Below are positions 1 through 64,000 of a stretch of DNA of 64,000 nt, in pieces. The DNA is from Natrinema saccharevitans (lineage in GTDB: Archaea > Halobacteriota > Halobacteria > Halobacteriales > Natrialbaceae), in assembly GCF_001953745.1 (NCBI RefSeq), contig NZ_LWLN01000001.1, forward strand, positions 62,001-126,000. Direction: 5' to 3'. Numbering within the stretch: position 1 is the first letter of the stretch; each line of letters starts with the position of its first letter. The notes beneath the pieces were generated by a model. That model worked only from the letters and a program-made list of their open reading frames with translations, did no database searches and had not been told where the DNA came from. The translations under genes and the position numbers were made by a program.

Positions 1-161
1 TTACTTTCAACTATCGACTCCCGGAGAACATGTCTATCATGAACTTTTATAATCCTGGAGTTGGTACGGTGGAGTAAGCAATGTCGGTCGTACACGTACG
101 CGCCTGAATCAGTCGCTGACGACGAGTACCGATTTTCGACGACAGACACAACCCGACCGAC

Positions 162-368
162 ATGAGCACCCAACACCTCACTCGACCCGACGCCGAACCG
201 ACGCCCGACCGCACCCGATCCACACCCTCGAGTACCCTCGAGGACCCCCGGACCGCGACCGACCGCGCGCCGCGGACGTTCTCCCACCGCGATGGGGGGC
301 GACTCGAGAACCTGATCGACGAGTGGAACTCGGCTTTCGCCAACGCCGGGGGCGACGAAGCGGCGTAA
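162..368 (+). CDS. small hypothetical protein (68 aa)
   Basis: A 68-residue reading frame with an ATG start. It is rich in Thr, Pro, Arg and Asp over the first 45 residues and ends in a more ordinary, probably helical tail (LENLIDEWNSAFANAG). No domain, signal peptide or membrane segment is visible and I do not recognise a family. It has no close neighbour on the same strand. A longer frame runs antisense but has Arg/Ser-rich shadow composition. The acidic, amphipathic tail is the main reason to think this is a real gene; the low-complexity front half is the main reason for doubt. Confidence 0.42.
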   Translation: MSTQHLTRPDAEPTPDRTRSTPSSTLEDPRTATDRAPRTFSHRDGGRLENLIDEWNSAFANAGGDEAA

Positions 369-726
369 TCGCTCGAGCGAGTCCTAATCCAAACCGTCTT
401 TGGAGCGACGCGCGTAGCCTCGCGTGGCCGATGACGATCCACTCGCTCCGAACCGGACTCGGCACCCGGTGACGACGAGCCCTATGAGTGCCGAGGCCAT
501 CGATTTCCGGAAAGAAATCCTGTTCGGGCCTCGATCGGCGAGTCGGTGCCCGGTATCGGGTCGGTAGCCGATCGAAAGCAGTGACTCGAGAGGAATCCGC
601 GGGTAGCGGCCGTGTGAACGTTTACGATCCCAGACACGGTGTGACGACTGTCCGGAACGACAGACAGTACGGGGGTTTCGGCGGTTAGGAGGTGTCGTTA
701 TTACCGGCTGTAGCTCATGGTTGGCA
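369..726. other. gene-free stretch with a promoter-like box before the aquaporin gene
   Basis: I see no convincing gene here; the antisense frame over this stretch is a shadow of the aquaporin gene. A TATA-like GTTATTA at about 697-703 lies some 25-30 bases before the aquaporin ATG, the usual distance for a leaderless haloarchaeal mRNA. A purine-rich AGGAGGTG at 687-694 is too far upstream to act as a ribosome binding site. Confidence 0.5.
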
Positions 727-1476
727 ATGACTACCGAACAGTTCACTACCACACAGAAACTCGTCGCGGAGTTTTTCGGGTCCGCAACGCTCGTCTTCGT
801 CCTCGTTTCGTCGGGACTGCTCGCCGATGGGGTTCTCGGTGCGAGTCCGAGCATCGGCGTCCTTTTCATCGGATTGGCGACGGCCGGCTGGCTGTTCGTA
901 ATCGTGCAGATGCTCGGCCCGATCAGTGGCGCCCACGTGAATCCCGCTGTCACTATCGCACTGGTCGTGACCGGCGATACGGATATGAGGACCGCACGTC
1001 AGTACATTCCCGTTCAGTTCGCCGGCGGCATCCTCGGCGTCGCTCTGGCGGGACTCACCTTCGTGAGTACGATCGGGTGGGAGGTGTTCGCCGTCTCCGC
1101 CGTCGAACGACCCGCATCTACCTGGCTGGCCGAGTTCCTCGGAACGATGCTGCTCGCGTCGGCCGTCATCTCGCTGCTCCGTCAGGACAGCGAGTGGATC
1201 GGTCTCGCAGTGGGCTTTACCGTCGGCATGGGAATCATCGGAACCGCCTCGACGGCGTTTTTCAACCCGCAGGTGGCGCTCGCTCGAGTCTTCACCTCCG
1301 GGATCGCCGGTATCCAACCGTTCGACGCCGTCATGTTCATCGTCGCCTCGACGCTCGGGGGCGTCGCAGCCGGTCTCATGTGGCGGTATCTCTGGCCGCG
1401 ACCGACGCCGATCGACGAAGGCGAGCCGAAATCCGACGACGATTCCGTCCTCGAGGAACTGGTTATCGAGTCGTGA
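727..1476 (+). CDS. aquaporin / glycerol facilitator (MIP) family channel, atypical second NPA box
   Basis: A 249-residue polytopic membrane protein of MIP-channel length, which would pass water or small neutral solutes across the cell membrane. The first half-helix box is canonical (SGAHVNPAVT, NPA at about 72-74). The second box, where most members read NPAR, reads NPQ at 180-182 (FFNPQVALAR). The N-terminal EFFGSATLVFVLV and the mid-protein EFLGTMLLASAVI are the two inverted-repeat starts typical of the family. I chose ATG 727; a TTG two codons earlier is in frame but less likely. The tail is short, charged and cytoplasmic. The gene stands alone, with a possible insertion-sequence end starting a few bases after its stop. 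Selectivity cannot be read from the sequence. Confidence 0.85.
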   Translation: MTTEQFTTTQKLVAEFFGSATLVFVLVSSGLLADGVLGASPSIGVLFIGLATAGWLFVIVQMLGPISGAHVNPAVTIALVVTGDTDMRTARQYIPVQFAGGILGVALAGLTFVSTIGWEVFAVSAVERPASTWLAEFLGTMLLASAVISLLRQDSEWIGLAVGFTVGMGIIGTASTAFFNPQVALARVFTSGIAGIQPFDAVMFIVASTLGGVAAGLMWRYLWPRPTPIDEGEPKSDDDSVLEELVIES

Positions 1477-1479
1477 CAT

Positions 1480-1673
1480 TCCCCCGCGCCTGAAGTCGCG
1501 GGAAGCGACGACGTGGACCTTCAGATTGCGCGTTTCCTTGGGGCTCAAGTACGCTTTCGCGTGATCCTTCGACGGATCTCGACGAGGGTTGGCCACCAGC
1601 GCTCGGCGTCCATCGATCGTCCCGTACACGTCGCGACCAAAACGGTGTGTGTTCGCTCGCCGAGCCGCCCCCG
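1480..1673 (-). mobile_element. possible remnant right end of an IS200/IS605 (IS1341/TnpB-type) element
   Basis: Seen: a short hairpin, CCCGCG / CGCGGG around an 8-base loop, at about 1485-1504, directly after the aquaporin stop. Read on the minus strand it ends in GCGCGGGGGAATGTCA. Known: haloarchaeal IS1341-type elements end in a comparable hairpin with a terminal GGATGTCA-like sequence, and the 3' part of tnpB yields a guide (omega/sot) RNA. Inferred: this 190-bp segment could be a solitary element end. No TnpB protein remains; the broken dehydrogenase begins immediately. I recognise the end by memory of the motif only, so the call is tentative. Confidence 0.33.
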
Positions 1674-2838
1674 TCAGGGTTCCAGCACGACCGTGATACA
1701 CCCGTCTTCCTTGTCGCGAAACGTCTCGTACATCTCGGGTCCCTTCTCGAGCGGCTCCCGGTGCGTGATGACGAACGACGGATCGATCTCGCCGTCCTCG
1801 ATCTTCTCGAGGAGCGGGTCGAGATACCGCTGGACGTGCGTTTGCCCCGTATCCACGGTCAGGGCCTTGTTCATCAGCGGGCCGACGGGGACGTCGTCCG
1901 CGTGGCCGACGTAGACGCCGGGGACCGAGAGCGTCCCGCCCTTCCGGCAGCACCTGATCGCCTGCCGGAGGACGTGAGGGCGATCGGCCTCGAGGTTCAG
2001 TTGCTGTTTGGCCTCGTCCGTGGTCGCCATGAGCCCGGTGCCGTGGGCCTCGGTGCCGACCGCGTCGATACAGCGGTCGGGGCCGCGGCCGCCGGTCACG
2101 GCCATCAGGCGGTCGTAGACGTCCTCCTCCTCGAAGTGGACGGTCTCGGCGTCCCCGTGTTCGCGGGCCATCGCGAGCCGCTCTGGCACGCGGTCGATCG
2201 CGATGACGCGCCCGGCGTCGAACAGCCAGGCGCTCTGGATGGCGAACTGGCCGACCGGGCCGCAGCCCCAGACCGCGACGGTATCGTCTGCTTCGATCTC
2301 GGCGTTCTCGGCGGCCATATAGCCGGTCGGGAACACGTCCGAGAGGAGCAGTACCTGCTCGTCGGGGAGGTCCGAGTCGACCGTGATCGGGCCGACTCGG
2401 CGAAGGGGACCCGCAGGTACTCCGCCTGCGCGCCGGCGTAGCCGCCCAGCATGTGCGAGTAGCCGAACAGCCCGGCCGGCGACTGCCCCATCACCTTCCG
2501 GGCCAACTCGGCGTTGGAGTTCGAGTTGACACACAGCAATCACATGCCTGCTGGGAGAACCAACAGGAGCCACAGCTGATGATGAACGGGACCACGACGC
2601 GGTCGCCCGCCTCGAACGTGTGGACGTCCTCGCCGACCGCGACCACCTCGCCCATCGGCTCGTGGCCGACGAGGTCGCCCTCCCGCATCGAGGGGACGTA
2701 GCCGTCGTACAGGTGCAAATAGGACCCACAGATCGCCGTAGCGGTGATCTCGGCGACCGCGTCGTGGGGTTGGCGCTCGGGCTCGGGCACCTCGTCGACC
2801 CGGATGTCCCCCTCGCCGTGCCAGCACAGCGCCCTCAC
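1674..2838 (-). pseudogene. zinc-dependent alcohol dehydrogenase (glutathione-independent formaldehyde dehydrogenase type), two frameshifts
   Basis: One medium-chain Zn-dehydrogenase is spread over three reading frames. Piece one (2838 to about 2545) has the start [20 protein letters not shown] and the GHE zinc-ligand box. Piece two (about 2545-2400) continues with [20 protein letters not shown]. Piece three (about 2400-1674) has the Rossmann box [13 protein letters not shown] and the C-terminus. The pieces abut in the right order, so the gene was about 388 codons. Point changes also suggest decay: GSYLHLY where the family has GSDLHLY, and WFS in place of the structural-zinc WFC. Its ATG overlaps the stop of the upstream SRPBCC frame (ATGA), so the two once formed a coupled pair. 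Programmed frameshifting is very unlikely with two sites. Confidence 0.85.
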
Positions 2839-3417
2839 AGGGCATCACCCGCGCCGCGGGTGGAGGGGTTCGACTCGAGCGAGGGGATCTCGCCCGTCTC
2901 GGCGAGGCTCTTGAACCGATCGAGGACGACGCCCGCGAGCGACTCGGGGACGACCCCGAGTCGGTCGGTCACCGCGGCGCCGACGGTCCCGCCCGCCGGC
3001 TCGAAGCGAAATCGGAAGGTCACCTCCGTCCCGCGGCCGGCCGGCGCCTCGCGAAAGCGGATCGCGCCGAGCGGGCCGCTCGCGGTCCAGTGCCAGCGGT
3101 CCTCGCTTCGTGCGCTGACCTCGAGCAGGTCGCCGTAGAGCCGCGCCATCGTCTCGGGGTCGCGCCAGCGCGCTCGGGACCCCCTCGGGCGGCGCGCCGA
3201 CCGTGACGGAGCAGGTCGTTTCCACCGCGGCCGTCGCGTCCTCCCGATCGGTCTCGACGGCCGGACCCCTCCCCTCGGCGTCGCTGCCGGCTCGGCCGCC
3301 GCCGAGTCCCCGGTAGAGCAGCCAGGCGCCGGCGGTCGCTGCGGCGAGCCGGCCGCCCCGTCCCAGTGACCGCCCCGGACACGGCCTATCGTCTCGCGCG
3401 AGACGGTATCGGGTCAT
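2835..3417 (-). pseudogene. SRPBCC (START-like/cyclase) family membrane-anchored protein, frameshifted and internally deleted
   Basis: The N-terminal part (frame starting near 3417, MTRYRLARDD) has a short hydrophobic anchor (AATAGAWLLYRGLGG) and the start of the lipid-binding fold (VTVGAPPEGV). The fold continues in another frame as RWRDPETMARLYGDLLEVSA, so a shift lies near 3175-3190. Then SGPLG joins directly to AIRFREAP; as I remember the family, about 30 residues of the central sheet belong there, so an internal deletion is likely. The C-terminus (DRFKSLAETGEIPSLESNPS) looks normal. It is coupled by overlap to the broken dehydrogenase downstream. The original start is uncertain. Confidence 0.7.
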
Positions 3418-3915
3418 TCGGTCCCTCGCGACATTCACCGAACCGTCGTTTGTCGGTAGTGCCCGCAAGCGCAGGCTCGAGCGGGCGTGATCGCCGTCGC
3501 CTGACGGCTCGCGCCCCGCGCCGACGACACCGAAACTCCTCGAGGGTTTTCTATCGCCCCAACGACGTGACTCGAGTCTCGGTGCGTCGCGGTCGGACTG
3601 GCGGGTCAGGAGCTCGGCCCACCGTGTCGAGACGGTACGTCGTCTGTCGATAGGCTATGCGGGCATTTACGACCGAACGGCGGGATCGGCGCGGCCGGAC
3701 GGGGGAGTCGGCCGAACGAACGGAACACAGTTTCCCGACGAATTCTCCGGTATCGGGGATCGAAGACCCGGTCTGCCGGATCTCTCGGCCGTCGGCCGGT
3801 CCCGTGCCTTCGACCGTCGATACGCACGTCGACGACTGTCGAAACTCGGATCGAAAAAATATGAGTTATACGTCTGGAGTCGAGCGAGTGCAATACGGAC
3901 TCACACGATTCAATA
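3418..3915. other. gene-free stretch before the mqo-like gene
   Basis: About 500 bases without a gene I can support; the frames here are Arg/Ser-rich shadows. It probably contains the lost promoter of the SRPBCC-dehydrogenase pair and the promoter of the downstream flavoprotein. An A/T-rich run with GTTATAC near 3863-3869, about 50 bases before ATG 3916, is the best TATA candidate. Confidence 0.5.
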
Positions 3916-5298
3916 ATGTCTGGTAAATACGATCTCGTAATCGTCGGCGGGGGTATCAGTGGTGCATCACTGCTCTACACGACTGCGAAGTTCACCGACA
4001 TCGACTCGATCGCGCTGATCGAGAAGGAGTCGGAGGTCGCGGCGATCAACTCACATCACACGAACAACTCCCAGACGCTGCACTTCGGGGACATCGAGAC
4101 CAACTACACGCTCGAGAAGGCCGAGGAGGTCAAGGAGGGCGCGGAACTGCTCGCCGGCTACCTCGAGAACTACGACCCCGACCGGGAGATGCACGACAAG
4201 CGCAGCAAGATGGTACTCGGCGTCGGCGAGGACGAAGTCGCCGAACTCGAGGAGCGGTACCACGACGAGGGCTTCGGCGACCTCTTCCCGAAGCTCCGCC
4301 CGATCGACCGCGAGGAGATCGGCGAGATCGAACCCAAGGTCGTCGAGGGACGGGACCCCTCGACGGAGATGCTCGCGCTGCAGACGCCGGACGGCTACGT
4401 CGTCGACTACGGCCGGACGACGAAGTCCTTCGTCGAGGAGGCCGAGGAGGAGGCCAACGTCGACGTCTTCACCGGGACCGAGGTCAGGGACATCACGCCG
4501 ACGCTGGACGGCTACACGATCGAGACCGACGCGGGTCGGTTCGACTGTGACGCGACGGTCGTCGCCGCCGGTTCCCACAGCCTCCAGATGGCCAAGGAGT
4601 TGGGCTACGGCCAGGACAAGGTCTTGCTGCCCATCGCGGGGAGTTTCTTCCTCGCCGACGACCTCCTGAACGGGAAGGTCTACACGCTCCAGATGAAGAA
4701 GCTACCCTTCGCGGCCGTCCACGGCGACGCCGACGTCCACGACGACTCGATCACTCGGTTCGGCCCGACCGCCAAGCTCGTCCCCGCCCTCGAGCGCGGT
4801 CGCATCTCGACGGTCAAGGACTTCCTCGACGTCTTCGGGCTGAACGCGGCCGCTTTCCTCAGCTACGCGAACATCCTCTCGGATCGGGTCCTGCTGCCCT
4901 ACGTCCTCCAGAACCTCGTCTACGACCTCCCGAACGTCGGCCGGAAGCAGTTCCTTCCCCACGTCCAGAAGGTCGTTCCGAGCGTCGAACTCGAGGACAT
5001 CGAACGCGCGAAGGGCTACGGCGGCGTCCGGCCCCAGATCGTCGACACGAAGAACAAGTCCCTGGATATGGGCGAGGCCAAGATCGTCGGCGACGACGTC
5101 ATCTTCAATATCACGCCGTCGCCGGGCGCCTCGACCTGTCTCAAGAACGCCATGCGGGACACGCACACGCTGCTTGACTTCCTCGAGGGTGACTACGAGT
5201 TCGACGAGGAAGCGTTCCGCGAGGCGACGATCGACAACTTCCCGCGCGGCGACGACGCCGCGGGCAAGAAGGTCGCCGCGCCCGACGCCGACGACTGA
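3916..5298 (+). CDS. FAD-dependent oxidoreductase, malate:quinone oxidoreductase-like
   Basis: An intact 460-residue flavoprotein. The N-terminus has the dinucleotide-binding fingerprint VIVGGGISGASLL (about 8-20) ending in the acidic IEKE at the second strand. Next comes NNSQTLHFGDIETNYTLEKA, which resembles the conserved early block of malate:quinone oxidoreductases. The C-terminal FNITPSPGASTCLKNAMRD is the usual FAD-closing segment of that group. Such enzymes pass electrons from malate to membrane quinones at the inner face of the cytoplasmic membrane. No transmembrane segment is seen. The gene stands alone between decayed genes, yet its own frame is clean, which argues that it is under selection. 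L-2-hydroxyglutarate oxidase or another DAO-fold enzyme is an alternative; substrate is inferred. Confidence 0.7.
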   Translation: MSGKYDLVIVGGGISGASLLYTTAKFTDIDSIALIEKESEVAAINSHHTNNSQTLHFGDIETNYTLEKAEEVKEGAELLAGYLENYDPDREMHDKRSKMVLGVGEDEVAELEERYHDEGFGDLFPKLRPIDREEIGEIEPKVVEGRDPSTEMLALQTPDGYVVDYGRTTKSFVEEAEEEANVDVFTGTEVRDITPTLDGYTIETDAGRFDCDATVVAAGSHSLQMAKELGYGQDKVLLPIAGSFFLADDLLNGKVYTLQMKKLPFAAVHGDADVHDDSITRFGPTAKLVPALERGRISTVKDFLDVFGLNAAAFLSYANILSDRVLLPYVLQNLVYDLPNVGRKQFLPHVQKVVPSVELEDIERAKGYGGVRPQIVDTKNKSLDMGEAKIVGDDVIFNITPSPGASTCLKNAMRDTHTLLDFLEGDYEFDEEAFREATIDNFPRGDDAAGKKVAAPDADD

Positions 5299-5463
5299 GC
5301 CGCCGCGCCCTCGAATCGACGCGAACCCGTTCGAGGTGGTTTCGAGGCGACTCGAGCGCCGTTTTCCCCGATCGACGATCGGCCGCGAGCCCGCGTCTCG
5401 TAGTCGCTGAAACGATTCACACACTAATCGCGACGCCGTCGTGCGATCAGGTGTGCGATGACT

Positions 5464-5940
5464 TCAGCGGCTACTATTGGCCGTGTCCTCTCCCGCTCTA
5501 CGCCCCATCCGCGCGCTGTAGTCCCAGCTGTAGATCTCCCGGGGCTCGATCCGAACGCGGACCTCCTCGCGGTCGTCGTCGAGCAGTTTCGTCGCCAGCG
5601 GCGAGTCCGTATCGTCGAGATACCGCTCGATCAGCGATCGGAGGACGGCCTTGTCCTCGTCGGGCGCGATCTCGACGGTTCCGGTCCCCCTGATCCCGCG
5701 GTAGGGAACGTCGTTCGTCGAGATGTCGAAGCCGACCGCCGGCTCGCGGCGGAGGAACCGAACGACGGCGGCGTTCGCACCCGTCGCACACTCGAGGGCA
5801 CCGTCGCGGTAGCGATACCACAGCGCGACCGGCCACAGCGACCCGTCGGGCCGGTGGGTCGCGAGCCGGATCGGAATGGTCGCCTCCTGGAGGAACGCCT
5901 CGACGCCGTCCTCGTCCCACGCGCCGCGGAAGTCAGTCAT
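5464..5940 (-). CDS. pyridoxamine 5'-phosphate oxidase-like FMN split-barrel protein
   Basis: A 158-residue protein with the split-barrel pattern IPIRLATHRPDGSLWPVALW followed by an acidic GALECATG and, later, the strand VGFDISTNDVPYRGIRGTGT. This is the haloarchaeal pyridoxamine-oxidase-like family, which binds FMN or F420/heme-type cofactors; most members are not true PdxH. The start MTDFRGAWDEDG at 5940 is preferred over an in-frame ATG nine codons earlier because it begins the recognisable domain. It ends in SYSARMGRRAGED-like polar residues after the helix EIYSWDYSARM. It stands alone, converging with nothing obvious. The exact cofactor and substrate are unknown. Confidence 0.75.
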   Translation of the reverse strand: MTDFRGAWDEDGVEAFLQEATIPIRLATHRPDGSLWPVALWYRYRDGALECATGANAAVVRFLRREPAVGFDISTNDVPYRGIRGTGTVEIAPDEDKAVLRSLIERYLDDTDSPLATKLLDDDREEVRVRIEPREIYSWDYSARMGRRAGEDTANSSR

Positions 5941-6066
5941 ACGTGACCGTTCGGGAAGGAGCCTCAAAAAGCTCGACCTGGCGTCGCGTCACGTCCCGAT
6001 CGAGCGCTCACGCTCCGCCGAAGCCGTGTCGGTGACTCGAGGGCACGCGTCGGCGGCCCGCGACAC

Positions 6067-7019
6067 GTGGCCGACATTCGGTCGCCGAACGAACTCAGCG
6101 AGGCGTACCTCGAGGCGGGGCGGGCGGTCGGCCTGTCCCACAACGAGGACTTCAACGCCGGCGAGCAGGCGGGGGTCGGCTTCTATCAGGTGACCCAGCG
6201 GGACGGCCGCCGCCACAGCGCCGCCGACGCCTACCCGAACCCCGTCCTCGATCGCCCCAATCTGACCGCCGTGACGGGGGCCCGGGTGACGCGGATCCGG
6301 TTCGACGGCGACGGCAGCCCCGCGACCGTCGACGCGAGCGAGGAGGAGATCGTCTCGGCCGGCGCGATCGACTCGTCGCAGTTGCTCACGCTGTCGGGCG
6401 TCGATCCGGCGGATCACCTCGAGCGCCACGACGTCGACGTCGTCGCGGACCGCCCCGGCGTCGGCCGGAACCTGCAGGTCGGGGTCAACTACGAGTGCGA
6501 GAACCCGATCAGTCTCGCCGACGCGGACTCGCTGGTGAACCTCGCGACGTTCTTCCTCCTGAAACGGGGGCCGCTGACTTCGAACGTCGCGGAGGCCGGC
6601 GGCTTCGCGACCGTCACCGCCGACGCCGACCGCCCCGAGATCCAGTTCCACTTCGCCCCGTCGTAGTACCTGATCGGGGGGCGACGACCTCGCGGTCCTG
6701 CTCGAGGGGATCAAACTGGTCCGGGAGATCCTGCGGGCCGAGCCGTTCGACGAGTATCGCGGCGAAGAGGTGGTGCCGGGAGCGGCCGTCCAAAGCGACG
6801 AGGCGCTGCTCGAGTACGTCCGCGAGACCGCCGAGACGCCGTATCTCCCCTGCAAGATGGGCGACGAGTTGGCGGTCGTCGACGACCGACTCCGGGTGCG
6901 ACGTCGAGGGACTGCGCGTGGTCGACGTCTCGGTGATGCCGACGAGCACCAGCGGCAACACGGACGCGACGACGATGATCGCGGAGAAGGCGGCGGATCT
7001 CGTTCGAACCGACGGCTGA
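6067..7019 (+). pseudogene. GMC family oxidoreductase (choline/glucose dehydrogenase-like), truncated and eroded
   Basis: The readable pieces follow the order of a GMC oxidoreductase: GVGFYQVTQRDGRRHSAADA, then VSAGAIDSSQLLTLSGVDPA, then LKRGPLTSNVAEAGGF and, in other frames, AVLLEGIKLVREILRAEPFD and SGNTDATTMIAEKAADL. The entire N-terminal FAD-binding part, including GxGxxG, is missing. Several short deletions are apparent (for example GRNLQ joined to VGVNY, where DHLQ is usual), a stop at 6664-6666 is followed by a large deletion, and at least two frameshifts occur after it. The active-site His segment is gone. This cannot make a working enzyme. It lies on the opposite strand from the FMN-barrel gene and is not obviously part of an operon. 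Confidence 0.85.
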
Positions 7020-7112
7020 TCCGACCGCTCGAGCGCCGCCGGCGTCGTCTCGGAGCGCGGAACTGATAGATAGGTAACTATTTCACCGTCCCCGACAAAC
7101 CCTCGAACGACT

Positions 7113-7778
7113 ATGAACGTCGACGACTTCGTCACCGAAAACGAACCGAAAGCCGGCGGCGAGGCCTTCCAACTCGAGAACGACAAGCTGCTCGACGTCG
7201 CCGTCGACGGCTCCGTGATCGCAAAGGCGGGCTCGATGATCGCCTACGACGGGGACCTCTCCTTCGAGGGGATCTCCTCGGCCGAGGGCGGCATCACCGG
7301 CTTCCTCAAGGAGAAGGCGACCGGGGAGGGGACGCCGGTCATGGAGGCGACCGGCACCGGCCACCTCTATCTCGCCGATCAGGAAAAGAAGATCCAGCTG
7401 CTGGAACTCGACGCCGGCCAGTCGATCTCGGTCAACGGCAACGACGTCCTCGCGTTCGAGCCGAGCGTCGACTACGAGATCAGGACCGTCGAGAGCATCG
7501 CCGGCTTCTCGGCCGGCGGGCTGACCAACGTCTTCCTCGAGGGGCCGGGGACCGTCGCGATCACGACCCACGGGGACCCGCTGGTCCTGCGACCGCCGGT
7601 CAGGACCGACCCCAGCGCGACCGTCGCCTGGAGCGGGACGACGCCCGGCAGTCACGTCGACAAGGCGTTCTCGAACATGATCGGGCAGTCCTCCGGCGAG
7701 ACCTACCAGCTCGAGTTCACCGGGTCCGAGGGGTTCGTCGTGGTCCAGCCCTACGAGGAGCAGTCGCCACAGCAGTGA
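7113..7778 (+). CDS. AIM24 / TIGR00266-type family protein
   Basis: A 221-residue all-beta protein of the AIM24 family, whose members form a double-psi-like beta barrel and whose biochemical role in prokaryotes is not settled. Seen: the repeated Gly-rich strands KAGSMIAYDGDLSFEG, TGTGHLYLADQEKKIQLLEL and the late block GFSAGGLTNVFLEGPGTVAI, all typical of the family. There is no signal peptide. A glutamine-rich tail ends the protein. AT-rich sequence (TAGATAGGTAACTATT) 30-50 bases upstream may hold its promoter. It is followed after 89 bases by the DUF2391 gene on the same strand. Confidence 0.85.
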   Translation: MNVDDFVTENEPKAGGEAFQLENDKLLDVAVDGSVIAKAGSMIAYDGDLSFEGISSAEGGITGFLKEKATGEGTPVMEATGTGHLYLADQEKKIQLLELDAGQSISVNGNDVLAFEPSVDYEIRTVESIAGFSAGGLTNVFLEGPGTVAITTHGDPLVLRPPVRTDPSATVAWSGTTPGSHVDKAFSNMIGQSSGETYQLEFTGSEGFVVVQPYEEQSPQQ

Positions 7779-7867
7779 CGGCCGCCCCGCTGGGACCGTC
7801 GGCGTCGGGACCGGTCCCCGAGTCGGTCGAGCGGGAGCGTTTTACCGCTCCGCCGTAATCGACCGGC

Positions 7868-8320
7868 ATGAAACTTCGACGGCCCCGCCGACCGCGGGAT
7901 TTCCGGCCCGCGGACTCGGCCCAGCAGATCGTCGGCGGGTTCCTGCTCGCCGGCCCGTTCGTCGTCACCGAGGAGGTCTGGACGCTCGCGGCGAGCATGA
8001 ACCTCTTTCAGGCGGTCGGGACCGTGATCGTCGTGTTCGGGATCGGGTACGGCGCGCTCTATACCGCGGACACGACCCGCGACGCGGACGACGAACGGGA
8101 GGTCGCCGGAATTCCGTTGCGGTTCATCTCGCTGATGATCGTCTCCTTCGGCGCGGTGACTGTCCTCGCGCTCCTGCTGGACGCCCCCGACACGTTCATC
8201 CGGGATGCGAAGTCGACCCGCGAGGTCGCAAAGACGACGTTCAAGGCCATCAGCGTTGGCTCGGTGTTCAGCGTCGTCGGTGCGGCGACGGCCGACAGCA
8301 TCTTCGCGAAGAACGGCTAG
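7868..8320 (+). CDS. DUF2391 family membrane protein
   Basis: A 150-residue protein with a basic N-terminus (KLRRPRRPRD) and about four hydrophobic segments, near residues 20-38, 42-62, 80-102 and 122-142. The block SAQQIVGGFLLAGPFVVTEE and the later KTTFKAISVGSVFSVVGAA are what I recognise as the DUF2391 family (TIGR02587-like), integral membrane proteins of unknown function common in haloarchaea. Its TAG stop shares the CTAG tetranucleotide at 8317-8320 with the stop of the convergent acetyltransferase gene, so there is no spacer for a terminator between them. Confidence 0.8.
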   Translation: MKLRRPRRPRDFRPADSAQQIVGGFLLAGPFVVTEEVWTLAASMNLFQAVGTVIVVFGIGYGALYTADTTRDADDEREVAGIPLRFISLMIVSFGAVTVLALLLDAPDTFIRDAKSTREVAKTTFKAISVGSVFSVVGAATADSIFAKNG

Positions 8321-9153
8321 AGGCGCGAGTCGTCGTAGGAGTCCGTGGACCGCTCCGCGTGATCGTTCCCGCAGTCGGGACAGGCGAGCCGTTCCATGTT
8401 GTCCATCGAGACCTCGAGCGAGCCGCAGTTCGCACAGTAGTAGCCGTACTGCTGCTCGAGGGCCTCGTCCTCGTAAGTCGGGAAAAACGGTGCCGCGGTG
8501 CCGGAGTCGGCCTCGTCGCGGGCGAGATAGACCCTCGTTCCGCCGTCGGTCGTGGTCAGGCTCCCGTCGGCCATCTCCGTGTCGGGGAGGTCCTCGTCGG
8601 CCGTGTCGGCGGTGGCCGTCGCGTCGTCCGCGCGCGAGTCCGTCGGGAGGGACACGTCGACGTCGGGATCGGTGTAGACGTACGTCACGAGCGACTCGCC
8701 GGCGACGACGACCTCCCGATCGCCGTCGTGTTCGAGGCCGAACCGTTCGACGAACCCGTGGCCCTCGGTGTTTTCCTCGAGGACGGTTACGCGGACGTGG
8801 TCGGCCCCGCGATCGCGGAGGCGCTCGGTCATCGTCTCGTAGAGTTCCGTGCCGATCCCCCGCCCGCGGTGTTCCGGATCGACGAACAGCCAGTCGACCT
8901 CGCCCCACTCGTCCGCGAGCCGTCCCTCGACGACGCCGGCGATGGTCGTCCCCTCGATTCCGTCGCCGGTCTCGACGACCCGAAGCAGCGTCTCCTCGTC
9001 GTCGATCTTCGCGGCGACCTCCTCGTCGTCGAACTCCTCGTCGGCGATCCCGTCGATCTGGTCCGGGCTGAGCCTGACCGAGGTCGTCATCGAACTCTCC
9101 ACGACGCCCCGGATCCGCTCGCTCTCGGCCGGTTCCGGCTCCCGTATCTCCAT
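8317..9153 (-). CDS. GNAT N-acetyltransferase with acidic linker and C-terminal zinc ribbon
   Basis: A 278-residue protein in three parts. Residues about 1-165 form a GNAT fold, with the acetyl-CoA motif DPEHRGRGIGTELYE (HRGRGIG at 95-101) that binds the pantetheine-pyrophosphate. Residues about 170-235 are an acidic, Asp/Thr/Ala-rich low-complexity linker. Residues 238-265 contain CANC and CPDC (Cys 240, 243, 258, 261), a rubredoxin-like zinc ribbon. The acceptor substrate is not known; a zinc ribbon could recruit it to a protein or nucleic acid. The start is the ATG at 9153, with nothing in frame before it. It converges on the DUF2391 gene with overlapping stop codons. Confidence 0.85.
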   Translation of the reverse strand: MEIREPEPAESERIRGVVESSMTTSVRLSPDQIDGIADEEFDDEEVAAKIDDEETLLRVVETGDGIEGTTIAGVVEGRLADEWGEVDWLFVDPEHRGRGIGTELYETMTERLRDRGADHVRVTVLEENTEGHGFVERFGLEHDGDREVVVAGESLVTYVYTDPDVDVSLPTDSRADDATATADTADEDLPDTEMADGSLTTTDGGTRVYLARDEADSGTAAPFFPTYEDEALEQQYGYYCANCGSLEVSMDNMERLACPDCGNDHAERSTDSYDDSRL

Positions 9154-9227
9154 AGTGGGTAGTCGTCGCCGACCCGGATAAGATGGATGCCGGCAGGAAC
9201 AGCCGACGTTACGAGCGCCCGGTCACG

Positions 9228-9650
9228 TCACTCCTCGCCGCCGCCGGTGACGACGACCGGCCAGTCGGACCTGAGGATCACGCCCTGCGTGGTGCTGCCG
9301 AAGAGTGCCTTACCGACGGGCGAGCGCTTCCGACCGCCGAGGACGATCGAGTCGACGTCGTACTCCGCGGCCTCCTCGAGGATGTCGTCTTCCGTGTCGC
9401 CGCTGTCCTCGATCAGGGTCACGTCGATGCCGGCCTCCTCGAGGCGTTCCTTCGCGCGCCGGACCGAGCCGATTCGGGAGGCGGACTTGAACTTCTCGAA
9501 CTCCTTCGGGAGCTTCTCGCTGTTCTCGGTGAAGACGAAGAGGACGTACACCTCGACCGACTCCGCCGCGTCGGGCAGCGACGCGACGTACTCGGCCTGC
9601 TCGACTGCGCGGTCCTCGCTGGCATCGACGGGCATCAGCACGCGGTACAT
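9228..9650 (-). CDS. universal stress protein (UspA family)
   Basis: A 140-residue single-domain Usp. It starts MYRVLMPVDASEDR, the usual first strand and phosphate-facing Asp. It keeps the nucleotide-binding motif near the end: GGRKRSPVGKALFGSTTQ (Gly105-Gly106, Gly113, Gly-Ser-Thr 118-120), so it is probably an ATP-binding type. An in-frame start 16 codons upstream exists but would add a sequence foreign to the family, so I prefer 9650. Such proteins dimerise in the cytoplasm and respond to stress or starvation; the specific trigger is unknown. It is followed, 75 bases away, by nothing on its strand; the acyl-CoA synthetase gene lies upstream on the same strand with its own direction toward this gene (79 bases apart). 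Confidence 0.9.
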   Translation of the reverse strand: MYRVLMPVDASEDRAVEQAEYVASLPDAAESVEVYVLFVFTENSEKLPKEFEKFKSASRIGSVRRAKERLEEAGIDVTLIEDSGDTEDDILEEAAEYDVDSIVLGGRKRSPVGKALFGSTTQGVILRSDWPVVVTGGGEE

Positions 9651-9728
9651 GCGCAGCGGTTGGCATTCGGAAACAATAAAACCGGCCGTGACTGTCACCG
9701 CGCCGAGGGGTTCGACCGCGCTCGAGGG

Positions 9729-11387
9729 TTACTCGTCGGCTCCGTCGCCCTCGCGCAGGGACCGGCGACGGATCTTGCCGGTCGTCGTCGTCGGCAGCCG
9801 CTCGACGAACTCGATGTGTTTCGGATACTCGTACTCGGCGAGGCGGTCCCGGACCCGGTCGCGAATCTCCGCGCGGAGGTCGTCGGGGACGTAGTCGTCG
9901 ACGGCCGGCTTGACGAAGGCCTTGATCGCCTCGCCGCGGGTCTCGTCGGGGACGCCGACGACGCCGGCCTGCTCGACGGCCTCGTGGGCGAGGACCGCGT
10001 CCTCGACTTCCGTCGGCCCGACGCGGTAGCCGCTGGTGAGGATCACGTCGTCGGCTCGCGAATGGAACCAGACGTAGCCGTCCTCGTCGCGCTCGACGAG
10101 GTCGTCGGTCAGGAACCACCCCGAGTCCGTCCGCTTGTTCGCCGTCTTCTCCGGCAGGCCGTGGTACTCGTCGAAGAAGACCCGCCGATCGGCCGGCTTC
10201 ACCGCCAGTTCGCCGATCTCGCCGCGCTCGAGGCGCTCGCCCGTCTCGGGGTCTAACACCGCGATCTCGTAGCCGGGCAGGGGCTTGCCCATGCTACCGG
10301 GGCGGGTGTCGAACCACCGCGAGACGTTCCCCACGACGAGGTTGAGTTCGGTCTGGCCGTAGAACTCGTTGATCGCGACGTCGTCGAACGTCGATCCGAC
10401 CCAGTCGACGACCTCCGATGTGAGCGGCTCGCCGGCCGAGGCGAACGTCCTGACCGAGAGATCGTACCGATCTTCGGGGTCGTCGACGCCCATCAGCAGC
10501 CGGAGCGCGGTCGGGGGCATGAACGCCTCGGTCACGTCGTGGCGCTCGAGCAGCTCGTAAACGTCGTCGGGATCGAACTCGTCGCGGGGCCAGCCGACGA
10601 CCGAACAGCCGTGGTGCCAGGCCGCGAACAGCGTGCCGCCAAGCGCCGCGCCCCACGCCCAGTCGGCGGGCGTCCAGAGGGTGGCCTCGCCGTCGGCCAG
10701 CCCGCCGTCGAAGTAGTTGGAGGCCGCGGCGGCCCGCCCGAGCCAGAGCGCGTGGCTGTGGCGGACGCCTTTCGGCGGCCCCGTCGACCCGCTCGTGTAC
10801 ATGATCGCCGACGGCGTCTCGGGCGTCGACTCGTAGACGTCGATCCCGGGCTCGTGGGCCGCGAGGAGGGCGTCGAACGCGTGGGCCCCGTCCGCGACCG
10901 AATCGCCGCCGTCGAGTTCGATCACGGCCTCGAGGGCGGGACACTCGTCGCGGATCTCGTCGACCGTCTCGCGGACGCTCGGATCGACGACGACCGCTTT
11001 CGCCTCGCTGTCCGCGAGCCGGTACTGTAAGGCGTCGCGCCCGAACAGGACCGTCAGCGGCACCGACACCGCGCCGAGCTTCCAGTTCGCGAGGTGCGTG
11101 ATCGGGTTCTCGGGCTTCTGTGGGATCACGACGCCGACCCGATCGCCCGCCTCGACGCCGAGGTCGGCGAGCGCCGCGGCGAGCCGATCCGACCGCTCGT
11201 CGAGGTCGGCAAAGGAGTAGGTCTCGAGGCCGCCCCCGGAGGGTTGGTACCGCAGTGCCGTTTTACTCGCGTCCTCGTGTTTTCGGAGGAAATCGACCGC
11301 GGGGTTGTATTCGTCGGGGAGGTCCCACGAGAACGAGTCGCGGGCCCGTTCGTACGACGCGAACTCCGGCATGACTGTCCAGCTCAT
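9729..11387 (-). CDS. acyl-CoA synthetase (AMP-forming, medium-chain/acetyl-CoA synthetase-like)
   Basis: A 552-residue ANL-superfamily enzyme, which activates a carboxylate to an acyl-adenylate and then to the CoA thioester. Seen in order: the P-loop-like signature YTSGSTGPPKGV (about 197-208), the adenine-binding NEFYGQTELN (about 335), the hinge region GYVWFHSRADDVILTSGYRV and the C-terminal lysine motif TTTTGKIRRRSL (Lys about 538). The lack of a long N-terminal acetate domain and the sequence NFLRKHEDA-like start fit the medium-chain (MACS) branch. I start at MSWTVMPEF (11387), not at the ATG 18 codons upstream, whose leader (RVERGYVLAS) looks unconserved. It probably shares a transcript with the Usp gene downstream. 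The natural substrate is unknown. Confidence 0.87.
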   Translation of the reverse strand: MSWTVMPEFASYERARDSFSWDLPDEYNPAVDFLRKHEDASKTALRYQPSGGGLETYSFADLDERSDRLAAALADLGVEAGDRVGVVIPQKPENPITHLANWKLGAVSVPLTVLFGRDALQYRLADSEAKAVVVDPSVRETVDEIRDECPALEAVIELDGGDSVADGAHAFDALLAAHEPGIDVYESTPETPSAIMYTSGSTGPPKGVRHSHALWLGRAAAASNYFDGGLADGEATLWTPADWAWGAALGGTLFAAWHHGCSVVGWPRDEFDPDDVYELLERHDVTEAFMPPTALRLLMGVDDPEDRYDLSVRTFASAGEPLTSEVVDWVGSTFDDVAINEFYGQTELNLVVGNVSRWFDTRPGSMGKPLPGYEIAVLDPETGERLERGEIGELAVKPADRRVFFDEYHGLPEKTANKRTDSGWFLTDDLVERDEDGYVWFHSRADDVILTSGYRVGPTEVEDAVLAHEAVEQAGVVGVPDETRGEAIKAFVKPAVDDYVPDDLRAEIRDRVRDRLAEYEYPKHIEFVERLPTTTTGKIRRRSLREGDGADE

Positions 11388-11477
11388 GGCTCGTGATATC
11401 GAGGCCAGCACATAGCCTCTTTCGACACGCGCGAAAGTCATCGAGGGCGAGGTCGATGGGCCGACCCGCGAGCCCGG

Positions 11478-11708
11478 TCACTCCTCGTCGTCGGCCGACT
11501 CCGCTTCCTCGGCTGACTCTGCTTCCTCGGTCGACTCCGCTTCTTCGTCTCCCTCGCCCTCGACCTCGATCTCCGCTTCGACCTCGATCGATAGTCCGTC
11601 GGCCTCGAGTTCGCCCTCGAACTCGCGTTCGTCGCCGACCTCGATCTCGAGTTCGTTCGAGTCCACTTCGACTTCGACCTCGACGTCGACGGTGACTTCG
11701 TTGTCCAT
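11478..11708 (-). CDS. very acidic, low-complexity small protein (76 aa)
   Basis: A 76-residue protein with no lysine and one arginine. The first half alternates acidic and aliphatic residues (VTVDVEVEVEVDSNELEIEV), a pattern that makes a two-faced beta strand. The second half becomes a repeat of EEAES units (about 55-72). Composition this extreme is unusual even for a haloarchaeon, but the start, the GC-rich third codon positions and the clean spacing (113 bases from the convergently facing Rieske gene start, 90 bases from the synthetase start) support a real gene. I know no family. It could be a soluble beta-rich protein with a disordered acidic tail. Confidence 0.6.
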   Translation of the reverse strand: MDNEVTVDVEVEVEVDSNELEIEVGDEREFEGELEADGLSIEVEAEIEVEGEGDEEAESTEEAESAEEAESADDEE

Positions 11709-11820
11709 ACGTCCCCTTCACTCGGCGCCCCTAAAGTGGTGTCGCGCGTTTTTGAGCCACGAGCACGACCCGCCACAGCGGTGCGGAAGGTATTTTTAGG
11801 CCGGCCGAAAAAGACAGGTA

Positions 11821-12365
11821 TGGCCGACCCCGTCCGGGTGACAGTCGAGGACGACGACGAGGCGACCTCGGTCCGGATCTACGACGACGAGGGCGACGTC
11901 TCGACCGACGGCGCGACCTTTCGGTTCAGCGTCGACGGGGACGGAAGCGGCGACGACACCGGCGAGAGACCGGCGGGGATCGATCCCGACCGCGAGCCAC
12001 GCTACGTCGCGCCGCTGTCGGCCGTCCCGACCGACGGAACGCTCCGGTGTGAGGCCCGCCGGGATCGTCGCGGGATCGAACTGATTCTCCGACGACGCGG
12101 CGACGCAGTGACCGCGTGGCGCAATTCCTGTCCCCACAAGCCCGAGGTCCGACTCGATCCCGGCCCCGGCGCGATCGTCAGGGACGACCACCTGGTGTGT
12201 CACGAACACGCCGCTCGCTTCGACTGTGACGACGGCGTCTGTACGGCCGGTCCCTGTCGGGGCGACGCCCTCGAGGAGATCGCGGTCGCCGTCCGCGACG
12301 GCGACGTCTACCTGACGGACGACCGCTTCGACTCGTGTCGGCGACTCGACGAGCCACTCGAGTAG
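11821..12365 (+). CDS. Rieske [2Fe-2S] ferredoxin-like protein
   Basis: A 181-residue protein whose C-terminal two thirds form a Rieske domain. The cluster ligands are visible as CPH (Cys104, His106) and CHEH (Cys127, His130), the CxH...CxxH pattern, so a [2Fe-2S] centre with two His ligands is expected. The N-terminal 60 residues are an acidic extension (VTVEDDDEATSVRIYDDEGD) without a signal peptide or membrane segment, so this is a cytoplasmic electron carrier rather than a cytochrome bc subunit. Extra cysteines (CDDGVCTAGPC, about 136-146) follow the second box. ATG 11821 is preferred over an in-frame upstream codon. No oxygenase gene lies next to it, so its partner is unknown. Confidence 0.87.
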
Positions 12366-12471
12366 TATTTAAATCGGACGATTGCCGTCCGATACGGAGT
12401 ATAGGCCACGAACGATTACTCCATGTCCCTCCAACAGTGCATTTCTTCCCTTTCCGTTGCTAAAACACTCC

Positions 12472-12921
12472 ATGTCTCTACCTACCGCGGACGCGGTAAC
12501 TGTCCTGTTAGTCGAACCCAACCCCGGTGACGCCAGGTTGTTCGCCGAATCGTTCGACGACGCCAACATCGCCAGCGACATCCACACCGCCACCGACGGC
12601 GAGAGCGCTCTCGAGTTCGTCCACCAGCGCGGCGACCACGCCGAGAGTCCCCGGCCGGACATGATCCTGCTGGACTTCCAGCTCCCCGATGTCGACGGAG
12701 CTGACGTCCTGTCGGAACTGAAGTCCGAACCCGCACTGCGTTCGATCCCCGTGTTCGTGATGACGAGTTCGGCCTCGGAGGAGGACATCGCTCGCTCGTA
12801 CGATCTCCACGCCAACGCCTACGTCCAGAAACCCGTCGATCCCGAGGAGTGCATCGAGCTCGGCCGCTCGTTCGAGGACTTCTGGCTGACGTTCGTCCGG
12901 CTTCCCGGCGACGGCTCCTGA
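12472..12921 (+). CDS. stand-alone response regulator receiver protein (Rcp-like)
   Basis: A 149-residue single receiver domain with no output domain. The phospho-acceptor is Asp68 in ILLDFQLPD, with the switch Ser/Thr at about 98-99 (VMTSS) and the conserved Lys120 (VQKPVD). The acidic pair that binds Mg2+ is usually Glu-Asp; here it reads Glu15-Pro16 (LLVEPNPGDARLF), so one acid is lost, though Asp20 is near. Such proteins are common in haloarchaea and pair with histidine kinases encoded elsewhere. The start is ATG 12472; 30 upstream codons in frame do not resemble the family. No kinase is seen in this window. Confidence 0.88.
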   Translation: MSLPTADAVTVLLVEPNPGDARLFAESFDDANIASDIHTATDGESALEFVHQRGDHAESPRPDMILLDFQLPDVDGADVLSELKSEPALRSIPVFVMTSSASEEDIARSYDLHANAYVQKPVDPEECIELGRSFEDFWLTFVRLPGDGS

Positions 12922-12945
12922 CGCCCCGGGTTTCGCTCACGCCGA

Positions 12946-13824
12946 CTACTCGAGCAGGTCCGGGACGGCGTTGATCGACTCGGCGACCGCCGCCGCGCCC
13001 TCGTCTTCGTACTTCCGGCGGCCTTCCCCGCCGGTCAGGCCGCCGGTGAGGACGCCGATTCCGCGATACTCGCGGCTCGGATCGGCGTCGCTCGCGTTGA
13101 CTGCCGTCCGAACGTCGTCCAGCGTGTCGCCGACGAAGACGACCGAATCGGCGTCGAACCGCTCGGCCAGCGTCGTCAGCGCCCGCGGATGCGGCTTGCC
13201 CTCCTCCCAGTCGTCCATCGTGAAGCGATGCTCGAGCGGGACCGCGTCGTCGAGGCCCACCCGCTCGAGGGCGATCTCGGCCTCGGCCGCCGGACGGCCC
13301 GTCAGCACGCCCACGTCCCACGCCGCGAGCAGCCGATCGCGCGCCTCGGGCTCGAGCAACACCGGTTCGTCGTGGATAAACCCGGGCGTCTCTCGGTCGA
13401 GGTCGGGCTCGCCGCCCTCGAGCCCGCGGTACAGTTCGTCGCCGAGATACAGTTGCTGGAAGACGTCCCGCAGCCGCTCGTGGTCCAGGCGGCCGGTCAC
13501 GCGCTGGGTGGCCCGCGCGCCGATCCCGTCGCGAACGACGCTCTGGGCCGCCTCGAGGCCGCCGCCGTTCGCGGCGATCCCGTCGGTGAAGGCCTGGACG
13601 GAGTCGCTATAGCCCTCCTCGGTCGCGAGGACGTAGAGCGCGGCGGCGTCGGTCAGTTCCCAGTCGTTGTTGAACCCGCCCGCGTCTTTGAACCGCTGGA
13701 TGTCGGCCTTGCGGATCGTCCGATCGTAGACCGCCTCGACGGACTCGACGATCGCTCGGCGATAGGAGTCGGCGACGTCGACGAGTACCCCATCGACGTC
13801 GAGTACGACGGCGTCTGCGTTCAT
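12946..13824 (-). CDS. HAD-superfamily subfamily IA hydrolase (TIGR01548-like)
   Basis: A 292-residue HAD hydrolase. Motif I is LDVDGVLVD (nucleophile Asp9, acid Asp11), motif II lies in [10 protein letters not shown], motif III has the Lys of EGKPHPRAL, and motif IV is [13 protein letters not shown]. The large alpha-helical cap between motif I and II (about 20-160) is longer than in simple phosphatases, matching the haloarchaeal TIGR01548 group. It would hydrolyse a phosphoester in the cytoplasm; the substrate is unknown. The ATG at 13824 is directly before the first strand. It is the last of three minus-strand genes (UPF0146, HExxH membrane protein, HAD) spaced 54-63 bases apart, which may or may not share a transcript. 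Confidence 0.85.
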
Positions 13825-13878
13825 ACCCGTCCCGATGGACCGGCGGGGATAAAGGGGTCCGGTTTCGGACGGCCCGTA

Positions 13879-14499
13879 TCAGCCGAGGCCGACGGTCCAC
13901 GCCGCCGCGACGAACAGGGCGGCGGCGTAGGCCACGTCGGCCCACAGTCGCGAGAGCAGGTTCGCCAGATAGATCACGGCGACGATCGGCACCCCGACCA
14001 GCACGCTCGGCGACCGTCGCCACTCCGCCCGCGATCGGTTCCAGAGCGTCCGCGCGTCTCCCGTACTCGGAAACGCCTGCGTCCCGATCGCGAGCCCGAG
14101 CCAGCCCAACACCGCCGCGGCGGCCACCGTCGACCGCGGAGCGTCTCCGATACCGTCGACTCCCGCGACGATCGTCGCCAGCCCGACGAAGCAGCCGAAC
14201 GCGACGACAGTGTTGACCAGAAACGGCGCGACGCTGATGACGAACGACTCCCGGTAGCGATCGGGCTGTCCGTGGCGGACGTACCCCGGCGGATCCCCGA
14301 GCCCGAAGTATTTGACCTCGAGGACGGGGACCCCGACGAGCCGACAGGCCGCCTCGTGGGCGAGTTCGTGGACGACGACGCCCGGCGCTGCGAGCAGTCG
14401 AAGCAGAAGCCCCAATAGCGCCTCGAAACCGAGGACGACCGCCGCCAGCGCTGTGACCGCGACAACGGCCGCGAGGACGCAGGTACCCCCCGGGTTCAC
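13879..14499 (-). CDS. HExxH integral membrane protein (M50-like metalloprotease family)
   Basis: A 206-residue membrane protein with a GTG start. A long hydrophobic helix (about 6-40) is followed immediately by VVHELAHEAACRLVGV, in which His44-Glu45-x-x-His48 sits at the edge of the membrane, as in site-2 proteases and DUF3267-type putative peptidases. Three further membrane segments follow (about 88-112, 123-142, 165-200). I do not see a clear third zinc ligand (NxxPxxxLDG of true M50), so catalysis is uncertain. Its neighbours are unrelated (HAD downstream, UPF0146 upstream). Confidence 0.65.
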   Translation of the reverse strand: MNPGGTCVLAAVVAVTALAAVVLGFEALLGLLLRLLAAPGVVVHELAHEAACRLVGVPVLEVKYFGLGDPPGYVRHGQPDRYRESFVISVAPFLVNTVVAFGCFVGLATIVAGVDGIGDAPRSTVAAAAVLGWLGLAIGTQAFPSTGDARTLWNRSRAEWRRSPSVLVGVPIVAVIYLANLLSRLWADVAYAAALFVAAAWTVGLG

Positions 14500-14562
14500 G
14501 ATCGCCGAACGGTCCCGTATCCGTATAATTCTTGGCCTCGAGACCGTCGGCGCATCGACCGT

Positions 14563-14967
14563 CTACTCTCCGCTGGCTCGAGCGACGTACAGCGTGCCCG
14601 TCCCGATCGTTTTCCGCTCGACCGGCACCGTGGGCGGGTCGCCGCCCAGCGTCGTAAACAGGAAGTCGGCGTCGGCGGTCCGGGCGACCTCGAGCGCGGG
14701 ACGATGCAGTTCGGGCGGCAGGTTCAACGCGTAGATCGCGCCCGCGTCCGCGTAGACCGACGGCTCGGGGTCGACGATATCGTCGCGGACGAACCGGACG
14801 CCGTCCGGAACCGCCCGCTCGTGGACGTCCGTCGCGGTGACGGTGGCCCCGCGGTCGACGAGCGCTCGCGCTAGATCGGTCCGGCGGCCGATCCCGACTT
14901 CGACGACGCGATCGTACTCCGCGAGGACCTCGAGCAACGCGTCGGGATTCCGGCGAGAGTGGGCCAC
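14563..14967 (-). CDS. UPF0146 family protein
   Basis: A 134-residue protein that begins MAHSRRN from a GTG codon. The pattern YDRVVEVGIGRRTDLARALV followed by GATVTATDVHERAVP is a Rossmann methyltransferase-like beginning with a degenerate glycine loop; it then has FVRDDIVDPEPSVYADAGAI and YALNLPPELHRPALEVA. This is the archaeal UPF0146 family, of unknown activity. It is divergent from archaemetzincin, with only 39 bases between the two starts, so they must share a promoter region. Confidence 0.85.
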   Translation of the reverse strand: MAHSRRNPDALLEVLAEYDRVVEVGIGRRTDLARALVDRGATVTATDVHERAVPDGVRFVRDDIVDPEPSVYADAGAIYALNLPPELHRPALEVARTADADFLFTTLGGDPPTVPVERKTIGTGTLYVARASGE

Positions 14968-15006
14968 GGCGGGACGTTTATGCTACCCGCGGTCATAGCC
15001 CTTGCT

Positions 15007-15528
15007 ATGCTCGTCGATATCGTGCCGGTCGGCAGCGTCCCCGCCGAGGTCAAGCGGGCGGCCTCCGCCGCGTTGCGATCGGTCTACGACTGCGACGTGT
15101 CGATCAACGACTCGCAGTCGGTCCCCAACGGTGCCTACGACTCCGACCGGAACCAGTACTCCGCCGAGACCTTCATCCAACTCGCCGAACGGGTCGGTCG
15201 CGGCCAGAAGAACATCGCGATCACCCCCCACGACCTCTTCTATCGCCGGCGAAACTACGTCTTCGGACTCGCCTACCTCGACGGCAGCGGGAGCGTCGTC
15301 TCGACCTACCGGCTGCAGACCTCGAGCGACGGCGGCTTCTCGAACCAGAGCGCCGCCGACATCTTCGAGGACCGCGTCCGCAAGGAGATCGTCCACGAGA
15401 TCGGCCACACCTACGGCCTCGAACACTGCGACAACAACCGCTGCGTGATGAACTTCTCGCCGACCGTCCGCGAGGTCGACATCAAAGAGGAGAACCTCTG
15501 TGGGAGCTGTCAGCGACTGATGGGTTGA
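15007..15528 (+). CDS. amzA: archaemetzincin (metzincin-clan zinc metallopeptidase)
   Basis: A 173-residue enzyme, the normal archaeal length. The catalytic motif VHEIGHTYGLEHC holds the three zinc ligands His130, His134 and His140 and the general base Glu131, following HExxHxxGxxH. It is followed by the second, structural zinc site: Cys141, Cys146, Cys165 and Cys168 (NNRCVMNF and LCGSC), which also includes the Met-turn residue. The start ATG 15007 gives MLVDIVPVGSVP, the usual first strand; in-frame ATGs upstream fall inside the divergent promoter. It acts as a cytoplasmic aminopeptidase-type enzyme in related archaea; its substrate in haloarchaea is unknown. Confidence 0.92.
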   Translation: MLVDIVPVGSVPAEVKRAASAALRSVYDCDVSINDSQSVPNGAYDSDRNQYSAETFIQLAERVGRGQKNIAITPHDLFYRRRNYVFGLAYLDGSGSVVSTYRLQTSSDGGFSNQSAADIFEDRVRKEIVHEIGHTYGLEHCDNNRCVMNFSPTVREVDIKEENLCGSCQRLMG

Positions 15529-15576
15529 CTCGACTCTCACCCTGTTTTCTCGATACCCGGTCTCGGCTCCCCATTC

Positions 15577-15843
15577 TCACGACAGGACGAACAGGACCGC
15601 ACCGACGAGCCCGATGCCCGTAAACGCCATCGCCGTCCAGAACGGGACGGGACCGGGTTCGGGGTCCACGCCGTCGGTCGAGAGCGACTCGGCTGCGACC
15701 CCCAGCGTCTGTCCGACACCGCTGACCAACAGTACTCCAGCGATGGTACTGCTCCCGCGTCTGGCGAGCAGTAGCAACGCGACCGACGTGAGGAGACCGC
15801 CGGTAACGGCGATCGAGAGCCGATAGAGTCGGGCCCTGTCCAT
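15577..15843 (-). CDS. small membrane protein (88 aa)
   Basis: An 88-residue protein beginning MDRARLYRLSIAVTGG at ATG 15843. Three hydrophobic stretches are visible at about 7-27 (IAVTGGLLTSVALLLLARR), 30-47 (IAGVLLVSGVGQTLGVA) and 66-86 (FWTAMAFTGIGLVGAVLFVL), with a short acidic Pro-rich loop (STDGVDPEPGPVP) between the last two. I know no family. It is convergent with amzA (48 bases between stops) and 88 bases downstream of the RLI stop on the other side of the strand order, so it is probably monocistronic. Confidence 0.65.
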   Translation of the reverse strand: MDRARLYRLSIAVTGGLLTSVALLLLARRGSSTIAGVLLVSGVGQTLGVAAESLSTDGVDPEPGPVPFWTAMAFTGIGLVGAVLFVLS

Positions 15844-15931
15844 AGCCGTTCGACACGCTTTCCGCCAAAATAGTTGGATTATAAACACCTTGGCCGGCGG
15901 CCGGCTTGAGACCGAACTTCGAATCCCGGCG

Positions 15932-17746
15932 TCAGGGCGCGTAGTAGTACTCGCCCTCGCTTTTCTGCTGGCGGTCCAGCTGGGACTCGGGCTTGTTGAT
16001 CCGCGGTCGGGACGTGCGCTCGTCGCGGCGGAACGTGACCTCGAGGTTCGCGAGGAACTCGTTCATGCCGTCGCGCATGGACTGGGGCTGGCCGGCACGA
16101 CCCTGAACGGCGGGCTCGCCGTCGAAGACCATCAGCCGGTCGGCGAGCAGGTCCATCATGTAGATGTCGTGGTCGATGACCAGCACGGTGGCGTCTTGCT
16201 GTTCGGCGTAGCGCCGGATCGCCTTCGTGGCCTGGACCCGCTGTTCGACGTCGAGGTGGGCCGAGGGTTCGTCGAGCAGGTAGAGGTCGGCCGAATCGGA
16301 GAGACAGGCCGCGATGGCGACCCGCTGGCGCTCCCCGCCCGAGAGATCCGAGAGGTTCTGCTCCATGATCCGCTCCAACTGTAGGGGCTGGGCGATCTCG
16401 GTGTTCCAGTACGAGGAGCCGAACTGGTCGGTGATCGACGAGAGGAACGCGTCGACCCGCATGTGCTGATCGATGGTGACGTACTGGGGCTTGTAGGAGA
16501 TGTCCAGATCGAGGTCGGCGTCGCCCTCGTCGGGCTCGAGGTTCCCTGTTAACAGTTTCGCGAAGGTCGACTTCCCGATCCCGTTGGGACCGACGACGCC
16601 CAGAACTTCGTTTTCCCGGATCGTGCCGCCCTCGACCTCGAGGGTGAACTCTCCGTCGCCGTAGCTCTTGGTGAGGTCGGGGTACTCGACGAGCGTATCG
16701 GCGCGGCTCACGCTCCTGGGCGCGTGTTCCTCGAACTCGATCGGGTTCGGTCGGATCCGCATGTTCTCGTTGTCGAGATAGCCCGAGAGGTACTCGTTGA
16801 TCCCGTTGCGGACGGACTTCGGCGAGGTGATGACCCCGTACGCGCCGGGCTCACCGTAGGCGACGTGGAGCGTGTCGGCCAGCAGGTCCAGGATCGCGAG
16901 GTCGTGTTCGATGACCAGCATCGACTTGTCCTCCTCCTCGGCGAGTTCCCGGATCAGCCGCGCTGCGGTCACGCGCTGACCGATGTCCAGATACGGCGTG
17001 ATCTCGTCTAAGAAGTAGAAGTCCGTGTCTCGAGCCAGCGTGGCCGCGATGGCCACCCGCTGGAGTTCCCCGCCCGAGAGGTCGTCGATCGACTGGTCCA
17101 TGACCGGTCCGATCTCGAGGCGCTCGACCAGCGAGTCGAGGGCACCGCGCTCGTCGGTTCGCTCCAGTAGCTCGCGGGTGTTGCCGTCGAAGCTGTTGGG
17201 GATCTGGTCGACGTACTGGGGCTTTCGCGAGATCGTCACGTCGCCGTCCCGGACGTCCGCGATGTAGTCCTGCAGTTCGGTCCCGCGGTAGGCTTCGAGT
17301 ACCTCGTCCCAGCCCGGCTCCTCCTCGTGGCGGCCCAGGTTGGGCTCGAGTTCGCCGGCCAGAATGCGGACGGCGGTGGTCTTCCCGATCCCGTTTGGCC
17401 CCAGAATACCGGTGACCCGCCCCTCCTGTGGGGCGGGCAGGCCGTACAGCGAGAAGGCGTTCTCGCCGTAGCGGTGAACGGGCTCGTCCTGCAGTTCCTG
17501 GGGGAGGTTGATGATCTCGATGGCGTCGAAGGGACATTTCTCGACGCAGATACCACAGGTCTCGCCCAGACAGATCTCCTCGGAGATGTGGATCTGTTCG
17601 GGCTGGCCCTCGGCGGCCTCCTCACCGCGGAGGGTAATACACTCCTTGCCGGTCCGGTTGGGCGGACAGTAGTTCTTGCACTCGTAGCCACAGCGATCGG
17701 GCTGGCACCGATCGAGGTCTACGACGGCGATGCTGTCGTCGGCCAT
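15932..17746 (-). CDS. ABCE1/RLI ribosome-recycling ATPase
   Basis: A 604-residue soluble twin-ATPase. The N-terminus carries two [4Fe-4S] ferredoxin-like cysteine sets, CQPDRCGYECKNYC with a further Cys at about 36, and CLGETCGICVEKCP (59-71). Two ABC domains follow, each with Walker A (GPNGIGKTTAV at about 116-126 and GPNGIGKSTFA), a signature (LSGGELQRV and LSGGERQRV) and DE-rich Walker B (YFLDEITPYLD and LLDEPSAHLD). This is the universally conserved archaeal/eukaryotic factor that splits 70S/80S ribosomes after termination. Its ATG is one base after the stop of the EMC6-like gene, so the two are clearly co-transcribed. Confidence 0.97.
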   Translation of the reverse strand: MADDSIAVVDLDRCQPDRCGYECKNYCPPNRTGKECITLRGEEAAEGQPEQIHISEEICLGETCGICVEKCPFDAIEIINLPQELQDEPVHRYGENAFSLYGLPAPQEGRVTGILGPNGIGKTTAVRILAGELEPNLGRHEEEPGWDEVLEAYRGTELQDYIADVRDGDVTISRKPQYVDQIPNSFDGNTRELLERTDERGALDSLVERLEIGPVMDQSIDDLSGGELQRVAIAATLARDTDFYFLDEITPYLDIGQRVTAARLIRELAEEEDKSMLVIEHDLAILDLLADTLHVAYGEPGAYGVITSPKSVRNGINEYLSGYLDNENMRIRPNPIEFEEHAPRSVSRADTLVEYPDLTKSYGDGEFTLEVEGGTIRENEVLGVVGPNGIGKSTFAKLLTGNLEPDEGDADLDLDISYKPQYVTIDQHMRVDAFLSSITDQFGSSYWNTEIAQPLQLERIMEQNLSDLSGGERQRVAIAACLSDSADLYLLDEPSAHLDVEQRVQATKAIRRYAEQQDATVLVIDHDIYMMDLLADRLMVFDGEPAVQGRAGQPQSMRDGMNEFLANLEVTFRRDERTSRPRINKPESQLDRQQKSEGEYYYAP

Positions 17747-17747
17747 G

Positions 17748-18065
17748 TTAGCCCGTGACCTCCGCAGTCAGCAGGATTCCCCACGTCACGAACCACAGCG
17801 AGAAGGTCATGAACGCGACGAAGAGGTAGTGTTTCGTCCCGAACTCGTCGTCGCCGTAGATCCCCGAGACGTTGATGACGACGTACTGGAAGAGGATCGC
17901 GCCGAGGACGAACGCGAGCGCCTGCGTATCCTGGGCCGCCTCGGCGGTGGTCCCGACCCAGGTGGTAGACGCAAGCGCCGCGCCGACGCCCAGCAACGCC
18001 GACATCGCGGTGACGCTGACCGAGCGAATGTGTTCGCGTCGGTCGCTGATCGATTCGGTCGACAT
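17748..18065 (-). CDS. EMC6-like membrane protein
   Basis: A 105-residue protein with three membrane segments (about 18-38, 48-68, 80-101) and a polar N-terminus (STESISDRREHIRS). The segments FVLGAILFQYVVINVSGIYG and YLFVAFMTFSLWFVTWGILL match what I recall of archaeal EMC6-like proteins, small partners in membrane-protein insertion that resemble a subunit of the eukaryotic ER membrane complex. The stop is followed by one base and then the RLI start codon, so it is the first gene of an EMC6-RLI operon. Linking a membrane insertion factor with ribosome recycling is a context observation, not proof of joint function. Confidence 0.75.
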   Translation of the reverse strand: MSTESISDRREHIRSVSVTAMSALLGVGAALASTTWVGTTAEAAQDTQALAFVLGAILFQYVVINVSGIYGDDEFGTKHYLFVAFMTFSLWFVTWGILLTAEVTG

Positions 18066-18157
18066 GGACCGAACTCTGTCGCCGGGAGTGAAAAGGAATT
18101 CGCATTGTGCGGCTCGGTGCTCCTGCCGAACTGGCCGTTGAGAGTTCCCCCCCCCTC

Positions 18158-18167
18158 TATTTATAAG
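18158..18167 (-). promoter_or_regulatory. TATA box of the EMC6-RLI operon
   Basis: The minus strand reads CTTATAAATA, a near-ideal archaeal TATA box, preceded by an A-rich BRE-like AAAA. It lies about 93 bases before the EMC6-like ATG, giving an expected leader of roughly 65 bases, longer than the leaderless norm here. A run of nine C (18147-18155 on the plus strand) lies right after it. Confidence 0.55.
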
Positions 18168-18241
18168 TTTTACAGGCAGTCAAGGCGAATGCCCCGGGGT
18201 TGAAGCCGACACTCTGTGGCACTAACTCGTCTACGAACCGT

Positions 18242-19330
18242 CTAGCAGTCATCTACGTACGACCCTGCTGTGTATCCCCCGTTAAACGCAACGTTACAAC
18301 CGGTGTAGATCGTTCCATCGACCGTCACATCGTCATTGAACGTGACTGAGTCTCCAACGTAGAGATCTCCCCCAACAGTAACCTCTTTGTTCAGTTTGCT
18401 GTTGTCTCCGATCGAGACGTCACCGCCAGCGCTGACTACTTTGTTTGCAGTGTAGTCGTCTCCTACGGTGAAGTCCCCTGTCGCGTTCACCTTTTTGTTC
18501 GTTTTACTGTTATTACCTAACGAAATATCCCCGCCAGCGTTGATCTCCTTGTTCACTTTGCTGTTATCGCCCATCGAGATGTCTCCACCAGCGGTGACCT
18601 TTCCGTTCGTCTTGCCGCCGTCGCCGATCGAAATATCGCCGCCGACGTTGACCTCTTTGTTCGCAGTGTAGCTACCCCCGGTAGTGAGGCTACCATCTGC
18701 CGTAACTCGACCGTTCGTCTTCCCGTTATCGCCGATCGAGACGTCCCCGCCAGCGGTGACTTCCTTGTTTGCCTTTCCGTTATCGCCGATAAACACGTTT
18801 TCATCGGTGTCGATCCCGTCGTTCGCTTTGCTGCCGTCTTCGACGACGACATCACCGTCGTTCGGTTCATCCGGAGGTCCGCCAGTGCACTCGTAGTCGA
18901 CCGTAACGGGTAATGTCGCTTGCTCGATTCGGAGTGACCCCCCGTCTCCAAACGCCTCGACGACGGTGAGAACGCCGGATTCACTTCCGCCTGTACCTCC
19001 GCCGTCACACGAAATTACGACTGCCGAACTCCCTCCCGCGGGTATCTCGCTTGGCAGTTCTCCCTCGACTCTCAGATCGGACCCCGTAGTATCGGCCAGC
19101 TCGAGTGTCAAATCTGTGCCGGCGTTGTTCCGAATCGAGACGGGAGCCTCGTCGTTCGGTCCATCCAGTGTCAACTGTGTCGAACTAACGCCGATCAACG
19201 CATTGCTACTGGCCGTACTGACACCAACCCCGCGATCCGCCGCCAGCGTACTGAACCCGAATACCGGGCCCGACAGTAGCACCGTTCCCGCGAGAATGAA
19301 CACGACCGCGAGTTTGCTGATCGAATTCAT
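18242..19330 (-). CDS. exported polymer-forming (bactofilin-like) beta-helix protein with DUF1102-like N-terminal module
   Basis: A 362-residue secreted protein. Residues 1-25 are a hydrophobic signal (LAVVFILAGTVLLSGPVFGF). Residues 26-150 begin FSTLAADRGVGVSTASSNAL, the same module that opens the other exported proteins of this locus, and contain two cysteines. From about 161 to 350 there are ten or so tandem 18-residue repeats of the type VSIGDNGKTNGRVTADGS, the Gly/Asn/Asp-turn pattern of a right-handed beta-helix as in bactofilins and polymer-forming proteins. It ends GGYTAGSYVDDC. I chose ATG 19330; an in-frame extension would read through the regulator gene. It starts two bases after the stop of the DUF7344 gene, so they form an operon. 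Likely role: self-assembling surface or matrix polymer (inferred). Confidence 0.8.
   Translation of the reverse strand: MNSISKLAVVFILAGTVLLSGPVFGFSTLAADRGVGVSTASSNALIGVSSTQLTLDGPNDEAPVSIRNNAGTDLTLELADTTGSDLRVEGELPSEIPAGGSSAVVISCDGGGTGGSESGVLTVVEAFGDGGSLRIEQATLPVTVDYECTGGPPDEPNDGDVVVEDGSKANDGIDTDENVFIGDNGKANKEVTAGGDVSIGDNGKTNGRVTADGSLTTGGSYTANKEVNVGGDISIGDGGKTNGKVTAGGDISMGDNSKVNKEINAGGDISLGNNSKTNKKVNATGDFTVGDDYTANKVVSAGGDVSIGDNSKLNKEVTVGGDLYVGDSVTFNDDVTVDGTIYTGCNVAFNGGYTAGSYVDDC
18281..18850 (-). repeat. about ten 54-bp coding tandem repeats
   Basis: The DNA encoding the beta-helix is a tandem array with a 54-bp period (18 codons). Units are diverged at synonymous and some non-synonymous positions but keep ISIGDN-like and NKEV-GGD-like cores. 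Tandem arrays of this sort can gain or lose whole units, which would change filament length without breaking the frame. Confidence 0.8.
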
Positions 19331-19332
19331 AG

Positions 19333-19905
19333 TCACGGCGGTCGTTCCATCTCGCCGAGTCGCATCCGCCGCGTCTGTGTCACGTGGACGATTGCCGACG
19401 CGGCAAACAGCGCGAATACCAGCGTCGCCCATCCCAGCTTCGGGATCGGTTCCGTCGGCACGACCTCGAGCCACAACCCAGCTATCACGACCGCACCGAC
19501 TGCCGACAGGCCTAGATAGTAGACGCCCCACGGGACCGAATCGCCCGGGACGATGTCCAGATAGACGTCCAACTCGGCGGCCTCGTCGGTGAGTTCGATC
19601 GTCCGATCGTCGAACTCGATGACGTCTGCCCGCTCGAGCGTCGGGAGGTGTGTCTGCTGCAGCGAGGTGTAGACCCGCTTTCGCTCGGCGGAGGTGATCT
19701 CCTCGACCTCTTTCTCGAGTTCCCAGGCGGCGACGTGTTCGGCGAGATCGCCCAGCGTGACGGGACCGTCTTCGCGCTTGCAGTAGTGGATGGTGTACCG
19801 TCGGCGCCGGTTGCTCAGGAGGTCGAATATTTCCCCTTCCCTCGATTGCTCGTCGCGGCCCGCCGGATCCGTTTGGGCCGGTTGGCTTTCGCTACTCGTC
19901 GCCAT
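19333..19905 (-). CDS. DUF7344-type winged-helix regulator with two membrane segments
   Basis: A 190-residue protein. Residues about 24-110 form a winged helix that starts with IFDLLSNRRRRYTIHYCKRE, the hallmark of the haloarchaeal DUF7344 group, with the recognition region near LGDLAEHVAAWELEK and a wing around LERADVIEFDDRTIEL. Two hydrophobic helices follow at about 126-148 and 154-175, so it is a membrane-tethered DNA-binding protein. It is two bases upstream of the beta-helix gene and thus probably controls, or is co-expressed with, the exported proteins. DUF7344 proteins recur next to such exported-protein loci in haloarchaea, from memory; the signal it senses is unknown. Confidence 0.82.
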   Translation of the reverse strand: MATSSESQPAQTDPAGRDEQSREGEIFDLLSNRRRRYTIHYCKREDGPVTLGDLAEHVAAWELEKEVEEITSAERKRVYTSLQQTHLPTLERADVIEFDDRTIELTDEAAELDVYLDIVPGDSVPWGVYYLGLSAVGAVVIAGLWLEVVPTEPIPKLGWATLVFALFAASAIVHVTQTRRMRLGEMERPP

Positions 19906-20321
19906 CCCCTGTTCGGTATGATTTACGTGACTGTTGATACATAACCCTTGTTGCCGAGTAAGGCTGTGTCAGCGCGTCTCAACCCCGCTTTCGGCGGGTA
20001 CAGTGGGACCCGAATCCGCTGCCGTCGGTCGCTTTCTTCGCCGCCACGTCGGCGATGTTCGGCTCCGATCCGTTCGGATGTCTCCATGGCGGGACGCATA
20101 GACGAGTGGTAATTCTTGGGACGGAGAACTGCTCTCGAGTGCTAACGGTGTTCGGGTCTGTAGTTCGGTGAGCGCGGTCCACTGTCGACTCACAACGGGT
20201 GAATCGAGAACTCGAAGCCGGTTCGGTTGGACCGGTAGCGTACGGACCGAATCTGTCGGGATCGACTGCCGTCGATCGGTCGGCCCCGCGTCGGCGATAC
20301 CGTCCCCGATCGGAGTCCGCG
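19906..20321. other. gene-free stretch of about 415 bases
   Basis: No supported gene. Frames on both strands are Arg/Ser/Thr-rich shadows without family features. The minus strand should hold the promoter of the DUF7344-beta-helix operon, within AT-rich sequence at about 19921-19945 (ATTTACGTGACTGTTGATAC on the plus strand). The rest may carry the 3' end signals of the next exported-protein gene. Confidence 0.5.
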
Positions 20322-20885
20322 TTAGTCCGGAACGCACTCGACGTCGATCTCTCGCTCGAGGCCGACCGTGACGGTGCCGTCGCTGAACACGCCGTCCACA
20401 ATGATTGTCCCGGATTGCTGTTGTTGATCGCCGAATCCCCAGTCCCCCTCTGCAGGACAGCTAAAGTCCCCGAGTACGATGCGAATCCCGTTAGGAGTTT
20501 GATCGTATCGTACTCCGTTTCTGCGAGTCATATCGGGTCCTTGGAAATTAACGGACAACGTTTCCATAGTTAATTCGCCAGATGGTGCGTTATCTTCTAA
20601 CAAAACTGCTTTTCTGTCGTTGTACCGGTAAGAACTGCACCCTCCGAATAGACAGAAACCGCCACCGTTGCTGTCCCCGCTTTCCAGCGTGACCGTCCTG
20701 TCTGAGGTCGAATAATTGAGGCCGAGCAGGGCATCGTCGTCACTGGCCGTTTCGATCTCAACCCCGCGGTCGGCGAGCGTCGCGTCGAACGCGCCGCTCG
20801 AGACGGCGACCAAGATCGCCCCGCTGATGATCAACCCGACACCGAGATAGATGCTCCATCGCATGGTCGTGGGTTTCGAACGCAA
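20322..20885 (-). CDS. exported protein with the shared GAF...ADRGV module (DUF1102-like)
   Basis: A 187-residue protein that starts MRSKPTTMRWSIYLGVGLII, a positively charged signal followed by a hydrophobic segment (about 10-30), then SGAFDATLADRGVEIETASD, which is the same junction found in the beta-helix protein and, in the form GAFSSVEAERTVTVETAGD, in the three plus-strand exported proteins. The mature part is about 155 residues and beta-rich with four Cys (FCLFGGCSS, FSCPAEG, VECVPD), so disulfides are possible outside the cell. There is no twin arginine here, in contrast to the plus-strand paralogues. A start at MRWSIYL (20864) is equally possible. Role inferred from context: minor subunit or regulator of the fibre. 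Confidence 0.7.
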   Translation of the reverse strand: MRSKPTTMRWSIYLGVGLIISGAILVAVSSGAFDATLADRGVEIETASDDDALLGLNYSTSDRTVTLESGDSNGGGFCLFGGCSSYRYNDRKAVLLEDNAPSGELTMETLSVNFQGPDMTRRNGVRYDQTPNGIRIVLGDFSCPAEGDWGFGDQQQQSGTIIVDGVFSDGTVTVGLEREIDVECVPD

Positions 20886-21394
20886 CTCCGGCTATCGCGG
20901 TCGGAAGGCGCGGTGGCTCCAGTTCGCGACGGGCCGACTCCGACGATACCGCGATTTCGCCCCGATATCGACGCCATCGTCGTTCTCGAGCGACCGTTCG
21001 AATTCGGCCCGACGGAGCCGCCGCCGCGGAGTCGACGACGGCGACGAGCGACGCGCCGGTCGCGGTCATTCACACCTTCCTTACTGAACACGACCCCCAA
21101 AGAACCTGCGGATCGTTCGTTCGTTCGTGCGGAGAACAGGCTAGACGTACTCCGACCGGCCTCGAGCGTTCGAGAACGATCGTTCGTATCCGCCCCAACC
21201 TCGTGACATCTTCAGGGACTTCTTGCCCCGGAGAGACGGATATACCCGCCGTTCAGGACACTCTTGAACCGTCGTATGGCTGGTCTTTCCGGTCTTCCGG
21301 TCACTCAATACAAAGTGGGTGATGTTCGTGGACGAGAGTAAGAACCGCTTTGTCGCCCTCGCTGGGGCACTCGGCGGGAACGGTGATCATAACT
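20886..21394. other. 509-base divergent intergenic region of the exported-protein locus
   Basis: No gene is supported. It separates the minus-strand exported gene from the plus-strand trio and so must hold promoters for both. Features seen: a small CGTT tandem (three and three-quarter units) at 21114-21128, and the 16-base element at 21305-21320 that is repeated before the third exported gene. No insertion-sequence remnants are visible. Confidence 0.55.
21305..21320 (+). promoter_or_regulatory. shared 16-base element, copy 1
   Basis: The sequence TCAATACAAAGTGGGT is identical to 22776-22791. It lies 90 bases before the first plus-strand exported gene (copy 2 is 96 bases before the third). 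The flanking bases differ, so this is a conserved short element and not a leftover of a longer duplication. Candidate roles: a BRE/TATA-like core promoter (ATACAAAG) or a binding site for a locus regulator. Confidence 0.5.
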
Positions 21395-22027
21395 ATGAGA
21401 TTGAATCGACGCAACGTGTTGCTCGGATTGGGTACGATCGTCGCCGGCGGCGGTGCTGCACTAGGAACAGGCGCGTTCAGTAGCGTGGAAGCCGAACGGA
21501 CGGTTACCGTCGAGACTGCTGGTGACGCAAGCGCGTTCCTTGGCCTCGACGCAGATGATGCGTACGATGTCGGTACTGATACGGTCCAACTCAACCTCGG
21601 GTCCGGCGGGAACGATGCCGACGGGAGCGGCCTCAATATCGACGCCAAAACAAGCTGGGAACCGATGCTTGCCGTCCAGAACAACGGAACGCAGAAGGTA
21701 ACGGAGCTAGAGTTCAGCTACGATGTCGCCAATAATGACGGGAGCGGCAATACCTTTAGCCGAGTCGAGGTCGGCAGTGTAACAGCCGATAGTAATGAAA
21801 TCGGAATCGAATTTCAGTACCGTGGCGATCACTCCTTCGGGAGTACCGATGGGTTCGAGCATGGGAGTTCCGAGTCGTCGAAAAGCAACGAGCCGACTTC
21901 CGGAAATCCATTGAACACTACCAATATTGCTGCTTACGATCTCGTCATCGATACGCGTGGAAGCAACGTCGACTCGAGTACGTCACTCGACGTGACCGTG
22001 ACGATCACCGCGTCGACCGAAACGTAA
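21395..22027 (+). CDS. exported protein A, twin-arginine/SipW-type signal (DUF1102-like)
   Basis: A 210-residue protein. The start MRLNRRNVLLGLGTIVAGGG is a twin-arginine signal; the hydrophobic core leads to GTGAFSSVEAERTVTVETAG, where VEA-like residues offer a signal-peptidase site. The mature domain (about 40-210) is beta-rich and acidic, with Gly/Ser/Asn-rich loops (GSSESSKSNEPTSGNPLN) and ends in alternating DVTVTITAS. The next gene begins at the final base of its stop (TAATG overlap), so translation is coupled. Preceded by the 16-base element. Inferred role: structural subunit of an extracellular fibre; a TasA-type fold is a guess that structure prediction could test. Confidence 0.78.
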   Translation: MRLNRRNVLLGLGTIVAGGGAALGTGAFSSVEAERTVTVETAGDASAFLGLDADDAYDVGTDTVQLNLGSGGNDADGSGLNIDAKTSWEPMLAVQNNGTQKVTELEFSYDVANNDGSGNTFSRVEVGSVTADSNEIGIEFQYRGDHSFGSTDGFEHGSSESSKSNEPTSGNPLNTTNIAAYDLVIDTRGSNVDSSTSLDVTVTITASTET

Positions 22028-22590
22028 TGAAAAGACGAAACGTCGTACTCGGCCTCGGGACGATCGTTGCGGGCGGGGGTGCCGCGCTCGGAACGGGCGC
22101 GTTCAGCAGCGTGGAAGCCGAGCGGACGGTTACCGTGGAAACCGCCGGCGACGCGAACGCGTTTCTCGCACTCACGCCGGCAAGCGGCGCAAGCGAGTAC
22201 GTCGACGATAGCGGAGACACAATCGAAATCGACATCACCGGCAACTCGGAGGGCGCAGATGGTATCAACCAGAACGCCCTCACATCGTTCGACGAACTCG
22301 TCACCGTCACGAATCAGGGGACGAACGACGTCAATAGTATCACGCTCACGATCCAGGGGGACAACGGCGAGGACGAGCTCCTGACGCCGACCCCGACGAG
22401 TTTCGGTGATGGCGATTTCCCCGATAACGGTAATGCGTCCGCGTTAGCGCCCGGCGAGGCGGTCTCGTTCGGCCTCGACATCGAACTTCGCGCGGACCAG
22501 ATCGACGACACCGTGGCCGCATACGACAACGGCGATATCGACAGCGCCAATTTCGAGCCGGCGATTCTGATCGACGCGACGGCGGCGTGA
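22027..22590 (+). CDS. exported protein B, twin-arginine/SipW-type signal (DUF1102-like)
   Basis: A 187-residue paralogue of protein A. The first 45 residues (MKRRNVVLGLGTIVAGGGAA and GTGAFSSVEAERTVTVETAG) are nearly identical to those of A, while the mature domains have diverged, with strands such as ELVTVTNQGTNDVNSITLTI and ALAPGEAVSFGLDIELRADQ. It starts at base 22027, overlapping the stop of A by one base. After it comes a 280-base gap that carries the second copy of the 16-base element. Identity limited to the signal module suggests selection for one export and processing route, with different mature subunits. Confidence 0.78.
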   Translation: MKRRNVVLGLGTIVAGGGAALGTGAFSSVEAERTVTVETAGDANAFLALTPASGASEYVDDSGDTIEIDITGNSEGADGINQNALTSFDELVTVTNQGTNDVNSITLTIQGDNGEDELLTPTPTSFGDGDFPDNGNASALAPGEAVSFGLDIELRADQIDDTVAAYDNGDIDSANFEPAILIDATAA

Positions 22591-22775
22591 CGACCTCGAG
22601 GATCGAACGCGACCTCCGTATTCGGTCTCGGAGCGGTTCGTCGCAGGTCCCTCGACGGTGACGGGAGGCCCGTTCCGTCGTTCCGGAATGGGGCCTGTCA
22701 CACGACCTCACGCGATATTTGGGTTCAATGACGGCCTGAAGGTGGTATCGCCGACTATTCGACCGTTCTGCTCGA

Positions 22776-22791
22776 TCAATACAAAGTGGGT
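22776..22791 (+). promoter_or_regulatory. shared 16-base element, copy 2
   Basis: TCAATACAAAGTGGGT, identical in all 16 positions to copy 1 (21305-21320), 96 bases before the ATG of exported protein C. Two copies with near-equal spacing to a start codon argue for a promoter or operator that co-ordinates the two transcripts. Confidence 0.5.
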
Positions 22792-22871
22792 ACAGCAACG
22801 AGGGATGGATAGAAGGTCGGTCGGTACTCCGTGCCTTCGGATACCGGCAGCGACCGTACGGTGATCATACA

Positions 22872-23471
22872 ATGTCAATGAACAGACGAAACGTGTTGCT
22901 CGGACTCGGAACGATCGTCGCCGGCGGTGGCGCTGCGCTCGGCTCGGGCGCGTTCAGCCAGGCGGAAGCACAGCGGTCGGTTAGCGTTTCCCTCGAGGGT
23001 GACTCGAGCGGATTACTCCGGCCCACTGTTAACGACGGTGACTACGAGGGAGTCGACAGCACTACCACGACAGAAAGCGACAATGGGAGCGTCAGCGTCA
23101 CGCAGATCAATTTCGTCGGTATCAACGACGAATCCGTGTTCGCTTTCGATGACGTTCTAACGATTGGCCTCCAAGATGAAACTGGCAACGAAGTCAGTGG
23201 GACCTTCGATATCAGTATCTCCACTGATTCTGGTAGTGTCGCAGTCTACGGGGATAGCTTCCCCACTGATGGACCTCGTGGCGACGTGACGGATGCCGAA
23301 CTCGGAACAATCTCCGCTAGTGACTCCGGCTCAGCTACAGACGGTTCAAGCGTTTCCGCTGGTATTGCTATCAACACGAATTCAACTAACAGTGATGATC
23401 GATTCGATGGTACACTGAATGAGGATAGTACCGCCGATATAACTATCACTGCTCAGCAGCAGGACTCCTGA
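22872..23471 (+). CDS. exported protein C, twin-arginine/SipW-type signal (DUF1102-like)
   Basis: A 199-residue third paralogue, beginning MSMNRRNVLLGLGTIVAGGG and GSGAFSQAEAQRSVSVSLEG. The mature domain is again beta-rich and very rich in Ser, Asp, Gly and Thr (for example GTFDISISTDSGSVAVYGDS). No cysteine is seen and there is no C-terminal anchor, so it should be released or assembled outside. It has its own upstream element, in contrast with A-B, which form one unit. The following CARDB gene starts 108 bases downstream. Confidence 0.78.
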   Translation: MSMNRRNVLLGLGTIVAGGGAALGSGAFSQAEAQRSVSVSLEGDSSGLLRPTVNDGDYEGVDSTTTTESDNGSVSVTQINFVGINDESVFAFDDVLTIGLQDETGNEVSGTFDISISTDSGSVAVYGDSFPTDGPRGDVTDAELGTISASDSGSATDGSSVSAGIAINTNSTNSDDRFDGTLNEDSTADITITAQQQDS

Positions 23472-23578
23472 TCGGACTCCCGAATGGAGGCTCCGAAACC
23501 CGACACCGTGCCGGTATTGGACCATCGGATGATTCGGACGGGTTGTTCGCTCCACGTATACACTCATAACGGACCGCA

Positions 23579-24718
23579 ATGCTATCGTCACGAACGCTGC
23601 TCGTCATGGCCGCCGTCTGCTTTCTCTTTACGCTCGCGATTCCGACGGCGGCACTGACGGTCGGGGAAGACCGGACGTCGGACGAGGTCGTCCTCGAGCC
23701 GACGAGCAGCTACGCGGAACTCGACGGGTCGAACGAACTGGTCCTCGACTTCGACGGGTTCAACGGAAACACGGCGTTCGTGACTCGAGACGTGTTCACG
23801 ATCACGGTCGGCGAGGATGCCGACGATATCGAGTCGGTTTGGATCGAGCACGATGTCGAGGGCGTGGCCTTCTACGCGGACGGGAGCGAGATCACTCCGG
23901 AATCGCGACTCGAACTGTCCCCGGGCGACTCGCAGACCGTGGATGTTACCGTCGATACCCACGTCGCCAAATCGACGACCGAGACGTTCTCGGTCGTGGT
24001 CGAGTACGAGGGTGACGAAGTCGATGATGACAGTGGCAGCGACTCTTTCATCTACGGCTCGAGCCTGTCCGTCTCGTCGACGACCGTCGAGGCGGGCGAG
24101 ACGGTAACGGTCAACGCGACCTACCGAAACGACGGCGATGGATGGGGGACCGAGACGGCTCGGCTGACGGTCGATGGAACCGTCGTCGACCAGCGGACGG
24201 TCGCGCTCTCGGCGGGCGAAAAACAGACGGTCAGTTTCGAGCGCCGGATGGAGTGGCCCGGCACGTACGAGGTCGGTATCGAGGGGATCGGGCAGCAGTC
24301 GGTGACCGTCGAGGGGCCGCAAGTCGAGGTCTCGAGCGCCGCCGTTGCCGATACCACGATCACCGCCGGGGAGACCACGGACGTACAGACGACGGTCCGG
24401 AACCCGTCCGACGGGTCGCTCGAGCGCACGCTCGAGCTGTCGGTCGACGGGATCGTCGTCGATACCCGAACCGTCTCGATCCCCGCCGGCGGCGAGCGGA
24501 CGGTGGCCTTCCGGCGATCGTTCGACGAGCCGGGGACCTACGCGATCGCGGTCAGCGGCGTCGATGCGGGGACGGTGACGGTCGGGGAGCGGGCCGGATT
24601 CGACGTTCGGAACCGCGAGCTATCGCCTGCGACGACGGCGGCGCTCGCGCCGCCGGCGACGGCCGGATTGCTGTTCCTGGCGGTCGCCGCGAACCGGCGC
24701 TGGTCGTTCGTCCGGTAG
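23579..24718 (+). CDS. membrane-anchored exported protein with two CARDB-like domains
   Basis: A 379-residue protein. Residues 1-26 are a Sec signal (MLSSRTLLVMAAVCFLFTLA). Residues about 27-160 are a beta domain resembling the mature part of the small exported proteins (ELVLDFDGFNGNTAFVTRDV). Two Ig-like CARDB domains follow, about 165-250 (SVSSTTVEAGETVTVNATYR) and 252-335 (VADTTITAGETTDVQTTVRN), each ending in a FERRMEWPGTYEVGIEG-like strand pair. A hydrophobic helix near the C-terminus (about 350-370) and a basic tail (NRRWSFVR) would anchor it in the membrane. Likely the cell-bound base or adhesin of the fibre (inferred). It is followed by the signal peptidase gene. Confidence 0.75.
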   Translation: MLSSRTLLVMAAVCFLFTLAIPTAALTVGEDRTSDEVVLEPTSSYAELDGSNELVLDFDGFNGNTAFVTRDVFTITVGEDADDIESVWIEHDVEGVAFYADGSEITPESRLELSPGDSQTVDVTVDTHVAKSTTETFSVVVEYEGDEVDDDSGSDSFIYGSSLSVSSTTVEAGETVTVNATYRNDGDGWGTETARLTVDGTVVDQRTVALSAGEKQTVSFERRMEWPGTYEVGIEGIGQQSVTVEGPQVEVSSAAVADTTITAGETTDVQTTVRNPSDGSLERTLELSVDGIVVDTRTVSIPAGGERTVAFRRSFDEPGTYAIAVSGVDAGTVTVGERAGFDVRNRELSPATTAALAPPATAGLLFLAVAANRRWSFVR

Positions 24719-24829
24719 GTCGCGGACTCGAGCTGCCACCGGAGCGGTCCGGTGGCTCTCGCGAGTTTTATGCTCCAGCGGGCACATAGTGAACTCGAAC
24801 CGTCTGTCGCCTATGACAGTCACTCACCG

Positions 24830-26008
24830 ATGACAAACGCGACGCTCGTCACGCGGGGGCTCGGTGCCCTCCTCGCGCTGGTCGTAATCTTGCTGGTGGT
24901 CGGCCAGCTGCTGGGTCAGCCGATCCTGCTGGGCTACGTCGCGACCGGCAGCATGGAGCCGAAAATCGACGCCGGCGACGGCTTCGTCGCCGTGCCCAGC
25001 GTCGCCGCCGGCTCGGTCGAGGAAGGGGACGTGGTGGTATTTCAGGCGCGGGATCTCAACGGCGGCGGGCTGACGACCCACCGCGTCGTCGACGAGACCG
25101 AGGAGGGTTACGTCACGAAAGGGGACGCCAACCCCTTTACCGATCAGGACGGCGGCGAACCCCACGTCACGGAGGGACAGATCGTCGCCAAAGCCCTGCA
25201 GATAAACGGCGCGGTCGTGACGATCCCGTATCTGGGCACCGCGATCATGGGGTTCCAGAGCGCTGCGCAGGGAAGCGTCGAGACGGTCACGTCGGTGTTC
25301 GGCGTGACCAGCGGCTCCTCGAACGGGCTCGGTGCCTTGCTGGTCGGGGTCGGGGTCGCGATGCTCGGGTTCGGGACCCTCCTCGAGCGGCTCGGACCGG
25401 GTCGCCGCGAGACGAGTCGGTCCCGTTCGCGGGAGAACGTGATCGCGTTCTGGACGGCGCTGGGACTCGTCTTGCTCGTGTTCGTGATCTTCGCGACTGC
25501 GGCGATGGTCGTCCCGTCTGGCACCACCGAGTACGGTCTCATCAGTTCCGAGTCGCCCACCGACGATCCACAGATCGTTGCGCCCGGCGAAACGGCGGAA
25601 CTGACACGGACGGTCGACAACGCCGGCTATCTGCCGATCGTGGTGGCTCACGAGGCAGAAAGCGGCGGTATCGGCGTCGAGCCGCGGTCTCGGACGATCG
25701 GGATTCGTGACAGTGGGGAGGCGACGGTGACGCTGTCGGCCCCCGAGCAGACGGGCGAGTACACGCGCCATCTCGGCGAGTACCGGTATCTCGCCGTGTT
25801 GCCCCCGTCGGTGCTGCTCTGGCTCCACGACATCCACCCGCTTGCCGCTATCGGGGCGGTCAACGCCGTCATCGTCTCGGTCGCGGTCGCGATCGTTCTC
25901 CTGCTGTTCGGTAGCGGCGATATCCGGGTCCGGTCCGCAGGGGGTCACGTCCCCCTCTCGACTCGCATTCAGCGTCGCGCTCGGCGCTGGTTCCGTGATC
26001 GGAAATAA
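24830..26008 (+). CDS. signal peptidase I (ER/SipW type, S26B) with extra membrane and outer beta domain
   Basis: A 392-residue enzyme. The catalytic part (1-150) has a membrane anchor (about 10-35), the nucleophile Ser41 in TGSMEPKI and His84 in TTHRVVD in place of the bacterial Lys, which is the Ser-His dyad of archaeal, ER and SipW-like peptidases; TKGDANPFTD holds the conserved Asp box. Unusually, the protein then continues with two membrane helices (about 166-186 and 205-227), a beta-domain outside (VAPGETAELTRTVDNAGYLP) and two more helices (about 318-350). The start at ATG 24830 skips 26 upstream codons. It sits directly after the exported genes, so the small proteins are the likely substrates. 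Confidence 0.88.
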   Translation: MTNATLVTRGLGALLALVVILLVVGQLLGQPILLGYVATGSMEPKIDAGDGFVAVPSVAAGSVEEGDVVVFQARDLNGGGLTTHRVVDETEEGYVTKGDANPFTDQDGGEPHVTEGQIVAKALQINGAVVTIPYLGTAIMGFQSAAQGSVETVTSVFGVTSGSSNGLGALLVGVGVAMLGFGTLLERLGPGRRETSRSRSRENVIAFWTALGLVLLVFVIFATAAMVVPSGTTEYGLISSESPTDDPQIVAPGETAELTRTVDNAGYLPIVVAHEAESGGIGVEPRSRTIGIRDSGEATVTLSAPEQTGEYTRHLGEYRYLAVLPPSVLLWLHDIHPLAAIGAVNAVIVSVAVAIVLLLFGSGDIRVRSAGGHVPLSTRIQRRARRWFRDRK

Positions 26009-26038
26009 CGTTCTGTTGTTGCAAATACCACGGAAAAG

Positions 26039-26056
26039 CCACTACCCTTATAGTGG
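26039..26056 (+). promoter_or_regulatory. inverted repeat with TATA-like core before the DUF5305 gene
   Basis: CCACTA / TAGTGG arms separated by CCCTTA at 26039-26056; the loop and right arm together read CTTATAGTGG, a plausible TATA box. It is 115 bases before the ATG at 26171. This could be an operator overlapping a promoter, so the DUF5305 gene may be transcribed independently of the peptidase. Confidence 0.4.
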
Positions 26057-26170
26057 TCTGTTTCTTTCACTTAGACATGTATTGTCCCGAATCCCGACCA
26101 GTTCGGCCCCGATCGGCTCTTCCGGAGCCGGGCAATCGACTGGCCGGTCGGGACACCCGGGGGCACAGGG

Positions 26171-27355
26171 ATGATCGATAACCCGCGTCTCGAGTTGCTG
26201 TTGGCCAAGCGCGGTCGGACCATCGTGATCGCACTGATCGCGATCGGCGTCCTGTCGATCGCCGCGACGGGGTGGGCCGTCGCCAACCCGGAAACGACGA
26301 CCGCCCCGCAGTACACCGAGGAACGCGTGACGGTCGAGGGAAGTACCAGCGCCGTCGTCACCGAGAGCGGAACGCTCTGGCCGGAGGGCCAGCGGCTCTC
26401 GGACAGTTCCGTCTACCTGCTGAACGCGACGCCGGAGCTGACTGTCGAGGCCGAAACGCGGTTGCGAAACGAGACCGGCGGGACGCCCGTCGAGGACGGG
26501 GACGTGACCCACGAGGTCTCGATGCGTTTCCAGGCGACCCGTGACGGGTCCCCCTTCTGGAACGACACCACGACGGTACTGCGCGAGTCGCCCTCGGTCG
26601 AGAACGGCGTCGCCACGTCGAACGCGACGATCGACGTCGAATCTTACCGCCGACAACAGCGGCAACTCGAGCGCGAACTCGGCGGGATCGGGACGGTCGA
26701 ACTTGCAGCGGTGCTTCACACCGAGTACGACACCGGCACCCATCAGGGGACGCTCACGACCACCGCGCCGATGGAGATCACCGACGAGGCCTACTGGCTC
26801 GAGGGCGAACTGTCGGAGTCGACGCCACACCGCTACCGCAGCGGGACCGAGCGGACGACCACGTCCAGAAGTCCGGCGCTGATCGGCGGCCTGTCGCTGC
26901 TGGGGACGCTGTCGCTCGCCGGCGCGGCACTGGTCGTGCGCCGGTCGCCGGGCGATCTCGAGGCCGCTCGCCGGGCGCTCCACGAACAGCGCTACGCCGA
27001 GTGGATCTCGCGGGGCTCGATCCCGATGTGGATCGGCGACTACCACGTCTCGCTCGATACGCTCGAGGACGTCGTCGACGTCGCGATCGACACCAACGAG
27101 CGCGTCGTCCACGATACCCAGCGCGGGCTGTTCGCGGTCGTCAACGACGGCGTCGTCTACTACTACAGCGACCGCGGGCTCTGGGAGGAGACCGCGTGGC
27201 CCGAGATGGATCTGGAGGCGAATCCGGCCGTCATCGACGGCGACGGCGAACTCCCCACGACGGACCTGTCGGCACTCGACACGAGCAACGAGTTCGCTGC
27301 ACCCGACGATCCGGACGGGTTCGAGGACGACGAAGAGGTCTGGGAACAGCTCTGA
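26171..27355 (+). CDS. DUF5305 family membrane protein
   Basis: A 394-residue protein with one N-terminal helix (about 16-38, RTIVIALIAIGVLSIAATGW), an extracytoplasmic domain of about 200 residues (for example TEERVTVEGSTSAVVTESGT), a second helix at about 238-262 (LIGGLSLLGTLSLAGAALVV) and a cytoplasmic C-terminal domain of 130 residues (ARRALHEQRYAEWISRGSIP). This architecture is the DUF5305 family, which I associate with haloarchaeal SipW-type loci. The function is not known; a two-sided membrane protein could help assembly or sense the outside. Acidic, unstructured end (DGFEDDEEVWEQL). Confidence 0.8.
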   Translation: MIDNPRLELLLAKRGRTIVIALIAIGVLSIAATGWAVANPETTTAPQYTEERVTVEGSTSAVVTESGTLWPEGQRLSDSSVYLLNATPELTVEAETRLRNETGGTPVEDGDVTHEVSMRFQATRDGSPFWNDTTTVLRESPSVENGVATSNATIDVESYRRQQRQLERELGGIGTVELAAVLHTEYDTGTHQGTLTTTAPMEITDEAYWLEGELSESTPHRYRSGTERTTTSRSPALIGGLSLLGTLSLAGAALVVRRSPGDLEAARRALHEQRYAEWISRGSIPMWIGDYHVSLDTLEDVVDVAIDTNERVVHDTQRGLFAVVNDGVVYYYSDRGLWEETAWPEMDLEANPAVIDGDGELPTTDLSALDTSNEFAAPDDPDGFEDDEEVWEQL

Positions 27356-27499
27356 CTGGTCCGACGGGTTCGCGGTAACGTTGTCGCCGCTATCGTCACT
27401 GCGGTCTGGCGATTGCCGTTTGATTGTGAACCGAAGGGGCCCTTCTGCTGCTCGTTCTGTATCAGAACCAAATCCTACTCATTGATCATAAACGAAATC

Positions 27500-27507
27500 C
27501 ATATAAG
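27500..27507 (+). promoter_or_regulatory. TATA box of the first acyl-CoA ligase
   Basis: CATATAAG in an A/T-rich stretch, about 25-30 bases before ATG 27532. This fits a leaderless transcript, since there is no purine-rich ribosome binding site just before the ATG. Confidence 0.5.
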
Positions 27508-27531
27508 ATCGTTCTGCAAAATTCGCGCCGT

Positions 27532-29142
27532 ATGGAGACGCCACTCATTGTCACGGACTTTCTCGACCAGGCCCGTTCCCACTACGGGAACGAGGAGGCG
27601 ATCGTCGGGACCGACGGCGAACGATTTACTTACGCCGAGTTCGGCGAGCGAGTCGACCGGTTCGCGGCGGCGCTGCAGGAACGGGGGATCGAGAAGGGTG
27701 ATCGCGTGGCCGTGCTGGACCCGAACACTCACTATCACCTCGAGGCGGCCCACGGGGCGATGGGGATCGGCGCCGTGCATACGCCGTTGAACTATCGGCT
27801 CGAGCCCGACGACTACGAGTACATCCTCTCGGACGCGGGGGTCGACGCCATCTACGCCGACTACGAGTACGCCGAGAAGATCGAGGCGGTCCGCGACGAC
27901 GTGCCGACCGAGACGTTCGTTACGAACGACGCGGATGCCGTCGAGGGCGACTGGGAGGCTTTCGACGCCGTCCTTGAGGACGCGGACCCCGAGTACGACC
28001 GACCGGAGATGAGCGAGGACGAGGTTATCACGATCAACTACACGTCGGGGACGACGGGCGATCCGAAGGGGGTCTGTCGCACGCATCGGACGGAGACGAT
28101 CCACGCCTACCTGATGTCGATCTACCACGAGATCACCGACGACGACACCTACCTGTGGACGCTGCCGATGTTCCACGTCAACGGGTGGGGACACATCTAC
28201 GCGGTGACCGGGATGGGCGCGACCCACGTCTGTACGCGCGGGGTCAACGCCGACGACGTCGTGTCGTCGATCCGCGAGGAGGACGTCTCCCTGCTCTGTG
28301 CGGCCCCGGCGGTACTCAATCAGCTGATCGATTACTACGAGGGCGAGGGCGAACCCGAGATGGCGGGGGCCAAGCGGGTCCGGGTCACGACCGCGGGCTC
28401 GGCCCCGCCGGAAGCGACCATCCGTGCCGTCGAAGATCGCTTCGGCTGGTATCTCAAGCACCTCTACGGGGCGACCGAGACCGGACCGCTGATCACCATC
28501 TCCGACGCGAAGCGGTTGATGAACGACGAGAACCGCTTCGAGATCAAGAAACGGCAGGGCATGGGCGTCCTCGGCACCGACGTCCGCGTCGTCGACGAGG
28601 ACGGCGACGACGTCCCGCGCGACGATCGGACGCTGGGCGAGGTCGTCGTGCGGGGCAACCAGATCATGGACCGCTACTGGAACAAGCCCGAGGCGACCGA
28701 GGAGGCCTTCACCGACCGCGTCGAGGGCTACTACCACACCGGTGACCTCGCGACGATCGACGAGAACGGCATGATCGCGATCCGCGATCGCAAGAAAGAC
28801 ATCATCATTTCGGGCGGCGAGAACATCTCGAGTATCGAACTCGAGGACGCGCTGTTCGACCACGACGCGGTCTCGGACGCGGCCGTGATCCCGGCACCGA
28901 GCGACGAGTGGGGGGAGACGCCCAAGGCCTTCGTCGTCCCGTCGAACGGCGACCCGACCGATCCGCCGGTGTCGGCCGAGGAACTGACCGAGTTCACCCG
29001 CGAGAACCTCGCGAGCTACAAGGTCGTCCGGCGGATCGAGTACGTCAAGGAACTCCCCAAGACCGCGACCGGCAAGACCCAGAAGTACGAACTCCGCCAG
29101 CGGGAGTGGGCCGACGAGGACCGAATGATCGGCGAGGGGTAA
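27532..29142 (+). CDS. AMP-forming long-chain acyl-CoA ligase, copy 1
   Basis: A 536-residue ANL enzyme, forming acyl-CoA from a fatty acid, ATP and CoA. Signature YTSGTTGDPKGV at about 170-181, LYGATETGP as the adenine-binding box at about 317, the hinge with DRKKDIIISGGENIS and the C-terminal Lys in TATGKTQKYELRQ (about 515). The paralogue at 60745-62406 on the opposite strand shares the whole architecture, and 28629-28948 is identical to it base for base. Copy 1 lacks a 16-residue Gly/Ser/Glu insertion that copy 2 has after DADAVEG. It is a single-gene unit with its own TATA box. Acid chain length cannot be read from the sequence. Confidence 0.88.
   Translation: METPLIVTDFLDQARSHYGNEEAIVGTDGERFTYAEFGERVDRFAAALQERGIEKGDRVAVLDPNTHYHLEAAHGAMGIGAVHTPLNYRLEPDDYEYILSDAGVDAIYADYEYAEKIEAVRDDVPTETFVTNDADAVEGDWEAFDAVLEDADPEYDRPEMSEDEVITINYTSGTTGDPKGVCRTHRTETIHAYLMSIYHEITDDDTYLWTLPMFHVNGWGHIYAVTGMGATHVCTRGVNADDVVSSIREEDVSLLCAAPAVLNQLIDYYEGEGEPEMAGAKRVRVTTAGSAPPEATIRAVEDRFGWYLKHLYGATETGPLITISDAKRLMNDENRFEIKKRQGMGVLGTDVRVVDEDGDDVPRDDRTLGEVVVRGNQIMDRYWNKPEATEEAFTDRVEGYYHTGDLATIDENGMIAIRDRKKDIIISGGENISSIELEDALFDHDAVSDAAVIPAPSDEWGETPKAFVVPSNGDPTDPPVSAEELTEFTRENLASYKVVRRIEYVKELPKTATGKTQKYELRQREWADEDRMIGEG
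28629..28948 (+). repeat. 320-bp perfect inverted repeat, copy 1 (inside acyl-CoA ligase 1)
   Basis: I compared every base of 28629-28948 with the reverse complement of 60939-61258; all 320 match, including third codon positions. The flanks differ at once (for example GGACG against GAGACG at the left and CGAACGGCGAC against CGAACGACGAT at the right). It covers the lid hinge and the DRKKDIIISGG region. Confidence 0.9.
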
Positions 29143-29290
29143 CTTCCCTCGCTGTCGATTACCGTCTTTTTTGACGCGTTTCGGCCGAGCGGCGACGAGA
29201 CGGACATCATCCGTTGCAGCGACTTACGGGGCACTTTACTCGGCGAGATATATAGAATCCTATCGCGGTCCGGCTTCGGTAAGGCTCAAC

Positions 29291-29298
29291 TTTTATAC
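29291..29298 (+). promoter_or_regulatory. TATA box of the small winged-helix regulator gene
   Basis: TTTTATAC, 25-32 bases before ATG 29323. Strong match to the haloarchaeal box with spacing typical of leaderless mRNA. Confidence 0.6.
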
Positions 29299-29322
29299 TG
29301 CTGGGGCCTTTCGAATCGTAAT

Positions 29323-29616
29323 ATGGCAGAGACCGACGGGGAGGAGATCGAAGACTTGCCACCGAGCGCGAAACTCGTCTTCAAGGTTCTCGAGTACGAC
29401 GGGCCGCTGACGCAGAAACAGATCGTCGAGGAATCGATGCTCTCGGCCCGGACGGTACGGTACGCGCTCGAGCGCCTCGAGGAGATCGGGATCGTCGACG
29501 AGGACATCTACTTCGCTGACGCACGACAGAGTCTCTATCGGCTCGAGGAGCCGGTCGCGGCCGACGGCAACGGCGTCGAGGAATCCCCGAAAAAGGACGC
29601 CTGCTGCGCGGAGTAA
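29323..29616 (+). CDS. small winged-helix DNA-binding protein (MarR/TrmB-like)
   Basis: A 97-residue protein. Residues about 15-75 form a winged helix: KLVFKVLEYDGPLTQKQIVE has helix 1-2 and the start of the recognition helix, MLSARTVRYALERLEEIGIV is the recognition helix and wing, and EDIYFADARQSLYRLEEP forms the wing strands. It ends PKKDACCAE, with two neighbouring cysteines near the very C-terminus that could bind metal or be redox-active. This small type is common in haloarchaea as an autonomous regulator. Its targets are unknown; the ligase gene upstream and membrane protein downstream are candidates. Confidence 0.8.
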   Translation: MAETDGEEIEDLPPSAKLVFKVLEYDGPLTQKQIVEESMLSARTVRYALERLEEIGIVDEDIYFADARQSLYRLEEPVAADGNGVEESPKKDACCAE

Positions 29617-29661
29617 TCGGCCAAACGGCAGTCTTATTTTCCATCCGTGACCGTCCCCCGT

Positions 29662-30075
29662 ATGAACAAAGAGCGGCTCCCACGCTGGGGCTGGCTGTTG
29701 ATCGGCCTGTTTCTCGCGGCGCTGGTCGCCAACCTGCTCAATCTCGTCGTGTTGGTCCCGACCGTCTTTCCCGAGGCGTACCGAGCGATCACGATCATCA
29801 CGACCATGGCACCGGTGTTGATCTACGTCGGCGTCTGGTACGACGAGGACCGGCAAAGCTACTGGCGACACTCGCGGGCGCGGATCGTCGGCGACGTCCT
29901 CTACGTCGTCACGGGGGCTGCGATCGGGTCGGCGATCGCGCTCGTGGCGCTGGTCGGTCGGGGGCTGCCGCCGTTCCTGCTCGATATCCTCGCGATGGGC
30001 GCCGGCTTCCTGCTCTCGTGGGGGCTGTTCTGGTGGCGGAACCCGGACCTCTACGGCGACGACGACGAGCGCTGA
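29662..30075 (+). CDS. four-helix membrane protein of unknown function
   Basis: A 137-residue protein beginning MNKERLPRWG (ATG 29662; a GTG five codons upstream is also in frame). Membrane segments are predicted at about 10-32, 43-60, 77-98 and 104-125, with the acidic tail DLYGDDDER. The loop DEDRQSYWRHSRAR joins helices two and three. I do not recognise a family. It follows the winged-helix gene after 45 bases and may be co-transcribed with it. The nadE gene converges with it (33 bases between stops). Confidence 0.7.
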   Translation: MNKERLPRWGWLLIGLFLAALVANLLNLVVLVPTVFPEAYRAITIITTMAPVLIYVGVWYDEDRQSYWRHSRARIVGDVLYVVTGAAIGSAIALVALVGRGLPPFLLDILAMGAGFLLSWGLFWWRNPDLYGDDDER

Positions 30076-30108
30076 ACCCCCGCGGACCGCCCTTGCCGCC
30101 GAGCGCGA

Positions 30109-30999
30109 TCACCCGGCCGAGCGGTCGTCGCCGCCACCAGCCAGCCCCGGCGTCGGCGGCGTCGTCCGTTTGTGTTCGCTGGCAACGTACAGCGACGCGA
30201 TGTCGGTCGCGGTCTCGCGGTCGATCCGCAACCCCTCCATTGCTTCCTCGAGCGGGCGGCCCTCGTCGACCAGCCGGACGAGCAGGGGATCGATGACGTC
30301 GTAGCTCGCCCCGAGGTCGCCGGCGTCGGTCTGTGTGGCCCAAAAGCCCGCCGTCGGCTCCTTGCTGACGATCCGGCGGGGGAGTCCGAGGTGTTTCGCG
30401 AGCGCGCGAACCTCCGTCTTGTAGCAGTCGCCGAGCGGATAGGCGTCGGCCGCGCCGTCGCCGTACTTGGTGAAGTAGCCAAGCAGTAGCTCCGACCGGT
30501 TCGCGGTCCCGATCACGAGCCGCGACTGGCAGTTCGCCGCGTAGTAGGCGGTGATCATCCGCAGTCGGGCGACCGCGTTGCCGACGTCGTGAGGTCGTTC
30601 GCTCCCCGGGCCGTCGTCGGTCTCGAGGGCGCTCGCGACCGTTCCCTCGAAGGCCTCGAGCAGCGGCCGCAACTGGATCTCCTCGAACTCGATGCCCATC
30701 CCGTCCGCGAGGGTACGGGCGTCGCTGACGTGGGTCCCTTCGGTTTTGTGACAGGGCAACCCCAGCCCGAGGACGTTCTCGGCCCCGACGGCTTCGACCG
30801 AAAGCGCCGTCGTCAACGTCGAATCGATCCCGCCGCTCATCGCTACGACGACGCCGCTTGCGTTCGCGTCGGCGACTCTCGTCTCGATATCCGCTACGAT
30901 CCGCTCGCGCATCGCCTCGAGCGAGCGGCGGTCCGTGACGAATGCTCCGTTCGCCCGCTCCGCGTCCGAGAAAACGAACGTCGTCTTATCTGCGCTCAT
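30109..30999 (-). CDS. nadE: NH3-dependent NAD+ synthetase
   Basis: A 296-residue enzyme that amidates deamido-NAD to NAD+ with ammonia and ATP, the last step of NAD synthesis. The PP-loop motif SGGIDS is at about 55-60 (VVVAMSGGIDSTLTTALS). Downstream LVIGTANRSELLLGYFTKYG and DAYPLGDCYKTEVRALAKHL are the conserved nucleotide- and ammonia-site segments, and PTAGFWATQTDAGDLGASY is the deamido-NAD-binding lid. No glutaminase domain is present, so ammonia is the donor. The N-terminal 20 residues are an extension. A short A/T-rich upstream region (31000-31110) holds its promoter. Confidence 0.95.
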   Translation of the reverse strand: MSADKTTFVFSDAERANGAFVTDRRSLEAMRERIVADIETRVADANASGVVVAMSGGIDSTLTTALSVEAVGAENVLGLGLPCHKTEGTHVSDARTLADGMGIEFEEIQLRPLLEAFEGTVASALETDDGPGSERPHDVGNAVARLRMITAYYAANCQSRLVIGTANRSELLLGYFTKYGDGAADAYPLGDCYKTEVRALAKHLGLPRRIVSKEPTAGFWATQTDAGDLGASYDVIDPLLVRLVDEGRPLEEAMEGLRIDRETATDIASLYVASEHKRTTPPTPGLAGGGDDRSAG

Positions 31000-31272
31000 A
31001 CGTTGGAATCACTCCGTTGTCCATACACAACCTAAACGATTGTCTCGTATATGAAGGTAATCCTTAAACACCTAGTTGCTATCGCCGTGTAATTGTCTCT
31101 CACAGCCTAGCACTATCGGATTCAATTAATCATATGTCCACATTCGCCGCCCAAAAACACCCCCTTCCGTACGTTTGCGGCCGTCCCGTCGGCGGGCTCG
31201 ATCGTCACCGCGTTCGTTCGATCGTTCGAATTTGCCGCTGAGATCCCCGAGGGGCGTTCTCCGGGTCGTCGC

Positions 31273-31875
31273 TCACGCTCGAGCGAGATATCTGCCGACG
31301 GCGTAGACGACGCCGGAACTGATCGCCGCCGCGGCACCGACGACGATCACGGGTATCGGGACGCCGGTCCGTCCGTAGGGGTTTCGCGGCGCGGATTCGA
31401 CGACGGTAGTAACGGTCTCGACGCCGGCGTGGCCGAGCAGGAAGAATCCGATCGTGATCAGGATCGCGAAGCCGCCGGTCGCCAGCCCGAACATCGACGC
31501 GACGTCCTCGACGTTCAGTAGTGTGTGTACCTGCGACTCCGAGAGAGTGGGTTCGTATCGCCGACGCGCGATCGCTACCGCGACGAGACAGGTCGCAGTC
31601 CCCACTTCGATGCCGCCGGCGTAGACCCCGACCCAGAGGACCAGCGGCGACGACCACAGTGGATCGCCACCTGGAAACGCCGCTTGCACCGTCGACGGAT
31701 AGGTGGCGACGATCGGAACGACGAGCGCGAGCGCGAACAGTAAGCCGCTCTGATAGACGAGCTTTTGCGGAATGCGGCGCTCGATCAGCGCGTATCGTTC
31801 CACTCTGAGTCGTTCGTACGTCGAGTCGCCGAGGAGTGCGTCCGCAATCGGATCGTTCGGATCGGTCGAAGTCAT
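31273..31875 (-). CDS. four-to-five-helix membrane protein, divergent neighbour of bop
   Basis: A 200-residue protein starting MTSTDPNDPIADALLGDSTY. Hydrophobic segments lie at about 40-58, 76-104, 127-148 and 172-196; a cytoplasmic stretch with RRRYEPTLSESQVHTLL joins the second and third. The gene is divergent from bacteriorhodopsin, with 166 bases between the starts, so the two could share control. I know no family, and it is neither Bat nor Brp nor Blp as I remember those. The longest frame begins 71 codons earlier, inside the bop control region, so I prefer 31875. Confidence 0.65.
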   Translation of the reverse strand: MTSTDPNDPIADALLGDSTYERLRVERYALIERRIPQKLVYQSGLLFALALVVPIVATYPSTVQAAFPGGDPLWSSPLVLWVGVYAGGIEVGTATCLVAVAIARRRYEPTLSESQVHTLLNVEDVASMFGLATGGFAILITIGFFLLGHAGVETVTTVVESAPRNPYGRTGVPIPVIVVGAAAAISSGVVYAVGRYLARA

Positions 31876-32013
31876 CTGTTGGAGAGGGCGTTTCGCGATC
31901 GGGTCATACGACTGGACACAGAACGTCGCAAAATACGCTACGATTTGATTCGCAACGTCAAATTTCTGGACATACACGATCTTATGGTGGTTATTTTCGT
32001 TAGGCTCAAACGG

Positions 32014-32019
32014 TATATA
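32014..32019 (+). promoter_or_regulatory. TATA box of bop
   Basis: TATATA within CGGTATATATTG, 23-28 bases before the bop ATG, fitting a near-leaderless mRNA. Directly upstream TTCGTTAGGCTCAAAC occupies the place where Halobacterium bop has its Bat-dependent activating sequence; the similarity of the bases is only suggestive. Confidence 0.6.
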
Positions 32020-32041
32020 TTGTCCCTTCCTAGCAACCACC

Positions 32042-32767
32042 ATGGCCGCAACAGTTGGCCCAGAATCCATTTGGCTGTGGATCGGCACGATCGGAATGAC
32101 CCTCGGAACCCTGTATTTCGTCGGGCGCGGACGCGGCGTTCGCGACCGAAAGATGCAGGAGTTCTACATCATCACGATCTTCATTACGACCATCGCCGCC
32201 GCGATGTACTTCGCGATGGCGACCGGCTTCGGCGTCACCGAAGTCATGGTCGGCGACGAGGCGCTCACGATCTACTGGGCGCGCTATGCCGACTGGCTGT
32301 TCACGACGCCGCTGTTGCTGCTCGACCTCTCGCTGCTGGCCGGGGCGAACCGAAACACGATCGCGACGCTGATCGGACTCGACGTCTTCATGATCGGGAC
32401 CGGTCTGATCGCGGCGTTCGCGTCCACCCCGGGCACCCGGATCGCCTGGTGGGCGATCAGCACCGGCGCTCTGCTCGCCCTGCTGTACGTCCTCGTCGGG
32501 ACGCTCTCCGAGAACGCGCGCAGTCAGTCCCCCGAGGTCGCATCGCTGTTCGGGCGACTCCGCAACCTGGTTATCGTGCTGTGGTTCCTCTACCCGGTGG
32601 TCTGGATCCTCGGCACGGAGGGGACGTTCGGCATCCTCCCACTGTACTGGGAAACCGCCGCGTTCATGGTACTCGATCTCTCGGCGAAGGTCGGATTCGG
32701 AGTGGTCCTGCTCCGGAGTCGCTCCGTCCTCGAGCGAGTCACGACGCCGACGGCCGCGCCGGCCTGA
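32042..32767 (+). CDS. bop: bacteriorhodopsin, light-driven outward proton pump
   Basis: A 241-residue seven-helix retinal protein. The key residues (Halobacterium salinarum numbering in brackets) are all there: Arg81 [82], Asp84 [85] and Asp95 [96] in ARYADWLFTTPLLLLDL, Asp114 [115] in IGLDVFMIGTG, Glu193 [194] and Glu204 [204] in the release group, Asp212 [212] and the retinal Schiff-base Lys216 [216] in MVLDLSAKVGFGVVLL. Asp95 (proton donor) plus Asp84 (acceptor) show a true proton pump, not a sensor. Leu93-type residues in LLLLDL fit green absorption. The N-terminus MAATVGPESIW is short, without the long Halobacterium leader. It is followed by hop, crtY and brp/blh on the same strand. Confidence 0.97.
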   Translation: MAATVGPESIWLWIGTIGMTLGTLYFVGRGRGVRDRKMQEFYIITIFITTIAAAMYFAMATGFGVTEVMVGDEALTIYWARYADWLFTTPLLLLDLSLLAGANRNTIATLIGLDVFMIGTGLIAAFASTPGTRIAWWAISTGALLALLYVLVGTLSENARSQSPEVASLFGRLRNLVIVLWFLYPVVWILGTEGTFGILPLYWETAAFMVLDLSAKVGFGVVLLRSRSVLERVTTPTAAPA

Positions 32768-32923
32768 GATCGCACATCGACTCCCGGCGATCGGCTTCGC
32801 GACGCTTGCCTCGGAGCCGACCCGCGACGGACTTCTCTTACCGGTTCGAACGCGAGTACCCCGCTGCTGGCACCCGAACCGACGCGGTAGCGGAACCTCG
32901 GCCGCTTTTCAGTCACTGCTCGT

Positions 32924-32956
32924 GAGTGTCTCTCTCGAGACGGACACTCGTTTATG
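32924..32956 (+). promoter_or_regulatory. palindrome plus TATA box before hop
   Basis: An imperfect 26-base palindrome at 32924-32949, with GAGTGTC and GACACTC as outer arms and GTCTC / GAGAC as inner arms. It is followed at once by TTTATG at 32951-32956, a TATA box about 29-34 bases before the hop ATG. A dimeric regulator bound here would touch the core promoter. Confidence 0.55.
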
Positions 32957-32984
32957 TGTCGCGCCAGTGAAGTGATCCGCGTCC

Positions 32985-33860
32985 ATGCAGTCAGTCCACG
33001 ACCTCGGTTTTCGCGCCCAGCACGCCGTCCTGCAAAACGGCGCGGCGGATCGGGAACTATTCGAGTACGTCTTCGGCGGTGACAACACCTTGCTCGCGCT
33101 GTCGTTCGTCCTCAACATCGCCCTCGCGGGGATCACCATCCTCGCGATCGCTTACCTCGGACGGCATCTGACGGCCCCCCGTTCGAAGGCGATCGCGACG
33201 GCCCTGATGCTGATCTCGATCGTTTCGATCTCGAGTTACACCGGGCTCACGTCGGGGCTGACGCTGGGTGTCGTCGAGATGCCACCGGGACACCCCGCCG
33301 CGGGTGCGACGACGGCCGGTCAGGACGGCGTCCTGACGATGTGGGGTCGATACCTCACGTGGACGTTCTCGACCCCGTTCATCCTGATCGCACTCGGGAT
33401 GATAGCCGGGTCGGACTGGACGAAGATCCTCACGGCCTGTGCGTTTACGATCGCGATGTGTGTCACTGGCCTCGCCGCCGCGTTGACCACGTCCTCGCTG
33501 GTGCTTCGCTGGTGGTGGTTTGCCCTGTCAACGATCTTCTTCCTCGTGATCGTCTACATCATCCTCGTCGACTGGACCGCCGAGGCGTCGGCGACGGGAA
33601 CGGCCGATCTGTTCCGGACGCTGAAACTCCTCACCGTCGTCGGCTGGTTCGGCTATCCGATCCTCTGGGCGCTCGGCGTCGAGGGATTCGCCGTGCTGGA
33701 TGTCACCGTCACCTCCTGGGGGTACAGCATCCTCGACGTGATCACGAAGTACGTCGTGACCGGCGTCGCCATGCTCTACGTCGTCGACGAACCCGACGCG
33801 ATCACCGGCGAGGCGGACTACGGCACCAGCATGTCCGGATTCGACCCGGGCGACGACTGA
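32985..33860 (+). CDS. hop: halorhodopsin, light-driven inward chloride pump
   Basis: A 291-residue retinal protein. The motif YLTWTFSTPFILIALG has Thr125, Ser129 and Ala136 where bacteriorhodopsin has Asp85, Thr89 and Asp96, which is the TSA pattern of chloride pumps. The Schiff-base Lys is 255 and the counter-ion Asp 251 in SWGYSILDVITKYVVTGVAM; Arg122 precedes the Thr. There is a 25-residue N-terminal extension before helix A, as in other halorhodopsins. The promoter palindrome and TATA are separate from the bop promoter, so chloride pumping can be controlled separately. Convergent or overlapping genes are absent. Confidence 0.95.
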   Translation: MQSVHDLGFRAQHAVLQNGAADRELFEYVFGGDNTLLALSFVLNIALAGITILAIAYLGRHLTAPRSKAIATALMLISIVSISSYTGLTSGLTLGVVEMPPGHPAAGATTAGQDGVLTMWGRYLTWTFSTPFILIALGMIAGSDWTKILTACAFTIAMCVTGLAAALTTSSLVLRWWWFALSTIFFLVIVYIILVDWTAEASATGTADLFRTLKLLTVVGWFGYPILWALGVEGFAVLDVTVTSWGYSILDVITKYVVTGVAMLYVVDEPDAITGEADYGTSMSGFDPGDD

Positions 33861-34076
33861 TCGAACCGAATGCCATCCGATCCGCAATCGATCCGTGACC
33901 GTCGACGGCGTTTCCGTCCGGGGTACGTCTTCGCGACCGTCTTCGACGGCTTTCGATCGACCGTCCCCGACTGTCCCTAACCAGTATGGACGCGGCGCTA
34001 TTCGGATCCCGTTCGTACAGCATCTACGGAAGTCCCGGCTCCCGCCGCTGCGCCGTCGGCGAACGTTGACTCACCC

Positions 34077-34859
34077 ATGACCACCCAGTTCACGTACTTC
34101 GGAATCCACCTCGTGTTCCTGCTGCCGCCAATCCTGATTCTGGGGTTGCTCGCGATCCGGCGCGACCGTGCCTGGTGGGGGGTTCGCCCTCTCTCGGGAC
34201 TCGGCATCATGATCGCCCTCGCGGTCGTCTACACGACGCCCTTTACGAACCGCCTCATCCCCGTCGGCGTCTGGTGGTACGGAGACGGTGCCGTCCTCGC
34301 GACCGTCTGGTACACGCCGATCGAGGAGTACTTCTTTTTTATCCTCCAGCCGATACTGACCGCTCTCTGGCTGTTTCAGGTGAGACCGAGCGCCGATCGG
34401 TCGCTGGCGATTCCCCGTATACACCGGCTGCTCGGCGCCGCCGGCGGACTGGTGATCGCCGTCGTCGGCTGGGTACTTCTCGACAGCACTGCGACGTACT
34501 ATCTGGGCTGGCTGCTCCTCTGGGCCGGGCCGGTCCTCGCTCTCCAGTGGGGTTTCGGGTCGACGTACCTGTGGACCGTCCGCCGGCCGCTGCTTGTCGC
34601 GATCGCCGTCCCGACGCTGTACCTCTGGCTCGTCGACCGGATCGCGATCGAACTCGGCGTCTGGGTCATCTCCGACGCGTACACCACCGGGTACGCACTC
34701 TTCGGACTCCCGATCGAAGAGGCACTGTTCTTCCTCGTGACGAATCTCTTCGTCGTCCAGGGGATCACCATGTACGTCTGGGTACTCGATCGAATCAGCG
34801 GCGCTTCGGCGTTGACGGCCGACCCTCCGGGGATTCCGACGACTTCCGATGACCGGTGA
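34077..34859 (+). CDS. crtY: lycopene beta-cyclase (archaeal fused CrtYc-CrtYd type)
   Basis: A 260-residue, seven-or-so-helix membrane enzyme that closes both rings of lycopene to give beta-carotene. It carries the two conserved acidic motifs of the heterodimeric-type cyclases in one chain: TPIEEYFFFILQP (about 80-92) in the first half and LPIEEALFFLVTN (about 217-229) in the second. Each half is a three-helix module. The gene overlaps the following brp/blh gene by 11 bases, so they are translationally coupled, which fits the pathway: beta-carotene is the substrate of Brp/Blh. No TATA box is obvious before it, and a read-through from hop is possible. Confidence 0.93.
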   Translation: MTTQFTYFGIHLVFLLPPILILGLLAIRRDRAWWGVRPLSGLGIMIALAVVYTTPFTNRLIPVGVWWYGDGAVLATVWYTPIEEYFFFILQPILTALWLFQVRPSADRSLAIPRIHRLLGAAGGLVIAVVGWVLLDSTATYYLGWLLLWAGPVLALQWGFGSTYLWTVRRPLLVAIAVPTLYLWLVDRIAIELGVWVISDAYTTGYALFGLPIEEALFFLVTNLFVVQGITMYVWVLDRISGASALTADPPGIPTTSDDR

Positions 34860-35889
34860 CGTGCGAGCGAGCGCCGAGAGCCGGTCGCAGGCCGCTCGGC
34901 TGAGTCTCGGCTCCGCCTCGCTGCTCGCCGTCGCCGCCGTGGCGACGATCGTCTTCGGATCACCGCCGCTCGTCTACCAGTACGTGCCGCTGGCGCTCAG
35001 CGTCCTCGTTCTCGGACTTCCCCACGGCGCCGTCGACCACCTCGTGGTACCGCGGGCCCGAGACGACCCGGTCACGCCGCGATCGCTCGCGTTCGTCGGC
35101 GCCCTCTACCTGTTTCTCGGGTCTGCCTACGCCCTCGTCTGGGTCCTCGAGCCCGTCGCCGCGTTCGTCCTGTTCATCCTCGTCACGCTCGTCCACTGGG
35201 GGCAGGGTGACGTCTACGCGCTCCTCGAGTTCCTCGGTGCCGACCACCTCGAGACGCGGGCCAGCCGGCTGCTCGCCCTCCTCGTCAGGGGTGGCCTCCC
35301 GATGCTCGTCCCGCTGGTCGCCTTTCCGGCGCAGTACGCGTTCGTCGCCGAGACGATCGTCGGGCTGTTCGACCCCGGCGCGGCGGCCGCGCTCGAGCCC
35401 CTCTTCGAACCGGTAGTTCGGGCGGCCGTGACGGTCGGGTTCGGATCCCTGATCGCACTCTCGCTCACCCTCGGGTTCCGCCGAACGAGTCCCGGCGAGC
35501 GGCGGCCGTGGCTCGTCGACGCCGCGGAGACGATCGGCCTCGTCGGCTTCTTCGCCACCGTCCCGCCGATCCTCGCCATCGGTCTCTACTTCTGTTTTTG
35601 GCACTCGCTTCGACACGTCCTCAGAACGATGCTCGTCGATCCCGTCGCCAACGCGGCCCTCGAACGCGGGGCGATTCGGGCCGCGTTTCGCCGCTTCGCC
35701 CGTGACGCGACACCGCTGACCCTCGCCGCGCTGGGCGTCCTCGTCGGTATCTGGCTCGTCGTCCCCCGGACGCCCGCGACCGTCCCCGACGTCCTCGCGG
35801 TCTATCTGGTCGCGATCGCCGTGCTGACGCTCCCGCACGTCGTCGTGGTCACGCTGCTCGATCGCGAAGCGGGGGTCTGGTCGCCCTGA
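34849..35889 (+). CDS. blh: Brp/Blh family beta-carotene 15,15'-oxygenase (retinal-forming)
   Basis: A 346-residue polytopic membrane enzyme that cleaves beta-carotene into two retinals. The iron-binding histidines are seen in their usual places: GLPHGAVDHLVVP (His59, His64), TLVHWGQGD (about His115), FCFWHSLRHVLRT (about 249-257) and TLPHVVVV (near 331). Length and helix number suit the family. It starts inside the last codons of crtY and is the last gene of the rhodopsin cluster. The bop, hop, crtY and blh set gives the cell all that is needed to make holo-pumps from lycopene. It converges on the PIN-ATPase gene (107 bases between stops). Confidence 0.93.
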   Translation: MTGDVRASAESRSQAARLSLGSASLLAVAAVATIVFGSPPLVYQYVPLALSVLVLGLPHGAVDHLVVPRARDDPVTPRSLAFVGALYLFLGSAYALVWVLEPVAAFVLFILVTLVHWGQGDVYALLEFLGADHLETRASRLLALLVRGGLPMLVPLVAFPAQYAFVAETIVGLFDPGAAAALEPLFEPVVRAAVTVGFGSLIALSLTLGFRRTSPGERRPWLVDAAETIGLVGFFATVPPILAIGLYFCFWHSLRHVLRTMLVDPVANAALERGAIRAAFRRFARDATPLTLAALGVLVGIWLVVPRTPATVPDVLAVYLVAIAVLTLPHVVVVTLLDREAGVWSP

Positions 35890-35969
35890 GCCGAGACGCC
35901 GGTCGCTCGCGAAAAATCTGGATCAAAAAGCCGCTCACTCGCTTCGCTCGCTCACTGCGTTCGCTCCGA

Positions 35970-35988
35970 ACCGCGCACCGCTCGCGGT
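35970..35988. terminator. inverted repeat between convergent genes
   Basis: ACCGCG / CGCGGT arms around a seven-base loop, preceded by CGCTCGCTTCGCTCGCTCAC, a common haloarchaeal spacer sequence. There is no T-run after it, so it may only mark the shared end of two convergent transcripts. Confidence 0.3.
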
Positions 35989-35996
35989 ACAGTTGC

Positions 35997-37874
35997 TTAC
36001 GATGGCACGACCGTGATCGGATCCTTCCGGTCGATCGCCCGCTCGAGTTCCTCCGCGATCGCGCTGCCCCGCGAAACCTGAATCTCGCCGCCGCGGCTCA
36101 CCGTCGCGGTAAAGAGGTACTCGCCGGCGGCCTGAATCTCGACGGTCTCGCCGTGGTTGCCGTCGACGGGGATGACGATGTGCCGGGAGGTGATCTCGGG
36201 CTGGACCATCTGGCCGGCTTGCGACCCGCCGCCACCGCCGCCGTTGGCGCTGGCACCGCCGCCCGCGCCGCCCGCGCCGTAGTTGGGGTTCTCGTCGTGG
36301 GTCCGGACGTCGATGTCGATGCCCAGCCGGTTCTCGACGTCGGTGATCCGACCGCCGCCCTTGCCGATGACGCTCGAGATGTCGTCCTCCTCGACGTAGA
36401 CGACGGCTTTGTCCTGACTTCCGAGTTCGACGTCGACGTAGCCGCGGGCGATCGAGCGGATCTCGCGTTCGATCTCCTGTTTGGCGATGCGGTCGACGCC
36501 GGACTCGGTTCCGGGGCCGCCGTCCTCGTCGTTCAGCGGGACGGTGACGACCTGTCGGTTGAACGTGTAAATCTCGTACTCGGGCTCGCCGGTCCGGAAG
36601 TTCGTGACCTGAATGACCGGCCGCGCGAGGTCCTCTTCCGTGAGGCCGGCGGGGACTTTGACCTCGGTCCTGACGTCGTAGACCGTCTCGACCTCGCCGG
36701 CCTCGATGTAGACGACGGTGTCGACGACCTGCGGGATCATTCCGAGTTCGACCCGACCGACCAGTCGCTGGAGGGCGTCGATCGGCCGCGTCGCGTGGAC
36801 GACGCCGATCATGCCGACGCCGGCCAGGCGCATGTCCGCGAAGACCTCGAAGTCGTCGGTCTTGCGGACCTCGTCGTAGATCGTGTAGTCCGGCCGCACC
36901 ATCAGCAGGGCGTCGGCGGTCTTTGCCATCTCGCCGCCCAGTTCCGTGTACTGAGTGATGTCGGGGCCGACCTGCAGGTCCCGCGGTTTCTCCATGGTCT
37001 TGACCGAGTAGTCGTGATCCGCGATGTAGCGGGCGACCGCCTGCGCGAACGTCGACTTCCCGGCCCCGGGCGCACCGGAGATCAGGACGCCGCGCTGGCG
37101 CTCGAGCAGTCGCTCTTTGAGTTCGTCGGCGTGCTCGTAGTCCTCGATGTCGGTCTGGGCGATCGGCCGGACGGCGGTAATCTCGATGCCGTCCGAGAAT
37201 GGCGGCCGGCCGATCGCGATCCGGTAGTCGCGAAACTGGACGATCTGCATCCCGGGCTCCGAGAGTTCGATGAAGCCGTCCGGGGACTCCTTGGCACCCT
37301 CGACGACCTCGCGGGCGTACTCGTCCATCGTCGCCTCGTCCGTGGGTTCGTCGGCGATCGGCTCGTAGACCATCGCGCCGAGTTCGCCGCGCTTGGCTTT
37401 GGGGACGGTGTCGGTCTTGAGGTGGACACTCATCGTCTGCTCGTCGAAGAAGTCCTCGACGGCGAGCGTCCCGACCTCCCGTACCTCGGGCGAGACGTGT
37501 TCGACCGCGAGGCCCTTCGCCTGTGCGACCTCGGCCTGAACGACGTCGCTAGTGACGAACGTCGCGTCCAGTTCCTCCGCGAGGTCCCGAATGAGGGCGT
37601 CGATCTCACCCTCCGAGGCGTGGCCTCGCTCGATGGCGTTGGGCCGTTCCCCGACGTACTCGAGGTCGACGACGCCGTCGTCGGCCAGCTCGGCCAGCCG
37701 CTGGAGTTCCTCGAGACCGTCCCAGCCGCTGTCGATCCCGTCGTTTGCCTGCGCCTCGAGTTCCGCGACGACCGCCTCGGGCACGCAGATCGTCGCTCCC
37801 TCGAACTGCCCGTCTTCGATAGTCGCCGAGACGCGGCCGTCGATGACCACGCTCGTGTCCGGCACGACGTTCAT
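35997..37874 (-). CDS. PIN-domain / PilT-type ATPase / KH-domain protein
   Basis: A 625-residue three-part protein. Residues 1-125 are a PIN domain, with acidic residues Asp6, Glu39-40, Asp92 and Asp110 (VPDTSVVIDG, VTSD) as in RNA-cutting nucleases. Residues about 200-460 form a PilT/VirB11-like ATPase (Walker A GAPGAGKSTFA at 267-275, the later TIYDEVRKTDDFEVFADMRL with Walker B and Asp box). Residues about 490-520 are a KH RNA-binding domain (ISSVIGKGGGRI). A poly-glycine linker (GGGGGGSQ) separates it from a final domain. The combination suggests ATP-driven RNA processing in the cytoplasm. The start MNVVPDTSV at 37874 is preferred; the longer frame upstream is antisense to hemAT. Confidence 0.9.
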   Translation of the reverse strand: MNVVPDTSVVIDGRVSATIEDGQFEGATICVPEAVVAELEAQANDGIDSGWDGLEELQRLAELADDGVVDLEYVGERPNAIERGHASEGEIDALIRDLAEELDATFVTSDVVQAEVAQAKGLAVEHVSPEVREVGTLAVEDFFDEQTMSVHLKTDTVPKAKRGELGAMVYEPIADEPTDEATMDEYAREVVEGAKESPDGFIELSEPGMQIVQFRDYRIAIGRPPFSDGIEITAVRPIAQTDIEDYEHADELKERLLERQRGVLISGAPGAGKSTFAQAVARYIADHDYSVKTMEKPRDLQVGPDITQYTELGGEMAKTADALLMVRPDYTIYDEVRKTDDFEVFADMRLAGVGMIGVVHATRPIDALQRLVGRVELGMIPQVVDTVVYIEAGEVETVYDVRTEVKVPAGLTEEDLARPVIQVTNFRTGEPEYEIYTFNRQVVTVPLNDEDGGPGTESGVDRIAKQEIEREIRSIARGYVDVELGSQDKAVVYVEEDDISSVIGKGGGRITDVENRLGIDIDVRTHDENPNYGAGGAGGGASANGGGGGGSQAGQMVQPEITSRHIVIPVDGNHGETVEIQAAGEYLFTATVSRGGEIQVSRGSAIAEELERAIDRKDPITVVPS

Positions 37875-37895
37875 ACGTAATCTGGTCGACGTACG

Positions 37896-37903
37896 CCTAT
37901 AAG
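37896..37903 (-). promoter_or_regulatory. TATA box of the PIN-ATPase gene
   Basis: The minus strand reads CTTATAGG 22-29 bases before the ATG at 37874, the spacing of a leaderless haloarchaeal mRNA. The divergent hemAT gene has its own ACTTAATG-like box near 37997. Confidence 0.55.
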
Positions 37904-38027
37904 GGTGTTCACAGCGAACCCGGGCCGTTCGGCCCCGTCTCACGCGCCGTCTACCGACGCCGCGTCCAATTCCTATCCGACGGGAACACTCACGGAACTT
38001 AATGAAACGACCAAACACGTTTCCGCC

Positions 38028-39674
38028 ATGCAACCGCAGGAGACGTTCGGCCGCGGCGGACTCAACGGTTTTCTCGACGTCGACGACCTCATCGATCGAA
38101 TCGGACTCGACGAAGACGAAATCGAGTGGCGCAAGGAGTTTATCGGGTTCGACGAGGCCGACGAGCGCCGGCTGGCCGACCTCGAACCGCTCTTGCAGGC
38201 CAACTCGGAGACGATCGCCGACGACTTCTACGAGAACGTCTTCGAGTACGAGCAGACTCGAGCGATCGTCGACCGCTCGCCGAAGGGGGTAGACGCGCTC
38301 AAACAGACCCAGCAGGCGTATCTCGTCTCGCTGGCGACCGGCGACTACGATCAGTCGTACTTCGAGAACCGGACCCGGATCGGCAAACTCCACGAGATGC
38401 TCGATATGCCCCTGAAACACTACGTGGGGCAGTACGGCGTCTACTACGATCTCCTCCTGTCGCGGATGAACGAGCGCGTGCAAGCACAGGTGGTCGAGGC
38501 CATCGAGGAGTGGGCCGCCGAGCGCGAGGCCGAGCAGGACGCGGGCGGTCTCGGCCGGTTCGTCGGCGCACTCGGACTGGGCGGCGAGGACGGGGACGGC
38601 GACGACGGCCTCGAGGAGTCGTTCGAGCGGGCCGTCAGAGACGCCATCGACGAGGGCATGATGGACGTCCTCTCGCTGTTGCGGATCATCAACCTCGACA
38701 TGCAGGTCGCGACCGACACGTACGTCGACTCCTACGCCCAGCGGCTCGAGGAGTCGATCGAGCGTCGGAAGCGCCTCGCCGAGGAGGTCGAAACGGACGT
38801 TCAGACGCCCCTCGGAGAGCTGTACGACGCCAGCGAGGCCGTCGCGAAACGCGCCGAAGCGATCAGCGACCACACGGAGTCCCAGGCGACGGGCATCACG
38901 CAGGCCGCGCGCGAACTCGACGAGGTCAGCGCCGCCGTCGAGGAAGTCGCAAGCGTCGCCGACGAGGTCAGCGACGAGAGCGACCGGACCGAGCGCCTCG
39001 CGGCCGAGGGCGTCGAGGCGGCCGACGACGCGTTGGACGAACTCGAGGCCATCGAGGGCGCGACCGACCGCGTCGCCGAGGCGGTCGACGGACTCGCGGC
39101 CCGGACCGACGAGATCGACGAGATCGTCGACCGGCTCGACGACCTCGCCGAGCGAACCACGGTGCTGGCGGCCAACGCCAAGATCGAGTCCTCCCGATCG
39201 GGCGACCAGGCCAGCGAGACCATGGGCGTCATCGCGGAGGAAGTGCGATCGTTCGCAGAGCAGACGAAAGACGACCTCGCGGAGATCGAAGACGCCGTCG
39301 AAGCCGTTCGCGAGGACGCGGCCGCGACGGTCGCGACGACCGAGGAGACCGTCGCTCGCGTCGACACCGGAACCGATCGCGTCCGGGAGACGATCGACTC
39401 GCTCGAGGAGATCCACGAGGCGGCCGAATCGACGGCCGCCGGCATGGAAGACGTCGCGACCGCGGCCGACCAGCAGGCCCACGGGGTCGAGACGACGGCC
39501 GAGACGCTCGCGGACCTCTCGAAGTCGGCCGACAAGGTCGCGAGCGCCGCGGAATCGGTCGCAGCGGCGAGCCAGCAACAGACCGCCAGTCTGCGTGAGG
39601 TACGGCAGTCGGTCGCCCGGCTCACCGACGAGGAGGCCGAGCCGGCACAGCCCGTCTACGAGCGCGTGGACTAA
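38028..39674 (+). CDS. hemAT: HemAT-type globin-coupled methyl-accepting transducer
   Basis: A 548-residue soluble transducer. Residues about 20-195 are a globin-coupled sensor; the proximal heme ligand is His122 in NRTRIGKLHEMLDMPLKHYV, and the distal region contains the conserved Tyr. A glutamate-rich linker (about 175-205) leads to a long coiled coil, with the highly conserved hairpin tip at about 365-410 (TTVLAANAKIESSRSGD). There are no membrane segments, in line with Halobacterium HemAT, which senses O2 and gives an aerophobic response through CheA. I start at MQPQETFGRGG (38028), 41 codons after the first in-frame ATG, which is inside the divergent promoter. No che genes are in this window. 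Confidence 0.92.
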   Translation: MQPQETFGRGGLNGFLDVDDLIDRIGLDEDEIEWRKEFIGFDEADERRLADLEPLLQANSETIADDFYENVFEYEQTRAIVDRSPKGVDALKQTQQAYLVSLATGDYDQSYFENRTRIGKLHEMLDMPLKHYVGQYGVYYDLLLSRMNERVQAQVVEAIEEWAAEREAEQDAGGLGRFVGALGLGGEDGDGDDGLEESFERAVRDAIDEGMMDVLSLLRIINLDMQVATDTYVDSYAQRLEESIERRKRLAEEVETDVQTPLGELYDASEAVAKRAEAISDHTESQATGITQAARELDEVSAAVEEVASVADEVSDESDRTERLAAEGVEAADDALDELEAIEGATDRVAEAVDGLAARTDEIDEIVDRLDDLAERTTVLAANAKIESSRSGDQASETMGVIAEEVRSFAEQTKDDLAEIEDAVEAVREDAAATVATTEETVARVDTGTDRVRETIDSLEEIHEAAESTAAGMEDVATAADQQAHGVETTAETLADLSKSADKVASAAESVAAASQQQTASLREVRQSVARLTDEEAEPAQPVYERVD

Positions 39675-39736
39675 CGTCGCCGACCGGCCCCGCCGGTTCC
39701 GATGCACTGAACAGCGCCGCCGTCGACGAGTCCGCC

Positions 39737-40846
39737 ATGACGCTCGTCGAACTGACCCGCGACCTCGCCGCGATTCCGAGCCACGGGGACGCGACCGCCG
39801 CCGGCGACTTCATAGCGGAGTGGCTCCGTACGGAAACCGACGCGGCCGTGACTCGAGACGGGATCGGAAACGTGATCGCTCGAAAGGGAACCGGCGAGGA
39901 GACGCTGGCGCTGGTTGGACACCACGACGTCGTCGAACCGGCCGCGTCGCAAGTCGCTGACGCGGACCCGGGTACGAGTACGGACGGCCCGGGCGAGTAC
40001 GTCGTCGAGGAACGCGGCGGCCGGCTCTACGGCCGCGGCACGGCGGACATGAAGGGCGCGCTCGCGGCTGCCCTGCTGGCCTTCCGCGAGGGCGATCCGG
40101 CCGGGGAACTCGTCTTCGCGAGCTTCGTCGGCGAGGAGGTCGGCGGCGTCGGTGCCCGACACGCGATCGACGACGGGTTCGCTCCCGACTACGCCGTGGT
40201 CGGCGAAGGATCGACGAACTACTCGGGGCCGGACGTCACCGACGTGGCGGTCGCCCACAAGGGCCGGCGCGGGAGTACGATCACCGCCCGCGGCACCGCC
40301 GCCCACGCCAGCGAGGCCGACGCCGGCGAGAACGCGATCTACCGCGCCACCGCGGCCGTCGACCGCGTCCGCGACCTCGCCGTCCCCTCGGTCGACGTCG
40401 CGGGCGAGACCCTCGAGGGCCGGCTCACCGTCACGGAGATCGAGGGCGGGTCGGCGATGAACGTCGTCCCCGCCCGCTGTGCGTGTACCGTCGACGAGCG
40501 GACGGTCCCCGGCGAGCGCGCCGCCCTCGAGCGGGTCGCGGACATCGCGGGGGTCGAGTGGACCGTCGACCAGGACCTGCCACCGATGCGCTGTGGGGAC
40601 GCGGCCTTCGCCGACGCGGTGCTGGCGGCCGCCGACGCCGCGCAGGCGGGCGACCCCGAACTCGTGACGAAACCCCACGCGACGGACGCGGGCTGGCTCG
40701 CCGCGGCCGGGGCCGAGTGCGTGATCTACGGCCCCTCGGAGCCCGGCGAGGCCCACACCGACGACGAGAGCGTCTCGATCGACGTCCTCGAGCGGTGTCG
40801 GGACACCTACCGGCGGGTGGCGGAGTCGTGGCCGACTGCACCGTGA
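39737..40846 (+). CDS. M20 family zinc metallopeptidase (ArgE/DapE-like)
   Basis: A 369-residue M20 peptidase/deacylase. Zinc-site motifs are LVGHHDVVEP (His-x-Asp), GRGTADMKGALAAA and the catalytic glutamate pair in FVGEEVGGVG, followed by a dimerisation domain with AHKGRRGSTITARGTAAHAS and the late His near GEAHTDDESV. This could be a succinyl-diaminopimelate desuccinylase, an acetylornithine/acetyl-lysine deacetylase or a dipeptidase; sequence alone does not decide. No lysine or arginine biosynthesis genes lie next to it. The gene is 62 bases after hemAT on the same strand. Confidence 0.88.
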   Translation: MTLVELTRDLAAIPSHGDATAAGDFIAEWLRTETDAAVTRDGIGNVIARKGTGEETLALVGHHDVVEPAASQVADADPGTSTDGPGEYVVEERGGRLYGRGTADMKGALAAALLAFREGDPAGELVFASFVGEEVGGVGARHAIDDGFAPDYAVVGEGSTNYSGPDVTDVAVAHKGRRGSTITARGTAAHASEADAGENAIYRATAAVDRVRDLAVPSVDVAGETLEGRLTVTEIEGGSAMNVVPARCACTVDERTVPGERAALERVADIAGVEWTVDQDLPPMRCGDAAFADAVLAAADAAQAGDPELVTKPHATDAGWLAAAGAECVIYGPSEPGEAHTDDESVSIDVLERCRDTYRRVAESWPTAP

Positions 40847-40873
40847 CGGGGCGGGTCTCAGTGACCGCGCGGC

Positions 40874-41112
40874 TCAGAGCCCCGGGACCCCGACCGCTCC
40901 GAAGCCGGTGACCCCGACCGCGGCGAGGGCATAGAGGACGACCAGGACGGTGACCCAGGCGACGAGGCCGATCATCGCCGCGGCGGTCCAGTCGCCGGGA
41001 TACCGCCAGTTGATGACGCCGACGTAGGCGATCAGTGCCAAAGCGGGCCGAGGAGGGGGATCCAGCCGACGACGAACACGACGGCCGACGCGATCGGTGC
41101 TGCGAGCGCCAT
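40874..41112 (-). pseudogene. small two-to-three-helix membrane protein, single-base frameshift
   Basis: Two overlapping frames together make one plausible protein of about 79 residues. The first (ATG 41112) reads MALAAPIASAVVFVVGWIPL then LGPLWH and stops; the second continues LALIAYVGVINWRYPGDWTA and AAMIGLVAWVTVLVVLYALA to a clean end. Adding one T in the run CTTT near 41040 restores a continuous frame. It is either a recently broken gene or a sequencing error in a homopolymer. I know no family. It is convergent with the M20 gene. Confidence 0.6.
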
Positions 41113-41343
41113 AGCGTCCGTACGCCGGATCGGCGGAACAGTTCGCTGCTTGCACGTTCCACACCGTTTGCATCGGTTCTCGAGTCGAGCAGGCGAACTG
41201 CCGAGAACGGCGTCCGTGCCGAGTACGGATCGTCCCAACAGTCGACACCTCGGGCTGCCCCACATGTTGATGGGTGCGTCCTGGGGTGTTCGTGCCGTCC
41301 GGAACCCCGACGTTGATACCGGTTCCGGGCGAACGGTACGTTC

Positions 41344-42876
41344 ATGGCGACCGATCAGGCCGAGAGTGACGCAGACGAGGCCGACACCTACGAGCAGTTC
41401 GAGAAGCGAGTACAGCGGATTTCGAACGTCGGCAATGCGGCCGGCATCCTGCGGTGGGACCAGGAGGTCGTGATGCCCGACGAGGGAACGCCGGCCCGGG
41501 CACAGCAGCTCTCGACGCTGTCATCGCTCAGCCACGAACTCCTGACCGCCGACCAGACCGGCGAGTTGCTGGCCGCGCTCGAAGACGACGAGCTCGCTGA
41601 CGAGCGGGCCGCGGTCGTCCGCGAGATTCGCCGCCAGTACGACCGCGAGACGAGCGTCCCACAGGCCCTCGTCGAAGAGATCTCGGCGACGGCATCGAAC
41701 GCCCACCCCACGTGGAAACGGGCCAAGGAGGAAGACGACTTCGAGCAGTTCGCGCCGACCCTCGAGCAGCTGGTCGATCTCAAACGCGAGTACGCCGAAC
41801 ACATCGATCCCGACGCCGACCCTTACGCCGTGCTGTTCGCGGACTACGAGCCCTACATCGACCTCGAGACGGCCGAACGGGTCCTCGAGCGGCTGCGCGA
41901 GACGCTCGTCCCGCTGATCGACGCCGTCCAGGACAGCGACGCCGAACTGACGACGGACGCTTTTTCTGGGGAGTTCGACGACGACGATCAGGAGGCACTC
42001 GCCCGGGACGTGTTGGACTCGCTGGGCTACGACTGGGACCGCGGCCGGCTCGACACCGCGCCCCATCCGTTCTCCTCGGGTACGCAGTTCGACGCCCGCG
42101 TGACGACCCGCTTCGAGGAGGACGATCTGCTGGGCTCGATCACCTCGACGGTCCACGAGTTCGGCCACGCAAACTACACGCAGGGGCTGCCCGACCACGG
42201 CTACGGCACGCCGCTCGGCGAGGCCCGCGATCTCTCGGTCCACGAGTCACAGTCGCGGCTCTGGGAGAACCACGTCGGCCGCTCGCGCCCGTTCTGGGAG
42301 CACTTCCTGCCGATCGCCCGCGAGCGCTTCCCCGAACTCGAGGGCGTGACCCCCGAGGAAGCCTACGAGTCGGCAAATCAGGTCCACGACGACAACCTCA
42401 TCCGGGTCGAGGCGGACGAACTCACCTACCACCTCCACATCGTGATCCGCTTCGAGATCGAGCGGGATCTGATCCGGGGCGACCTCGAGGTCGCGGAGGT
42501 CCCGCGGGTCTGGAACGACAAGTACGAGGAGTACCTCGGCGTCCGGCCGGAGACGGATGCGGAGGGCTGTCTGCAGGACATCCACTGGTCTCACGGCGAC
42601 TTCGGCTACTTCTCGACGTACTCGCTGGGCTCGGTGCTCGCGGCCCAGCTGTACGCCGCCGCCGAGGCCGACCGCGGCCCCTTCGACGACGCGATCCGCG
42701 AGGGCGAGTTCGACGGCCTCAACGGCTGGCTCCGCGAGAACGTCCACCGACACGGGAAACGATACGTCACGCCCGACCTCATCGAGCGGGCAACCGGCGA
42801 GGGCCTGACCGCCGACTACTTCCTCGAGTACGTCGAGTCGAAGTACGGTGAGCTGTACGATCTCGAGGGGTACTGA
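41344..42876 (+). CDS. M32 family carboxypeptidase (Taq/Pfu type)
   Basis: A 510-residue zinc carboxypeptidase that removes C-terminal residues. The zinc motif HEFGH (His271, Glu272, His275) lies in STVHEFGHANYTQGLPDHGY, and the later ESQSRLWENHVGRSRPFWEH supplies the third ligand Glu and substrate contacts. The protein is nearly all helical, as the family is, and starts with an acidic MATDQAESDADEADTYEQF. No signal peptide, so it acts in the cytoplasm. It follows an unlinked frameshifted gene and precedes an SDR gene on the same strand. Confidence 0.93.
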   Translation: MATDQAESDADEADTYEQFEKRVQRISNVGNAAGILRWDQEVVMPDEGTPARAQQLSTLSSLSHELLTADQTGELLAALEDDELADERAAVVREIRRQYDRETSVPQALVEEISATASNAHPTWKRAKEEDDFEQFAPTLEQLVDLKREYAEHIDPDADPYAVLFADYEPYIDLETAERVLERLRETLVPLIDAVQDSDAELTTDAFSGEFDDDDQEALARDVLDSLGYDWDRGRLDTAPHPFSSGTQFDARVTTRFEEDDLLGSITSTVHEFGHANYTQGLPDHGYGTPLGEARDLSVHESQSRLWENHVGRSRPFWEHFLPIARERFPELEGVTPEEAYESANQVHDDNLIRVEADELTYHLHIVIRFEIERDLIRGDLEVAEVPRVWNDKYEEYLGVRPETDAEGCLQDIHWSHGDFGYFSTYSLGSVLAAQLYAAAEADRGPFDDAIREGEFDGLNGWLRENVHRHGKRYVTPDLIERATGEGLTADYFLEYVESKYGELYDLEGY

Positions 42877-42963
42877 CCGCGCTTCGGACCGGTTACCGTC
42901 GGATCACCGATCCGGGCTCCGCGACCCTCGTTTTTACGACCGCTGCGCCCCTATCCACCGGCG

Positions 42964-43707
42964 ATGTCAGCAACACTCGAGTCGAAGACGGCGATCGTCA
43001 CGGGCGCGAGTTCGGGTATCGGCGCGGCGACCTGTCACGAACTCGCCGACGGCGGCGCGAACGTCGTCCTCGCGGCCCGCAGCGAGGATCGCCTGTCCGA
43101 CCTCGCGGCCGACCTCGAGGCCGACCACGGCGTCGAGACCCTGGTCGTGCCGACGGACGTCCGCGAGGAAGACGACGTCGACGCCCTCGTCGACGATACG
43201 GTCGACCGGTTCGGCGGGATCGACGTGCTGGTGAACAACGCGGGGCTGGCCCGCGGCGGCGAGGTCGAATCGATGACGACCGGGGAATACGAGACGATGC
43301 AGGAGACCAACGTCGACGGCGTCTTCTACGCGTCGCGCGCTGCGCTTCCACGTCTCCGCGAGCGCGCGGGCCATCTCGTCTTCGTCGCCAGCTTCGCCGG
43401 CCGACACCCACGCCCGTCCAACCCGGTCTACGCTGCCACGAAGTGGTGGGTCCGGGGCTTCGCCAAGAGCCTCGCGGCACAGGTTGGCGACGACGACATC
43501 GGAATCACCATCGTCAACCCCGCCGAGGTCCGTTCGGAGTTCGGGGCGGCCTACGGCGAGAGCTTCGCCGAGCGGTTCGACGAGGGCGAGGTCACCGAAC
43601 CCGAGGAGGTCGCGCAAGCGATCCGCTTCGCCGCGAGCCGCGAGGGCTCGAGCGTCAGCGAACTCGACATCAACCGTCGGGACAAGTTCGCCGACACCTT
43701 CCACTGA
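42964..43707 (+). CDS. short-chain dehydrogenase/reductase
   Basis: A 247-residue classical SDR. The cofactor motif TGASSGIG is at about 13-20 and NNAG at about 90; the catalytic triad is Ser in FVASFAG and Tyr-x-x-x-Lys in YAATKWW. Arg40-Ser41 after the second strand (ARSEDRL) is compatible with NADP(H) preference. The substrate is unknown. It starts 87 bases after the carboxypeptidase stop, so co-transcription is possible. The C-terminus NRRDKFADTFH is ordinary for the family. Confidence 0.93.
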   Translation: MSATLESKTAIVTGASSGIGAATCHELADGGANVVLAARSEDRLSDLAADLEADHGVETLVVPTDVREEDDVDALVDDTVDRFGGIDVLVNNAGLARGGEVESMTTGEYETMQETNVDGVFYASRAALPRLRERAGHLVFVASFAGRHPRPSNPVYAATKWWVRGFAKSLAAQVGDDDIGITIVNPAEVRSEFGAAYGESFAERFDEGEVTEPEEVAQAIRFAASREGSSVSELDINRRDKFADTFH

Positions 43708-43791
43708 CCGACCGTGTGCGATCGGAGCAGTATAAAATCGGGTTGTGAGTGCCGGGTTGAGACTCACTCGTTCCCGACCCCTCCCTCGAGT

Positions 43792-44265
43792 ATGCGACTC
43801 TCGATTCCGGGCGTTCCCGGCGTCTACTTCGACACCGATGCGGAACCGCTGGCGATCAACGTGGCGCTGACCGCTGCCGGCCGCCGCGCGCCGAAGCCGC
43901 AGGGGTACGCCATCCAGTTCCTGCCCTACCTGTGGTCGTTCGACCTCGACCTGCAGGAGGTCCCCAACGACCACCCGATCCAGTATCTCCACCCCGAGGG
44001 CGCGCGGAGTCTGGGTGCTCTCGCCCAGCAGCGCGGCGTCCGCGAGGCCGGCACCGAACTCGAGTCGGTGCTGCGGTTCGTCTGGTCGGTCAATCGGGAA
44101 GTGGAGTCGGCGACCGGCCAACTGCTCGGGGCGGCCGACGGCGACGACGGCGTCACCATCGAGATTCAGGAGGGGATCGTCAGCGCCGACGGCTCGTCGC
44201 TCGATACCGACGAATTCGACGTCGGCGAACCCGGTGCCGACGACTTCGACGACAACGAGCCCTGA
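43792..44265 (+). CDS. conserved haloarchaeal protein of unknown function (157 aa)
   Basis: A 157-residue protein from ATG 43792 (MRLSIPGVPGVYFDTDAEPL). It has a mixed alpha/beta pattern, with the aromatic block YAIQFLPYLWSFDLDLQEVP and the helix EGARSLGALAQQRGVREAGT. It ends in an acidic tail (DVGEPGADDFDDNEP). No membrane segment, cysteine site or catalytic motif is visible. I believe it is conserved in haloarchaea but cannot name a domain. It is 84 bases after the SDR gene on the same strand. Confidence 0.7.
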   Translation: MRLSIPGVPGVYFDTDAEPLAINVALTAAGRRAPKPQGYAIQFLPYLWSFDLDLQEVPNDHPIQYLHPEGARSLGALAQQRGVREAGTELESVLRFVWSVNREVESATGQLLGAADGDDGVTIEIQEGIVSADGSSLDTDEFDVGEPGADDFDDNEP

Positions 44266-44350
44266 CGTCGACGGATCGTGATCGAGATGCTCGACCCGCC
44301 CAGCCCGTAGATTCGTCACCCATTTTGGGAGTCGATTCGAAGGGAGATCC

Positions 44351-45325
44351 ATGCCCTCCGGGCCGACCGCCCTCCGGATACGAATGGTCGCTGCAATCGT
44401 CGGCCTCGGCGTCGTGATGGTCGCCTTTCTCGCGGGCGTGTGGGCCGTCTTTTACGGCGTCCTCCGGTTGCTCGACGTCGGGATCGCCGCACGGGTGGCG
44501 TTCGCCACGACGGTCGCGACGCTCGTGACGATCGGCTACCTCGAGTACAGACAGCTCGAGACGATCGAGCGCCTCGCCGACGCCCATCCGGTGGACCGCG
44601 AGACGGCACCGGACCTCTACGAGACGGCGACCCGGGTCGCCGCCCAGCTCGACGTTCCCGCGCCGACGATCGCCGTCTCGGATCGCGACGCACCCGAGGC
44701 CCTGGCCGTGGGCCTTCGACCGGACGCCGTCCGTCTGGTACTCTCGCTGGGAACGATCGACGCGCTCGACGGCGACCAACTCGAGGCGGTGATCGCACAC
44801 GAACTCGCTCACGTCGGCAACCGCGACGCGATGGTGATGACGGCCGCGTCGCTTCCCGTGGTACTCGCCGACGGACTGAGATCACGACTCGAGCGGATAG
44901 AGAATCCCGGCTGGGCGGCCGTCGTCACCGTCCCGCTGGGGTTCCTGTCGACGGCCGTTTGGGTCGTCGGTAGAACGATCACGGCGCGGTTCTCCAGGGC
45001 GCGGGAACGGGCGGCCGACCGGGCCGCCGCGGAAGCGACCGGTTCGCCCGCCGCCCTCGCGAGCGCGCTCCGGCGGCTCGACCGGGAGATCGACGAGACG
45101 CCGGACCGGGACCTGCGGGCGGCCTCGAGCGTCTCTTCGCTTTCCGTCCTCTCGCTCGAACCGGACGAACCCGAGAAGGTCATGCTCGGACCCGAGGGCG
45201 AGACCGAACCGTCGTACTGGCGGCTCCGCAAACGGCTCTACCGCCTCGAGCGCTACCTCTTCGATACCCACCCACCGACGGACGATCGAATCGCCGCGCT
45301 CGCCGCCCTCGAGCGACGACAGTGA
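44351..45325 (+). CDS. M48 family (HtpX-like) membrane metalloprotease
   Basis: A 324-residue membrane peptidase. Two N-terminal helices (about 15-40 and 44-62) precede the protease domain with HELAH (His150, Glu151, His154) in EAVIAHELAHVGNRDAMVM, and a third zinc ligand, Glu, at about 221 in RAREREADRAAAEATG-like sequence. A membrane helix lies between them (about 185-212, AAVVTVPLGFLSTAVWVVGR). HtpX-like proteins degrade damaged membrane proteins. The C-terminal TDDRIAALAALERRQ is typical. The next gene (truA) begins 37 bases later. Confidence 0.9.
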   Translation: MPSGPTALRIRMVAAIVGLGVVMVAFLAGVWAVFYGVLRLLDVGIAARVAFATTVATLVTIGYLEYRQLETIERLADAHPVDRETAPDLYETATRVAAQLDVPAPTIAVSDRDAPEALAVGLRPDAVRLVLSLGTIDALDGDQLEAVIAHELAHVGNRDAMVMTAASLPVVLADGLRSRLERIENPGWAAVVTVPLGFLSTAVWVVGRTITARFSRARERAADRAAAEATGSPAALASALRRLDREIDETPDRDLRAASSVSSLSVLSLEPDEPEKVMLGPEGETEPSYWRLRKRLYRLERYLFDTHPPTDDRIAALAALERRQ

Positions 45326-45362
45326 GACGGGTATAACACCCTGGCCGCGCTGGGTCGACCTG

Positions 45363-46202
45363 ATGGCTCGCCGCGCGTTCCGGATCGCCTACGACGGGAC
45401 CGACTACCACGGCTACCAGCGCCAGCCCCAGCCCGACGTGCCGACCGTCGAGGACGTGATCTTCGACGCCCTTCGAGAACTCGCCGTCCTCGAGGACGAC
45501 GCCGACAAGCCCGCCGGCTACGCCGCGGCCGGGCGGACCGACGCGGGCGTCTCGGCGCTCGCCCAGACGATCGCGCTCGAGGCCCCCGACTGGCTCGCGC
45601 CGCGGGCGTTGAACGGCCGGCTCCCGGCCGACGTTCGGGCGTGGGCGGCGGCCGACGCGCCCCCGGACTTTCACGCGACCCACCACGCGACCCGCCGGGA
45701 GTACACCTATCACCTGTACGCGCCGCTCACCGAGACGGACGGCGCGCCGGCCGTCGACGACGACCGGTTCCGCGCGGCCTGCGAGGCCCTGTCCGGGACC
45801 CACGACGTCGCCAACCTGACGCCCGACGATCACAACACCGAGCGCTCGCTGTCCCTCGCGGCCGAGCGGGACGGCGACTACCTCGTCCTCACGGTCGCCG
45901 CGGGCGGCTTTTCCCGCGAACTCGTCCGTCGGCTCGTCTCGCTCGCCCGCGCCGTCGGGACCGGCGACGCCCCCCGCGAGAAGATCGACCGCGTCCTCGA
46001 GCCCGAGCCGCTGCCCGGCCACGAGGGGATCGCACCGGCCCCGCCGGAGCCGCTCGTCCTGACCGACGTGAGTTACCCCGCCCTCGAGTTCGAGATCGAC
46101 GAGGAGGCGGCCGAGAGCGCTCGCGCGGTGTTCGGTCGCCGTCGCATCGACCGGCGAACGGGCGCGCGTGTCGCGGGACAGCTCGCCGACGGGACGCGCT
46201 GA
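45363..46202 (+). CDS. truA: tRNA pseudouridine(38-40) synthase TruA
   Basis: A 279-residue enzyme that isomerises U38-U40 in the anticodon arm. The catalytic Asp60 is in the AAGRTDAGVSALAQ motif, and the N-terminus RRAFRIAYDGTDYHGYQRQP is the family opening. A second conserved region is DHNTERSLSLAAERDGDYLV and the late FSRELVRRLVSLARAVG segment. Length fits archaeal TruA. It starts at ATG 45363. A small membrane-protein gene starts about 100 bases after it on the same strand. Confidence 0.95.
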   Translation: MARRAFRIAYDGTDYHGYQRQPQPDVPTVEDVIFDALRELAVLEDDADKPAGYAAAGRTDAGVSALAQTIALEAPDWLAPRALNGRLPADVRAWAAADAPPDFHATHHATRREYTYHLYAPLTETDGAPAVDDDRFRAACEALSGTHDVANLTPDDHNTERSLSLAAERDGDYLVLTVAAGGFSRELVRRLVSLARAVGTGDAPREKIDRVLEPEPLPGHEGIAPAPPEPLVLTDVSYPALEFEIDEEAAESARAVFGRRRIDRRTGARVAGQLADGTR

Positions 46203-46301
46203 CCGGCCGGCCGCGTGGCTCGCCGCCTCGCATCGCCTCGAGCGCGAACCGGCCGCGCCGGTGTACCAGCCCTTTTGGCCCCCGAACGCACACGTCGGCG
46301 C

Positions 46302-46538
46302 ATGGAACTGTCTCCGGAAGAGTACGGTGCCTACTGGCGGGCGTCGATCCGCGTCGCCGCGGGCGCGCTCGTGATCTTCTTCGGAACGCGGCTGACCGCG
46401 CCGTTGCGGACCCATCCCGAAGTCGGCGCGTCCGCACTCGGCGTCGTCCTGTTCGTCCTGCTGGTCCTCGTCGGAACCTTCCTCGCCACGCTCGGCGTCG
46501 CACGGGTCGTCCGGACCGCCGTCGACGCCGAGACCTAG
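46302..46538 (+). CDS. small two-helix membrane protein (78 aa)
   Basis: A 78-residue protein from ATG 46302 (MELSPEEYGAYWRASIRVAA) with two membrane helices at about 16-30 and 42-66 (LGVVLFVLLVLVGTFLATLG) and a short tail. The EEYGAYWRASIRV N-terminus looks conserved but I cannot name the family. Its stop TAG shares CTAG (46535-46538) with the stop of the convergent PQQ-propeller gene, so the two transcripts must overlap at their ends. Confidence 0.65.
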   Translation: MELSPEEYGAYWRASIRVAAGALVIFFGTRLTAPLRTHPEVGASALGVVLFVLLVLVGTFLATLGVARVVRTAVDAET

Positions 46539-47836
46539 GCCTCGAGCGCGCGGACCGTCCCGCCCCCGTCACCGACGACGATCGCCCCGTCGACGACCGC
46601 CGGCGAGGCGACCACGCGACCGTCGGTCGGGACTCGCCACAGTCCCTTGCCGTCCTCTCGCGAGACGGCGACGACGCCCGCCGAGGTTCCGACGACGACC
46701 GAATCGTCCGCGATGACCGGCGACGACCAGCTCGACGCGTACTGCACCGCCCCGGTGCTGCCGGCCGGCCGCGAGAGCGACTCGACTTCCTCGAGCGGGA
46801 CCGCCCACCGCCTGCTCCCGTCCCCTCGATCCAGCGCGACCAGCCGCTCGTCGGACTCGTGAATCACGACTCGCTCGTCGCCGACGGCGACCGAGGGGAC
46901 CATCGGCGGCAATTCTTGGACTCGAGTCCCCTGCAGGGACAGCGACGCGGCCCCCTCGCCGCCCCACTGGACCGCGCCGTCCTCGGCCGCGAGCGCGACC
47001 GGCGTCGGTCCCCCGACGTAGACGGTCCCGTCGACCACCGTCGGCGCGGACCGGACCGCGCGCTCGGTGTCGTGTGTCCACTCGCTCGAGCCGTCAGCGG
47101 CGTCGAACGCGGCGATGCCCGATTCCGTCCCGACGACGACGCGGTCGTCGGCGACCGCCGGCGAGGTGACTCCGCCAGCCGTCCGGCGCTGCTGTGCCAG
47201 CGACGTCCAGCCGGTAGTCGCCGGCGAGCGCCACGTCACCGCGCTCTCCGCGAGCCCGATCGCGACGAGGTCGCCGTCGGGCGTCCCCACGTACGCCGTG
47301 TCGTCGACCACGGTCGGCGAGGACGGCACCGTCGGCCCCGCCTGTTGCCGTGCGGTCAGCCGGGCAGTCGTTTCACCGTCGTACGGGACGTGACGCCGAT
47401 CGCCGCCGTCGCGACCGACGACGAGCAGCCCCGCGGCGTCGGGACAGACCACGGCGTCCTCGGCGATGGCAGGCGATCCGGTACGGGTCCCCTCGAGGGA
47501 GACCGTCCAGCGCTCGTCGCCGTTCGCGAGATCGATCGCGGACAGCGTCGAGCCGGCCGCGAGGTAGGCCGTGCCGTCGGCGATCGCGGCCGTTCCCGGG
47601 CCGGTCGGCAGGTCGATCGTCCAGCGCTCCGTCGGCTTCTCGTCGAACCCGTCGGCGTCGGCGACCGCCGCGTTGGACGGGCCGCCGCGAAACGACGGCC
47701 ACGTCCCGCCTTCGGCCGCCGATCCGTCGCCGTCCCCGTTCGACTCGCCGTCCGTGCCGTCCCCGAGACAGCCGGCCCCGAACGCGAGGGCCGTCCCGCA
47801 CGTCCCGAGTACCCCTCGGCGTGAAATCGGTCCCAT
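46535..47836 (-). CDS. Tat-exported PQQ-type beta-propeller lipoprotein
   Basis: A 433-residue extracytoplasmic protein. The signal MGPISRRGVLGTCGTALAFG has twin arginines (Arg6-Arg7), and GAGCLGDG holds the lipobox Cys23, so it is exported folded and lipid-anchored. The rest is a series of seven or eight repeats ending in GTVY / GxxxA-like strands (for example VDDTAYVGTPDGDLVAIGLA and VVDGTVYVGGPTPVALAAED), a PQQ/WD-like beta-propeller. The low-complexity linker GDGTDGESNGDGDGSAAEGG follows the Cys. No PQQ-enzyme active-site residues are obvious; a scaffold role is more likely. Its stop overlaps that of the convergent gene. Confidence 0.88.
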   Translation of the reverse strand: MGPISRRGVLGTCGTALAFGAGCLGDGTDGESNGDGDGSAAEGGTWPSFRGGPSNAAVADADGFDEKPTERWTIDLPTGPGTAAIADGTAYLAAGSTLSAIDLANGDERWTVSLEGTRTGSPAIAEDAVVCPDAAGLLVVGRDGGDRRHVPYDGETTARLTARQQAGPTVPSSPTVVDDTAYVGTPDGDLVAIGLAESAVTWRSPATTGWTSLAQQRRTAGGVTSPAVADDRVVVGTESGIAAFDAADGSSEWTHDTERAVRSAPTVVDGTVYVGGPTPVALAAEDGAVQWGGEGAASLSLQGTRVQELPPMVPSVAVGDERVVIHESDERLVALDRGDGSRRWAVPLEEVESLSRPAGSTGAVQYASSWSSPVIADDSVVVGTSAGVVAVSREDGKGLWRVPTDGRVVASPAVVDGAIVVGDGGGTVRALEA

Positions 47837-47986
47837 CGTCTCCGCTTCGACACCGAGCCGCCAAAAGTAGTTCGACGGCCGAACTGTCTCGAGATCGAAT
47901 CGGTTCGGACGTCGGTCGGGTTCGTCGCCTGTCCCCTTCGATCCGTCCTCGATCGCCGCAAGCGTGCCGGTCGGTCCGGCGGTGGA

Positions 47987-49399
47987 TCAGTCGTCGACGG
48001 TGCCGACGGGTTCGGCGTCCGCGGACTCCGCGGTCGCCCCCGACTCGGGCGACCGGGCGTCGAACAGCGGGCTCTCCGCGCCGGGGACGAACGTGTTGAG
48101 GACCAGTGCCGACAGCGCGGTCACGATGACCGACTGTCCGAAGAACAGCTCCGCGCCGCTGGGGAGTCCCGAGAGGGCCTCCGGCGTCGTCGCGACCCCG
48201 AGCCCGAGGCCGAGCGAGACGGCGACGATGACCGTGTTCCGACGATCGAGGTCGACGTGCGTGACGACCAGCCGGAACCCACTGGCGGCGACCATCCCGG
48301 CCATCAGCAGGACCGCACCGCCGAAGACCGAGCTGGGAATCGTCGTCACGGCAGCGCCGACCTTGGGGCTCAGCCCGAGGACGGCCAGGAAGACGCCGCC
48401 GATGCCGACGACGTGACGGCTCATCACGCCGGTGAAGTTGACGATACCGACGTTCTGGGAGAAGGAGGTGATCGGGAAGGCGGCGAAGATAGCGCCGAGC
48501 GAACTCAACAGTCCGTCGTTGAACAGCCCGCCACGGAACTCCTCGTTCGTCGGATTGCGACCCTCGGCGGCTGTCACGCCGGACATGTCGCCGACCGTCT
48601 CCATCGCCGAGACCAGAAAGAGGACGGCGAAAGTCGCGATCGCGATCGGTTCGAACTCGAAGCCGAACCGCGTGGGTTCGGGCAAGGCGATCCACGCGGC
48701 CTCGCCGACGGTCGAGAAGTCGACGAGTTCGAGACCGGTGGCGACCGTCAGTGCGACGGCGACGGCGTAGCCGACGGCGATGGCGACGAGGACCGACAGC
48801 AGCCGCGTGACGCCTCTCGTGAGCATGTTGAGCCCGACGGCGACCGCCAGCACGAGCGCGGCCAGCCCGATGTGATGGAGCGCGCCGAAGTCGGCCGCGT
48901 TGGCCCCGCCGGCGGCGTAGTCCATCGCGACGGGCACGAGGTAGAGGCCGATGATGACGACGACGAGTCCGGTCACCAGCGGCGGGAAGAAGGGTTTGAT
49001 GCGTTTGAACTGCCAGCCGATCAGTCCCTCGACGACGAACCCCGTCACGAGGATCGCGCCGAAGACGGCGGCCATCCCGTAGTCCGCCCCGATCGAGATC
49101 GACGCGCCCACGAACGTGAAACTCGAGCCCATGACGATCGGCAGGCGGGCCCCGACCGGACCGACGGTGTACGCCTGGACGACCGTCGCCAGCCCGGAGA
49201 ACAGGAGGACCATCTGAACGATGTAGGCCGTGTCCGCCGGACCGAGGCCGACCCCGCCCGCGACGACGTAGGCCACCGCCGTCGCCGGGACGATCATCAC
49301 CGCGACGTGTTGCAGGCCGAGCAGAATCGATTTCGGCAACGGCGGTTTGTCGTCCAGACCGTACTCGAGTTCGATCCCGCCGTCCGGTTCCGTCGACAT
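47987..49399 (-). CDS. NCS2 family xanthine/uric acid permease
   Basis: A 470-residue transporter with about twelve to fourteen membrane segments. NCS2 fingerprints are visible: LLGLQHVAVMIVPATAVAYV near the start, SAMETVGDMSGVTAAEGRNP in helix 8, and SFSQNVGIVNFTGVMSRHVV in helix 10. The SxNxG...TG pattern is more like the xanthine/urate (XanQ/UacT) than the uracil branch. It carries a nucleobase with cations across the cell membrane. I chose MSTEPDGGIELEYGL (49399). The PRTase gene lies 187 bases upstream on the same strand, forming a plausible uptake-and-salvage pair. Direct repeats flank its promoter. Confidence 0.9.
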   Translation of the reverse strand: MSTEPDGGIELEYGLDDKPPLPKSILLGLQHVAVMIVPATAVAYVVAGGVGLGPADTAYIVQMVLLFSGLATVVQAYTVGPVGARLPIVMGSSFTFVGASISIGADYGMAAVFGAILVTGFVVEGLIGWQFKRIKPFFPPLVTGLVVVIIGLYLVPVAMDYAAGGANAADFGALHHIGLAALVLAVAVGLNMLTRGVTRLLSVLVAIAVGYAVAVALTVATGLELVDFSTVGEAAWIALPEPTRFGFEFEPIAIATFAVLFLVSAMETVGDMSGVTAAEGRNPTNEEFRGGLFNDGLLSSLGAIFAAFPITSFSQNVGIVNFTGVMSRHVVGIGGVFLAVLGLSPKVGAAVTTIPSSVFGGAVLLMAGMVAASGFRLVVTHVDLDRRNTVIVAVSLGLGLGVATTPEALSGLPSGAELFFGQSVIVTALSALVLNTFVPGAESPLFDARSPESGATAESADAEPVGTVDD

Positions 49400-49417
49400 T
49401 GTATGGCCGCGAGGTTG

Positions 49418-49461
49418 CAGATGGGTGTACAAAAAGATTCGCAAACGCGCTCAAATGGGTG
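49418..49461 (-). promoter_or_regulatory. direct repeats flanking the promoter of the purine permease gene
   Basis: On the plus strand CAGATGGGTG (49418-49427) and CAAATGGGTG (49452-49461) are direct repeats 34 bases apart. Between them the minus strand has a T-rich TTTTTGTAC that could be a TATA-like core, about 30-40 bases before ATG 49399. The arrangement resembles an operator on either side of a promoter. Confidence 0.4.
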
Positions 49462-49585
49462 AATTAGCCACCGAGTCTATGCATGTATGTGCTCACGCGG
49501 TGGCGGATACACGGGATCGCCTTGCCCCCGTCGAGCGACCGGCTCGAGACGAACCGCCGACCGCCGTCGGTCCTCGACACGCCTA

Positions 49586-50140
49586 TCAACTCGTCGAGTG
49601 GACGGTCACCTCGCCGTCCTCGACCGTGATGTCGACGAGACTCGTCGCCTCGTAGTCCGTGTCGTCGAGCGCCGACTCGCCGACCTTGCGCAACACGACG
49701 ACGATGTCGGCGATCTCGGCTCCGATGCCGTCGAGCGCGTCACAGATCGCGGCCAGCGTGCCGCCGGTCGAGAGCATGTCGTCGACGATCACGACCCGGT
49801 CCCCCGGCTCGACGTCGTTGATGTACATCTCCGACTCCGAGTAGCCCGTCTCCTGGTGGAGCGATACCTCGCCCTCGAGCCCGTAGGCCCGCTTTCGAAT
49901 GACGACAAGCGGGACGTCGGCCTGCAGGGAGAGCGCGGTCGCGAGGTGGATCCCCATCGCCTCCGGCGCGACGATCTTGTCCACCTCGAGGTCCGCGGTC
50001 CGCATCACCTCGACGACGACCTCCCGCAACAGGGCGGGATCGAGCTGCGGAACCCCGTTGCTGATCGGGTGGACGAGATACTCGTACCCGTCCTTGTCGA
50101 TGATCGGTGCGTCGTCTAACGACTCGAGGAGCCGGTTCAT
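49586..50140 (-). CDS. HGPRTase-like purine phosphoribosyltransferase
   Basis: A 184-residue type I PRTase. The PRPP-binding motif [13 protein letters not shown] is at about 116-128; the hood and flexible loop [18 protein letters not shown] precedes it. In archaea this family (often called HGPRTase-like, or the adenine-type Apt relative) salvages hypoxanthine, guanine or adenine into nucleotides. ATG 50140 is followed at once by [15 protein letters not shown] gap of 187 bases separates its stop from the NCS2 permease ATG on the same strand, and the two likely co-operate in purine salvage. The base specificity cannot be called here. Confidence 0.88.
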
Positions 50141-50295
50141 ACTGGCGATTCGGGAAATCGGAGTGAAAAGCCGTTCGTTCTTCCGGCCGCCGGTCCCCGT
50201 CGCGAGCGGTCAGCGGGCCGGGTCGATGGGGACCCGGTTCCCGCCCCCTGAAAGGGTTCGACACGCTTTACCGCCACCGCTTCGAACGCGTGGCT

Positions 50296-52089
50296 ATGAG
50301 TTCCGTACCCGAACGCTCCGAGGTCGACGAGCAGTATACGTGGGACCTCGAGAGCATCTACGCGACCGACGACGACTGGGAGGCGGCCTACGAGGCCGTC
50401 GCCGAGCGCGTCGACGACCTCGAGGCCTACGAGGGCCGGGTCACCGACGACGCCGAGACCCTCCTCGAGACCCTCGAGTTGCGCGACGAGATCATGCGCG
50501 AGGTGTCGACCGTCTCTGCCTACGCGCGGATGCGCCGCGACGAGGACACGACGAACCAGGAGTATCAGGCCCTGACCGCCCGCGCCCAGTCGCTGGCGGC
50601 CGACGCCCAATCCGCCGCCTCCTTTATCGAGCCCGAACTCCAGGAACTGACCCGCGAGGCGTTCGACGAGATGGTCGACGACGAACCGGATCTCGAGACC
50701 TACGACCACTACGTCGACGACGTCCTCCGGATGAAACCCCACACGCGCTCGGCCGAAGTCGAGGCGCTGTTGGCCGACCTGAGCGAGGTGACCGGCGCGA
50801 CGGGCGAGGTCTACAACATGCTCTCGAACGCGGACATGGCGTTCCCGACCGTCGAGGATCCCGAGGGCGAGGCCGTCGAGATCACCCAGAGCAACTTCAC
50901 CAACCTCCTCAAACGCCCCGACCGCGACTTCCGCAAACGGGTCTACGAGGGCTACTTCGACGAGTGGAAGTCGGTCCGGAACACGGTCGCGGCCAGCTAC
51001 AAGAACAGCGTCAAGGCCGACGTCAAGACCGCTCGAGCGCGCAACTACGACACCGCCCGCGAGGCCGCCCTCGACGGCCCGAACGTCCCCGTCGAGGTCT
51101 ACGACACCCTCGTCGACACGGTCCACGACAACCTCGACAAACTCCATCGCCACGCCGAACTCAAAGAACGAGCGCTCGGCGTCGACGAGTTGCAGATGTG
51201 GGACCTCTACATGCCACTGACCGGCGACGAGGGCCCCGACCTCGAGTACGACCAAGCCACCGAGTACGTCGTCGACGCGCTCGCGCCGCTGGGCGAGGAG
51301 TACCAGTCCCGCGTCGCCGACGGACTCGACTCCCAGTGGATCGACGTCTACGAGAACGAGGGCAAACAGTCTGGTGCCTACTCCGGCGGCACCTACGATA
51401 CCCAGCCGTTCATCCTGCTGAACTACCAGCAGGACATCGCCTCGATGTACACGCTGGCCCACGAACTCGGCCACTCGATGCACTCGGAACTCACGAAGGA
51501 CGAACAGCCCTACATCTACTCGAGCTACGAGATTTTCGTGGCCGAGGTCGCCAGTACGGTCAACGAGGCCCTGCTGACCAACCATCTCCTCGAGACCGTC
51601 GACGACCCCGAGTTCCGCAAGCACGTCCTCAACGAATTCCTCGAGCGGGTTCGTTCGACGCTGTACCGACAGACACTCTTCGCCGAGTTCGAACACGAAA
51701 CCCACCGCCTCGAGGAGGCGGGCGAGCCCCTGACCGCGGACCGGCTGGACGACCTCTACCGCGGACTGAAAGCGGAGTACTACGACCCCGCCGTGATCGA
51801 CGACCGCATCGCCCGCGAGTGGATGCGCATCCCCCACTTCTACCGGGCCTTCTACGTCTACCAGTACGCGACCGGCATCTCCGCGGCGCTGGCCATCGTC
51901 GACGACGTCCTAGAGCGCGGACAGCCCGCCGCCGAGGACTACCTCGAGTTCCTCCGTCGCGGCTCTCGGGAGTACCCTCTGGACCTCCTGCGAATCGCCG
52001 GCGTGGATATGAGTTCCTCGGACCCGATCGATCGCGCTCTCGAGACCTACGGCCAGCGCCTCGCGGAGTTCGAATCGCTGCTCGACTGA
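50296..52089 (+). CDS. pepF: M3 family oligoendopeptidase F
   Basis: A 597-residue zinc oligopeptidase. HELGH (His389, Glu390, His393) lies in YTLAHELGHSMHSELTKDEQ, with a third ligand Glu in SYEIFVAEVASTVNEALLTN. The N-terminal half is helical and acidic, the C-terminal helix closes the tunnel. It would cut oligopeptides released by the proteasome; PAN is encoded 224 bases downstream on the same strand. ATG 50296 is preferred over a GTG two codons earlier. No signal peptide. Confidence 0.93.
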   Translation: MSSVPERSEVDEQYTWDLESIYATDDDWEAAYEAVAERVDDLEAYEGRVTDDAETLLETLELRDEIMREVSTVSAYARMRRDEDTTNQEYQALTARAQSLAADAQSAASFIEPELQELTREAFDEMVDDEPDLETYDHYVDDVLRMKPHTRSAEVEALLADLSEVTGATGEVYNMLSNADMAFPTVEDPEGEAVEITQSNFTNLLKRPDRDFRKRVYEGYFDEWKSVRNTVAASYKNSVKADVKTARARNYDTAREAALDGPNVPVEVYDTLVDTVHDNLDKLHRHAELKERALGVDELQMWDLYMPLTGDEGPDLEYDQATEYVVDALAPLGEEYQSRVADGLDSQWIDVYENEGKQSGAYSGGTYDTQPFILLNYQQDIASMYTLAHELGHSMHSELTKDEQPYIYSSYEIFVAEVASTVNEALLTNHLLETVDDPEFRKHVLNEFLERVRSTLYRQTLFAEFEHETHRLEEAGEPLTADRLDDLYRGLKAEYYDPAVIDDRIAREWMRIPHFYRAFYVYQYATGISAALAIVDDVLERGQPAAEDYLEFLRRGSREYPLDLLRIAGVDMSSSDPIDRALETYGQRLAEFESLLD

Positions 52090-52313
52090 TACGGCCTGTT
52101 GTCCCGATTTTCGGAGCGACCGCGGGACCGGGGGTCGAGGTCGCTCCGGCAATGACTTACAACAGTCCGTCTGAGCCGTTATCGCTTCTCGCAACGGTCG
52201 GGTCGTTCGGGCTGAAACCGTCAAACTGCGGGTTCTATTTCTGCGCCGCGTCAGAAAACCCTCCGCGACCCAAAGGCACATTTACCGTCGAAATCCTATC
52301 GGCGTACATCAGG

Positions 52314-53546
52314 ATGTCTCGAAGCCCGTCTATTCCCGACCGACCTCACCGCGATATCGACTCGGATCTCCCTGACGACGAACGGCTCGAGGCGCTTCGG
52401 GGACACTACGAGGACCTTGTCGACGTCAACGAGCAACTCTCCGACCAGCTCGACGACGCCGAGGACCGCCGCGAGCGCCTTCGGGAGAAAGTCGACCGCG
52501 TCGAACGCGAAAACGAGACGCTCAAAAGCTCCTCGCTGTACATCGCCACCGTCGAGGACGTCCTCGACAACGAGGAAGTCATCGTCAAACAACACGGCAA
52601 CAATCAGGAAGTGCTGACCGAGGTGTCCAGTCGCGCCGTCGACGATCTCGAACCCGGCGACCGCGTCGCAGTCAACGACTCCTTCGCGATCCAGACCATT
52701 CTCGACGCCGAGACCGATGCCCGCGCCCAGTCGATGGAGATCACCGAGAAGCCGGCGGTCGCCTACACCGACATCGGTGGCATCGACGAACAGGTCCGGG
52801 AGGTCCGGGAAGCCGTCGAGCAGCCGCTCGCCGAACCCGAACTCTTCGACGAGGTCGGGATCGATCCGCCAAGCGGCGTCCTGCTCTACGGGCCGCCGGG
52901 GACGGGCAAGACGATGCTCGCGAAGGCCGTCGCCAACGAGACCGACGCCACCTTCATCAAGATGGCCGGCTCGGAACTCGTCCGGAAATTCATCGGCGAG
53001 GGCTCGCGGCTCGTCCGCGACCTCTTCGAGATGGCCCGCGAGCGCCAGCCCGCCATCATCTTCATCGACGAGATCGACGCCATCGCCACGCGTCGCACGG
53101 AATCGAAGACCTCCGGCGACGCCGAGGTCCAGCGGACGATGATGCAACTCCTCAGCGAGATGGACGGCTTCGAGGCCCGCGGCGAGGTCCGCATCATCGC
53201 CGCGACCAACCGCTTCGACATGCTCGATCGCGCCATCCTCCGGCCCGGCCGGTTCGACCGCCTGATCGAGGTCCCCGAACCCGACGCCGAGGGCCGCGAG
53301 CAGATCCTCGAGATCCACACGCGGAACATGAACATCGCCGACGGTGTCGACTTCGCGGCGCTGGCCGGCGACACCGACGGCTACTCCGGGGCCGAAATCG
53401 AGAGCCTCGCCACCGAGGCCGGCATGTTCGCCATCCGCAACGACCGCGACGAGGTCTCCCATCAGGACTTCGTCGACGCCTTAGAGAAGATCGAGGAGGA
53501 CGACTCGAGCGACGTGGTCTCCTCGGCCGGCTACTTCTACCAGTAA
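52314..53546 (+). CDS. pan: proteasome-activating nucleotidase PAN
   Basis: A 410-residue AAA ATPase that unfolds proteins for the 20S proteasome. Residues about 28-72 form the N-terminal coiled coil, an OB domain follows (VSSRAVDDLEPGDRVAVNDS). The AAA domain has Walker A YGPPGTGKTML (about 193-202), Walker B IIFIDEIDAIATRR, sensor 1 AATNR and the arginine-finger region LRPGRFDR. The C-terminus is GYFYQ, whose FYQ fits the HbYX (hydrophobic-Tyr-any) rule used to open the proteasome gate. The upstream 220 bases hold its promoter. Confidence 0.96.
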   Translation: MSRSPSIPDRPHRDIDSDLPDDERLEALRGHYEDLVDVNEQLSDQLDDAEDRRERLREKVDRVERENETLKSSSLYIATVEDVLDNEEVIVKQHGNNQEVLTEVSSRAVDDLEPGDRVAVNDSFAIQTILDAETDARAQSMEITEKPAVAYTDIGGIDEQVREVREAVEQPLAEPELFDEVGIDPPSGVLLYGPPGTGKTMLAKAVANETDATFIKMAGSELVRKFIGEGSRLVRDLFEMARERQPAIIFIDEIDAIATRRTESKTSGDAEVQRTMMQLLSEMDGFEARGEVRIIAATNRFDMLDRAILRPGRFDRLIEVPEPDAEGREQILEIHTRNMNIADGVDFAALAGDTDGYSGAEIESLATEAGMFAIRNDRDEVSHQDFVDALEKIEEDDSSDVVSSAGYFYQ

Positions 53547-53563
53547 CGAAGTTTTGCGCTACG

Positions 53564-53584
53564 GGCGCGGCGAAGCCGCGCCCT
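53564..53584 (+). terminator. strong hairpin after pan
   Basis: GGGCGCGGC and GCCGCGCCC are perfect 9-base arms around GAA, 17 bases after the pan stop, followed by TCGGCAAAAATTCG. A second perfect hairpin (GAACGC-AAA-GCGTTC) is at 53625-53639. The position suits transcription termination or 3'-end protection; no long T-run is present. Confidence 0.4.
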
Positions 53585-53823
53585 CGGCAAAAATTCGATT
53601 AAAAGCACTCCTCGCTCCGTTCCGAACGCAAAGCGTTCTCCACATCGGTCGTCGGCCCGCTCGCTTCGCTCGCGGTGACTGTCAGTGAGTCGCCTGCCTT
53701 TCCCCGGTTCGCGCGGTTCTCGCCTCTGCTCGAGCCGCGCTCCCGGCCGCTGTACTCGCTGTCAGGACGGTGTGTTCGACCCCGGATCGCAAGCCCTTAC
53801 GCCGCCCGTCCCCGACTTCGGGT

Positions 53824-54303
53824 ATGAGTACGATCCGAGTCGTCTGGGGTGCCGCGTCGGGGCCCACGGCGATGGCCTCCTACGACGCGGCGCTGGCCGA
53901 GGCCGGCGTCGAGAACTACAACCTCGTCTCGGTTTCCTCGGTGATCCCGGCCGGTGCCGCGGTCGAGGCCGTCGGCACCGCGCCCGACCTCGGCCCCGCC
54001 GGCGAGCGCCTGACCGTCGTCGAGGCTCGAGCCACGACCGCCGAGCCGGGCCGGGTAAGCGCGGCGCTGGCGTGGTCCCAGTCCCCCGACGGCGGGCCGG
54101 GGCTATTCTACGAGACGGCGGGTGAGATGGACCGCGAGGACGTCGAGCGCCGGGTCCGCGAGGGACTGGCCGCGGGTCAGGAGCTTCGCGACTGGTCGTT
54201 CGCCGAGCCGCGGGTCGCACTCGAGAGCCGGCAGGCCGACTCGGGCCGCCACACGACGGCGGTCGTCCTCGCCGTCTACGGCGAGAGCAAGCCGATCCTC
54301 TAG
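53824..54303 (+). CDS. pdaD: pyruvoyl-dependent arginine decarboxylase
   Basis: A 159-residue proenzyme that self-cleaves between Ser38 and Ser39 in LVSVSSVIPAGAAV, giving a beta chain and a pyruvoyl-bearing alpha chain. It makes agmatine, the first step to polyamines and to agmatinylated tRNA-Ile2 in archaea. The C-terminal REGLAAGQELRDWSFAEPRV and VVLAVYGESKPIL close the trimer fold. ATG 53824 is preferred over an in-frame ATG 18 codons earlier. Confidence 0.93.
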   Translation: MSTIRVVWGAASGPTAMASYDAALAEAGVENYNLVSVSSVIPAGAAVEAVGTAPDLGPAGERLTVVEARATTAEPGRVSAALAWSQSPDGGPGLFYETAGEMDREDVERRVREGLAAGQELRDWSFAEPRVALESRQADSGRHTTAVVLAVYGESKPIL

Positions 54304-54369
54304 GACGGAGATTGTCCCAAAGCGAACCCTTTTGACCGGGCGGCTCGTTGCTACGGGCACACACTTCTC

Positions 54370-54768
54370 ATGAACGGAAACACGCCGTACGCAGGGCTAC
54401 CGGGCGAGACTGGGGCTGGGCAACGAGCCGCGGCGGACGTTCCGGACCTCTCGAGTACGCAAAAGCGACTCCTCCACCGCGACGTCTCGCGGATCGCCGC
54501 CCGCACCCGGGAGTTTCTCCCCAACGAGTACGTCGTCGACTCGGATATCTCGAGCGGGATGAGCGGCCCGCAGGTCACTGTCGCCGTCCGTCCGCCGGTC
54601 GGCCACGCCGTCTCCGCCGGCTTCACGCCCGACCTGGAGGACGCGGCGGCCGCCGAGGAGGCTATCACCGCCGACGAACGCGACGAGGTCGCCCGCGGAC
54701 TGGCCGCGAGCGCCGCCCTGCAGGTCAAACAGGCCGTCAGCAACAACGTCACGCCGACCGGGAAGTAG
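54370..54768 (+). CDS. DUF5811 family protein
   Basis: A 132-residue protein that I recognise as haloarchaeal DUF5811: MNGNTPYAGLPGETGAGQRA, then DLSSTQKRLLHRDVSRIAAR and TREFLPNEYVVDSDISSGMS, and later AVSAGFTPDLEDAAAAEEAI. It seems to be a small alpha/beta protein with an N-terminal Gly-rich extension. Function unknown. It starts 66 bases after pdaD on the same strand and may be co-transcribed with it. Confidence 0.78.
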   Translation: MNGNTPYAGLPGETGAGQRAAADVPDLSSTQKRLLHRDVSRIAARTREFLPNEYVVDSDISSGMSGPQVTVAVRPPVGHAVSAGFTPDLEDAAAAEEAITADERDEVARGLAASAALQVKQAVSNNVTPTGK

Positions 54769-54801
54769 TCGGTCGGTTCGGACCCGTTTTCGCCGCCGCC
54801 G

Positions 54802-55105
54802 TCAGTACAGCAGTCCCTCGAGCTGGTGGCGTCGCCGCTCGAGATCGAACGCTGGCTCGACCGACGGGTCCGCGACGAGGCGATCGAGGACGAGCAACGG
54901 GTCCGTCCCGGCCCGACGCGCGAAACCGCTCGGTCGCGGGACGGTTCGTCGCGAGCGAGGAACACAGCCCGAGCGCCAGCGCCAGCGGGACGGCGCTCTC
55001 GGGGTCGGTCGGGAACGCGTCGCTGATCCCGATACTCGCCGGGGACGGAAATGGAAAGCGCGGGTACGTCTCACCCGGAACAGTCCATCGGACAGGAAGA
55101 GAGGG
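54802..55105 (-). pseudogene. small haloarchaeal protein, single-base frameshift and missing start
   Basis: The minus strand has one frame reading ETYPRFPFPSPASIGISDAF then PTDPESAVPLALALGLCSSL and ATNRPATERF, and another reading ARRAGTDPLLVLDRLVADPS then VEPAFDLERRRHQLEGLLY to a stop. Removing one T from the TTT at 54923-54925 joins them into one smooth protein of about 85 residues. No ATG, GTG or TTG start is seen before an in-frame TAG at 55106-55108. So either the gene is dead (shift and start both lost) or the shift is a homopolymer error and the start is elsewhere. Conserved in haloarchaea by my recollection; no name. Confidence 0.6.
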
Positions 55106-55132
55106 CTACAAACACGATGACTCGACGGACGG

Positions 55133-55840
55133 TCAGTCGTCCGCGGTCGCCTGCTCGAGTTCTTCGTCGGCTTCGGCCTCGGCTTTCGTTTCGGCCTCTC
55201 GCTCCTCGGCCTCCTCGGCTTCCTTTTTCTCCTTGATCTTTTTCAGGCGGAACGTCTCCTCGCGCTCCTGTTCCTCGAGCTTCTGCTCGATGTACTCCTG
55301 GTTCTCGTAGAGTTCCGGCAGGAGCTTGAACTCGAGGGCGTTGACGCGACGCTTGGTGGTCTCGATCTCGCGGAGCATCTTCTTCATCGCCGTCTCGACC
55401 TCGGCGGCGAGGATGATGCTCTCGAGAAGGTCCTCGTAGGCCTCGGCGGCCTCGTCGATGCGGGCGGAGGTCCCCATGATCCCGTAGCCGCGCTGATCGA
55501 GGCTCTTGGTGACCTTCGAGGACTCGATCTGGGGCACGACGACGCCCATGATGTTCTTCGATTCGGTGGTGATCTCGGGGTGTTCCTGCAGCGCCGCCGC
55601 GGCACCGCGGACCGCGACGTCGCCTTCCATCGCCCGGGCCATGTTGATCTTCTTCTGGGCGTCCTCGTAGTCCTGTGCGAGGTCGCCGCGGACGTCCTGG
55701 GCCTTGTCCAGAATGTCCATGAACTCCATGATCAGCCCGTCGCGTTTCTTCTCGAGCGTGCCGTGGCCCCGCTCGGAGAGCTCGATGCGATCCTCGATCG
55801 CCATCAAGTTCTTGCGGGTGGGCTTGACGTCGTTGGCCAT
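55133..55840 (-). CDS. atpD: A-type ATP synthase subunit D (central stalk)
   Basis: A 235-residue coiled-coil protein. The start [20 protein letters not shown] and the first helix [20 protein letters not shown] are the family opening; the centre [20 protein letters not shown] is the bend region, and a second long helix ([20 protein letters not shown]) ends the coiled coil. A charged tail [20 protein letters not shown] follows. It rotates inside the A3B3 head. It is not next to atpB here: atpB stops at 62671, 6.8 kb upstream on the same strand, with unrelated genes between. Confidence 0.95.
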
Positions 55841-55926
55841 CTTGTCGGGGGGTAACGCCCCCAGTCGGATAACTGTTTACAGTTTTCCGTGAGCGACGGT
55901 ATCGACGGCATGACGCCGCGACCCCG

Positions 55927-56130
55927 TCAGCCGAGGAACAGATCGATCATGTCGCCCGACGACTGACCCTTGTAGAGTTCCGAGTAGCCGCAACTCGTAC
56001 AGCTCACGACGTGGAACCGACGGTTCTGGATGTCGAACATCTTGGAGAGCCCGCCGCCGGTCGTCGAGATCTCGTCGATCTCCGTTTCAGTGTGACCGCA
56101 CTTCGGACAGCCGCGATCGTCGTCTCGCAT
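55927..56130 (-). CDS. zinc-ribbon nucleic-acid-binding protein (COG3478-like)
   Basis: A 67-residue protein with two CxxC knuckles (Cys8, Cys11 in GCPKCGH, and Cys44, Cys47 in SCTSCGY), forming a zinc ribbon. Between them lies IDEISTTGGGLSKMFDIQNR, and it ends ELYKGQSSGDMIDLFLG, with a short helix. Small ribbons of this type occur in many archaea and bacteria; the role is unknown. It is divergent from the next gene, with 63 bases between starts and a T-rich promoter region (TTTTCCTTTTTGACTAAC). Confidence 0.82.
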   Translation of the reverse strand: MRDDDRGCPKCGHTETEIDEISTTGGGLSKMFDIQNRRFHVVSCTSCGYSELYKGQSSGDMIDLFLG

Positions 56131-56193
56131 AGCCGCTTTTCCTTTTTGACTAACAAATCTTTTGTGTTCGCCCCCTCGAGTATCGACCGAGCC

Positions 56194-56463
56194 ATGGCTG
56201 TTACCGTCGTGCTCCTGTTAGTGGTCTCCCTCGCGATCCCACTGGTTCTGTGGCTGGCGATCAGTCGGGAAACGTCGGACCCGACCGTCGTGGACCGGCG
56301 AGAAGCCGAACGGATCGCGAAAGAGCGCGGTGGCCGAGAGCCGTCTCGTTCGACCGGCAGCCCGGACCACCCGACCGACGATCGCCACGGAAGAAACCGA
56401 TCGGACCGTGACGTACGGGACGACCGCTCGAGGGAGTTCGGCCGCCGTCGCGAGGACCGGTGA
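56194..56463 (+). CDS. small membrane-anchored, highly charged protein (89 aa)
   Basis: An 89-residue protein from ATG 56194 with one N-terminal helix (MAVTVVLLLVVSLAIPLVLW, about 2-22) and a long Arg/Asp/Ser/Glu-rich hydrophilic tail (EREAERIAKERGGREPSRS-like). The tail looks disordered. It could be an anchor for a soluble partner. No family is recognised. The end of the frame lies 41 bases from the stop of the convergent ABC ATPase gene. Confidence 0.55.
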   Translation: MAVTVVLLLVVSLAIPLVLWLAISRETSDPTVVDRREAERIAKERGGREPSRSTGSPDHPTDDRHGRNRSDRDVRDDRSREFGRRREDR

Positions 56464-56504
56464 CGGTGTTCGCACGTCGGGAGTCGACCGAAACGACGGC
56501 GTCT

Positions 56505-57518
56505 CTATTCGAGGACGTGGACCCGCTGCTCGTCGATCGAGAGCGGGACCGAGTCGCCGACCCGGTAGCCGTCGATCCCGTCGGCGTGCAGCGTCACCGT
56601 CGTGTCGTCGGGCAGCGTCGCCGTCAGTCGGGTCCGGTCACCGAGGTAGGTCACGTCGGTGACGTCGGCCTCGAGCGCCCCCTCGCCCAGTTCGAAGGCG
56701 GCGGGCCGGGCGGCGACCCGCACCGAGCCGTCCGTCTCGGCCGCCACGGGCAGTTCGGTAAAGCCAAGATCGACGCGGCCGTTCTCGGCGACGCCCTCGA
56801 GCAGGGTCGAACTCCCGACGAAGTTCGCGACGAAGGGGTTGGCGGGCCGGCGGTAGATCTCCGCGGGCGGGCCCACCTGCTCGAGCGTGCCGTCCGCCAG
56901 CACCGCGATCCGATCGCACATCGCCATCGCCTCCTCCTGGTCGTGGGTGACGTAGAGCGCGGTCACCTCGAGGTCGGCCAGCAGGTCGCCGATCTCCTCG
57001 CGCAGTCGGGTCTTGAGTTCGGCGTCCAACCCCGTCATCGGCTCGTCGAGCAGGAGGACGTGGGGTTCGATCGCGAGCGCCCGCGCGAGGCCGACCCGCT
57101 GTTGCTGGCCGCCCGACAGCGTCGTCGGTCGCCGGTCGGCCAGTTCGGCGATGTCGAGCATGGCGAGCAGGTCGTCGGCCCGGTCGCGGCGCTCGGCCGT
57201 CGGAACCCCCTGCATCTTCGGCCCGAACGCGACGTTCTCGCGGACGGTCATGGTGTCGAACAGGGCGTAGGACTGGAAGACCAGCCCGACGTTGCGCTCT
57301 TCGGGCGGGACGTGGGTGACGTCGACCCCGTCGAACAGCACCCGGCCGTGGGTCGGCGTCTCGAAGCCGGCGATGGTCCGCAACGTGGTCGTCTTCCCGC
57401 AGCCCGAGGGGCCGACGACCCCGAGGATCTCGCCGTCCCGGATCGTCAGGTCGATCCCGTCGACGGCCACCTCGTCGCCGTAGGCCTTCGTCAGCGACTC
57501 GAGGGTGACGTCGCTCAC
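56505..57518 (-). CDS. ABC importer ATPase (thiamine/iron/polyamine type)
   Basis: A 337-residue ATP-binding subunit from a GTG start. Walker A GPSGCGKTTTL is at about 36-46, signature LSGGQQQRVGLARAL at about 134, Walker B with LLLDEPMTGLDAELK. The C-terminal 100 residues form a TOBE-like domain (VAARPAAFELGEGALEADVT), as in PotA/FbpC/ThiQ-type importers. It is the last gene of a four-gene operon (binding protein, two permeases, ATPase) and is 82 bases after the second permease. The solute is not readable from this subunit. Confidence 0.93.
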   Translation of the reverse strand: MSDVTLESLTKAYGDEVAVDGIDLTIRDGEILGVVGPSGCGKTTTLRTIAGFETPTHGRVLFDGVDVTHVPPEERNVGLVFQSYALFDTMTVRENVAFGPKMQGVPTAERRDRADDLLAMLDIAELADRRPTTLSGGQQQRVGLARALAIEPHVLLLDEPMTGLDAELKTRLREEIGDLLADLEVTALYVTHDQEEAMAMCDRIAVLADGTLEQVGPPAEIYRRPANPFVANFVGSSTLLEGVAENGRVDLGFTELPVAAETDGSVRVAARPAAFELGEGALEADVTDVTYLGDRTRLTATLPDDTTVTLHADGIDGYRVGDSVPLSIDEQRVHVLE

Positions 57519-57600
57519 GGGCGGTCACCTCCGGCCGGCGCTGCGGGCCGCGGTCGGTGAGCGATTCGATTCGGTTGCCGATAGACAGTGTGTCTCCGTG

Positions 57601-58548
57601 TCATCGTTGTGCGGTCGAGAACCCCCTGTTGCCGAGCAGTTGGAGGACGAGTATCGCGGCCACGACGATCGTGAAGTAGACCGACACGGCCGCCGCCGAC
57701 TGCAGATGCGTCGCGTTCGAGATGTTCCGGTAGAGGAAGATCGCGAACGGATCCGGACTCCCGCTCGCGACCATGTACGTGAAGTTGAACTCCGCGGCCG
57801 CGAGCGTCCAAGTGATGACACAGCCGGCGACGATCCCGCGTTTGGCGTGGGGGACGACGATCGTCAGGAGGGTCCGGGGCCACGAGGCGCCCAGCGATCG
57901 GGCGCTCTCCTCGAGGCGGACCAGATCCATCGACTGGAAGGAACTCTGGACGGTCAACACCATGTAGGGCGACTTGAGCAGACAGTAGCCGGCGAGCAAT
58001 CCCAGCGCCGACCGGCCGTGGTCGGGATAGGTCTGGACGAACGCGATCCCGAGGATCAGCCCCGGCACGAGCGGCAGGATCGCGAACGTGTTCACCCAGT
58101 CCCGCGCGTAGAAGTCGTATCGCGCGAGCGCGTACGCGACCGGAACTCCGATGATCACGTTCAGGAGCATGCCGCCGGTCGCGATCGCGAGACTGAACGC
58201 GAGCCCGGGGATCGCGTTCGCTTGCACGCCGTGATCGCCGAACCCGAGTACCTGTCGCCAATGCTCGAGCGTCACGAATCCCTTGGGGACGACGCCGGCT
58301 GCTGACCCCGCGAACGACGAAACGAACGTGACGATGACCGGGACGGTCAGGAACGCGACGACGAGCGCGACGACGCCGACCAGTAGCGGGCGACCGATCG
58401 CGGTCGACAGCGCCGTTCCGGATCGCGACCACTCCTCGGCCGCGGCCGCTTCGGTCGCGCCGCCGTCCGGGCGTGGATCGGTCCGTGCCGTTCCGGGAGC
58501 CGACCCCGGATCACCGTCGCTCTCGTCGGATTTCGTGGGCCCGGTCAT
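57601..58548 (-). CDS. ABC importer permease 2
   Basis: A 315-residue permease with six membrane helices after a cytoplasmic, acidic N-terminal 45 residues (MTGPTKSDESDGDPGSAPGT). The EAA-like loop for contact with the ATPase is around SARSLGASWPRTLLTIVVPH (about 189-209), and helix 1 is PLLVGVVALVVAFLTVPVIV. Together with permease 1 it forms the heterodimeric channel. It begins one base after the stop of permease 1, so they are translationally coupled. Confidence 0.9.
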   Translation of the reverse strand: MTGPTKSDESDGDPGSAPGTARTDPRPDGGATEAAAAEEWSRSGTALSTAIGRPLLVGVVALVVAFLTVPVIVTFVSSFAGSAAGVVPKGFVTLEHWRQVLGFGDHGVQANAIPGLAFSLAIATGGMLLNVIIGVPVAYALARYDFYARDWVNTFAILPLVPGLILGIAFVQTYPDHGRSALGLLAGYCLLKSPYMVLTVQSSFQSMDLVRLEESARSLGASWPRTLLTIVVPHAKRGIVAGCVITWTLAAAEFNFTYMVASGSPDPFAIFLYRNISNATHLQSAAAVSVYFTIVVAAILVLQLLGNRGFSTAQR

Positions 58549-58549
58549 C

Positions 58550-59473
58550 TCAGATCTCCACCGCGTCGTTTTCGACGAACCGCAGCCCGACGAACGTGAA
58601 CGCGACGATGAAGGCCACGTAGACCAACCCGATCGCGGCCGCGATGTCCGGGCTGTACGAGCCGACGCTCGTCTCCTCGTGTATCTGAAGCGTGACGACG
58701 CGGTGGCTCTGCAGGATCAACACGGTCCCGAAGATCGCGAGCCCGGAGCGGAACGTGAGGATCACCGCGGCGACGATTCCCGGGCGAATCTCGGGAAGCG
58801 TGACGTGATAGAACGTCTGCCACCGGCTCGCGCCGAGTGTGCGCGCTGCTTCTTCGGCCTGCGCGTTGATCTCCGCGTAGGTCCCGCGCAACACCATGGT
58901 CGCCCGCGGGAGCAACGAGTAGACGTACCCGAGAAAGAGGCCGGTGATCGCCGTCGCGCTCGCGAGGTCGATCGGCGCGCCACCCGTCGCGACGGCGACC
59001 GCGTTCGTCACTAGCCCCTGCCGTCCCAGCAGGACGACGATCAGGTACGCGACGATGATCCCCGGCAGCGCGATGGGAAAGGAGACGGCCGCGACGACGA
59101 GTCGTTCGAGCGACAGGGCGTACTTCTCGAGGACGTGTGCGACGGCGACGCCGAGCGCGACGCTGACTCCCGTCGCCAGCCCGACGAACCACAGCGTGTT
59201 CCAGGCGACCCGCCGGTACGCCGGGGTCGTCGCGAGCGTCTCCCAGGCCTCGAGCGACCACCCCTCCATCCAGATCGTGTCCTCCGCGAGGCTGATCCGG
59301 ACGAGCATCGCCAGCGGGACGAACCCCGCGACGATCGCGAGCGCGAAGAAGGGGAGACAGAGGATCGCGATCCGCCGGCGCTCGCGCTCGCGTTCGGTCG
59401 TCGGACGGGCGGTCGTCGACGCGAGCGTCGCGACGCGACGGACCGACGCCGTCGCCGATTTCCGGACCGACAT
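58550..59473 (-). CDS. ABC importer permease 1
   Basis: A 307-residue permease from ATG 59473, with a basic N-terminal cytoplasmic stretch (VRRVATLASTTARPTTERER) and about six helices; the EAA-like loop is EEAARTLGASRWQTFYHVTL (about 231-250). Helix 1 is ILCLPFFALAIVAGFVPLAM. Six bases separate the stop of the binding-protein gene from its start, so it is the second gene of the operon. Its fold is that of the ThiP/FbpB/PotB class. Confidence 0.9.
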   Translation of the reverse strand: MSVRKSATASVRRVATLASTTARPTTERERERRRIAILCLPFFALAIVAGFVPLAMLVRISLAEDTIWMEGWSLEAWETLATTPAYRRVAWNTLWFVGLATGVSVALGVAVAHVLEKYALSLERLVVAAVSFPIALPGIIVAYLIVVLLGRQGLVTNAVAVATGGAPIDLASATAITGLFLGYVYSLLPRATMVLRGTYAEINAQAEEAARTLGASRWQTFYHVTLPEIRPGIVAAVILTFRSGLAIFGTVLILQSHRVVTLQIHEETSVGSYSPDIAAAIGLVYVAFIVAFTFVGLRFVENDAVEI

Positions 59474-59479
59474 CCGCGA

Positions 59480-60625
59480 TCACTGGGCTCCCTGCAGCGG
59501 GGTTCGGTCGACGAGTTCCTCCTGAATGTCGGTCTGGTTCTCGACGAGGGTCTGCTGGTCGACCGTGAATCCGGCCGCCTCGTAGGACGACTGGTCGGGG
59601 AACTCGTCGGGCTGGTCGAGTTCGTTCGCCCGGATCGGGCGGACGTAGGCGTCGAAGAACAACCCCTGACAGTCTTTTGTTAGGACGTAGTCCATGAACA
59701 GCTTCGCCGCCTCGGGGTTGGGCGCGTTCCGCAAGAGGGCGTAGCCGTAGGGGACGTTCATCGCGCCCGGTTCGCCGTCGGGCCCCTCGAGGACCGCGAC
59801 CTCGATCCGATCTTCGTCGAACTCGTCGTTGTTGTACTTGAGGTTCAACCCGGTGTAGTCGTACTCGACGACGGTCGAAATCTCCCCGCTGGTCATCGGC
59901 CCCTCGACGTTGCGTCGGAAGTCCGCGCCGTGGTCGGCGATTTCCTCGTGGTACTCGATGACCGGATCGAGGTTATCCAGATCGCCACCGTAGGCCCGAT
60001 TGACCGACAGCGCGGAGGCCTGCCCGTTGGCGGTGTGGGGCGGGGTGAAGGCCAGATCCTTCGCGATGTCGGGATGTTTCAGGTCCTCCCACGTTTCGGG
60101 CGCGTCCAGTCCCCGCTCCTCGTAGACGTCGGCCCGGTAGGTCACCGCGGTCGTCATCTGTCGGGTCGCGGTCACGTGGCCGTTGCCGGTCTTTAAGTCC
60201 TCGGGAACGACGTCCCAGTTGGCCGGCTTGTAGTCGGTCGTCAGATCGTCGTTCATCGCCTGCAGGCCGAACGAGTAGCCGCCGTTGTACGCCGAGTGCG
60301 TCGGATTTCGGGCGTTGGACCGCATGTCGTCGAGGGCCTCGCCCGAGGAGCCCTGCGCGTCGTACAGCGGGAGGTTGTACTCCTCCTCGAACGCCTCCAT
60401 GACGGCCCCCCAGTTCGACCAGCCGGTCTGGACGCAGTAGATCTGTAACTCGTCGGGGAACGACGAGGCGTCGACCTCGGTTTCGTACTCGCCGTGACCG
60501 ACGGTGTACGTCTCGCCGCTCCCCCCGCCGGTGAGGCTGCTCAGACAACCCGCCATCGCGGCGGTCCCGGCCGCGGCCCCACTCGAAAGCGCTGCGCGTC
60601 GTGTCGTCCCTGTCGGGTCGGACAT
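59480..60625 (-). CDS. ABC importer Tat-lipoprotein binding protein (ThiB/AfuA-like)
   Basis: A 381-residue solute-binding protein and the first gene of the operon. The signal MSDPTGTTRRAALSSGAAAG has twin arginines, and TAAMAGCLSS holds the lipobox (Cys27), typical of haloarchaeal Tat lipoproteins. The mature part starts FPDELQIYCVQTGWSNWGAV, an opening of the ThiB/iron/polyamine-like group; YGYALLRNAPNPEAAKLFMD is the usual helix near the hinge. The bound compound is not readable; thiamine, ferric ion and polyamines are candidates, and the fused, two-gene permease does not fix it. Start at ATG 60625 drops a long spurious frame upstream. Confidence 0.9.
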   Translation of the reverse strand: MSDPTGTTRRAALSSGAAAGTAAMAGCLSSLTGGGSGETYTVGHGEYETEVDASSFPDELQIYCVQTGWSNWGAVMEAFEEEYNLPLYDAQGSSGEALDDMRSNARNPTHSAYNGGYSFGLQAMNDDLTTDYKPANWDVVPEDLKTGNGHVTATRQMTTAVTYRADVYEERGLDAPETWEDLKHPDIAKDLAFTPPHTANGQASALSVNRAYGGDLDNLDPVIEYHEEIADHGADFRRNVEGPMTSGEISTVVEYDYTGLNLKYNNDEFDEDRIEVAVLEGPDGEPGAMNVPYGYALLRNAPNPEAAKLFMDYVLTKDCQGLFFDAYVRPIRANELDQPDEFPDQSSYEAAGFTVDQQTLVENQTDIQEELVDRTPLQGAQ

Positions 60626-60677
60626 ACCCGAGAATCCGCCAAAACGTACTAATTCGTTGCTATGTTCGGAACTCTTA

Positions 60678-60688
60678 CCTATATAGGG
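60678..60688 (-). promoter_or_regulatory. TATA box of the ABC importer operon
   Basis: CCTATATAGGT on the minus strand, about 55-63 bases before the binding-protein ATG, expected to give a short leader of 25-35 bases. TATATA is also palindromic; on the plus strand it could serve a divergent but unseen transcript. Confidence 0.5.
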
Positions 60689-60744
60689 GACGGTAGCGAC
60701 ACGGAACGGTCGGGTTCGATCCCTACCCGACCGCCGGCCTCGAG

Positions 60745-62406
60745 TCAGCCCTGTCCGACCATCCGCTCTTCGTCCTCCCACTCCTCCTGGCGGAGTTCGT
60801 ACTTCTGGACCTTGCCGGTCGCGGTCGTCGGCAACTCGTCGACGAACTCCACCCGGCGGACGGCCTTGTAGCCCGCGAGCTGCTCGCGGGTAAAGGCGGT
60901 CAGCTCCTCGGGCGACACCGGTGGGTCGTCCGGATCGTCGTTCGACGGGACGACGAAGGCCTTGGGCGTCTCCCCCCACTCGTCGCTCGGTGCCGGGATC
61001 ACGGCCGCGTCCGAGACCGCGTCGTGGTCGAACAGCGCGTCCTCGAGTTCGATACTCGAGATGTTCTCGCCGCCCGAAATGATGATGTCTTTCTTGCGAT
61101 CGCGGATCGCGATCATGCCGTTCTCGTCGATCGTCGCGAGGTCACCGGTGTGGTAGTAGCCCTCGACGCGGTCGGTGAAGGCCTCCTCGGTCGCCTCGGG
61201 CTTGTTCCAGTAGCGGTCCATGATCTGGTTGCCCCGCACGACGACCTCGCCCAGCGTCTCGTCGTCCCGGGGCACGTCCGCGCCGTCCTCGTCGACGACC
61301 CGGATCTCGGTACCCAGATAGGCCAGCCCTTGACGTTTCTTGATCCGGAATCGGTCGTCGCTGTCGGCCTCGAAGTGCCGGCGCGCGTCGGAGGTCGTGA
61401 TCAGCGGTCCCGTCTCGGTCGCGCCGTAGACGTGTTTCAGGTACCAGCCGAACTCGTCCTCGACGGTCCGGATGGTCGCCTCCGGCGGGGCCGAACCGGC
61501 GGTTGCGAGTCGCACGTCGGCGTCGCCGGTCGTCTCGGACTCGTTCTCGCGGTAGTAGTCGATCAACATGTTCAGCACCGTCGGTGCGCCGCACATGTAG
61601 GAAACGTCCTCGGCTCGGACCGTCTCGAATATCTCCGCGGCGTCGACCCCGCGCGTACAGACGTGGGTCGCGCCGATGCCCGTCACCGCGAAGATGTGCC
61701 CCCAGCCGTTCGCGTGGAACATCGGCAACGTCCACAGGTAGGTGTCGTCGTCGGTGATCCCCTGGTGGCCGACCAGCAAGTAGGCGTGGATCGTCTCGCA
61801 GCGATGCGTGCGGCAGACCCCCTTCGGATCGCCCGTCGTCCCCGACGTGTAGTTGATCGTGATAATCTCGTCCTCGCTCATCTCCGGCCGGTCGTACTCG
61901 GGACCGGCGTCCTCGAGGACGGCGTCGAAGCTCTCCCAGTCTACGTCGGACTCGTCCGACGAGGATCGCCCGGCTTCGCCGGCCTCACCCCCCTCGACGG
62001 CGTCCGCGTCGTTCGTGATGAACGTCTCGGTCGGCACCTCGTCGCGGACCGCTTCGATCCTGTCGGCGTACTCGTGGTCGGCGTAGATTGCATCCACACC
62101 CGCGTCCGCGAGGATGTACTCGAAGTCCTCGGGCGTAAGCCGGTAGTTCAACGGCGTATGAACCGCCCCGATCTGCATGCTTCCGTACGCTGCCTCGAGG
62201 TGGTAGTGGGTGTTCGGGTCCAACACCGCGACCCGATCACCCTTCTCGATCCCCCGTTCCTGCAGCGCCGCCGCGAACCGATCGGCGCGCTCGCCGAGGT
62301 CGTCGTAGGTGAACCGTTCGCCCGTCGTCGCAACGACTGCCTCGTCGTCGCCGTAATGGGTTCGCGCCCGGTCTAAGAACTCCGGAACGAGCAGTGGTTT
62401 GTGCAT
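60745..62406 (-). CDS. AMP-forming long-chain acyl-CoA ligase, copy 2
   Basis: A 553-residue paralogue of the ligase at 27532-29142. N-terminus MHKPLLVPEFLDRARTHYGD, YTSGTTGDPKGV signature, VYGATETGPLITTSDARRHF, hinge DRKKDIIISGG and the C-terminal Lys in TATGKVQKYELRQ. A 16-residue insertion EAGEAGRSSSDESDVDWES after DADAVEGG is absent from copy 1. The gene stands between the ABC operon and atpB, on the same strand as both. Because 320 bases are identical in inverted orientation to copy 1 and the rest diverges, gene conversion is likely. The acid substrate is unknown. Confidence 0.88.
   Translation of the reverse strand: MHKPLLVPEFLDRARTHYGDDEAVVATTGERFTYDDLGERADRFAAALQERGIEKGDRVAVLDPNTHYHLEAAYGSMQIGAVHTPLNYRLTPEDFEYILADAGVDAIYADHEYADRIEAVRDEVPTETFITNDADAVEGGEAGEAGRSSSDESDVDWESFDAVLEDAGPEYDRPEMSEDEIITINYTSGTTGDPKGVCRTHRCETIHAYLLVGHQGITDDDTYLWTLPMFHANGWGHIFAVTGIGATHVCTRGVDAAEIFETVRAEDVSYMCGAPTVLNMLIDYYRENESETTGDADVRLATAGSAPPEATIRTVEDEFGWYLKHVYGATETGPLITTSDARRHFEADSDDRFRIKKRQGLAYLGTEIRVVDEDGADVPRDDETLGEVVVRGNQIMDRYWNKPEATEEAFTDRVEGYYHTGDLATIDENGMIAIRDRKKDIIISGGENISSIELEDALFDHDAVSDAAVIPAPSDEWGETPKAFVVPSNDDPDDPPVSPEELTAFTREQLAGYKAVRRVEFVDELPTTATGKVQKYELRQEEWEDEERMVGQG
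60939..61258 (-). repeat. 320-bp perfect inverted repeat, copy 2 (inside acyl-CoA ligase 2)
   Basis: Base for base identical to the reverse complement of 28629-28948 (all five 60-base blocks were compared and match). It covers 19% of the gene, while flanking parts of the two genes differ at many third positions. Copy 1 and copy 2 lie 32 kb apart in opposite orientation. Confidence 0.9.
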
Positions 62407-62576
62407 ACATATCGGGCTTCATCGACGATCCATACGATCCTTTCCCCCCGTTGCACGCAGTGACAGTCCGTGTATCGAACGGATCGGGGCCGGAATCTCT
62501 CCGGCCCCTTGTGACGAGCTACGGCCACGGAGACAGCGCACCGACACGTCTGTGACGATACGGCCGATCGAACGCG

Positions 62577-62593
62577 GCGCACGCGTGCGCGCA
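62577..62593. other. 14-base GCGC palindrome in a purine/pyrimidine alternating run
   Basis: GCGCACGCGTGCGC at 62577-62590 is a perfect palindrome and continues into GCA, making 17 strictly alternating purine/pyrimidine bases, the kind of sequence that can adopt Z-DNA under supercoiling. It is between the end of atpB (62671) and the ligase start (62406), a 264-base gap without any other feature. Confidence 0.5.
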
Positions 62594-62670
62594 AACAAAG
62601 ATACGCAACACACCTGCCTCTTGTCGCTCGAGTTGCGAAACCGCAGCGGCGGCAAAAAGTGAGACGGTCG

Positions 62671-64000
62671 TCAGTCGGCCTGGACGGCTTCGGCCGATTC
62701 GTCTTCGCGGTAGTGTTCCGCGATGAGTTCCTCGTCGATCCGGTTGAGTTCCTCCTTCGGCAGGTCCGAGAGGAGGTCCCAGCCGAGCTCGAGGGTGTCG
62801 TCGATCGAGCGGTTGGTGTCGTACCCCTGCTGGACGAACTCCGCCTCGAAGCGGTCGGCGAAGTCGAGGAACTTGTTGTCGCGCTCGGACAGCGCCTCGC
62901 GACCGACGATGTTCACGAGGTCGCGCAGGTCCTCACCCTCCGCGTAGGCGGCGTACATCTGGTCGGAGACGTCGCCGTGGTCCTCGCGGGTCAGGCCCTC
63001 GCCGATCCCGTCGTCCATCAGCCGCGAGAGGCTGGGCAGGACGTTGACCGGCGGTTCGATGCCCTGACTGTTTAAGTCCCGATCCATCATGATCTGGCCC
63101 TCGGTGATGTAGCCAGTCAGGTCCGGAATCGGGTGCGTGTCGTCGTCGCCGGGCATCGTCAGGATCGGAATCTGCGTGACCGACCCTTCCTTGCCCTCGA
63201 TTCGACCGGCGCGCTCGTAGAGCTGTGCCAGGTCGGTGTACATGTAGCCGGGGTAGCCACGTCGGCCCGGGACCTCCTCGCGTGCGGCACCGATCTCGCG
63301 CAGCGCCTCACAGTAGTTGGTCATGTCCGTCAGGATGACCAGCACGTGGTAGTCCTTCTCGAAGGCCAGGTACTCGGCCGTGGTCAGGGCGAGTCGCGGC
63401 GTGACCTGGCGTTCGACTGCCGGGTCGTCCGCGAGGTTCATGAAGACGACCGACCGCTCCAAGGCCCCGGTACGCTCGAAGTCGTCCATGAACTCGTTTG
63501 CCTCTTCCTGGGTGATCCCCATCGCGCCGAAGATGACGGCGAACTCGGAGCCTTCGCCTTCCTCGTCTTCCTCCGGCACCGTCGCCTGCCGGGCGATCTG
63601 CAGGGCGAGTTCGTTGTGTGGCAGCCCCGAGCCGGAGAAGATCGGCAGCTTCTGGCCCCGGACCAGCGTGTTCATGCCGTCGATGGCGGAGACGCCGGTC
63701 TGGATGAACTCCTCGGGGTACTCCCGGGAGAATGGGTTGATCGCCTTGCCGACGATGTCCTGTCGCTTGTCGGGGACGATCTCCGGGCCGCCGTCGATCG
63801 GGTTCCCGGAGCCGTCAAGCACCCGCCCGAGCAGATCCTCGGTGACGGGCATCTTCATCGTCTCGCCCAGGAAGCGAACGGAGGCGTTGCGGTCGATCCC
63901 GCCCGTGCCTTCGAACACCTGGATCGAGACGATACCCTCGCTCGATTCCAGCACCTGCCCGCGCAGCGTCCGCCCGTCCTCGGTCTCGATCTCGACGATC
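62671..64000 (-). CDS. atpB: A-type ATP synthase subunit B, 5' end outside the window
   Basis: The open frame runs to the window edge at 64000; residues here cover about 443 codons and the N-terminus is missing. Seen: the nucleotide-site region [40 protein letters not shown], which is the non-catalytic equivalent of the P-loop region, and [20 protein letters not shown]. The C-terminal helical domain ([20 protein letters not shown]) is intact and ends [13 protein letters not shown] subunits alternate with catalytic A subunits in the A3B3 head. In archaea atpB is normally in one operon with A, F, C, E and D, but here the next minus-strand gene is the ligase, not atpD. Confidence 0.96.

Follow-up and report, generated by a model that had tools for sequence, protein, structure and literature searches.

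The window analyzed here, a stretch of 64,000 nucleotides from Natrinema saccharevitans (contig NZ_LWLN01000001.1), carries on its minus strand an open reading frame of 362 codons, with an ATG at 19330 and a stop codon at 18242. The encoded protein, P0001, is predicted from its signal segment to be exported rather than cytoplasmic, as had been proposed in a preliminary description of this locus. It consists of an N-terminal part comprising the signal segment, a putative donor strand, and an Ig-like domain (together referred to as the N-module), followed by a beta-helix built from 18-residue units (Table 1). An alignment-based scan of genome contigs recovered relatives of P0001 in three named species, and a single-sequence scan of genome contigs found none. 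The orthologues in N. altunense, N. pallidum, and N. gari are 57 to 59% identical to P0001, with identical gene order.

Table 1. Features of P0001, its neighborhood, and other loci of the same genome (L numbers denote separate loci)
Feature	Position	Strand	Evidence or remark
ABC ATPase	15932-17746	-	Downstream of P0001
Small hydrophobic protein	17748-18065	-	Downstream of P0001
P0001, whole gene of 362-aa exported protein	18242-19330	-	N-module and 18-residue beta-helix
C-terminal turn and tail, including Cys345 and Cys362	18242-18298	-	Both Cys kept in three orthologues; may form a disulphide cap
Eleven 18-residue beta-helix units, residues 153-350	18281-18874	-	Lag identity, AlphaFold2 model, unit alignment
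Ig-like domain, residues ~46-150	18881-19195	-	Cys108 and Cys148 invariant; model shows a complete fold, PapD-like/MSP-like
Putative donor strand, residues 27-45, STLAADRGVGVSTASSNAL	19196-19252	-	Sequence conserved; residues 25-38 with pLDDT < 50 in monomer model
Signal segment, residues 1-26	19253-19330	-	Ends in conserved G25-F26, aligned with GAF of neighboring pilin-like proteins
DUF7344 winged-helix-type protein, putative regulator	19333-19905	-	DUF7344 E 2.3e-30; two C-terminal hydrophobic segments by eye
Small exported protein	20322-20864	-	Signal and first strand in common with P0001; weak TafE/TafC matches
Pilin-like protein 1	21398-22027	+	TafE/TafA-like, below cut-off
Pilin-like protein 2	22027-22590	+	Matches chain C ('Pilin') of PDB 9p0a, phmmer E 5.9e-21
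Pilin-like protein 3	22872-23471	+	Related to the pilin of PDB 9p0a
CARDB-domain protein	23579-24718	+	C-terminal hydrophobic segment
SipW/archaeal-type signal peptidase I	24752-26008	+	TIGR02228 61.0 bits, cut-off 51.85; start codon putative
DUF5305 protein	26171-27355	+	Fimbrial cluster member
Second SipW locus, same genome	L113:17-2516		Camelysin/TasA-family protein (PF12389), SipW-type peptidase, DUF7344 gene with hydrophobic C-terminal segments
Type IV pilin N-terminus with bactofilin-type repeats, same genome	L107:790-1779	+	Pilin_N above cut-off
Type IV pilin N-terminus with bactofilin-type repeats, same genome	L109:1234-2196	-	Pilin_N above cut-off

The stop codon of the DUF7344 gene is located 2 bp before the P0001 ATG, and the two types of gene adjoin in most of the Natrialbaceae loci read; outside Natrialbaceae, the DUF7344 gene is often kilobases distant or encoded on the opposite strand. 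In the preliminary description, P0001 was directly coupled to a membrane-tethered regulator; the spacing of the genes and the two hydrophobic segments of the DUF7344 protein agree with this, but the regulatory role itself is one that we infer. The ABC ATPase on the other side of P0001 we take, from its sequence, to be ABCE1/RLI. Further downstream (11478 to 11708, minus strand), a strongly acidic short open reading frame of 76 amino acids with alternating V/E-D repeats contains an 18-bp tandem repeat (11480 to 11547) and may be either a gene or a chance product of GC-rich DNA.

The more informative context, missed in the preliminary description, is a fimbrial gene cluster of TasA/pilin-like type that encodes a SipW-type peptidase of its own. 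Comprising the peptidase, a DUF5305 protein, a CARDB protein, and one to three small pilin homologues, this cluster is conserved among haloarchaea, with its gene order kept across Natrialbaceae and a rearranged form in other families. The pilin-like neighbors matched the 'Pilin' of PDB entry 9p0a in a profile comparison (E 1.3e-48), and their matches to the NCBIfam TafE and TafA models remained below cut-off. We examined 39 N-module loci in windows of 20 kb, some of which end before the cluster does, and counted DUF7344 genes in 31, pilin-like genes in 29, SipW-type peptidase genes in 27, and DUF5305 genes in 26. Around eight N-module loci (L036, L049, L087 to L089, and L091 to L093) contained no cluster genes in the sequence read, and the N-module is therefore not always clustered. 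The second SipW locus of the same genome, where a TasA-family gene and a DUF7344 gene are also present, supports the SipW/DUF7344 pairing as a type of system. Additionally, a second small gene pair (L118:1285-2481), arranged divergently, encodes a pilin-like protein and an N-module-like protein without a C-terminal domain.

Modeled on a 20-sequence alignment, the 152-residue N-module contains a helix (residues 3 to 19), a low-confidence stretch (residues 25 to 38; pLDDT < 50), and an Ig-like domain (residues 45 to 150; pLDDT ~80 to 94), and P22, G25, F26, R33, N68, C108, A126, and C148 were invariant in 20 N-modules. The earlier statement that P0001 starts with the same exported module as its small neighbors applies to the signal segment and the first strand: BLASTP aligned residues 1 to 48 with the protein encoded at 20322-20864 (E 2e-4), and hhalign aligned residues 1 to 55 with the three pilin-like proteins (encoded from 21398, 22027, and 22872; probability 95%, E 1.7e-8). 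In these same comparisons, however, the Ig part of P0001 was not detectably shared with the small neighbors. The profile alignment places F26 over the phenylalanine of the GAF motif in the pilin-like proteins, so that the conserved phenylalanine of G25-F26 takes the TasA-type P2' position of a predicted cleavage site. Against the NCBIfam TafC model (NF052521), the first 105 residues of P0001 scored 18.2 bits, below the cut-off of 410. The structures nearest to the Ig fold were pilus chaperones (Z 8 to 10), MSP, and ASH domains; judging from the model, the likeness to chaperones is that of a common fold, and the Ig domain of P0001 looks complete, as in TapA.

The remainder of P0001 is repetitive far beyond chance, with a self-identity of residues 151 to 362 of 0.40 at lag 18, 0.44 at lag 36, and 0.38 at lag 54, whereas 2000 shuffled versions, scanned at every lag from 5 to 60, never exceeded 0.20. 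The period of 18 residues is thus the one originally proposed. Whereas about ten 54-bp repeats had been described, the array comprises eleven units of exactly 18 residues each, from residue ~153 to 350 (typical unit, KEVTAGGDVSIGDNGKTN); at the DNA level these have diverged (pairwise identity of 0.37 to 0.80), which is why Tandem Repeats Finder reported no more than 3.4 copies of a 54-bp repeat (18483 to 18663). AlphaFold2, provided with a four-sequence alignment, predicted residues 161 to 350 to form the anticipated repetitive beta-helix, with strands of ~3 residues every six residues, i.e., three per 18 (pLDDT ~93). The top structural match of residues 159 to 362 was 3p4g, the beta-helical ice-binding domain of a Marinomonas adhesin (Z 13.8; rmsd 2.9 over 188 residues; 17% identity), and superposition suggests that the modeled helix has the same hand as parallel beta-helix proteins. 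A Foldseek search with the whole P0001 model listed matches to the Ig part alone, those to the helix emerging on realignment, and the absence of bactofilin, TasA, and 9p0a among the structural matches listed carries no weight. The rise of a beta-helix is ~0.48 nm per turn, and the predicted rod of 11 turns would be roughly 5 nm long. Two cysteines in the last turns, Cys345 and Cys362, are conserved in all three orthologues, are matched in the protein from locus L010, and may cap the C-terminal end of the helix. A reading of the repeats as a left-handed, hexapeptide-type sugar acyltransferase was rejected: matches to LpxD, GlmU, and NeuD were weak (E 1e-4 to 1e-2) and far below cut-offs, and the other domains of these enzymes are absent from P0001.

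Bactofilins stack end to end through nonpolar polymerization of their core domain, and P0001 had been described as forming a bactofilin-like polymer. P0001 itself scored 13.2 bits against the Pfam Bactofilin model (PF04519), below the cut-off of 27.9, but relatives with the same type of N-module, from other Natrialbaceae and from other families of the order, exceed this threshold, namely, the proteins from L007 (92.8 bits, E 1.6e-26), L009 (84.7 bits, E 5.5e-24), and L043 (61.4 bits, E 1e-16), followed by those from L089 (E 1.4e-15), L008 (E 2.2e-9), and L012 (E 1.4e-8). At the sequence level, the helix of P0001 can be called bactofilin-type by way of this chain of relatives, rather than by direct family membership. 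Like bactofilins and halofilins, P0001 is predicted to have a regular beta-helix with ~18 residues per winding; canonical bactofilins, however, are cytoplasmic or bound to the inner membrane and have no signal peptide, whereas P0001 possesses a hydrophobic signal segment (helix 3 to 19), an Ig module, a probable Cys-capped end, and a helix of ~200 residues (11 turns) compared to ~100 for the bactofilin core. What stands of the earlier claim, then, is the bactofilin-type beta-helix; the polymer is unsupported, and the conserved pair Cys345 and Cys362, which may close the C-terminal end of the helix, is indirect evidence against stacking. Bactofilin-type folds outside archaeal cells are already known in kind: HalB of Haloferax volcanii reportedly resides on the outer cell surface, and two proteins of the N. 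saccharevitans genome (L107 and L109) combine a type IV pilin N-terminus with bactofilin-type repeats, one scoring above and one below the Bactofilin cut-off. One protein of this pair reached 29.3 bits for Pilin_N and 38.5 bits for Bactofilin; the pair shows a second export route for helices of the bactofilin type.

Of 391 genomes sampled from the class, 298 contain a match to a profile of the N-module. Among the 29 best full-length N-module proteins, the 18-residue repeat was present in 12 and absent from 17, and in a set of 30, Pfam recognized Bactofilin in 10, PKD in two, and, in one protein of 1458 residues, a concanavalin-like lectin together with a CarboxypepD_reg domain. The proteins from L068 and L077 consist of the N-module alone, and in L010 a related C-terminal helix (42% identity to that of P0001) is attached to the other type of N-module. 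In a further family of the order (L094, L096, L097, and L102), the N-module is followed by C-terminal repeats with a weak ~23-residue period, which look, from their sequences, like another beta-solenoid rather than the 18-residue helix; the L094 protein additionally gave weak Pfam beta-helix and hemagglutinin-like matches. Where a helix is present, a single chain contains between ~5 and 23 turns. The array had been suspected of changing length, and that of N. gari is indeed exactly one 18-amino-acid unit shorter than those of N. altunense and N. pallidum (one genome per species). Outer units 0, 1, 9, and 10 of P0001 are most similar to the N. altunense units at the same positions and inner units 2, 5, 6, and 8 to each other, a pattern that fits gain or loss of units in the middle of the array. 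In related species the rod is longer, shorter, or replaced, which points to a fimbrial tip or surface adhesin that can be swapped.

TasA, a SipW substrate, carries a phenylalanine at P2' (PMC10269814). In Bacillus subtilis, the unstructured N-terminus of TapA, nearly identical to that of TasA, precedes a complete Ig domain, and TapA starts the TasA filament (PMC10151520) by donating its N-terminal strand (PMC10151520, PMC9674648); the archaeal bundling pili of Pyrobaculum are donor-strand fibers of the TasA kind (PMC9674648). On balance, we favor the view that P0001 is an exported, probably low-copy part of a SipW-dependent TasA/Taf-like fimbria, serving as a TapA-like start or tip protein with a length-variable rod. 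The precursor would be exported and cut by the SipW-type peptidase of the locus just before G25-F26, upon which the freed, pilin-like N-terminal strand (residues ~26 to 45) would enter the groove of the first pilin. Since its own apparently complete Ig domain would accept no further strand, P0001 would be situated at one end of the filament, as TapA is for TasA, and the eleven-turn beta-helix would be displayed there, forming a stiff stalk or a surface for binding. Between species, the array changes by whole turns and the C-terminal domain is exchanged, as expected for an adhesive or recognition part. Control of expression probably falls to the membrane-bound DUF7344 protein encoded in the same operon. 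We propose, in short, that the constant N-module docks and the variable C-terminal part is displayed. More tentatively, and with somewhat more doubt than confidence on our side, the constant docking module of such end proteins in haloarchaeal fimbriae may be free to exchange its display domain, which here would be a bactofilin-derived helix acting as an extracellular molecular ruler in whole 18-residue turns, i.e., a cytoskeletal fold reused as a fimbrial stalk or adhesin.

No sequence match was found between P0001 and TapA, and the analogy is drawn from the common build and the N-terminal strand; both proteins go with a SipW-type peptidase at the locus and a strand resembling that of the filament subunit, and the Ig domain, complete in TapA, is predicted to be so in P0001, but TapA has no beta-helix and P0001 comes from an archaeal host. 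The relation to TasA and the Pyrobaculum bundling pili is likewise suggested by signal type and cluster rather than by a sequence match. The small neighbors of P0001 are homologous to the 9p0a pilin and match TafE and TafA, and P0001 weakly matches TafC; because every one of the Taf scores falls well short of its NCBIfam cut-off (410 for TafC, 155 for TafE), no gene of the locus is assigned to a Taf family.

The P0001 helix might instead stack end to end outside the cell and shape the envelope, as proposed for HalB, with the N-module serving for export alone. The Bactofilin scores of the relatives, the outer-surface location reported for HalB, and the pilin-bactofilin proteins of the same genome speak for such a surface scaffold, which we nevertheless consider unlikely: P0001 itself falls short of the Bactofilin cut-off, a folded Ig domain precedes its helix and two conserved cysteines occupy the C-terminal end, and a scaffold leaves unexplained that unrelated domains replace the C-terminal part while the pilus cluster stays. 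Even less probable, in our judgment, is that P0001 keeps its signal segment uncut and, as a membrane-anchored sensor with the helix outside, reports the state of the envelope or fimbria to the DUF7344 protein. The close and, in most Natrialbaceae loci read, preserved adjacency of the two genes would suit such a partnership, as would the hydrophobic segments of both proteins, but P0001 lacks a cytoplasmic domain for signaling, shares its G25-F26 region with pilins, and is often separated from DUF7344 genes outside Natrialbaceae.

The structural match to 3p4g raises the further idea of a solenoid that binds a ligand or surface, like the Ca2+-dependent ice-binding domain of Marinomonas, with P0001 free or cell bound and not part of a fimbria. 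While both are extracellular beta-helices of comparable length, the repeats of 3p4g are Ca2+ dependent; the sequence identity is low, repeat solenoids yield high Z values generically, and an RTX-type Ca2+ motif was not seen by eye in P0001. As the pilin-like N-terminus and the cluster favor a fimbria, we regard this last alternative as very improbable, and we retain the TapA-like end protein as the preferred reading.

The architecture of P0001 had been called undescribed, which was too strong for an extracellular bactofilin as such, given HalB and the two pilin-bactofilin fusions. Searches of open-licence papers for Taf proteins, haloarchaeal SipW fimbriae, and extracellular bactofilins yielded none on this architecture and, for Taf, none on the fimbrial proteins. 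The component parts are of known kinds; for a TapA-like module joined to a beta-helix that varies by turns within a fimbrial cluster, we found no description in these papers. If the favored reading is correct, P0001 would probably be the protein at the filament end of an archaeal fimbria that is widespread but little studied, TapA-like starters would be able to bear variable display domains, and the bactofilin-type fold would have a further case outside the cell. The homologues of ~5 to 23 turns provide a natural length series for tests. The longest relative (L089:9695-11836), of 713 amino acids, comprises no fewer than 23 turns in a single chain, and its array contains 17.8 copies of a 54-bp unit along with a higher-order unit of 162 bp, i.e., three turns, which makes expansion by blocks of turns probable.

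Follow-up and report, generated by a model that had tools for sequence, protein, structure and literature searches.

Organization of the locus

The window, the whole stretch of DNA analyzed here, covers 64,000 nt of Natrinema saccharevitans (assembly GCF_001953745.1, contig NZ_LWLN01000001.1, positions 62,001-126,000 of the forward strand). The genome containing it (G000) is haloarchaeal and measures 3.98 Mb. Coordinates below are positions in the window unless another source is named. The plus strand encodes three twin-Arg exported fimbrial-subunit-like proteins (21395..22027, 22027..22590, and 22872..23471), an exported CARDB protein that has a membrane helix at its C-terminus (23579..24718; Pfam, hydropathy), an extended archaeal signal peptidase I (24830..26008), and a DUF5305 protein (26171..27355). 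The CARDB protein gene thus sits between the three subunit-like genes and the peptidase gene.

The peptidase, recognized by its reading frame, a profile match, and alignment, consists of a TIGR02228 core and an Ig-bearing extension. It is encoded by a single open reading frame of 392 aa that runs from the ATG at 24830 to the stop codon ending at 26008, as the sequence-only reading of this DNA had proposed. The ORF caller set the start at a GTG (24752), 26 codons 5' of this ATG; the homologues begin at the ATG. The closest named relatives are encoded by Natrinema species (identity up to 95%).

All parts of the protein lie on the plus strand. Membrane helix 1 (residues 10-28; 24857..24913; hydropathy) leads into the catalytic part (residues 28-134; 24911..25231). 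Membrane helices 2 (residues 167-185) and 3 (residues 210-228) follow with a basic loop between them (25328..25513; hydropathy and AlphaFold2 model). The predicted outer Ig-like domain (residues 229-321; 25514..25792) is delimited by the model, a fold match, and the alignment, and it runs into a juxtamembrane segment, RYLAVLPPSVLLWLHDIHP (residues 319-337; 25784..25840), and membrane helix 4 (residues 341-359; 25850..25906; hydropathy). An order of two helices, an Ig-like stretch, and two more helices had been suggested for the extension; hydropathy and the AlphaFold2 model agree, the last two being a short juxtamembrane helix and a single membrane helix. A hydropathy scan over the 54 loci described below gives four membrane helices in 34 loci, five in 10, three in eight, and two in two.

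Catalytic core and family membership

The window peptidase scores 61.2 bits with TIGR02228 (archaeal signal peptidase I, S26B type), above the cut-off of 51.85, and two relatives from outside the class reach 65.9 and 69.4 bits. No substitution of S41, H84, D99, or D105 occurs in the 54 distinct haloarchaeal loci, which bears out the Ser-His catalytic part assigned earlier; we take S41 and H84, together with the acidic D99 and D105, to be the catalytic residues of the signal peptidase family. The name SipW, also given earlier, is only roughly right. SipW of Bacillus (NF046067), which works with TasA and TapA, is likewise an archaeal-type Ser/His peptidase in an operon with fibre-subunit-like proteins. 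However, the window peptidase reaches 43.2 bits against a cut-off of 190 with this model, is 392 aa long with extra helices and an Ig domain, and is surrounded by twin-Arg Taf/pilin-like proteins, while a peptidase closer to SipW is encoded elsewhere in the genome. The solved human SEC11A and SEC11C match at E-values of 3.4e-5 and 4e-5; Sec11 thus has the catalytic part in common with the window peptidase, but its chains have 177-211 residues and are matched over the core alone.

Curated families (Pfam/NCBIfam) also cover the core only. The extension adds 185 residues compared with a 207-aa SipW-like peptidase of the same genome and about 234 compared with the 158-position TIGR02228 model; the earlier figure of about 230 residues beyond what SipW needs is a fair one, its exact value depending on the yardstick. 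On the level of alignments and profiles, the window protein is shown to combine an intact Ser/His/Asp signal-peptidase core with a conserved helix extension that bears one outer Ig-like domain, and to be linked with DUF5305 and with exported pilin-like proteins of the twin-Arg type.

Conservation of the extension across haloarchaea

Fourteen loci in named genomes were found by matching the full-length query, and their peptidases align with that of the window over the whole length, with identities down to 41%. Another 40 loci from many families of the class were hand-picked from strong matches among the matches listed. Together with the window, and after removal of L096 (a duplicate of L016), this gives 54 distinct loci. 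The full-length form is present in 54 out of 54, a count that is no measure of the rate at which the extension is lost, as the loci were mostly chosen from strong full-length matches. The proteins are 367-395 aa long in 49 loci and longer in five, where the upstream start of the caller was retained. The extension, rather than being absent or variable in close homologues from the same locus type, is thus kept throughout, and on this point the sequence-only reading was not refuted.

Mean column identity over the 54 loci is 0.80 in the core, 0.66 in the juxtamembrane segment (the most conserved part of the extension in the alignment), 0.60 in the Ig part, and 0.45-0.58 in the other helices, loop, and tail of the extension. 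Conservation within the peptidase is lowest in its C-terminal tail and in the loop that joins helices 2 and 3. Five residues of the extension are invariant (N264, G266, G309, and Y320 in the Ig-like domain, and P337), and R319, L324, P325, and H336 are present in 53 loci. Comparison of the window with nine relatives yielded pN/pS values of 0.04-0.42 for the Ig part, below every membrane segment in all nine comparisons; relative to the core (0.15-0.25), the Ig value is lower in two comparisons and higher in seven. As judged from these substitution patterns, the extension is under purifying selection, the Ig part included.

The coverage of the core alone by curated families would suit an ordinary SipW that carries lineage baggage, i.e., an extension without a present role. 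This explanation is already largely refuted, and we consider it highly implausible, given the purifying selection on the Ig part and the retention of the extension throughout the 54 loci as well as in some loci outside the class.

In a wider search, 254 out of 292 genomes of the class contain a peptidase match, 230 of them at E < 1e-20 and 24 weaker. Seven of the 24 weak genomes were re-searched: six have core-only matches and one (G234) matches at residues 207-295 only. Ten of the 230 strong genomes with an intermediate score were also re-searched, and nine keep both parts in one frame. In eight of these, a single open frame of 334-382 aa covers both halves, and G156 showed the core only on the first re-search and both parts on a later look at the locus. 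The tenth, G224, encodes an extended peptidase split by a frameshift.

Predicted structure of the outer domain

An AlphaFold2 model of the single chain was built from a 15-sequence alignment. It contains a seven-strand sandwich at residues 231-321 (block pLDDT 67-87), preceded by helices at 135-157, 166-187, and 199-227 and followed by helices at 326-335 and 337-364, so that the structure prediction is in line with the outer beta domain and flanking helices of the sequence-only reading. Overall pLDDT is 54.8, with low confidence in the catalytic half and at residues 138-203; the poor model of the catalytic half is perhaps due to the alignment having 15 sequences.

Foldseek ranks a PapD-like domain first for the model (E-value 2.1e-3), with MSP-type domains next. 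With VIA, ciliary central-apparatus proteins occupy the top rows (Z up to 8.1, the best row being a ciliary central-pair protein), ahead of MSP domains and WxLIP, which have Z scores of about 7; pilus-chaperone entries make up 22 of the 50 matches listed (Z 6.0-6.8), scores that may reflect merely a common arrangement. The modeled Ig fold most resembles PapD-like and MSP-type domains, pilus chaperones included, with middling scores. The likeness to the PapD-like chaperones FimC, Caf1M, and PapD concerns the fold class (Foldseek, VIA); the window Ig part differs from them in being a single, membrane-bound domain without a sequence match. No TasA, TapA, or 9p0a chain occurs among the Foldseek and VIA matches listed for the model, an absence that carries little weight.

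By sequence, Pfam returned no family up to an E-value of 5 for two Ig segments, CARDB (PF07705) included, and no solved relative of the Ig part was better than E 0.17, PapD-like chaperones included. As for the Ig part being a copy of the CARDB repeats of the neighboring protein, hhalign gave a probability of 37% (E-value 3.6e-4).

Genes linked with the extended peptidase

The DUF5305 protein is identified by Pfam (PF17231; 166.6 bits, gathering cut-off 29). It is predicted by AlphaFold2 to have two helices around an outer beta domain, for which the fold matches are those of a generic beta-sandwich only. DUF5305 lies directly 3' of the peptidase on the same strand in 50 of the 54 loci, the exceptions being L091, L097, L103, and L113. 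It occurs in 239 of the 292 genomes of the class: 229 have both DUF5305 and a strong peptidase match, one has the peptidase only, 10 have DUF5305 only, and 52 have neither; the Fisher value for this co-occurrence ignores the kinship among the genomes.

The three plus-strand subunit-like genes encode a twin-Arg signal that ends in GAFSSVEAER or similar. The first two match the PDB entry 9p0a ‘Pilin’ (E-values of 1.1e-22 and 5.9e-21 for 21395..22027 and 22027..22590, respectively), and alignment of one of the window subunits revealed a near-identical signal peptide in the 9p0a pilin. The third (22872..23471), labeled by NCBIfam profiles and its signal pattern, is TafE/TafA-like below the cut-off. 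All three score 62.7-78.8 bits with the TafE model (cut-off 155) and 46.8-48.7 bits with the TafA model (cut-off 190). They are thus related to the Taf proteins of NCBIfam (TafA, TafC, and TafE), and both genes tested match 9p0a, but all remain below the NCBIfam cut-offs, and no Taf model matches the peptidase or DUF5305. By these profile scores, the window subunits are to be classed as relatives, not members, of the NCBIfam Taf proteins. TIGR04088 (SipW-dependent signal) gave no match among the window neighbors at E-values up to 1.

Across the 54 loci, subunit-like exported genes are found within the fetched stretch in 50, mostly upstream of the peptidase; they are located downstream in L091. 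No such gene was seen in L010, L097, L107, and L119, of which L010 and L107 are near contig ends. The label derives from one round of iterated profiles and includes loose matches: among the 146 subunit-like ORFs, 63 have a strict GAF...(A/S)(E/D/Q)R signal end and 80 a looser twin-basic pattern. Conservation of the extension together with the exported genes, named earlier as a check, is supported by these 50 loci, and the 229 genomes with both a strong peptidase match and DUF5305 show its link with the latter. In view of this linkage, the window enzyme is very probably a fimbria-linked signal peptidase.

The exported CARDB protein is a candidate membrane anchor or fibre base. A signal-bearing ORF with an N-terminal hydrophobic stretch is found just upstream of the peptidase in 41 of the 54 loci, and 35 of the 41 also have a C-terminal membrane helix. 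This arrangement bears on the idea that the Ig domain itself is the fibre base, i.e., that the first subunit docks and stays there, with the peptidase as the anchor of the filament. Two points fit this idea: the predicted domain is Ig-like, lies outside, and is tethered to the membrane, and TasA-type subunits join by strand exchange according to an excerpt of PMC10151520. We nevertheless hold it to be improbable, since a separate membrane-anchored protein, usually encoded just upstream, is the better base candidate, and an enzyme that turns over many subunits would make a poor permanent anchor.

Several further genes were noted in and around these loci. On the minus strand of the window, 20322..20885 encodes an exported protein that is divergent, lacks the twin Arg, and has a signal end of the GAF...ADR type (profiles, signal pattern), possibly a further subunit. 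Also on this strand, opposite to the fimbrial genes, 18242-19531 encodes an exported protein in which a signal end of the same kind is combined with numerous GDxSxGDNxKxN-like repeats; its hexapeptide/bactofilin matches are weak. A DUF7344 winged-helix protein is encoded at 19333-19905 (minus strand), with relatives in 39 out of 55 fetched loci; it is a possible regulator of the fimbrial operon. Two adjacent proteins at 32042-33860 (plus strand) resemble seven-helix rhodopsins by their appearance. Beside the extended peptidase of L017 (2248-5951 of that locus), a 513-aa fimbrial-type exported protein is apparently fused to a CPVCNMM metal-protein-like domain, which we take to be NosL-like and which is seen again in two other ORFs; this stretch contains unread bases. 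The window genome also has an orphan divergent pair of fimbrial-subunit-like genes (L026; G000 C1, about 1,593,000); the ORFs listed beside it include no signal peptidase.

A sensor or regulatory output in the C-terminal half of the peptidase, reporting the subunit load, would be analogous to a second role of SipW of B. subtilis, which is reportedly bifunctional (per a paper title alone), and the DUF7344 relatives would fit it as well. Pfam finds no signalling domain in the peptidase, and its conservation is lowest precisely in the tail at the C-terminus and in the helix 2-3 loop, which makes such a role very improbable.

Relatives outside the class

DUF5305 is present in 44 out of 196 genomes drawn from the phylum, 20 of which are outside the class, and 16 of these 20 loci were fetched. 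Seven (L154, L155, and L157-L161) contain the Ig-bearing architecture in peptidases of 338-354 aa, with subunit-like genes nearby. Their extension aligns with the haloarchaeal one over 224 columns (hhalign probability 99%, E-value 3e-19). Six others (L146-L148 and L150-L152) encode, beside DUF5305, a peptidase with a shorter outer segment of 45-77 residues between the last two helices, compared with 112 in the window peptidase. Against the Ig-bearing sets, hhalign gave this shorter form probabilities of 76% and 90% for two and 0.7% for the third, which is no more than suggestive. As for the remaining three loci, L149 encodes, far from DUF5305, a 384-aa peptidase whose two parts both match weakly, the peptidase of L156 differs in architecture, and L153 gave no peptidase match. 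Four of the six loci with the shorter form also contain a second short peptidase of 151-162 aa.

Given this lineage, the Ig domain appears from the alignments to be dispensable for some DUF5305-peptidase pairs. In one reading, the helices, the juxtamembrane stretch, and DUF5305 form a scaffold that is older, whereas the Ig domain represents a module belonging to the fimbrial branch.

These loci also bear on a rival explanation, in which the Ig domain and the helices serve to keep the peptidase bound to DUF5305 in a complex (perhaps also with Tat) or to shape the active site, the mature subunit being left untouched. DUF5305, which has an outer beta domain of its own, is found in 229 of the 230 genomes in which the peptidase match is strong, and the best conserved stretch of the extension is at the membrane surface rather than in the Ig body. 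However, the six loci with a shorter segment indicate that pairing with DUF5305 needs no Ig domain, and we regard this explanation as unlikely, albeit one to be taken seriously.

An unextended peptidase in the same genome

The second peptidase of the genome, 207 aa long and without the extension, scores 114.5 bits with the SipW model, below the cut-off of 190, and 103.5 bits with TIGR02228. A neighboring protein reaches 35.5 bits with TIGR04088 (above the cut-off of 19) and has a camelysin match above cut-off. This locus (L018; G000 C1, about 2,589,762-2,593,190), with its SipW-like peptidase and TasA/camelysin-type protein, represents a separate fibre-like locus. It also holds a gene that resembles the DUF7344 winged-helix type by eye.

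In a tree of the catalytic parts with 60 chosen rows, a branch with 98/98 support separates 43 extended rows from the SipW-like peptidase of the same genome and most short forms. Two rows labeled as short fall among the extended ones: S_L020, which has a long branch and an unsure place, and S_L172_5677, which is half of a frameshift-split extended copy. The extended/short label needs three changes on the tree, and a single clean origin is not supported. Since the unextended SipW-like peptidase stands beside a TasA-type protein in the same genome, the extension goes with the Taf-like type. We thus read the extended peptidase as a separate subfamily that belongs with Taf-like and not with TasA-like genes, a contrast drawn from one genome.

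Proposed role of the extended peptidase

In B. subtilis, TasA filaments depend on TapA, a chaperone-like starter with an Ig fold, and the tapA gene overlaps the SipW gene, as described in the excerpt of PMC10151520. In B. cereus, a chaperone-like protein, CapP, is required according to an excerpt of PMC13082335. TapA resembles the outer domain of the window peptidase in being an Ig-fold helper that is genetically tied to a peptidase (PMC10151520, same excerpt), a likeness by fold and linkage. It differs in being a separate exported, strand-donating protein, whereas the window Ig domain is part of the peptidase.

We propose that the window enzyme would be the signal peptidase dedicated to a Taf-like fimbrial operon of haloarchaea. 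The exported subunits would go through Tat, and the peptidase would cut them near GAFSSVEA/ER. It may then dock each fresh-cut subunit on its own Ig domain, keeping it at the membrane, from where the N-terminal strand of the docked subunit would be passed to the next one. The Ig domain would in this way be a membrane-tethered counterpart of TapA or of a pilus chaperone, with DUF5305 as a putative membrane partner in the same complex.

A holding role is favored because of the PapD-like fold match and the precedent of Bacillus TapA and B. cereus CapP. Holding of substrates or a part in the fibre base had both been considered for the outer domain in the sequence-only reading; the former fits the PapD-like fold and donor-strand biology, and the latter is the less likely. 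Counted against holding are the middling fold scores, the ciliary proteins in the top VIA rows, the lack of a Pfam family or strong solved sequence relative for the Ig part, and the related lineage in which the outer segment of the peptidase next to DUF5305 is much shorter. On balance, that the Ig domain holds cleaved subunits, as if SipW and TapA were fused, has a chance slightly short of even. The more specific proposal of a built-in fimbrial chaperone, whose Ig domain catches the subunit at signal cleavage and shields its strand groove, thereby coupling processing to donor-strand assembly, is speculative and rather unlikely in this full form.

The peptidase core and the fibre type are already known kinds; the fused outer domain and the linkage to DUF5305 are new as far as we found. 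Searches of the open literature (CC-licensed PMC papers) returned no paper recognized as a description of this enzyme or of the Taf names, and an earlier one may exist. For the Sulfolobus thread, the authors were unable to point to a definite chaperone or usher within the thread gene cluster, as stated in an excerpt of their paper (PMC9715654). For the assembly of archaeal strand-exchange fibres, the conserved, operon-linked outer domain provides a concrete and deletable candidate for an assembly factor; a strong peptidase match is present in 230 of the 292 sampled haloarchaeal genomes, 229 of which also have DUF5305. It would also carry a warning for annotation, as two or more different fibre-linked peptidases that are named ‘signal peptidase I’ can occur in a single haloarchaeal genome. 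If the chaperone is indeed built in, the enzyme would be the archaeal one-piece equivalent of SipW and TapA, or a chaperone without an usher.
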